This document shows, piece by piece, positions 1 through 20,379 of a stretch of 20,379 nt of DNA. This DNA is from a virus, in IMG/VR virus record IMGVR_UViG_3300025874_000805, positions 1-20,379 of that record; one strand, given 5' to 3'. Positions within the stretch are counted from its first letter, which is position 1. Each line of letters starts with the position of its first letter. A model generated the notes under the pieces. That model saw nothing but the letters and a program-made list of their open reading frames with translations. It was not told the DNA's origin and did no database searches. Made by a program: the position numbers and the translations under genes.

Positions 1-2
1 GC

Positions 3-491
3 GAGAAAGACTTTAAGGCGAAGCATAAAATGACTGTAACTAAGCACCCTGTTGCTGGCGATCATCAATTTGATGGCGACCGTGCTGAAATTACTGAAGA
101 AAAGTACCTGAACCAAAAAGGTACTGGCGAGTCTGATGACGGATACGCTGATGCTGGTCTCTTTGATAAATCAGCGGCAACTAAGCTCGCAAAAAAGCAT
201 AAAGGTAAGGCTGTGAAAGACGCTGGCGGCAAATTCCTAGTACAACTAGGCGAAGAGCTTACTGAAGGCAAAGTTGTTGATCAGTTAAACGATATCGTTA
301 AAAAAAAAGCAGCCAAGAAAGTTAAGTTCGCCAACGGCAAGAGCGAAGAACTTGATATGACAACTGCGTCAGCACTACTAAATATGTTAACAAAGTTGAA
401 GCCAGCTAATAAGGCAAAGGCTGAAAAGATGTTGGAGAAGTCGCCCGAGGGCATGTTTCAACTATTAGACGTTGCGTTTGGAGGTAAGTAA
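3..491 (+). CDS. Lysine-rich putative head/prohead protein, 5' partial
   Basis: The reading frame is open to the left edge of the window, so the gene is probably truncated there. The first in-window ATG is at 30, but nine sense codons precede it. The visible product is about 162 residues, hydrophilic and rich in Lys, Glu and Ala, with no membrane segment. The C-terminal third (ending in LLDVAFGGK) looks helical. It sits directly upstream of a small protein and gp21, the place held by the prohead core genes 67 and 68 in T4. That position is the only basis for suggesting a prohead-core or head role; no sequence match to gp67 or gp68 was recognised. The stop codon overlaps the next start (TAATG), implying coupled translation. 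The coding call is firm and the function is unknown. Confidence 0.75.
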   Translation, partial: EKDFKAKHKMTVTKHPVAGDHQFDGDRAEITEEKYLNQKGTGESDDGYADAGLFDKSAATKLAKKHKGKAVKDAGGKFLVQLGEELTEGKVVDQLNDIVKKKAAKKVKFANGKSEELDMTTASALLNMLTKLKPANKAKAEKMLEKSPEGMFQLLDVAFGGK

Positions 492-742
492 TGAAAGTAT
501 TAGGAAATGCCGTAACGCTATCACCGACTGTTACTAAGTTGGATGATGCTGCAGCTGCGTTTATCACAAATACATCTGATACCGTAACAGCAGTTTCATT
601 AAGAAATGCTGCTGATGACACCACCACCGGCTCAGTGTTTGTTGGTGCAAAGCAAAGCATAATTCTAAAGTTGGGAGCCGGTCAAGGTGTTCGTGCTTCA
701 ACTGACTTTAAAGGCACGCCAATCGCGTGCGCAGGATACTAA
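491..742 (+). CDS. Small beta-rich protein of the head gene cluster
   Basis: This 83-aa protein starts in the TAATG overlap with the preceding gene. It begins MKVLGNAVTL and is rich in Thr, Ser, Val and Ala, with alternating hydrophobic residues suggesting a small beta-sandwich. No signal peptide or membrane segment is visible. Small proteins of this look occur near capsid genes in marine T4-like phages, so a minor virion or capsid-decorating role is possible. That is inference from position and composition; no enzyme motif is present. The next gene, the gp21 protease, starts 12 nt after its stop, so the two are surely cotranscribed. Confidence 0.75.
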   Translation: MKVLGNAVTLSPTVTKLDDAAAAFITNTSDTVTAVSLRNAADDTTTGSVFVGAKQSIILKLGAGQGVRASTDFKGTPIACAGY

Positions 743-753
743 GGGAAAAAACA

Positions 754-1416
754 ATGTCAATGAAACTAATCTGCGAAGTAAATGAAGATATTAATTATCT
801 GACAGAAGCCAAAGACGACAGCGGTAAGAAGTCTTATTTCATCGAAGGCGTATTCCTGCAGGGCGATATCAAGAACCGTAATGGTCGTGTTTATCCGGCA
901 GAAGTTTTAGATAAAGAAATAAACCGATACGTGAAGGAATATGTTGAAAAGAACCGTGCGTACGGCGAGCTTGGGCATCCACAAGGTCCATCTATAAATT
1001 TAGAACGTGTATCTCACATGATAACAGAGTTGAAGCGTGATGGCTCAAACTTTATGGGACGTGCTAAGATTATGACTGAAACTCCATACGGCGCTATTGT
1101 TAAGTCGCTTATGGATGAGGGTGCGCAATTAGGTGTATCTTCACGTGGTATGGGTACAGTCAAACAGAATGGGAAAGGCGTAGCGGAAGTGCAAAATGAC
1201 TTCTACTTGGCAACGGCAGCTGACATTGTAGCAGACCCATCTGCTCCAGATGCATTTGTCCAGGGTATCATGGAAGGTAAAGAGTGGGTTTGGGCGAACG
1301 GAATCATCCGTGAAGCTACCATAGCCGATTATAAGCATGAAATAACTAAAGCGTCTCGTGGCGAGCTTGAAGAAGCTAAATTGCGAGTGTTTGAACACTT
1401 CATGTCTAAGTTGTAA
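754..1416 (+). CDS. 21: Prohead core scaffold and maturation protease gp21
   Basis: T4 gp21-type serine protease. It is built into the prohead core, then degrades the scaffold and trims the capsid proteins before DNA packaging. Of 220 aa (T4 gp21 is close to 212), the visible motifs are GRVYP near residue 44, the His box GELGHP (His75), NLERV at 82-86, the Ser motif GVSSRG (Ser129 or Ser130), and an Asp-rich DIVADPSAPDAF stretch typical of the family. I chose the ATG at 754 because AAGGG at 741-745 lies 8 nt upstream. A GTG at 727 would add nine unlikely residues that overlap the previous gene. Its targets, gp22 and gp23, follow directly downstream. Confidence 0.93.
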   Translation: MSMKLICEVNEDINYLTEAKDDSGKKSYFIEGVFLQGDIKNRNGRVYPAEVLDKEINRYVKEYVEKNRAYGELGHPQGPSINLERVSHMITELKRDGSNFMGRAKIMTETPYGAIVKSLMDEGAQLGVSSRGMGTVKQNGKGVAEVQNDFYLATAADIVADPSAPDAFVQGIMEGKEWVWANGIIREATIADYKHEITKASRGELEEAKLRVFEHFMSKL

Positions 1417-1421
1417 GTTTT

Positions 1422-1429
1422 TATAAATA
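1422..1429 (+). promoter_or_regulatory. T4-type late promoter box before gene 22
   Basis: Exact TATAAATA, the gp55-dependent late promoter -10 element of T4-like phages. It lies between the gene 21 stop and the gene 22 start. Transcription would start about 6 nt downstream and leave room for the Shine-Dalgarno sequence at 1457-1462. gp55 itself is encoded in this window. Confidence 0.85.
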
Positions 1430-1468
1430 CACGTGTTAAACTAATTAATATTGTACAGGAGAACTCCG

Positions 1469-2539
1469 ATGTCTGAACAGGACTTAAAAGAGCTAGATGA
1501 TACTATTGCTGAAGAGCAAGAAATCGTTGAAGCTTCGGCGGAAAAAGAAGTTGATGGTGATGCCGCTGCTGATGAAGTAGCTGCCACCGTTAAGAAATCC
1601 GCACCAAAACAAGCGCAAGCGCCTAAGACCAAGTCTGGCATGATTAATGCTATGCTAGACGCAGTTAAAGGCAAGAAAAAAGATGACCTAGCCGCTTCAT
1701 ATGAGTCAATTATGGCTGCATGTAAGGTTGAGGGCTTTGAAGCTCAAACCGAAGAAGTGTCTGAAACTACTCAATCCATTAAGGAAATTCGTCAGATTAG
1801 CTCTGAAGATATTTCTGTAGCTGAAGACGTAGAAGCTATGTTTGGCGGCCAAGATCTTTCCGAAGATTTTACTGCTAAAGCAACTACTATCTTTGAAGCT
1901 GCTGTAGTTTCAAAGGTAAATGAAATCCTAGAGTCAGTTACCGTTGACTTCGAAAGCGATCTTGAAGCTGAGAAAGTTCAAATTGCTGAAGCTATCTCTG
2001 AGCAAGTAGACTCGTATCTTGAGTATGTTGCTGAAGAGTGGATGAAGGAAAACCAACTGGCTGTTGAGCAAGGTATCCGTTCTGAGATTGTTGAGAACTT
2101 CATGACTGGCCTTCGTGGTCTGTTCACTGAAAACTACATCGATATCCCAGAAGAGAAAGTCGACCTCGTTGATGAGTTAGCTTCTAAGGTTACTGAACTC
2201 GAATCTTCTGTAAATGAAGAGATGGAAAGAAACATCGTACTTCGTAAGGAATTGGTAGAGGCTAAGAAAACAGCTATCCTATCATCTGCTTGTGAAGATA
2301 TTACTGAAAGTCAAGCTGCTAAGTTGGCATCTCTATCTGAAGGCGTCGAGTTTGACGATGTAGATAGCTATACTGCTAAGCTTGATACTCTGAAGGAAAG
2401 CTACTTCCCAAAAGAAGAAGCAATTACTGAAGAAGTAATCGATGACGAACCTCTTGAGCTGACTGAAGAGGTAGCGCCAAATGCTAACCCTAGCATGAAC
2501 GCATACTTGAATGCCATTTCAAAAAGCATTAAAAAGTAA
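1469..2539 (+). CDS. 22: Prohead core scaffolding protein gp22
   Basis: Main internal scaffold around which gp23 assembles; it is later digested by gp21. The 356-aa product is very acidic (Glu/Asp/Ala rich) and predicted to be almost wholly helical, with coiled-coil-like heptads around residues 150-270, including a KVTELESSVNEEME segment. It is longer than T4 gp22 (about 270 aa), mainly through an acidic, low-complexity N-terminal part. The ATG at 1469 is preferred over a TTG at 1451 because AGGAGA at 1457-1462 sits 6 nt before it. It lies between gp21 and gp23, as in T4, behind an exact late box. The assignment rests on position and composition, since scaffold sequences diverge quickly. Confidence 0.88.
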   Translation: MSEQDLKELDDTIAEEQEIVEASAEKEVDGDAAADEVAATVKKSAPKQAQAPKTKSGMINAMLDAVKGKKKDDLAASYESIMAACKVEGFEAQTEEVSETTQSIKEIRQISSEDISVAEDVEAMFGGQDLSEDFTAKATTIFEAAVVSKVNEILESVTVDFESDLEAEKVQIAEAISEQVDSYLEYVAEEWMKENQLAVEQGIRSEIVENFMTGLRGLFTENYIDIPEEKVDLVDELASKVTELESSVNEEMERNIVLRKELVEAKKTAILSSACEDITESQAAKLASLSEGVEFDDVDSYTAKLDTLKESYFPKEEAITEEVIDDEPLELTEEVAPNANPSMNAYLNAISKSIKK

Positions 2540-2544
2540 CATTT

Positions 2545-2552
2545 TATAAATA
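2545..2552 (+). promoter_or_regulatory. T4-type late promoter box before gene 23
   Basis: Exact TATAAATA, 42 nt upstream of the gene 23 ATG. With the box before gene 22 it gives the capsid gene a second late start, as expected for the most heavily made virion protein. Confidence 0.87.
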
Positions 2553-2593
2553 AACTGTAATAATAAAAAGGTCTTATTTAAGGAGAACCTATA

Positions 2594-3958
2594 ATGTATC
2601 AAACTGACGAACTTCAAAAGAAGTGGCAACCTGTATTAGAGCACACCGATCTTCCCTCGATCGCTGACGCTCACAAACGCTCTACAGTCGCCACATTGTT
2701 AGAAAACCAAGAACGTGCTGCAATGGAACAAGCATCTTATAGCGGTGGCGCATTTAGCCCATCACTGTTGGGTGAAGCAGCTCCAACTAACGCCATGGGC
2801 GCTTCAAGCTCTGTTGCTGCTGACGGTGCTGTCGATACTTTCGACCCAGTACTAATCAGCTTAGTGCGCCGCTCTATGCCCAACCTTATCGCTTATGATA
2901 TTGCTGGTGTACAGCCAATGACTGGACCTACTGGTCTGATCTTTGCTATGCGTTCACGCTATAGCGGCCAGACTGGCGCTGAAGCATTATTCCCTGAAGC
3001 TGATACTGGCTTCTCTGGTTCTGCTGCTGGTAACACTGCTAGTCAAACTGTAATTGACGGTTCAGGCGCTCAGACTGGTACTGATCCTTCTGATCGTGCT
3101 TCTGGCTCTGGCTACACAGTTGGTCAAGGTATGTCTACTGCTGACTCTGAGAAATTAGGCGACACTGCTAATAACTCTTTCCAGGAAATGGCATTCTCAA
3201 TCGAGAAAGTAGCTGTAACTGCTGTAAGCCGTGCGCTGAAAGCTGAGTACACTATGGAACTGGCTCAAGACCTGAAAGCTGTACACGGTCTAGACGCTGA
3301 ACAGGAACTGAGCAATATTCTTTCTACAGAAATTCTGTCTGAAATTAACCGCGAAGTTATCCGTACTATCAACTACACCGCTTCTGCTGGTGCTCAGGAC
3401 AATACCACTACTCAGGGTACTTTCGATCTGGACACTGACTCTAACGGTCGCTGGTCTGTTGAGAAGTTCAAAGGTCTTATGTTCCAAATCGAGCGTGATG
3501 CTAACGCAATTGCTAAAGCAACTCGTCGCGGTAAGGGTAACGTAATGATCACTTCTTCTGACGTTGCTTCTGCTCTTCAGATGGCTGGTGTTCTTGATTA
3601 CACTCCTGCTCTTAGTAATAACCTACAAGTAGATGATACTGGTAACACTTTTGCTGGTGTATTGAACGGTCGTATCAAAGTATACATCGATCCTTACTTC
3701 TCAGATGCTACCAACAACTACTACACAATTGGCTACAAAGGAACTAGCGCGTTTGACGCTGGCTTGTTCTACTGCCCATATGTACCTCTCCAAATGGTAC
3801 GTGCGGTTGGTGAGAATACCTTCCAGCCTAAGATCGGCTTTAAGACTCGTTATGGTATGGTTGCTAACCCATTCGCTACCTCTGGTGCTGATGGCGCAGT
3901 TAACTTTGCTAATAAGAACTCTTACTACCGTCTGGTTAAAGTTGCTAACCTTATGTAA
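2594..3958 (+). CDS. 23: Major capsid protein gp23
   Basis: T4-like major head protein with an HK97-type fold. Of 454 aa (T4 521; marine relatives are commonly shorter), diagnostic stretches include LVRRSMPNLIAYDIAGVQPM, GPTGLIFAMRSRY, and the C-terminal VPLQMVRAVGENTFQPKIGF followed by KTRYGMVANPF. A gp21-type processing site (Leu/Ile-x-Glu) can be proposed at LLGE|A, after Glu61, which would remove the N-terminal delta peptide. The ATG at 2594 has a strong AAGGAGA at 2580-2586. It has its own late promoter and a strong terminator 33 nt after the stop. Codon choice is uniform, as expected for a highly expressed gene. Confidence 0.97.
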   Translation: MYQTDELQKKWQPVLEHTDLPSIADAHKRSTVATLLENQERAAMEQASYSGGAFSPSLLGEAAPTNAMGASSSVAADGAVDTFDPVLISLVRRSMPNLIAYDIAGVQPMTGPTGLIFAMRSRYSGQTGAEALFPEADTGFSGSAAGNTASQTVIDGSGAQTGTDPSDRASGSGYTVGQGMSTADSEKLGDTANNSFQEMAFSIEKVAVTAVSRALKAEYTMELAQDLKAVHGLDAEQELSNILSTEILSEINREVIRTINYTASAGAQDNTTTQGTFDLDTDSNGRWSVEKFKGLMFQIERDANAIAKATRRGKGNVMITSSDVASALQMAGVLDYTPALSNNLQVDDTGNTFAGVLNGRIKVYIDPYFSDATNNYYTIGYKGTSAFDAGLFYCPYVPLQMVRAVGENTFQPKIGFKTRYGMVANPFATSGADGAVNFANKNSYYRLVKVANLM

Positions 3959-3971
3959 GATAAAAACTAGA

Positions 3972-3985
3972 TCTGTTTTAACAGA
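3972..3985 (+). repeat. Short palindrome after gene 23
   Basis: TCTGTTTTAACAGA is a perfect palindrome that could form a 5-bp stem with a TTTA loop. It sits 6 nt before the gene 23 terminator hairpin. It may stabilise the transcript end or be incidental. Confidence 0.35.
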
Positions 3986-3991
3986 CGTTTT

Positions 3992-4020
3992 AAGGGGTGG
4001 CTTCGGCTGCCCCTTTTTTT
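3992..4020 (+). terminator. Rho-independent terminator of the capsid operon
   Basis: A 10-bp stem (3992-4001 with 4006-4015, including two G-T wobbles) is closed by a TTCG tetraloop and runs directly into seven Ts. This is a textbook intrinsic terminator placed just after gene 23. It separates the capsid transcript from the lipoprotein unit, which has its own late box only 6 nt further on. Confidence 0.93.
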
Positions 4021-4025
4021 ATGCG

Positions 4026-4033
4026 TATAAATA
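4026..4033 (+). promoter_or_regulatory. T4-type late promoter box before the lipoprotein gene
   Basis: Exact TATAAATA immediately after the gene 23 terminator. It restarts late transcription into the lipoprotein and tail-tube-like genes. The resulting 5' leader would be about 100 nt long before the ATG at 4143. Confidence 0.82.
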
Positions 4034-4142
4034 AGTATGAAAATGGAGTTGGCTAACCGTATCAAGTGGTACGCGCAGCATAGGTGGATGAAGCGTCCTA
4101 GAAGGAACCCACAGTCGGAATTACACAATAGAGGATAATACT

Positions 4143-4337
4143 ATGCGCATTGTATTTGCAGCATTAATCCTCACCAGTTTGATTGGATGTTCATCAATTG
4201 ACGGCGTTTACGCTGGCACCAAAACTATTGTTGGCGGTGTTGTTAAAGATGTAACTGACATTACTACTGGCACCCTCGACACAGTATCTGGTGTTGTTAA
4301 GGATGTCAGTGAAAAGACTACTGGTGGGAACGAATAA
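4143..4337 (+). CDS. Small phage lipoprotein with internal repeats
   Basis: This 64-aa protein has a classic lipoprotein signal: a short positive start (MR), a hydrophobic stretch to residue 15, and a lipobox LIGC with the lipidated Cys at 16. The mature part is about 49 residues and contains two near copies of GVVKDVxxxTTG. No charged residue directly follows the Cys (CSSID), which in E. coli rules would favour outer-membrane sorting. GAGGA at 4131-4135 serves the ATG. It is expressed late from its own promoter right behind the capsid gene. Possible roles are superinfection exclusion, envelope alteration or help with lysis; none can be chosen from sequence. The signal-peptide call is firm. 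Confidence 0.82.
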   Translation: MRIVFAALILTSLIGCSSIDGVYAGTKTIVGGVVKDVTDITTGTLDTVSGVVKDVSEKTTGGNE

Positions 4338-4340
4338 ATA
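4333..4340 (+). promoter_or_regulatory. Possible degenerate late box
   Basis: AATAAATA differs from the T4 late box by one base. It overlaps the lipoprotein stop codon and precedes the tail-tube-like gene by about 46 nt. It could provide extra late transcription of that gene, but a one-base mismatch in AT-rich DNA is weak evidence. Confidence 0.3.
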
Positions 4341-4386
4341 GGTATAGGATTTGATCGGCAAGGATGCCTTTAAACAGGATTAGTAT

Positions 4387-4911
4387 ATGGCTACACAAAG
4401 TACACAACCAGACAATAAGAGTTTCCTATCACCAATAGGATTCAAGTTCGCATGCAATAGATTGCCGCATGTAAACTATTTCTGTACTTCTGCTACCATA
4501 CCCGACATCAGTTTGGGCGAGACCTCTGCTGTTGATAATCCATTCATCCAGATCCCCGTTCCTGGAGATAAGTTGACGTTCGGTCAGCTTGACCTGACAT
4601 TCCGTGTCGATGAAGACATGAAGAATTTTCAAGAGATATATGACTGGTTAATCTCATTGGGCTATCCTGACAACTTTGGCCAGCGTAGGAATATCGGAAG
4701 AACCCAAACGTCAGTTGGTGACGTATACTCTGACGGTTCTTTGATGATTATGACCGGCAACATGACCCCCAACATTGAGGTTGCGTTTACTGACATGTAC
4801 CCTGCCACCCTCACATCCCTAGAGTTTGATATCGAACAGACTGATATTGAATATCTCAAAGCAACCGTTTCATTCAAATATAGGAAATACAGTATCACGA
4901 AACTTGCTTAA
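4387..4911 (+). CDS. gp19-family tail-tube-like structural protein
   Basis: A 174-aa structural protein of the tail-tube fold superfamily (T4 gp19, with gp54 and gp48 as relatives). Features include the N-terminal SPIGFKFACNRLPHVNYFC, then IPDISLGET and a PVPGDKLTFGQLDLTFRVDE segment followed by IYDWLISLGYP. These are hallmarks I associate with this family in marine T4-like phages. It most likely forms part of the tail tube, the baseplate-proximal tube initiator or a tube cap. The true gp19 next to gp18 would normally lie elsewhere, so a gp54-like or accessory tube role is quite possible. No signal peptide is visible. It is expressed late, downstream of the lipoprotein gene. Confidence 0.7.
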   Translation: MATQSTQPDNKSFLSPIGFKFACNRLPHVNYFCTSATIPDISLGETSAVDNPFIQIPVPGDKLTFGQLDLTFRVDEDMKNFQEIYDWLISLGYPDNFGQRRNIGRTQTSVGDVYSDGSLMIMTGNMTPNIEVAFTDMYPATLTSLEFDIEQTDIEYLKATVSFKYRKYSITKLA

Positions 4912-4929
4912 TTTTATTATTGTTATTAT

Positions 4930-4935
4930 GGAGAG
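4930..4935 (+). promoter_or_regulatory. Ribosome binding site deciding the TTG start of uvsY
   Basis: GGAGAG lies 6 nt before TTG 4942. The only nearby ATG (4928) is in another frame, so this site fixes TTG as the start codon. Confidence 0.8.
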
Positions 4936-4941
4936 TTAGAT

Positions 4942-5373
4942 TTGAATATTGAAAGTATAGTTAAAGAGTGGGATAAAGACTGTAAGATTGATGAAACAGA
5001 ACTTGGGCGCGAAAGTACCAAGATTCCTGTAGTTCATAACAAATACATTAAGATATTTATGGGCGAGCGTATCGCCATGTACAAACTCAGAGCAGAATCC
5101 AAGCGAGTTCGTAAGACTTTGATCGAATACTATATGGGCGAGCTTGATGATGATGAGCTGAGCGATCTTGGCCGTGACCAATTCTTTAAGAGGTTATTGA
5201 AGAATGAGGTGGACGCCTATATAGAATCAGATGAATTAATGATTGAAACTAATTTGAAGCTGGGGTTACAAGAAGAGAAGATCTCTTACCTCGAAGCGAT
5301 TATCAGAAATATCAATAATCGAGGATTTCAAATTAAGAGTGCAATTGATTGGGCTAAATTTACTACAGGTTAA
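4942..5373 (+). CDS. uvsY: UvsY recombination mediator
   Basis: Mediator that loads the UvsX recombinase onto ssDNA covered by gp32 during recombination-dependent replication. The 143-aa length is close to T4 UvsY (about 137). The order of features fits: an N-terminal helical region with KYIKIFMGERIAMYKLRAE, a central RVRKTLIEYYMGELDDDE resembling the T4 KARLDYYSG segment, and a C-terminal NINNRGFQIKSAIDW matching the T4 SRGFAIKHIQDM region. The start is TTG with GGAGAG 6 nt upstream. It overlaps the uvsW start (TAATG). In T4, uvsW comes before uvsY; here the order is reversed. Confidence 0.88.
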   Translation: MNIESIVKEWDKDCKIDETELGRESTKIPVVHNKYIKIFMGERIAMYKLRAESKRVRKTLIEYYMGELDDDELSDLGRDQFFKRLLKNEVDAYIESDELMIETNLKLGLQEEKISYLEAIIRNINNRGFQIKSAIDWAKFTTG

Positions 5374-6848
5374 TGATGGAAGAAATTCACCTATACAAGA
5401 AGAATGAAGTTTATCTCAAGGTAGAATGCGACCGTGGGATGGCTATGGAACTATCTGGCTATTTTGAGTTTGAGGTTCCTGGCGCTTCGTTCATACCTTC
5501 AGTCCGAGCTAAGATGTGGGACGGGAAGATTCGTTTGTTTAATGTCAATACAATGCAGATATATGTTGGGTTGATACAACGGATAAAGAAGTTTGCTGAA
5601 GATCGAGACTATAAGGTAGTTGTTCATGATGGCCTTGAAGATACAATAGATATTCCGCTGAATGGGCTTGAGAAGTTTCTTACCGCTGGTGAGTTCAAAC
5701 CTCGGGACTATCAGCTAAGAGCAGTTGCTCACGCAGTTCGCAATCACAGAGCGTTAATCCTGTCACCTACTGCTTCTGGTAAGTCATTCATTATCTACTG
5801 CTTATTGAAGTATTATCTAAGGAAGGAATGTAAGAAGGCGCTGGTAATCGTACCAACTACTTCATTAGTGAGCCAATTGAACTCAGACTTCAAAGACTAT
5901 TCATCATCACTACAGTTCTATTATACCTACTTAGTGACTGCAGGTCAAGAGAAATCGAACGATAAAGCGAAAATAATTATCAGTACTTGGCAATCCATCT
6001 ACAAACAGCCAAAGTCATACTTCGATCAGTTCGATATCATCATAGGTGACGAAGCTCACCTTTTCAAAGCCAACTCACTTACCAAGATCATGGAGAAGAT
6101 GACTGATTGTAAGTATCGGTTTGGGTTTACAGGAACACTCGATGAGTCAGTGACAAACAAACTTGTATTAGAGGGTTTATTTGGTCCAGTTATGCGGGTT
6201 ATTACCACTAAAGAGCTGATAGAGAACAAGACGCTCGCTGAGTTTAGGATTAAGTGCCTTGTCCTAAAGTATGGTGATTCCACCAAGAAGCAAGTAGCAA
6301 GATCAACATACCAACAAGAAATGGACTTTCTAGTCTCTCACGAAAAGCGGAACGCTTTTATAAAGAACTTGACTTTAACAAGAAAAGGGAATACACTAGT
6401 ATTATTCCAGTATGTTAAGAAACACGGTGAGCCTCTGTATGAACAGATAAGCAAGGAGGCAGCTGACGGAAGAAGGGTATTCTTTGTGTATGGTGGAGTT
6501 GACGCTGTCACAAGGGAAGAAGTTAGGGCAATAACGGAGAAAGAAAATGACGCAATTATTATCGCATCTTATGGTACCTTTTCAACAGGGATTAATATTA
6601 GAAACTTACATAATGTCATCTTTGCCAGTCCTAGCAAGTCTAGGATCCGCAATCTCCAATCTATAGGTCGTGGGTTAAGGAAAGGTGACAACAAGAAGAG
6701 CGCAACTCTATATGATATTTCAGATGACCTTTGTCATAAATCATGGAAAAATCATACGTTGAAGCATTTTGCTGTTAGAGTCAAGATGTATAACGAAGAA
6801 GAATTTGAGTATAAAATATATAATATAGGAATTGAGAATGAAGATTAA
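5373..6848 (+). CDS. uvsW: UvsW SF2 helicase
   Basis: RNA-DNA and DNA helicase that removes R-loops, regresses forks and drives the switch to recombination-dependent replication. The 491 aa compare with about 500 in T4. An N-terminal domain (about 1-100) precedes the helicase core: Q-region FKPRDYQLRAV (108-118), Walker A SPTASGKS (131-138), PTTSLVSQ (161-168), DEAH (226-229), FTGT (252-255), and motif VI QSIGRGLRKGD (429-439). Two ATGs (5373 and 5376) are possible; the first overlaps the uvsY stop. Its 3' end overlaps a 46-aa gene. Placement beside uvsY fits joint action in recombination. Confidence 0.93.
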   Translation: MMEEIHLYKKNEVYLKVECDRGMAMELSGYFEFEVPGASFIPSVRAKMWDGKIRLFNVNTMQIYVGLIQRIKKFAEDRDYKVVVHDGLEDTIDIPLNGLEKFLTAGEFKPRDYQLRAVAHAVRNHRALILSPTASGKSFIIYCLLKYYLRKECKKALVIVPTTSLVSQLNSDFKDYSSSLQFYYTYLVTAGQEKSNDKAKIIISTWQSIYKQPKSYFDQFDIIIGDEAHLFKANSLTKIMEKMTDCKYRFGFTGTLDESVTNKLVLEGLFGPVMRVITTKELIENKTLAEFRIKCLVLKYGDSTKKQVARSTYQQEMDFLVSHEKRNAFIKNLTLTRKGNTLVLFQYVKKHGEPLYEQISKEAADGRRVFFVYGGVDAVTREEVRAITEKENDAIIIASYGTFSTGINIRNLHNVIFASPSKSRIRNLQSIGRGLRKGDNKKSATLYDISDDLCHKSWKNHTLKHFAVRVKMYNEEEFEYKIYNIGIENED

Positions 6849-6978
6849 TGTTCAGCTAGAATTAGATACTGAGAACGAGCGTGATATGCTTGCTGTTGAG
6901 GAATTCGTAGAAATCATTGAGCAGATCCGTGAACATACTGAGCACGAGCGAGAGAGGGTGAGCACATATGAAAGTTAG
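6838..6978 (+). CDS. Small acidic helical protein, 46 aa
   Basis: A 46-codon frame starts at an ATG inside the last codons of uvsW (11-nt overlap) and ends 11 nt into the next gene. The product begins MKINVQLELDTENERDMLAV and is strongly charged, with many Glu and Arg residues (REHTEHERERV). It is predicted to form a short beta strand and then a long amphipathic helix. The start and stop overlaps match the packing style of the whole operon, which favours a real gene over chance. No family was recognised. T4 also carries tiny genes near uvsY (uvsY.-1, uvsY.-2), but no homology can be claimed. Confidence 0.6.
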   Translation: MKINVQLELDTENERDMLAVEEFVEIIEQIREHTEHERERVSTYES

Positions 6979-7387
6979 TATGATCAAGTTAGTCAGCGGC
7001 GAGACTCTTCTGGCTGAATTCATCGATGATGGTAATTGGGAGTTGTCAATTAATAACCCAGTTGAAGTTATCATCAAGATGGGAAACGCTTCTCCTATCC
7101 TTATGTCGCATATATGGATGCCTTTGTCTGAGTGGGATAACTATTTTAGTATTCGCCATGAGCATATTATTTTAGAGAAAAAGGTTGACGAAGACATGAT
7201 TTCGTACTATAATAACTGTATAGATACCATACATGAAAACATGACTTCTGGTGAAACTTTCTTAGTTGGCGCTAAAAAGAAGCGCGAAGCTGAAGAGTTG
7301 ACCCAAAGTGATATTGATAAGGTGTTATCTAAAATTGAGAAGCAAGTCGGTGGGGTTATTCCGAGCGCAAATACGGTATTACATTAA
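6968..7387 (+). CDS. Sm-like-fold hypothetical protein
   Basis: A 139-aa protein whose start MKVSMIKLVSGETLLAEF resembles the short 'RLVTGEEL(I)GEV' opening of Sm/LSm-like small proteins common in marine T4-like phages. Hydrophobic strands follow (NPVEVIIKM, ASPILMSHIWMPLSEW, HEHIILEKKVDEDMISYY), fitting a five-strand Sm barrel of about 70 residues. A helical, charged C-terminal part (KKKREAEELTQSDIDKVLSK) comes next. Its role in phages is unknown; RNA or DNA binding or an assembly function could be imagined. It lies between uvsW and gp55 in the same operon, 11 nt before gp55. The fold guess is moderate and the gene call is firm. Confidence 0.7.
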   Translation: MKVSMIKLVSGETLLAEFIDDGNWELSINNPVEVIIKMGNASPILMSHIWMPLSEWDNYFSIRHEHIILEKKVDEDMISYYNNCIDTIHENMTSGETFLVGAKKKREAEELTQSDIDKVLSKIEKQVGGVIPSANTVLH

Positions 7388-7398
7388 GGAATTATGAT

Positions 7399-7950
7399 AT
7401 GGCGAAAGATGCTAAGAAAAGACCATACTACGTTGACAATAAGAAGTTCTTTGCGGCGATGTGTGAGTTCAAGACCTCGGTGAATGAGGCAAAGGATGCG
7501 GGTCAATCTCGCCCCGTGGTTCCAAACTATGTTGCCGAGTGTATCATGAAGATCGCCACTCATCTTTCATACAAGCCAAACTTCATTAACTACACATTCA
7601 GGGATGAGATGATATCAGACGGCATTGAAAACAGCCTTCAGTATATCGACAACTTCAACCCAGAGAAGTCTAAGAATCCTTTTGCGTATTTTACTCAGAT
7701 AATCTACTACGCATTCCTCCGTAGAATTCAGAAAGAAAAGAAGCACCTCTATGTTAAGATGAAAGTGTCCGACCATCTGAATGTTCTTGGTGATACTGCC
7801 GATACTCAGGGTCATGATTCTGGCAGAAACTTTAATGATGATGTCAAGTTTAGTGAGTGGACTCAAGAATATATGAAGGGGTTTGTTCAGGACTTTGAAG
7901 AAAACAAAAGACGCAAGGTTAAGAAGCGCAGAACTGTAGAGGAAAAGTAA
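7399..7950 (+). CDS. 55: Late-transcription sigma factor gp55
   Basis: Phage sigma factor that directs host RNA polymerase to the TATAAATA late promoters, several of which are seen in this window. Of 183 aa (T4 185), the conserved core includes NYTFRDEMISDGIENSLQYI, DNFNPEKSKNPFAYFTQII and YYAFLRRIQKEKKHLYVK, a sigma region 2-like segment for -10 recognition. GGAAT at 7388-7392 (spacing 6) can serve ATG 7399. The C-terminus is very basic (KRRKVKKRRTVEEK). In T4 it carries a hydrophobic peptide that binds the gp45 clamp, and no such peptide is visible here. It overlaps the next gene by one base (TAATG). Confidence 0.93.
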   Translation: MAKDAKKRPYYVDNKKFFAAMCEFKTSVNEAKDAGQSRPVVPNYVAECIMKIATHLSYKPNFINYTFRDEMISDGIENSLQYIDNFNPEKSKNPFAYFTQIIYYAFLRRIQKEKKHLYVKMKVSDHLNVLGDTADTQGHDSGRNFNDDVKFSEWTQEYMKGFVQDFEENKRRKVKKRRTVEEK

Positions 7951-8363
7951 TGAAGGTTGGTTTCACATGTTCTACCTTTGATTTACTGCATGCTGGTCAT
8001 GTACAAATGCTTCGTGACGCCAAAGATCAATGCGACTATTTGATCTGCGCGTTACAGGTTGATCCTAGCGTTGATCGAGCTGAAAAGAACGCACCAATCC
8101 AAACTATTGTTGAGCGTTACACTCAGCTGAAGGCGGTTGGTTATGTTGACGAGATTATCCCATACGGAACTGAAGAGGATCTATTGGATATCCTGTCACT
8201 ATATCATATTGACATCAGGGTACTCGGCGAAGAGTATCGCGATAAAGAATTTACCGGCAAGGATATCTGCCGCAAGCGTGACATTGATTTATATTTTAAC
8301 AAACGTGACCATAGATTCAGTTCTAGCGGTTTAAGGGAACGTGTTTGTGAGGTGAAGAAATGA
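7950..8363 (+). CDS. TagD-like cytidylyltransferase
   Basis: Nucleotidyltransferase of the glycerol-3-phosphate cytidylyltransferase type, expected to make CDP-glycerol or a similar CDP-activated alcohol from CTP. The 137-aa size is normal for TagD. It opens MKVGFTCSTFDLLHAGHVQM with the HxGH signature (HAGH), and ends with HRFSSSGLRERV in place of the usual RTxGISTT loop, so substrate and nucleotide binding may differ. The gene overlaps gp55 (TAATG) and gp47 (ATGA), so it belongs to the replication operon. Related genes occur in marine T4-like phages with no settled role. It might feed a CDP-linked group into the modification cassette downstream, but that is speculation. Confidence 0.85.
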   Translation: MKVGFTCSTFDLLHAGHVQMLRDAKDQCDYLICALQVDPSVDRAEKNAPIQTIVERYTQLKAVGYVDEIIPYGTEEDLLDILSLYHIDIRVLGEEYRDKEFTGKDICRKRDIDLYFNKRDHRFSSSGLRERVCEVKK

Positions 8364-9418
8364 AGATTGCGTTAGTAACTGACACACACTTTGGCGTTCG
8401 CAATGACAGCGTCAAGTTCCTAGATTACTTTGATCGGTTCTACAGCAACCACTTCTTCCCTGAGATTGAGAAGCGTGGTATTGATACTATTATTCACCTT
8501 GGTGATATTGTAGACCGCAGGAAGTATATCAACTATGTGACCTTGCGCCGGATGAAAGAAATGTTTATCCAACCCTGTGAAGACAAGGGTATGGATTTAC
8601 ATGTGATTGTTGGTAATCATGATGTCCCTTTCAAGAATACCAATGACGTGAACTCAATGAATGAGTTGTTTGATAACGCGAACTTCAAGTATTACTCTGA
8701 GCCAACTGATATTACTTTGGGCGGTCATGATATTATGATTATGCCTTGGATTAATAATGAGAACTATGCTCAGGCAATTCAGGCAATGGCAGATTCACCT
8801 GCTCAGGTATTGTTCGGTCACCTTGAGGTTGCTGGCTGTCTGATGGATCGCGGTAATATGAACGAGCATGGTATGAAGATTAGTGACTTCTCGAAGTTTG
8901 ATCTCGTATGCTCTGGTCACTTTCACCATAAGTCTACCACCAAAAATATTGAATATCTCGGATGCCCATACGAATTGACTTGGGCTGACTATGGCGACCC
9001 GAAGGGTTTCCACATATATGATACTGAAACTCGTGAACTTGAGTTTGTTCGCAACCCATATTCTATGTTCAACAAGATCTTCTATAATGAAGGTAGCAAG
9101 ACTATGGAAGAAGTTCTTGATGTTGAGTTTGACGGGTTTGCTGATACATATGTCAAGGTCATTAAGCAGAACTCCAATAATCCATATTGGTTTGACATGT
9201 ATATCGACAAGCTGTATAAATCAAACCCAACCCACATTCAAATAGTTGACGATCACATGAACCTTGATATTGAGGAAGATGATGACATTGTCAATGAAGC
9301 TGAGGATACAATCACCATTCTTTCTAAGTATGTTGATTCCTTGGCGGATAGCGTACCAAAGAAAAAACTTGACAGTTTGGTTCGTTCGTTATATAATGAA
9401 GCATTGACCATAGAATGA
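8360..9418 (+). CDS. 47: Recombination nuclease subunit gp47 (Mre11/SbcD-like)
   Basis: Nuclease subunit of the gp46/gp47 complex, which resects double-strand ends for recombination-dependent replication and degrades host DNA. The 352 aa compare with 339 in T4. The metallophosphoesterase motifs are all present in order: DTHFG (Asp8, His10), LGDIVDRR (Asp49), VGNHD (Asn86, His87), GHLE (His154) and GHFHHK (His187, His189). The acidic C-terminal part ends with helices that probably contact gp46. Its ATG overlaps the preceding stop (ATGA), and the partner gp46 follows directly. It should act with Mn2+ on dsDNA ends. Confidence 0.95.
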   Translation: MKIALVTDTHFGVRNDSVKFLDYFDRFYSNHFFPEIEKRGIDTIIHLGDIVDRRKYINYVTLRRMKEMFIQPCEDKGMDLHVIVGNHDVPFKNTNDVNSMNELFDNANFKYYSEPTDITLGGHDIMIMPWINNENYAQAIQAMADSPAQVLFGHLEVAGCLMDRGNMNEHGMKISDFSKFDLVCSGHFHHKSTTKNIEYLGCPYELTWADYGDPKGFHIYDTETRELEFVRNPYSMFNKIFYNEGSKTMEEVLDVEFDGFADTYVKVIKQNSNNPYWFDMYIDKLYKSNPTHIQIVDDHMNLDIEEDDDIVNEAEDTITILSKYVDSLADSVPKKKLDSLVRSLYNEALTIE

Positions 9419-9422
9419 GGGT
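9417..9422 (+). promoter_or_regulatory. Ribosome binding site for a non-canonical gp46 start
   Basis: GAGGGT lies 6 nt before ATC 9429, the best placed start for gp46. No ATG, GTG or TTG in frame lies between the upstream stop (TAG 9411) and the conserved N-terminal motif. Confidence 0.5.
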
Positions 9423-9428
9423 ATTGAT

Positions 9429-11144
9429 ATCGTTAAGTTTACTGAAGTTTCTTGGAAGAACTTCCTATCAACAGGCAACGTCAAAACAGTAGTACAACTG
9501 GATAGATCACCAAGTACAGTCATAACTGGCGAGAATGGCGCAGGTAAGTCTACCATTCTTGATGCTTTGACATTGGGTCTGTTTGGCAAGCCATTCCGGA
9601 ATATTAAAAAGCAGCAGCTGATCAATACCATCAACGACAAGGGTCTTGAGGTTGAGATCAAGTTCTCGATAGGCAGTACCAACTATCTAGTCCGAAGAGG
9701 TATGAAGCCGCATTGCTTTGAGATATTCAAAAATGGTAACCTGATTGACCAACCTGGAAGCGTTCGTGATTATCAGTTATATCTAGAGACGCAGATACTC
9801 AAGCTGAACTATAAGTCCTTTACCCAAATTGTCATATTGGGTAATGCGTCATTCACTCCATTCATGCAGTTATCTACGCGTGACCGCAGAGAAGTTATTG
9901 AAGACCTTCTAGATATCCAGATATTCTCCACAATGAATATGTTATTGCGGGATAGGAATTCTGATAATAAGCGTTCGTTGACTGACATCAATTACAATAT
10001 TGACCTCACGAATGATAAGATAGATGTTCAGCAGCAATATCTCCTAAAACTACAATCAAATATACAGAAACAGGTGAAAGACCTCAAAGAGAATATTGAG
10101 GACTATAAGGGACGTGTGGTGGACTCCAAATCCTTACAGAGCTCTTTGTCTGATGAAGTTGATACGTTGTTAGCCTCCATCTCTACTAAAGATAAAACAA
10201 CAGCGAAATTCCAAAAGATTAACTTCTTACTAGAGAAGCTGAAGGATAAGTCGCTCAAGGCTGAGAAGCGTGCGGACTTTTATGACAACAATGATAACTG
10301 CCCAACCTGTGAACAGGTAATTGCCCTTGAGGTTAAGGCTGAGAAAATACAAAAGACTCAGCATATAATTGATACAACTTCAGATGCTATCGGTAAGTTG
10401 ACCACCGAGCAGGTTGATTTGAATGATGAATTGAATCGAGTCAATCAAGTACAGATAGCGGTACAGAATAATCAAAACAAGCTGAGAGATTGTAGTACAG
10501 AGATTGATATGTTTGTTCGTACCATTAAAGAGCAAGAGAAAAAGATCGAGCGGATTGGTACAGATAACACCAATGATACTGTTTCAGATAATACGCTATC
10601 CGAATTGAATGGCGATATGAAGTTGCTCGAAGCAAACAAAAAGAAGCTGGTTGAGCGCAGAGAAGTTTATGAAGTTGCTGCTGCTATGTTGAAAGACGGC
10701 GGGATTAAGTCTAAGATCATTAAGCAGTATGTTCCAATCATGAACAAGTTGGTTAACAAATACCTTGCCTCTCTCGATTTCTTTGTAAACTTTGAATTGG
10801 ACGAGGAATTCAATGAAATTATTAAAAGCCGTCACCGTGATGAGTTTTCTTATGCTAGTTTCTCCGAGGGAGAAAAGACTCGTATTGACATCGCCTTACT
10901 TCTTACATGGCGTGCCATTGCCAAGCTGAAGAACTCGACCAATACCAACCTGCTAATTCTGGATGAGGTGTTTGATAATTCGCTTGACCTTACTGGTACT
11001 GATGAGTTGACCAAACTCTTGAATGATATGTCAGATACAAATGTGTTTATCATTACCCACACAAAGGGTGATGTGTTGGTAGATAAGTTCCGTAGTCAGA
11101 TACGGTTTGAGAAAGTTAAATCATTCAGCAGGATAGCGCCATGA
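9429..11144 (+). CDS. 46: Recombination nuclease ATPase subunit gp46 (Rad50/SbcC-like), non-canonical start
   Basis: SMC-type ATPase partner of gp47. From ATC 9429 the product is 571 aa (T4 560). It has the conserved N-terminus VKFTEVSWKNFLSTGN, Walker A GENGAGKS (34-41), the Q-loop region QIVILGNASFTPFMQL, two coiled-coil arms around a CPTC zinc hook (Cys291, Cys294), the signature FSEGEKTRIDIALLL, and Walker B LLILDEVFDNS. The conserved N-terminus lies upstream of the first common start codon in frame (TTG 9567). Starting there would remove Walker A, so that start is wrong. The real start is therefore ATC 9429 or ATT 9423, or the frame is joined in some other way. It overlaps the deformylase gene (ATGA). 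Confidence 0.92.
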   Translation: MVKFTEVSWKNFLSTGNVKTVVQLDRSPSTVITGENGAGKSTILDALTLGLFGKPFRNIKKQQLINTINDKGLEVEIKFSIGSTNYLVRRGMKPHCFEIFKNGNLIDQPGSVRDYQLYLETQILKLNYKSFTQIVILGNASFTPFMQLSTRDRREVIEDLLDIQIFSTMNMLLRDRNSDNKRSLTDINYNIDLTNDKIDVQQQYLLKLQSNIQKQVKDLKENIEDYKGRVVDSKSLQSSLSDEVDTLLASISTKDKTTAKFQKINFLLEKLKDKSLKAEKRADFYDNNDNCPTCEQVIALEVKAEKIQKTQHIIDTTSDAIGKLTTEQVDLNDELNRVNQVQIAVQNNQNKLRDCSTEIDMFVRTIKEQEKKIERIGTDNTNDTVSDNTLSELNGDMKLLEANKKKLVERREVYEVAAAMLKDGGIKSKIIKQYVPIMNKLVNKYLASLDFFVNFELDEEFNEIIKSRHRDEFSYASFSEGEKTRIDIALLLTWRAIAKLKNSTNTNLLILDEVFDNSLDLTGTDELTKLLNDMSDTNVFIITHTKGDVLVDKFRSQIRFEKVKSFSRIAP

Positions 11145-11668
11145 AATTAGTAGAGAAGTATGATCCAATACTATCAACCCCAACTGAGAAGTTTGACTTT
11201 GATAACCCCCAGATGGATCCGATTGAATTGTTTGAAAACCTTCGGGACGCTATGGTCGCCAATCGCGGCATGGGACTAGCTGCTCCTCAGGTTGGGATAC
11301 CGCTATCTGTATTTGTTATTGGTCACCCTGATGATCCTGATAACATTATACCAGTATTCAACCCAAAGATTGTTTCCCATGACGGCGAGGTATCTGAGGA
11401 AGAGGGATGCCTTTCTTTTCCTGGATTATTCGTTAAGGTTACTCGGCCAGCAATCGTGAGAGCACGGTATACAACACAGCACGGTGAGACTGATACTATT
11501 AAGTTTGGTGGATTCACTGCTAGGGCATTCCTACATGAATATGATCATACGATTGGTCGTACTTTTCTGACCAGAGCAAGCAACCTTTCCATCGAAAGGG
11601 CTAAGAAGCAGAAAAAGAAGTTAGATGCTACGAGGGCAAGAAATAGCTTGACATTATCATCACAATGA
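11141..11668 (+). CDS. def: Peptide deformylase
   Basis: Metalloenzyme that removes the N-formyl group from new polypeptides as they leave the ribosome. The 175 aa carry all three family motifs: GMGLAAPQ (43-50), EGCLSFP (Glu88 to Pro94, metal ligand Cys90) and HEYDH (His132, catalytic Glu133, His136). It ends in a lysine-rich tail (KKQKKKLDATRAR), unlike the hydrophobic ribosome-binding helix of bacterial enzymes. Phage deformylases are well known in cyanophages and other marine T4-like phages. There they are thought to sustain processing of host or photosynthetic proteins during infection. ATGA overlaps link it to gp46 and to the next 46-aa gene. Confidence 0.95.
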   Translation: MKLVEKYDPILSTPTEKFDFDNPQMDPIELFENLRDAMVANRGMGLAAPQVGIPLSVFVIGHPDDPDNIIPVFNPKIVSHDGEVSEEEGCLSFPGLFVKVTRPAIVRARYTTQHGETDTIKFGGFTARAFLHEYDHTIGRTFLTRASNLSIERAKKQKKKLDATRARNSLTLSSQ

Positions 11669-11805
11669 GTTATACTGATAAGATGATATGGGTTTTTATG
11701 ATGTGTTGGCTACAAGGCACCATAGATAATGATGATAATCTTTGGGGTGTTCTTTGGTCTTTGCGTCGGATTGAAAGTCAAAAAATAATTATTATGGATA
11801 AGTGA
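11665..11805 (+). CDS. Small Trp- and Met-rich protein, 46 aa
   Basis: A 46-codon frame starts in an ATGA overlap with the deformylase stop and ends one base before the ATG of the dehydrogenase gene, so it exactly fills the gap. The product opens MSYTDKMIWVFMMCWLQGTI and contains four Trp residues, with WGVLWSLRRIESQK in the second half. The hydrophobic stretch at residues 7-20 is short for a membrane span. No family was recognised. The perfect fit between neighbours in a coupled operon argues for a real gene, possibly a helper of the modification cassette that follows. The alternative is a leader that simply keeps ribosomes coupled. Confidence 0.6.
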   Translation: MSYTDKMIWVFMMCWLQGTIDNDDNLWGVLWSLRRIESQKIIIMDK

Positions 11806-12564
11806 ATGAGAATTGTTGTTGCCGGTATGGGCGCTGTTGGTAATGCCGTTTATGCTTCCTTGGATAAACATCCAAATATTAATGTGGTTTGTGACGACCC
11901 AGCTATGGGCAAGCATAATGAAGATTTAAATGTTGATGGGGTTGTTGTCTGTGTTGCTACTCCTCAGGCTGAGGACGGCTCTTGCTATACACAAAACATA
12001 GAAGATGTCTTTGAGAAGTATGGTGATACCAAATACCTCATTAAGTCTACTATTAATCCAATGTTTGTCGCTTCGCGCGATGAGCAGATTACTGTTTCGC
12101 CTGAGTTTCTTCGGGGAACTATCGGCGCTGATCCCACTAAAGAATTCCTAGAACAAGAGTTCTCAATCTTTGGCGGCGAAGATGCTAGGTTTTGGCATGA
12201 GATATTTAAGCCAGTTCTTCCTAATCTTAAAGTCGTGCGATATACTACAGCCGAGCAAGCAGCATTTGCCAAATATGTATTAAACACATTCCTAGCGACT
12301 AAGGTCGGTTTCTTCAATGAGATGTATAAAATCTATGAAGGTTTAGGATACACTGGGTTTGATACCATGGTTGAGTCTATCTGTAATGATCCGCGAGTTG
12401 GTCATTCCCACACACAAGTTCCTGGACCAGATGGGCAGTTTGGTTTCGGTGGTCACTGTTTCCCTAAAGATATATCCGCTCTCACAAATATAGCAAATTC
12501 AGTTGGTGTAAATACCCCTGTTCTAAATAACATTGTTATTGCTAATGCGGAGGATAGAAAATGA
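11806..12564 (+). CDS. Short UDP-glucose 6-dehydrogenase-like enzyme
   Basis: NAD-dependent nucleotide-sugar dehydrogenase, probably oxidising UDP-glucose (or a related UDP/GDP sugar) to its uronic acid. The 252 aa contain a Rossmann motif GMGAVG (7-12), SPEFLRG (98-104), the substrate segment KYVLNTFLATKVGFFNE (156-172) and the active-site motif GFGGHCFPKD (213-222) with catalytic Cys218. Bacterial Ugd proteins are about 390-440 aa. This one lacks most of the C-terminal UDP-binding domain, so it may work as a minimal enzyme or on another substrate. It is ATGA-coupled to the kinase gene. The nearby epimerase and glycosyltransferase suggest that it prepares a donor sugar. Confidence 0.88.
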   Translation: MRIVVAGMGAVGNAVYASLDKHPNINVVCDDPAMGKHNEDLNVDGVVVCVATPQAEDGSCYTQNIEDVFEKYGDTKYLIKSTINPMFVASRDEQITVSPEFLRGTIGADPTKEFLEQEFSIFGGEDARFWHEIFKPVLPNLKVVRYTTAEQAAFAKYVLNTFLATKVGFFNEMYKIYEGLGYTGFDTMVESICNDPRVGHSHTQVPGPDGQFGFGGHCFPKDISALTNIANSVGVNTPVLNNIVIANAEDRK

Positions 12565-12980
12565 AGATATTATTTATGGGATTGCCTGGAGCGGGTAAAA
12601 CATATTTGGCAGAAAGGGTTTCTGAGGAACTGGGGTTGGCTTGGTATAATGCTGACGCAGTTAGAACCATGGCTAAAGACTGGGACTTCAGTAACGAAGG
12701 GCGGGTTCGCCAATCTCAACGTATGCGCACCTTTGCTGACTTTGAGAAGTCAAATAATCGATCTGTGATCTGCGACTTTGTTTGCCCGACCCAACAAACC
12801 CGAGATGAGTTTGGCGCTGACCTTACTGTTTGGGTCAATACTATCACCGAGGGTCGGTACAAAGATACGAATAGTATATTTGAACAGCCGAAAGAATTTG
12901 ACTTTTGTGTTGAATTCAGGTATAATGATTCTCAAGTTAAGGAATTATGTGAAAATATACAAGCGAGGATAAATCTATGA
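12561..12980 (+). CDS. APS-kinase-like P-loop kinase
   Basis: Small P-loop kinase of 139 aa resembling adenylylsulfate kinase (CysC). Motifs are Walker A GLPGAGKT (7-14), NADAVR (30-35, in place of the DGDxxR of CysC), DWDFSNEGRVRQSQRM (40-55), VICDFVCPTQQTR (69-81) and GRYKDTNSIFEQP (98-110). The family is usually annotated as adenylylsulfate kinase, but the true substrate in phages is not established. In this setting it might phosphorylate a sugar, a nucleotide or the oxidised base. PAPS supply for sulfation is another option, though no sulfotransferase is visible. ATGA overlaps on both sides tie it to the dehydrogenase and the TET/JBP gene. Confidence 0.82.
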   Translation: MKILFMGLPGAGKTYLAERVSEELGLAWYNADAVRTMAKDWDFSNEGRVRQSQRMRTFADFEKSNNRSVICDFVCPTQQTRDEFGADLTVWVNTITEGRYKDTNSIFEQPKEFDFCVEFRYNDSQVKELCENIQARINL

Positions 12981-14332
12981 CAGAGGTAGTTACAGCAAAA
13001 GAGTGGCTGAACTGTGAAAGTCAGCTGGGCGAATATATGACTGATGCTGATTATGACGTATTGGTTGATTCTGATATGGATTTCTATGCTCCGCCTACAT
13101 TTGGTGAGCAGAACAACGAAAGTAATGTCATCTTCAAGTATAGAAGAAATGTGTTCACTACCGAAGAGCAGCAGGGCGCATATGATGGTTTGGTCGAAGC
13201 TGCCCAACCAACCCAGAACCGTGGATTAGCTGCTGGCGCAACTCGCGGTAAGCAGGGCGGCGCAACTGACGAATCTAAGGGTGGTCGCGACTGGGTTACT
13301 GCGTGTCACCTAGAAGTTCTTGATCACTATATGAACGAGCGCCAATCACTATTTGATGACGGCGGAGTTGATGCTATACTCGAGAAGCATAAAGATTCAG
13401 CTGCTGATGATACTCGTGGTATGGTATGGTTGAGAAATAAAGTATCTGACGCTGGGTACAACTATTCTACATTCTTTGACTCCAAGGTATCTGAGTGGAA
13501 AGGTATGTCATCTGCTGATGCTGCTAAAGATGCGACCATAGTTCGTAAGACTTACATCTCAGATACAACCTATGCCAACGCAGTTAACTCTGGTATCGCA
13601 GGTTTCTTTGACCGATACCCTAGAATTCCATTCGGTCGAGCAACGGCATATACTGATAACCACAGAGAACGCTATGAGAAGTGCTATCCATTTATGCGCA
13701 AGTTGTCTGACAAGTTTAAGCAGTATATGCCTGTGCGTTTTGCTATACAAGATACCTGTTCCAGAAAGATTGATTCGCGGTTTCTAGTTGCTGGTAATGA
13801 TACACCGTTCACCACTGTTACTGTCAATAAGAATTTCCGAACTGCTGCCCACCGCGATGCGGGTGACTTACATGAAGGGTTCTCGAACCTGACTGTTGTT
13901 GCTAAGGGTGACCAACAATGGACTGGTGGGTATTTGGTGCTTCCTGAGTTTCGGGTTGCTATTAATATCCGTCCAGGTGATTTGCTACTTATCAACAACC
14001 ACGCCGGTATTCATGGCAATACCGAACTGCTCCCGCCAGAAGGCAAGACCCTAGCAGATATGGAGCGAATAAGTTTAGTTTGCTATTTCAGAGAAAACAT
14101 GCTAAAATTGGGTAGCTGGGAATACGAGTCTCTCCGTAAACAGTTTGTTGATGACCGCAGAACTAATAAAGAGCATCAATTATGGAAGCATCTTTGGAAT
14201 GGCGTCAGTCCTAGTATGTGGGGTTCTGACGAATGGTATGTCTACCTAAAAGAAAAGGGTGGGCATGATATGTTAGCAAAATACCACCCAGAAGCACTTG
14301 AAGAGAAAACATCACTGGAGAGTTTCTTTTGA
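12977..14332 (+). CDS. TET/JBP-family 2-oxoglutarate/Fe(II) DNA dioxygenase
   Basis: Predicted to hydroxylate the C5 methyl group of 5-methylcytosine (TET-like) or thymine (JBP-like) in DNA. The 451-aa protein has a long N-terminal part, with KYRRNVFTTEEQQGAYDGL at 54-72 and NRGLAAG at 81-87, and a double-stranded beta-helix domain at about 255-372. Fe(II) ligands are His292 and Asp294 in NKNFRTAAHRDAGD and His346 in GIHGNTE; Arg364 (ERISLVCYFR) should bind 2-oxoglutarate. The FRTAxHxDxGD and HGNTE blocks closely resemble JBP/TET proteins. The C-terminus ends KTSLESFF, with PIP-box spacing. It lies among kinase, epimerase and TAGT-like glycosyltransferase genes, the expected hypermodification context. 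Base choice is unknown; no methyltransferase is in the window. Confidence 0.87.
   Translation: MTEVVTAKEWLNCESQLGEYMTDADYDVLVDSDMDFYAPPTFGEQNNESNVIFKYRRNVFTTEEQQGAYDGLVEAAQPTQNRGLAAGATRGKQGGATDESKGGRDWVTACHLEVLDHYMNERQSLFDDGGVDAILEKHKDSAADDTRGMVWLRNKVSDAGYNYSTFFDSKVSEWKGMSSADAAKDATIVRKTYISDTTYANAVNSGIAGFFDRYPRIPFGRATAYTDNHRERYEKCYPFMRKLSDKFKQYMPVRFAIQDTCSRKIDSRFLVAGNDTPFTTVTVNKNFRTAAHRDAGDLHEGFSNLTVVAKGDQQWTGGYLVLPEFRVAINIRPGDLLLINNHAGIHGNTELLPPEGKTLADMERISLVCYFRENMLKLGSWEYESLRKQFVDDRRTNKEHQLWKHLWNGVSPSMWGSDEWYVYLKEKGGHDMLAKYHPEALEEKTSLESFF
14317..14322 (+). promoter_or_regulatory. Ribosome binding site deciding the TTG start of the epimerase gene
   Basis: GGAGAG lies 6 nt before TTG 14329. 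It is embedded in the Leu-Glu-Ser codons of the dioxygenase C-terminal motif. The start overlaps the stop as TTGA. Confidence 0.75.
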
Positions 14333-15084
14333 TAGTTATAACAGGTGCGTCAGGTTATATTGGTTCTGTCCTAACGAGTAAGATGACAGCGCTCGGTTAT
14401 GATATTGATACATGGGATATTCGTCAGCCGATGGAGACCCCCATGGAAAACGTCAAGTGTGTTGTACACTTGGCGGCATTGGTAAGAGTAGGGGAAAGCG
14501 TAAAGCGCCCATTAGATTATTATGATACAAATGTGACTGGCACTTTGAATGTCATCCGTGCGTTTCCTAATGCTAAGATGGTGTTTGCATCCACGGGTGC
14601 AGCGTTTTCCCCAAACTCTCCTTATGGGCATTCTAAGGTAATGGCTGAGCAAATAATTAAGGATAGTTGTGAGGAATATACTATATTCCGTTTCTATAAT
14701 GTCGGCGGTGGTACGCCAACTAATCCCGAAGGGTTGCCGGCATCGATTAAAGCATCCCATGATTCTGGGAAGTTCACTATCTATGGCATTAATTATGATA
14801 CTAAAGATGGTACCTGCGTTCGTGACTATATACACATTGATGACATAACAGATGCTATTGTTCGGGCGGTTAATGCCGATGCTGCTATGACTGATTATGA
14901 ACCGCTCGGCTCTGGTAAATCATATACTGTTGAGGAGTATGTTGACGCATACCAAACCAAGTATGGGTACTGTATGTTCAATGTAGAATATGGTGCTCGC
15001 CGAGAAGGCGACATGGCTGTATCCGAAGTTCCATTTGTATCAAAATTTATGACACCAACCAAAACACTTGAAGAGATTGTATAA
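14329..15084 (+). CDS. GalE-like nucleotide-sugar epimerase (extended SDR)
   Basis: NAD-dependent extended short-chain dehydrogenase, most like UDP-glucose/UDP-glucuronate 4-epimerases. The 251 aa contain TGASGYIG (5-12), VHLAALVRVGESVKRP (46-61), the catalytic Ser/Thr at 88-89, YGHSK (Tyr99, Lys103), FRFYNVGGG (120-128) and DGTCVRDYIHIDD (160-172), the last a GalE hallmark. It is shorter than bacterial GalE (about 338 aa), with a reduced substrate domain. The start is TTG with GGAGAG at ideal distance. Next to a Ugd-like enzyme it could turn UDP-glucuronate into UDP-galacturonate, or UDP-glucose into UDP-galactose. The product is probably the donor for the following glycosyltransferase; the specific sugar cannot be read from the sequence. 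Confidence 0.88.
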   Translation: MIVITGASGYIGSVLTSKMTALGYDIDTWDIRQPMETPMENVKCVVHLAALVRVGESVKRPLDYYDTNVTGTLNVIRAFPNAKMVFASTGAAFSPNSPYGHSKVMAEQIIKDSCEEYTIFRFYNVGGGTPTNPEGLPASIKASHDSGKFTIYGINYDTKDGTCVRDYIHIDDITDAIVRAVNADAAMTDYEPLGSGKSYTVEEYVDAYQTKYGYCMFNVEYGARREGDMAVSEVPFVSKFMTPTKTLEEIV

Positions 15085-15890
15085 TGAAGATTAATATTGC
15101 TATTCCGTCATATAAGCGAGCAACCACCCTGCGTGATAAAACTGCCGCTCTACTTTCGTCATTTAACGTACCTGCTGAATTGGTAACTGTCTTCGTCGCT
15201 AACGAAGAAGAAAAGGTAAACTACCAAGAAGCATTGAAGGATTCACCATATAGTGGTAACATTGTTGTTGGTGTTGTTGGTATGGGCGCTATCCGAAACT
15301 ATATTCGTGATCATTATGCTGAGGGTGAGTTTATTGTCAATCTAGATGACGACTTGACTTCATTCAAAACTAAAGATCCTGCTAACGAAAAGAAGTTTGG
15401 TGAAGTTGTGGACCCAATCAAAGAAGTGTTTGAGCCAATGTATGATGCTATGTTTGACAATAACAATTCACTATGTGGCGTATATGCTGCGTCAAATCCG
15501 TTCTTTATGAGTTACAAGACCAAGGTTGGTTTGTATTACTGTATCGGTTCCTGCTGGGGCAGTATCAATTCTCACGATAAAGACTTATATGTACAGCTTG
15601 ACGATAAGGAAGATTTTGAGCGTACACTACAGCACTATGTAAAAGATGGCTCGGTTAGTCGTCTAGATAATATCACTGTCATTTCTAAGTATTACACTGA
15701 GGATGGCGGTATGCAAGTTGAAAGAACTGTCGAGCGTATTGATATTTCAGCTGATGCTTTGGTAGAGCGTTATCCTGATCTGTGTACCAAGTATGTTCGA
15801 GAAACTACAGGTCATGCTGAGCTGCGATTGAAAGATCGATCGGGCGGTAAGTATGACAAGAGCGGTAACTCGCTCGAAGGTTTCTTTTAA
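15084..15890 (+). CDS. TAGT-like glycosyltransferase (TET-associated)
   Basis: Glycosyltransferase expected to attach a sugar to the hydroxymethyl base made by the dioxygenase. The 268 aa have a GT-A-type layout: IAIPSYKRATTLRDKT (5-20), VFVANEEEKVNY (36-47), VVGVVGMGAIRNYI (61-74) and a metal-binding DDD (88-90) in IVNLDDDLTSF. The IPSYKR opening, the G-x-x-x-RN block and the DDD motif match my knowledge of the TET-associated glycosyltransferase (TAGT) family, which is linked to phage TET/JBP genes. A Gly/Ser-rich linker ends in SLEGFF, nearly the same as the end of the dioxygenase. It is TAATG-coupled to the epimerase gene and closes the cassette. TAGT membership should be tested by profile search. 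Confidence 0.82.
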   Translation: MKINIAIPSYKRATTLRDKTAALLSSFNVPAELVTVFVANEEEKVNYQEALKDSPYSGNIVVGVVGMGAIRNYIRDHYAEGEFIVNLDDDLTSFKTKDPANEKKFGEVVDPIKEVFEPMYDAMFDNNNSLCGVYAASNPFFMSYKTKVGLYYCIGSCWGSINSHDKDLYVQLDDKEDFERTLQHYVKDGSVSRLDNITVISKYYTEDGGMQVERTVERIDISADALVERYPDLCTKYVRETTGHAELRLKDRSGGKYDKSGNSLEGFF

Positions 15891-15917
15891 CTTAAAGAAT
15901 TTGTAACAATGTTTTGT

Positions 15918-15925
15918 TATAAATA
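15918..15925 (+). promoter_or_regulatory. T4-type late promoter box before hsp20
   Basis: Exact TATAAATA in the 95-nt gap after the modification cassette. A small inverted repeat (AACAA, 4-nt loop, TTGTT at 15905-15918) abuts it. It makes hsp20 and the 35-aa peptide a late unit separate from the cassette. Confidence 0.82.
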
Positions 15926-15985
15926 AATGCGGATGTCCAATAATGGAATCCTACAATTACCTTGCTATAACACTAGGAGGTCGAA

Positions 15986-16429
15986 ATGACTAAAAACGCA
16001 ATAAAAGGTATGCATGTCCCACGCTCACTATTCCTTGGTTTCGAACATCTATTTGATGAACTCGAAAGAATCCATGGAGCAGGGAGATCCCAAGATAATT
16101 ATCCCCCACACAACGTAGTCAAGGTTGACGACGAGAGGTTTAACATTGAGATGGCAGTTGCCGGATTCTCGATGGATGATCTTGATGTGACGGTTAAGGA
16201 TGGGATCTTGGTGGTGAAAGGAAATCCTCTAGATTCACTAGAACGGGAGTATATCCATAAAGGTATATCGTCACGCAAATTTGAGAAAAGCTTCCGCATC
16301 TCCGAATTTGTGGTAATTGATGGTGCCGACTTGAAGGACGGACTGCTCGTGGTTAATGCCAGAGTCGAAGTTCCTGAAGAGCGGAGACCCAGGAAGATCG
16401 CGATAAGATCTACTGGGCATCAAGAATAG
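15986..16429 (+). CDS. Hsp20/alpha-crystallin small heat shock protein
   Basis: ATP-independent holdase chaperone of the IbpA type. The 147 aa have a short N-terminal region with RSLFLGFEHLFDELERIH, as in bacterial Hsp20, and then an alpha-crystallin domain from about 42 to 140. That domain includes PPHNVVKVDDERFNIEMAVA, GFSMDDLDVTVKDGILVV, YIHKGISSRKFEKSFRI (IbpA-like RGIAxRxFxRxF block) and the DGLLVV strand. Rather than a clear IxI tail there is a KIAIRS segment that could serve (IAI). A perfect AGGAGG at 15975-15980 and an exact late box predict strong late expression. Phage Hsp20 proteins are common in marine T4-like phages and are thought to assist virion protein folding; that role is not proven. 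Confidence 0.95.
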   Translation: MTKNAIKGMHVPRSLFLGFEHLFDELERIHGAGRSQDNYPPHNVVKVDDERFNIEMAVAGFSMDDLDVTVKDGILVVKGNPLDSLEREYIHKGISSRKFEKSFRISEFVVIDGADLKDGLLVVNARVEVPEERRPRKIAIRSTGHQE

Positions 16430-16485
16430 AATATCATTCTGAAGTGAACCGGTAGACTGTTAACTCAATCTACTGGAGATTATCA

Positions 16486-16593
16486 ATGAAAAATATTGAT
16501 TTGAAACAGATCGGACTCGCAGCTGAAGCGTTTATATTAGTGGCATGTATCAATTTAATTGCTCCTATTGTTATTATCTCGCAACTGCTGTAA
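16486..16593 (+). CDS. 35-aa single-pass membrane peptide
   Basis: A 36-codon frame with GGAGA at 16475-16479, 6 nt before the ATG, and a terminator-like hairpin 15 nt after the stop. The peptide begins MKNIDLKQIG and has one hydrophobic segment from about residue 11 to 33 (AFILVACINLIAPIVIISQL), enough for one inner-membrane span with the short polar start probably inside. It follows hsp20 in the same late unit. No family was recognised. Late expression and size would suit a lysis helper or a membrane modifier, but this is inference. The good ribosome site and flanking terminator support a real gene. Confidence 0.65.
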   Translation: MKNIDLKQIGLAAEAFILVACINLIAPIVIISQLL

Positions 16594-16608
16594 GATCCTA
16601 TCAGCCAA

Positions 16609-16645
16609 GGGGGAGGCTTAAATCCCCCAACTCTTATTCTTTTTG
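16609..16645 (+). terminator. Probable rho-independent terminator after the hsp20 unit
   Basis: GGGGGA (16609-16614) and TCCCCC (16623-16628) form a 6-bp stem with an 8-nt loop, followed by a T-rich stretch (16632-16644, ending in five Ts). The T run is offset by several bases from the stem, so efficiency is uncertain. It divides the late hsp20 unit from the sigma70-driven block. Confidence 0.6.
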
Positions 16646-16691
16646 GTTATATCCTTATACCGAAATACTATAAAAAAAGCTAAATTAGTTC

Positions 16692-16720
16692 TTGACAACT
16701 ATGCCTCAATGCAGTACAAT
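16692..16720 (+). promoter_or_regulatory. Sigma70-type early promoter before the VWA/metallopeptidase gene
   Basis: TTGACA (16692-16697), a 17-nt spacer and TACAAT (16715-16720): a near-consensus host sigma70 promoter. Transcription should start near 16727, giving a leader of about 20 nt before ATG 16748. It implies early expression by unmodified host RNA polymerase. Confidence 0.88.
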
Positions 16721-16735
16721 AGCGGTATAAATTGA
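16715..16735 (+). repeat. Shared promoter/leader element, copy 1
   Basis: This 21-nt stretch, from the -10 box through TATAAATTGA, matches 19058-19078 at 19 of 21 positions. It contains TATAAATT, one base off the late box. See the second copy upstream of the AAA+ gene. Confidence 0.7.
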
Positions 16736-16747
16736 TAAGGGTATGAC

Positions 16748-18985
16748 ATGAATTTAGCTTCTAAAGAAATCCTCGCTCGCTTGCTCGCTACTGAGAACAT
16801 CACAGTTAGCCACGGTCGCGTGCAAACTGCCTCGTTTAACGTGCGTGATCGCATCCTGACTCTCCCTATGTGGGAAGATATGCAGGGCGATACTTATGAT
16901 CACTTGGTTGGTCATGAAGTTGGTCATGCCTTATATACTCCCGAAGCTGGCTGGCACGAAAGTGCTTCCAAGAAAGGTCCAGTTTATCGCGGGTTCTTGA
17001 ATGTTATTGAAGACGCTCGTATCGAAAAAATGATTCAGGCTCGTTATCCTGGACTTCGCCGTTCGTTTATATCTTCATATAAGCGTATGCTTGCTGATGG
17101 GTTCTTCGGCGCTGACCTTGAGACTATCAATACTTATGGCCTGATTGACCGAATCAATACTTACTTCAAGTGCGGTCGATCTGCTGGCGTTCGTATCGAG
17201 AAGTCTGAAATGGTTTGGATTAATGAGATCGAGAATCTAGAGACTTGGGAACAGGTTGTTGAATTGACTGATCGCTTGTATGATTATGTATTAGCTGATC
17301 AAGCTGTGCGTGATGAGGAAATTGCTGAAGAGATGAGCCTCCCCGAAAATCAGGAAGAAGATGAGGACGAGTTAGATAGCTATCCTGACTATGATCAAGA
17401 CGGCGAAGAGTCCGATACGCAAACTGATGGCAACGGCGCTGAACCTTCTAGCGAAGAATCTGATGATGACCAGCAAGGTGAGGAAGAAGGTGCCGGTGGC
17501 GTTGATGATTCTGACGAAGACGGTGATGAGGAATCTGAAGGTGAGATTAGCGGGAACGGTGCTGCGGGAACTTCTGGTGGTAGTGACCTCCAGCCAAAAA
17601 CTGATCAGCAGCTACGCCAGTCTATTGCTAACGAACTTGGTGGCGCTTCTGATATTGCTTACAGTAACATTACTCTTTCTAATGAATGTGTTAAGAATCG
17701 TATCGTTTCCTACAAAACAATATCTAATTCTAATGACTGGATGGGCACTGATGTTAACACTGGTGATTATTCTTCCGACCTTCAGGCTGCTGATAACATA
17801 AAGGGTCTGAAGATTGGTAAGGGGATGTATGAGAAATTCCTTCGTGATAACAAGAAGTCTATCAACTACATGGTCAAAGAATTTGAAATGAAGAAGTCGG
17901 CTTCTGCCTACTCCCGTCAAACTATTTCTAAGACTGGTGTGATTGATTCCCTGAAGATGAATTCTTACCAGTACAGTGACGATATCTTTCGAAAGATTAG
18001 TGTTACTGAAGACGGAAAGAGTCACGGTATGATCATGTATGTTGATTGGTCTGGCTCAATGTCTAATGACCTTCAGGCGACTATTGACCAGCTGCTTTGT
18101 CTTGTACACTTCTGTCGTCAAGTGAGCATCCCTTTCCGCGTATATGCCTTCAGTGATCAAGGTTTTGATATTTATCAATCCCCTCACCAAGAAAACACCA
18201 CTTCTTACAAAGATTCGTTTAAACTGCTTGAGTTCTTTAATAGTGACATGAAGAGAAGTGAGTTTGTTAAGATGTCCCAAATCGTTCTGACTATTGCTAA
18301 GAATATGTCTGGCGGTTACTGGGGCAGGAATGGATGGCAGTGCCATCGTAACATGCTACTGGGCGGGACTCCTCTTGATGATGCTATTGTGGCTGCGATG
18401 AAAGTGCATGAACTGTTCCAGTCTAAGTATAAAGTTGACATCGTGAATACTATATTCTTGACTGACGGCGATAGCCACGCCATTCATACGACTACCCGAC
18501 CGGAAGGTAGATACGCTGAGAGAATTACTAGCTTGTATGATTCGAGAGGAGCGTTCAGGGTTCTCTATATCACTGATCCTGTGACCAAGAAGCGTCATCG
18601 TTGTGTTGGTCGAAATGGCATTCAGACTGCTGTTCTGTTGAGGATGTACCGCGAGCGAACTGGGTCAACCACTATCGGGTACAGGATTGTCCCTCAAGGA
18701 GCTCGTCATTTTGCTCAAAGCATGCCTGGGATTATTGACTACAACGTGGCGTACGACCTTCACCGTGAACTGAAGAAAGATAAGTTTGTTGTTCTTCCTT
18801 CTTCGCTTGGTTACGATAAGTGCTATGCTATCGCTGGCGGTAAGAACCTTGAAACTTCTAACGGCGCTATTGAGGTTGAGAGTGATGCTAGTAAAGCCAA
18901 GATCCGAACTGCCTTTAAGAAAGCCAATTCTTCAAGGAAAGGATCCCGAAAAATGCTGAGCGACCTGATCTCTATGGTCGCTTAG
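16748..18985 (+). CDS. HExxH metallopeptidase/VWA protein (CobT-like)
   Basis: A 745-aa protein combining a zinc-peptidase-like N-terminus with a von Willebrand A domain. HEVGH (His56, Glu57, His60) and a downstream NVIEDARIEK (85-94), whose Glu88 could be the third ligand, suggest a gluzincin site. Residues about 190-280 are an acidic low-complexity linker (Asp/Glu/Gly/Ser). The VWA domain has a full MIDAS: DWSGS (Asp433, Ser435, Ser437), Thr541 in GGTPLDD, and Asp573 in LTDGDSH. This is the layout of CobT-like partners of MoxR/CobS ATPases, and such an ATPase follows. Start ATG 16748 has AAGGG 6 nt upstream. It may unfold, remodel or cleave a host or phage target; the target is unknown. Confidence 0.87.
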   Translation: MNLASKEILARLLATENITVSHGRVQTASFNVRDRILTLPMWEDMQGDTYDHLVGHEVGHALYTPEAGWHESASKKGPVYRGFLNVIEDARIEKMIQARYPGLRRSFISSYKRMLADGFFGADLETINTYGLIDRINTYFKCGRSAGVRIEKSEMVWINEIENLETWEQVVELTDRLYDYVLADQAVRDEEIAEEMSLPENQEEDEDELDSYPDYDQDGEESDTQTDGNGAEPSSEESDDDQQGEEEGAGGVDDSDEDGDEESEGEISGNGAAGTSGGSDLQPKTDQQLRQSIANELGGASDIAYSNITLSNECVKNRIVSYKTISNSNDWMGTDVNTGDYSSDLQAADNIKGLKIGKGMYEKFLRDNKKSINYMVKEFEMKKSASAYSRQTISKTGVIDSLKMNSYQYSDDIFRKISVTEDGKSHGMIMYVDWSGSMSNDLQATIDQLLCLVHFCRQVSIPFRVYAFSDQGFDIYQSPHQENTTSYKDSFKLLEFFNSDMKRSEFVKMSQIVLTIAKNMSGGYWGRNGWQCHRNMLLGGTPLDDAIVAAMKVHELFQSKYKVDIVNTIFLTDGDSHAIHTTTRPEGRYAERITSLYDSRGAFRVLYITDPVTKKRHRCVGRNGIQTAVLLRMYRERTGSTTIGYRIVPQGARHFAQSMPGIIDYNVAYDLHRELKKDKFVVLPSSLGYDKCYAIAGGKNLETSNGAIEVESDASKAKIRTAFKKANSSRKGSRKMLSDLISMVA
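18956..18985 (+). other. Hairpin covering the end of the VWA/metallopeptidase gene
   Basis: CTGAGCGACC (18956-18965) pairs with GGTCGCTTAG (18976-18985) in a 10-bp stem with one G-T pair and a 10-nt loop. It includes the TAG stop codon. No T run follows, so it is not a standard terminator. It could slow 3' decay of the messenger or uncouple it from the next gene. Confidence 0.5.
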
Positions 18986-19034
18986 TCATTCGCCAAACGA
19001 ATACCGACTATAATTAAAAGTAATGACAAAATGC

Positions 19035-19063
19035 TTTACATTGTTATGAATATCTAGTATAAT
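19035..19063 (+). promoter_or_regulatory. Sigma70-type early promoter before the AAA+ gene
   Basis: TTTACA (19035-19040), a 17-nt spacer and a perfect TATAAT (19058-19063). The start should fall near 19070, giving a leader of about 27 nt. The TTTACA -35 is also typical of T4 early promoters. Confidence 0.88.
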
Positions 19064-19078
19064 AGCTGTATAAATTGA
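19058..19078 (+). repeat. Shared promoter/leader element, copy 2
   Basis: Second copy of the 21-nt element: -10 box, AGCTG, then TATAAATTGA. It agrees with 16715-16735 except at two positions. The conserved part beyond the -10 covers the expected transcript start, so it may set start-site choice, early escape or leader structure. Confidence 0.7.
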
Positions 19079-19096
19079 GAACTGAGAGAGAATTAT

Positions 19097-20341
19097 ATGA
19101 ATGTTGATACTTTGAAAACTTCTTTGGTTGAGCGTTACGGTAACATCGCGATGACTCCTGCCCAGATTAAAGATATGGCGCGCGAACTTGATATGGTTGC
19201 CCCAAACTCATTCTTTAAGAAAGATCTTCGCGTTGGTCATGGATTATATGTACTTCCAGGGTCTGCCGTTTCTGCGCCGATTTCGGCTGTAACTCCTGCT
19301 CCTGCCCCTGCGCTTGAGCCGAATAAGCTAGTTGCTGACTTAAACATTAAGACCAATGCCTTCAGCGAAAACCTTGTTCCCGCAACTGATCCCTTGTTTG
19401 TTCCTTTCGGCAACTTCACGACTCTGAAGAAAATCATTAAGTCGGATATGTTCTATCCTACTTTTATCACTGGCCTTTCGGGTAATGGTAAGACCTTCTC
19501 GGTTGATCAAGCGTGTGCTCAATTGAAGCGTGAAGTTATCCGTGTCAACTTCACTGTTGAGACTGACGAGGATGACCTGATTGGCGGTTTCCGTCTTGTC
19601 GAAGGCGAGACTCGTTTCTTCAAAGGTCCAGTTATCAAAGCCATGGAGCTGGGTGCGGTTTTGCTCCTTGATGAAATTGACTTGGGCAACCCTGCTAAGA
19701 TTATGTGCTTACAGTCTATTCTCGAAGGTAAGGGATATTTCATCAAGAAGACTGGCGAGTATATTCAGCCTGCCGCTGGGTTTACTGTAATCGCTACTGC
19801 TAACACCAAGGGTAAAGGTTCTGACGATGGTCGCTTTATCGGTACTAATGTGTTGAACGAAGCGTTCCTTGAGCGTTTCCCTGTGACTGTTGAGCAAGAG
19901 TATCCTACTCCTGCTGTTGAGAAACGTATCTTGAAAGCTGTCTTTGCTGACTTGGAGTTATCTGACGTTGAGTTTATTGACAAGCTGACCGACTGGGCTG
20001 ACATTATTCGTAGGACTTTCTTTGACGGTGGTATTGACGATTTGATCTCGACTCGTCGACTGGTTCATATTGCCAAAGCCCATAAGATATTCGGTGATCG
20101 AATGACTTCGATTGATATGTGTATTAATCGTTTCGATGAAGATACCAAGTCTTCATTCCGCGACCTCTACTCTAAGATTGATGCGGAAGTTGTTCCGGAA
20201 ACTGATGATGTGCGTAGTTCTCTTGAAGAATATGTGGACTCTCGGCTTGGTGGCTCCATGGCCTCGCAAACTGCCGGTATTCCCGCCAAACCACCAACGG
20301 CATATTCTCCGTCACAAAATTCATATGCCGACTCCTTTTAA
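19097..20341 (+). CDS. cobS: CobS/MoxR-type AAA+ ATPase
   Basis: AAA+ ATPase of the MoxR/CobS branch, 414 aa. A short N-terminal domain (1-55) and a Pro/Ala-rich linker (about 58-75) precede the core. The core holds Walker A GLSGNGKT (126-133), DLIGGFRL (160-167), Walker B VLLLDEID (188-195, Asp192 and Glu193), sensor 1 IATANT (232-237) and a likely arginine finger at Arg260 in LERFP. Similar genes in cyanophages are labelled cobS, but a cobalt-chelatase role is unproven. The partner VWA protein lies just upstream, so a MoxR-VWA chaperone or metal-insertion machine is the better guess. GAGAGAG at 19084-19090 serves the ATG. It has its own early promoter. Confidence 0.9.
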   Translation: MNVDTLKTSLVERYGNIAMTPAQIKDMARELDMVAPNSFFKKDLRVGHGLYVLPGSAVSAPISAVTPAPAPALEPNKLVADLNIKTNAFSENLVPATDPLFVPFGNFTTLKKIIKSDMFYPTFITGLSGNGKTFSVDQACAQLKREVIRVNFTVETDEDDLIGGFRLVEGETRFFKGPVIKAMELGAVLLLDEIDLGNPAKIMCLQSILEGKGYFIKKTGEYIQPAAGFTVIATANTKGKGSDDGRFIGTNVLNEAFLERFPVTVEQEYPTPAVEKRILKAVFADLELSDVEFIDKLTDWADIIRRTFFDGGIDDLISTRRLVHIAKAHKIFGDRMTSIDMCINRFDEDTKSSFRDLYSKIDAEVVPETDDVRSSLEEYVDSRLGGSMASQTAGIPAKPPTAYSPSQNSYADSF

Positions 20342-20344
20342 TAG

Positions 20345-20373
20345 TTGACTTTTCCCCCAATATGATATATAAT
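20345..20373 (+). promoter_or_regulatory. Sigma70-type early promoter at the right edge
   Basis: TTGACT (20345-20350), a 17-nt spacer and TATAAT (20368-20373), starting 3 nt after the AAA+ stop. It points to a further early gene beyond the window. The sequence after the -10 differs from the element shared by the two preceding promoters, as far as can be seen before the edge. Confidence 0.8.
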
Positions 20374-20379
20374 AAATTA

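Follow-up and report, generated by a model that had tools for sequence, protein, structure and literature searches.

Iyer et al. 2013, as cited in PMC6449724, predicted phage gene clusters in which TET and TAGT enzymes hypermodify cytosine. The phages ViI, M6 and phi W-14 use 5hmdU, a 5hmdU DNA kinase and alkylamine transferases, and their hmdU is thought to enter via the nucleotide pool (PMC6449724). The C-termini of T4 gp43, gp55 and gp33 bind the sliding clamp gp45 (PMC2988020, PMC9690074). T4 alpha-glucosyltransferase (alpha-GT) also binds gp45, although the dominance of alpha-glucosylation did not stem mainly from clamp binding (PMC13216743).

The window analysed here, a viral fragment of 20,379 nucleotides, carries six adjoining plus-strand genes at 11665–15890; neighbours overlap by 4 bases or, at one junction, by 1 base, or abut directly. 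This coupling, asserted in the earlier note, was confirmed by the ORF coordinates, and the location of the cassette in a T4-like replication and recombination gene run was likewise supported. The gene order is kept in four other contigs (L005, L006, L009 and L010), indicating that the arrangement is not due to chance. The first ORF encodes a conserved 46-aa protein (11665–11805) to which no family could be assigned. It is nevertheless a real gene, since relatives of 44–53 aa with 32–57% identity recur at the same position (L007, L008, L010–L015). Families and folds of the remaining products support a TET/JBP and TAGT DNA-hypermodification set with an accessory sugar-nucleotide enzyme, as had been proposed from the first reading.

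The core of the cassette comprises a 451-aa TET/JBP Fe(II)/2OG dioxygenase (12977–14332) and a 268-aa TAGT-family glycosyltransferase (15084–15890). Profile searches, named earlier as a refuting test, kept the dioxygenase in Tet_JBP (PF12851; 87.9 bits against a Pfam cut-off of 34.9, E 5.6e-25) and the transferase in TAGT (PF20691; 39.3 bits against 27.5, E 9e-10). Dioxygenase residues His292, Asp294, His346 and Arg364 are exactly as claimed and invariant in 34 relatives. A PDB sequence search with the TET profile gave weak TET2 matches only (0.013), and the enzyme was therefore compared by fold. The best 26 Foldseek PDB matches of its predicted model (pLDDT 79; below 50 for the last five residues) were all TET-family structures (NgTet1, TET2, CcTet, CMD1), with NgTet1 at E 3.8e-9. 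The TAGT model (pLDDT 92, residues 262–268 being the sole low-confidence segment) matched GT-A-type structures, including TarS/RmlT/TarP (E about 1e-6) and LH3. The DDD motif reported for the transferase is present at residues 88–90, and D89 and D90 are invariant in 25 relatives.

The partners of TET were counted within five genes of it in 44 dereplicated loci found via TET. TAGT was present in 20 loci and the amino-acid:DNA transferase ADDT in 16, with both in none (Fisher p=2.7e-6). This exclusivity is not absolute, as TAGT, ADDT and kinase all lie within 10 kb of TET in Cr30. In another locus (L018), TET is flanked by ADDT (PF18724, 1e-23) and Ploopntkinase3 (PF18751, 6e-18). ADDT relatives detected by tblastn come mostly from ViI-type Salmonella/Escherichia phages and similar. 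The TET locus is thus a swappable decoration island, with a fixed TET and interchangeable partner chemistry. Swapping of this kind would explain changes of DNA coat in the face of restriction, modification-dependent nucleases and CRISPR.

Cytosine had been named in the earlier note as the modified base, an assignment that the relatives do not bear out. A PF00145 C5-methyltransferase was not found in the window, itself an incomplete fragment, and was absent from 22 of 23 large relative records, including the complete DLP6, C48C1, Cr30 and S-CBWM1, and from 48 of 50 further records. Relatives outside Cr30 and one jumbo contig yielded no TS-family enzyme of the dCMP hydroxymethylase type. Because most near-complete relatives lack both enzymes and TET orthologues at this site are found with ADDT and P-loop kinase families instead, thymine appears at least as likely a substrate as cytosine. 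Resistance of DLP6 DNA to restriction enzymes is listed in PMC8228603; the 2017 text names the enzyme panel without per-enzyme outcomes, and we rejected this resistance as proof of the base and treat it as weak support.

In an alternative that we consider less likely, 5mC comes from a C5-methyltransferase of host or phage, TET converts it to 5hmC and TAGT glycosylates the product. The Saleh and Weigele groups have reportedly established such a route for some phage TETs. In the orthologous loci of L071, L073, L074 and their kin a PF00145 gene precedes TET by a few genes, the two sharing a strand in L071 and L073, and a 5mC route is plausible in this group. The annotation of TAGT as a beta-glucosyl-HMC-alpha-glucosyltransferase-type family points the same way, as does the alignment of TET D297 with TET2 N1387, which we take to be the cytosine-contacting, base-recognition position. 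D297 is, however, identical in methyltransferase-linked and unlinked TET loci; discrimination of T from 5mC by active-site residues was consequently dropped, and the sequence does not prove thymine either. Against the 5mC route stand the lack of PF00145 in nearly all other relatives, complete genomes included, and the use by same-site orthologues of decorators known from hydroxymethyluracil phages.

The sugar-nucleotide genes were next considered. The short Ugd-like dehydrogenase (11806–12564, 252 aa; PF00984, 8e-19) retains the catalytic Cys, Lys, Asn and Glu (C218, K156, N160, E100), which are invariant in 44 short forms of 242–312 aa. Its alignment to solved UGD ends near residue 316 of 424, before the third domain, and Pfam gave no match to a C-terminal UDP-binding domain. 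The family assignment and catalytic residues thus stood, whereas identity as a full UGD was rejected. At the cassette site, Ugd occurs only in the window phage (the window and two near-identical contigs) and is missing from sister loci with epimerase and a 90–93% identical TAGT. Together with the missing domain, this argues that sugar oxidation is optional and not, as first suggested, the defining novelty of the cassette. Many marine T4-like phages also carry short Ugd genes at a distance from TET, and in C48C1 Ugd and epimerase genes lie side by side, adjoining the polymerase gene. The small P-loop kinase (12561–12980, 139 aa; phrog_10255, 2.5e-28) is a further optional accessory, present in L009 and L010 and absent from L007 and L008. 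It passes the Pfam APS_kinase cut-off (2e-7; 31.4 bits against 21.1) but falls far below all NCBIfam APS-kinase cut-offs. We do not claim it as a 5hmU-DNA kinase, given no Ploopntkinase3 match and no C-terminal tail of the type described below.

The 251-aa epimerase (14329–15084, TTG start; Pfam Epimerase, 1.5e-29) has UDP-glucose 4-epimerases as its best PDB matches (4e-28), in agreement with the first reading. It is short (251 against about 338 aa), and its best-scoring model, TIGR01179 (2.6e-42), gave 144.8 bits, below the cut-off of 262.3; we therefore name it GalE-like only. In 28 loci it is the next gene downstream of TET, often with overlapping genes, and is followed either by TAGT or by a 342-aa gene of no known family (no Pfam, NCBIfam or PDB match) and UDP-galactopyranose mutase. 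Its orthologues adjoin mutase cassettes in sister loci, and it would supply the sugar nucleotide, probably UDP-galactose. The 342-aa product may, as a guess, be a galactofuranosyl transferase. A cytidylyltransferase-like protein of HldE-C/TagD type (7950–8363, plus strand; TIGR02199, 8e-19, below cut-off) is a possible further sugar-nucleotide accessory; in 30 of 115 loci a relative is located no more than five genes from TET, the position varying between loci.

Two other readings of these genes were weighed. Ugd, kinase and epimerase could make up a pathway to a hexuronic or pentose donor (UDP-Glc to UDP-GlcA and onward), as in arabinosylating phages, so that the base would carry a uronic acid or pentose. 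The intact Ugd catalytic residues, the adjacent C48C1 gene pair beside the polymerase, and the arabinosyl bases of RB69 and pentosyl bases of Thanatos (PMC6024577, PMC12838424) speak for this. We regard it as unlikely given a Ugd without its UDP-binding domain, no UDP-glucuronate decarboxylase signature scoring above GalE, and the closely similar sister loci that do without Ugd at the site. It is less probable still that glycosylation of the cell surface or the virion is what the nucleotide-sugar genes are for, and that they adjoin TET by position only. The short Ugd genes distant from TET would fit such a role, but the epimerase gene immediately 3' of TET in 28 loci, and its succession by TAGT or the 342-aa gene and mutase, would not.

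A feature missed in the first reading is a shared C-terminal tail of clamp type. TET ends in SLESFF (14312–14329) and TAGT in SLEGFF (15870–15887), both on the plus strand and both putative gp45 clamp-binding motifs. The SLExFF pattern is that of phage DNA polymerase tails (T4 gp43, ...SLDFLFG). The 20-kb window contains no gp43 or gp45 gene; the nearest polymerase, from G009, ends in SLEDFFG. The tail was found in 54 of 67 TET, 19 of 26 TAGT, 5 of 6 TAGT2 and 12 of 16 GNAT proteins, and in none of the epimerases, cytidylyltransferase-like proteins, GLF, GATase, kinases or structural gene products tallied. Since kinship makes such within-family counts non-independent, and binomial P values take no account of it, the argument rests on unrelated families having the same tail. 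The survey covered 652 protein families from the loci, 132 of which had at least four members, and scored a family as tagged when half or more of its members carried the tail. Seven of the 132 were tagged: DNA polymerase, TET, two TAGT families, ADDT, GNAT and an HNH nuclease, all DNA-acting. The tail was absent from every enzyme that works on soluble sugars. Genome-wide, with spurious antisense frames excluded, three genes were tagged in DLP6 and four in C48C1.

Polymerase tails match the TET and TAGT tails of the same records, down to co-varying variants. Cr30 has DLSSLF on its polymerase and DLSKLF on TAGT, and L082 has QVSLF on its polymerase and SVSLF on TAGT2. This agreement suggests that TET and TAGT ride the clamp, decorating the DNA during copying; both are probably tethered to the replisome via a gp45-type clamp. 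SLExFF might instead be a generic C-terminal motif, such as a tag for TET-TAGT partner assembly. A baseplate protein (PF12322) of DLP6, and apparently one of C48C1, bears the tail as well, and P-loop kinases and the putative galactofuranosyltransferase, expected to act on DNA, lack it. We consider a generic motif improbable, however, as the pattern equals that of the same phages' polymerases and of T4 gp43/gp55, its variants follow those of the polymerase, and sampled non-T4 phages have no such tail on TET or TAGT. The tails of T4 alpha-GT, beta-GT and gp42 were rejected as precedents because the motif is absent. In the literature searched, no report of an SLExFF-type motif on TET, TAGT, ADDT or GNAT enzymes was found.

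We infer, with reasonable confidence, that a glycosylated hydroxymethyl-pyrimidine is made on phage DNA by clamp-docked TET and TAGT encoded in a swappable island. TET would hydroxylate a C5-methyl group on DNA, most likely that of thymine, possibly that of 5-methylcytosine. TAGT would then transfer a hexose from a UDP-sugar, probably the UDP-galactose provided by the GalE-like epimerase, onto the hydroxymethyl-pyrimidine. Ugd and kinase may serve as optional tailoring of the donor. Docking of both SLExFF tails on a gp45-type sliding clamp, in the manner of the polymerase tail, would couple decoration to replication, and the product may protect the genome from host nucleases. More tentatively, the system may produce at the replication fork what would be a viral counterpart of base J. 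TET would convert thymine to hydroxymethyluracil and TAGT glycosylate it, a polymerase-type tail tethering both to gp45; their genes would belong to a TET-centred island of DNA-acting decorators (TAGT, ADDT, GNAT and others) exchanged between phages and independently clamp-tagged.

These data suggest a rule for T4-like phages, by which DNA-decorating enzymes bear the polymerase clamp-binding tail and precursor makers do not. The tail would provide a sequence tag for spotting further DNA-modifying enzymes, and clamp tethering would explain whole-genome modification during fast replication. The thymine-or-cytosine question for phage TETs also becomes testable in phages already isolated.

What is new here is that TET and TAGT share the polymerase-type SLExFF tail. 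The window resembles the phage TET-TAGT cytosine clusters in joining TET/JBP and a TAGT-family transferase in one operon, but no C5-methyltransferase was found in most of its group, decorators are exchanged for ADDT, kinase and GNAT sets, and there are polymerase-like tails, a GalE-like supply gene and an optional short Ugd. With M6, ViI and phi W-14, sister TET loci have the ADDT and P-loop kinase families in common; here TET, replacing the TS-family hydroxymethylase, would form hmdU on DNA. Kinetoplastid base J (JBP1/2 and JGT) follows the same predicted logic of thymine oxidised in DNA and then joined to a hexose, whereas the present system is viral, uses another transferase family and probably serves bulk protection, not regulation. 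T4 alpha-GT is likewise a DNA-modifying enzyme on the clamp, docking being predicted here, but has no SLExFF tail, in contrast to the several unrelated enzyme families tagged in these phages. The T4 gp43/gp55/gp33 motif has its pattern, S-L-[DE]-x-[FL]-[FY], in common with these tails, and its location, C-terminal or nearly so, as well; known there on the polymerase and late-transcription factors, it is found here on decorating enzymes.

The window is a linear IMG/VR fragment of 20,379 bases from a T4-like phage. Capsid, UvsW, gp55, cytidylyltransferase, gp47, gp46 and peptide deformylase genes precede the cassette (11665-15890), and Hsp20, VWA protein and AAA ATPase genes follow it; several of these names are our own reading of the gene order. 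The six cassette genes noticed earlier from the sequence were confirmed, joined by 1- or 4-base overlaps or by abutment, and every residue singled out in their enzymes was correct. The same cassette occurs on two other contigs at 99-100% identity, and its TET-epimerase-TAGT core in related loci L007-L010 at about 80-92% identity to the window.

The cassette parts belong to known families. Profile searches placed the TET dioxygenase in PF12851 (87.9 bits) and the TAGT glycosyltransferase in PF20691 (39.3 bits). The AF2 model of the TET (pLDDT 79) had TET-family enzymes as all of its best 26 PDB fold matches, and that of the TAGT (pLDDT 92) showed a GT-A fold matching TarS, RmlT, TarP and LH3. 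The epimerase is nearest to UDP-glucose 4-epimerase, with TIGR01179 as top model at a score below its cut-off, and the kinase is a small P-loop protein with weak APS-kinase likeness. Aligned with solved UGDs, the Ugd-like protein spans their NAD and central domains but stops short of the UDP-binding domain; its catalytic residues are conserved. The window's protein shares this architecture with other short phage forms, 44 in all and 242-312 aa long, which belong to a widespread family (loci L130-L207) with every catalytic residue checked kept.

The window TET and TAGT end in similar tails (KTSLESFF and NSLEGFF). Such tails were found on 54/67 TETs, 19/26 TAGTs, 5/6 TAGT2s, 12/16 GNATs and 2/2 GT1s, and most ADDTs, the amino-acid:DNA transferases, carry a variant, G-[LI]-E-x-F-[MLF]. 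Polymerases (PF00136) of these phages end in ASLEDFFG, TLEDFFG and similar, and that of contig G009, the nearest window relative with a polymerase, in SSLEDFFG. Of the 652 protein clusters, 132 contained at least four proteins; tagging reached half or more of the proteins in just seven of those clusters: TET, TAGT, DNA polymerase, ADDT, GNAT, TAGT2 and an HNH nuclease (2/4). Internal windows give an estimate of ~0.0007 per protein for matches arising by chance. Within the families of TET loci checked, the tail was absent from epimerase, mutase, GATase, cytidylyltransferase, Ugd, kinases and structural proteins. Tails also co-vary, with DLSSLFD on the polymerase and DLSKLF on the transferase of phage Cr30, and QVSLF and SVSLF, respectively, at locus L082. 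The TET and TAGT of phage S-CBWM1 lack the tail, and no family-B polymerase was found there; the tail is likewise missing from the TET and TAGT of HTVC112P and P12024L, both small non-T4 phages. In the latter, a 35 kb Nonlabens phage (L219), the genes for TET, TAGT and an N6/N4 methyltransferase are consecutive.

In the complete DLP6 genome, the only likely genes with the tail encode the polymerase, the TET and a T4 baseplate protein; in that of C48C1 they encode the polymerase, the TET, a putative baseplate counterpart and an N6-adenine methyltransferase. The baseplate hub gene (PF12322) was profiled in DLP6 (135667-136368, GMENFFV), and its counterpart in distant C48C1 (115098-115805, GIDDFF) was assigned from a similar N-terminus and length. 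D12 N6-adenine DNA methyltransferases near the polymerase carry the tail in C48C1 (33480-34364, L263; STLDAFFG) and at L091:5806-6675 (TSLDTFLS); the tag thus extends beyond hypermodification enzymes. HNH nucleases adjoining ADDT-type TET cassettes end in NTLEEFFV (L030:8005-8676) and NTLEKFFV (L037:11952-12617). The polymerase gp43 is likely split in the window's nearer relatives (contigs G001, G002 and G009; loci L235-L241 and L244), occurring as two pieces with open frames of ~485 and 375-380 aa.

We dereplicated 115 TET loci to 56, of which 44 were found by TET search. One decorating chemistry per TET is the norm: TAGT with or without epimerase; epimerase, a 342-aa protein and UDP-galactopyranose mutase (PF03275, 1.9e-53); GATase, GNAT, ADDT (PF18724) and Ploopntkinase3 (PF18751); or a GT1 glycosyltransferase. 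TAGT occurred in 20/44 loci and ADDT in 16/44, never together within five genes (Fisher p=2.7e-6); Cr30 is an exception, with several chemistries inside 10 kb. The ADDT label requires 7 changes on the TET tree and the five mutase loci scatter like shuffled labels, which indicates repeated exchange of decorators between TET loci. The mutase cassettes (L012:7448-8476, L069:7689-8705 and kin) predict a galactofuranosylated DNA base; their 342-aa gene (phrog_14998) matched no known family.

The epimerase is common to TAGT and mutase cassettes, which points to UDP-galactose as sugar donor. The earlier note had seen novelty in a dedicated pathway of sugar oxidation and epimerisation. Ugd at the cassette site is confined to this phage, and among sister loci only some have the kinase, which makes oxidation to a uronic acid a possible step but not a core one. 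C48C1 carries a short Ugd and an epimerase elsewhere in its genome, adjoining the polymerase gene, an arrangement that may link Ugd with TET phages.

The interpretation in that note is partly supported. Its assignment to the TET/JBP and TAGT families was borne out by profile and fold matches; its lean towards cytosine fared less well. T4 hydroxymethyl-C is made by gp42, a TS-family enzyme. A search of 23 large records turned up TS-family enzymes in just two, Cr30 and one jumbo contig, and a C5-methyltransferase was found, among the relatives' records searched, only in the L071 group of loci. By tblastn, most ADDT relatives belong to phages of Salmonella, Vibrio, Klebsiella, Escherichia and Dickeya, and we take many of these to be ViI-like. 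Hypermodification in ViI, M6 and phi W-14 is built on 5hmdU (PMC6449724). The simplest reading is that TET would convert thymine in DNA to hydroxymethyluracil in a JBP-type reaction. Thymine is the likely target and cytosine a possible alternative, above all in the L071 group; the recognition-site residue does not discriminate between them.

Gene content, families, folds, tails and swapping were observed here; the mechanism is inferred. A clamp-bound TET would hydroxylate pyrimidines behind the replication fork and a clamp-bound TAGT would then attach the sugar, with UDP-sugar supplied by soluble enzymes. Such decoration probably serves to shield the phage DNA from nucleases. DNA of DLP6, whose TET is 48.5% identical to the window TET, is listed as restriction enzyme resistant (PMC8228603), which is consistent with such protection but not specific to it.

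The novelty lies in how these parts are combined, with swappable decorators around a TET that likely acts on thymine and with polymerase-type tails on DNA-acting enzymes only. Its most testable new point is the putative clamp-binding tail. In T4, the C-termini of gp43 (SLDFLFG) and gp55 (SLDFLYEAND) bind the gp45 clamp and are mutually interchangeable (PMC2988020); the element has been described as the LDFL motif (PMC9690074) and SCBM (PMC7892883). The window gp55, a late sigma factor (7399-7950), ends in KKRRTVEEK, without a recognisable clamp tail, unlike T4 gp55. T4 alpha-GT also binds gp45 (PMC13216743), as gp43 and gp55 do but without their tail.
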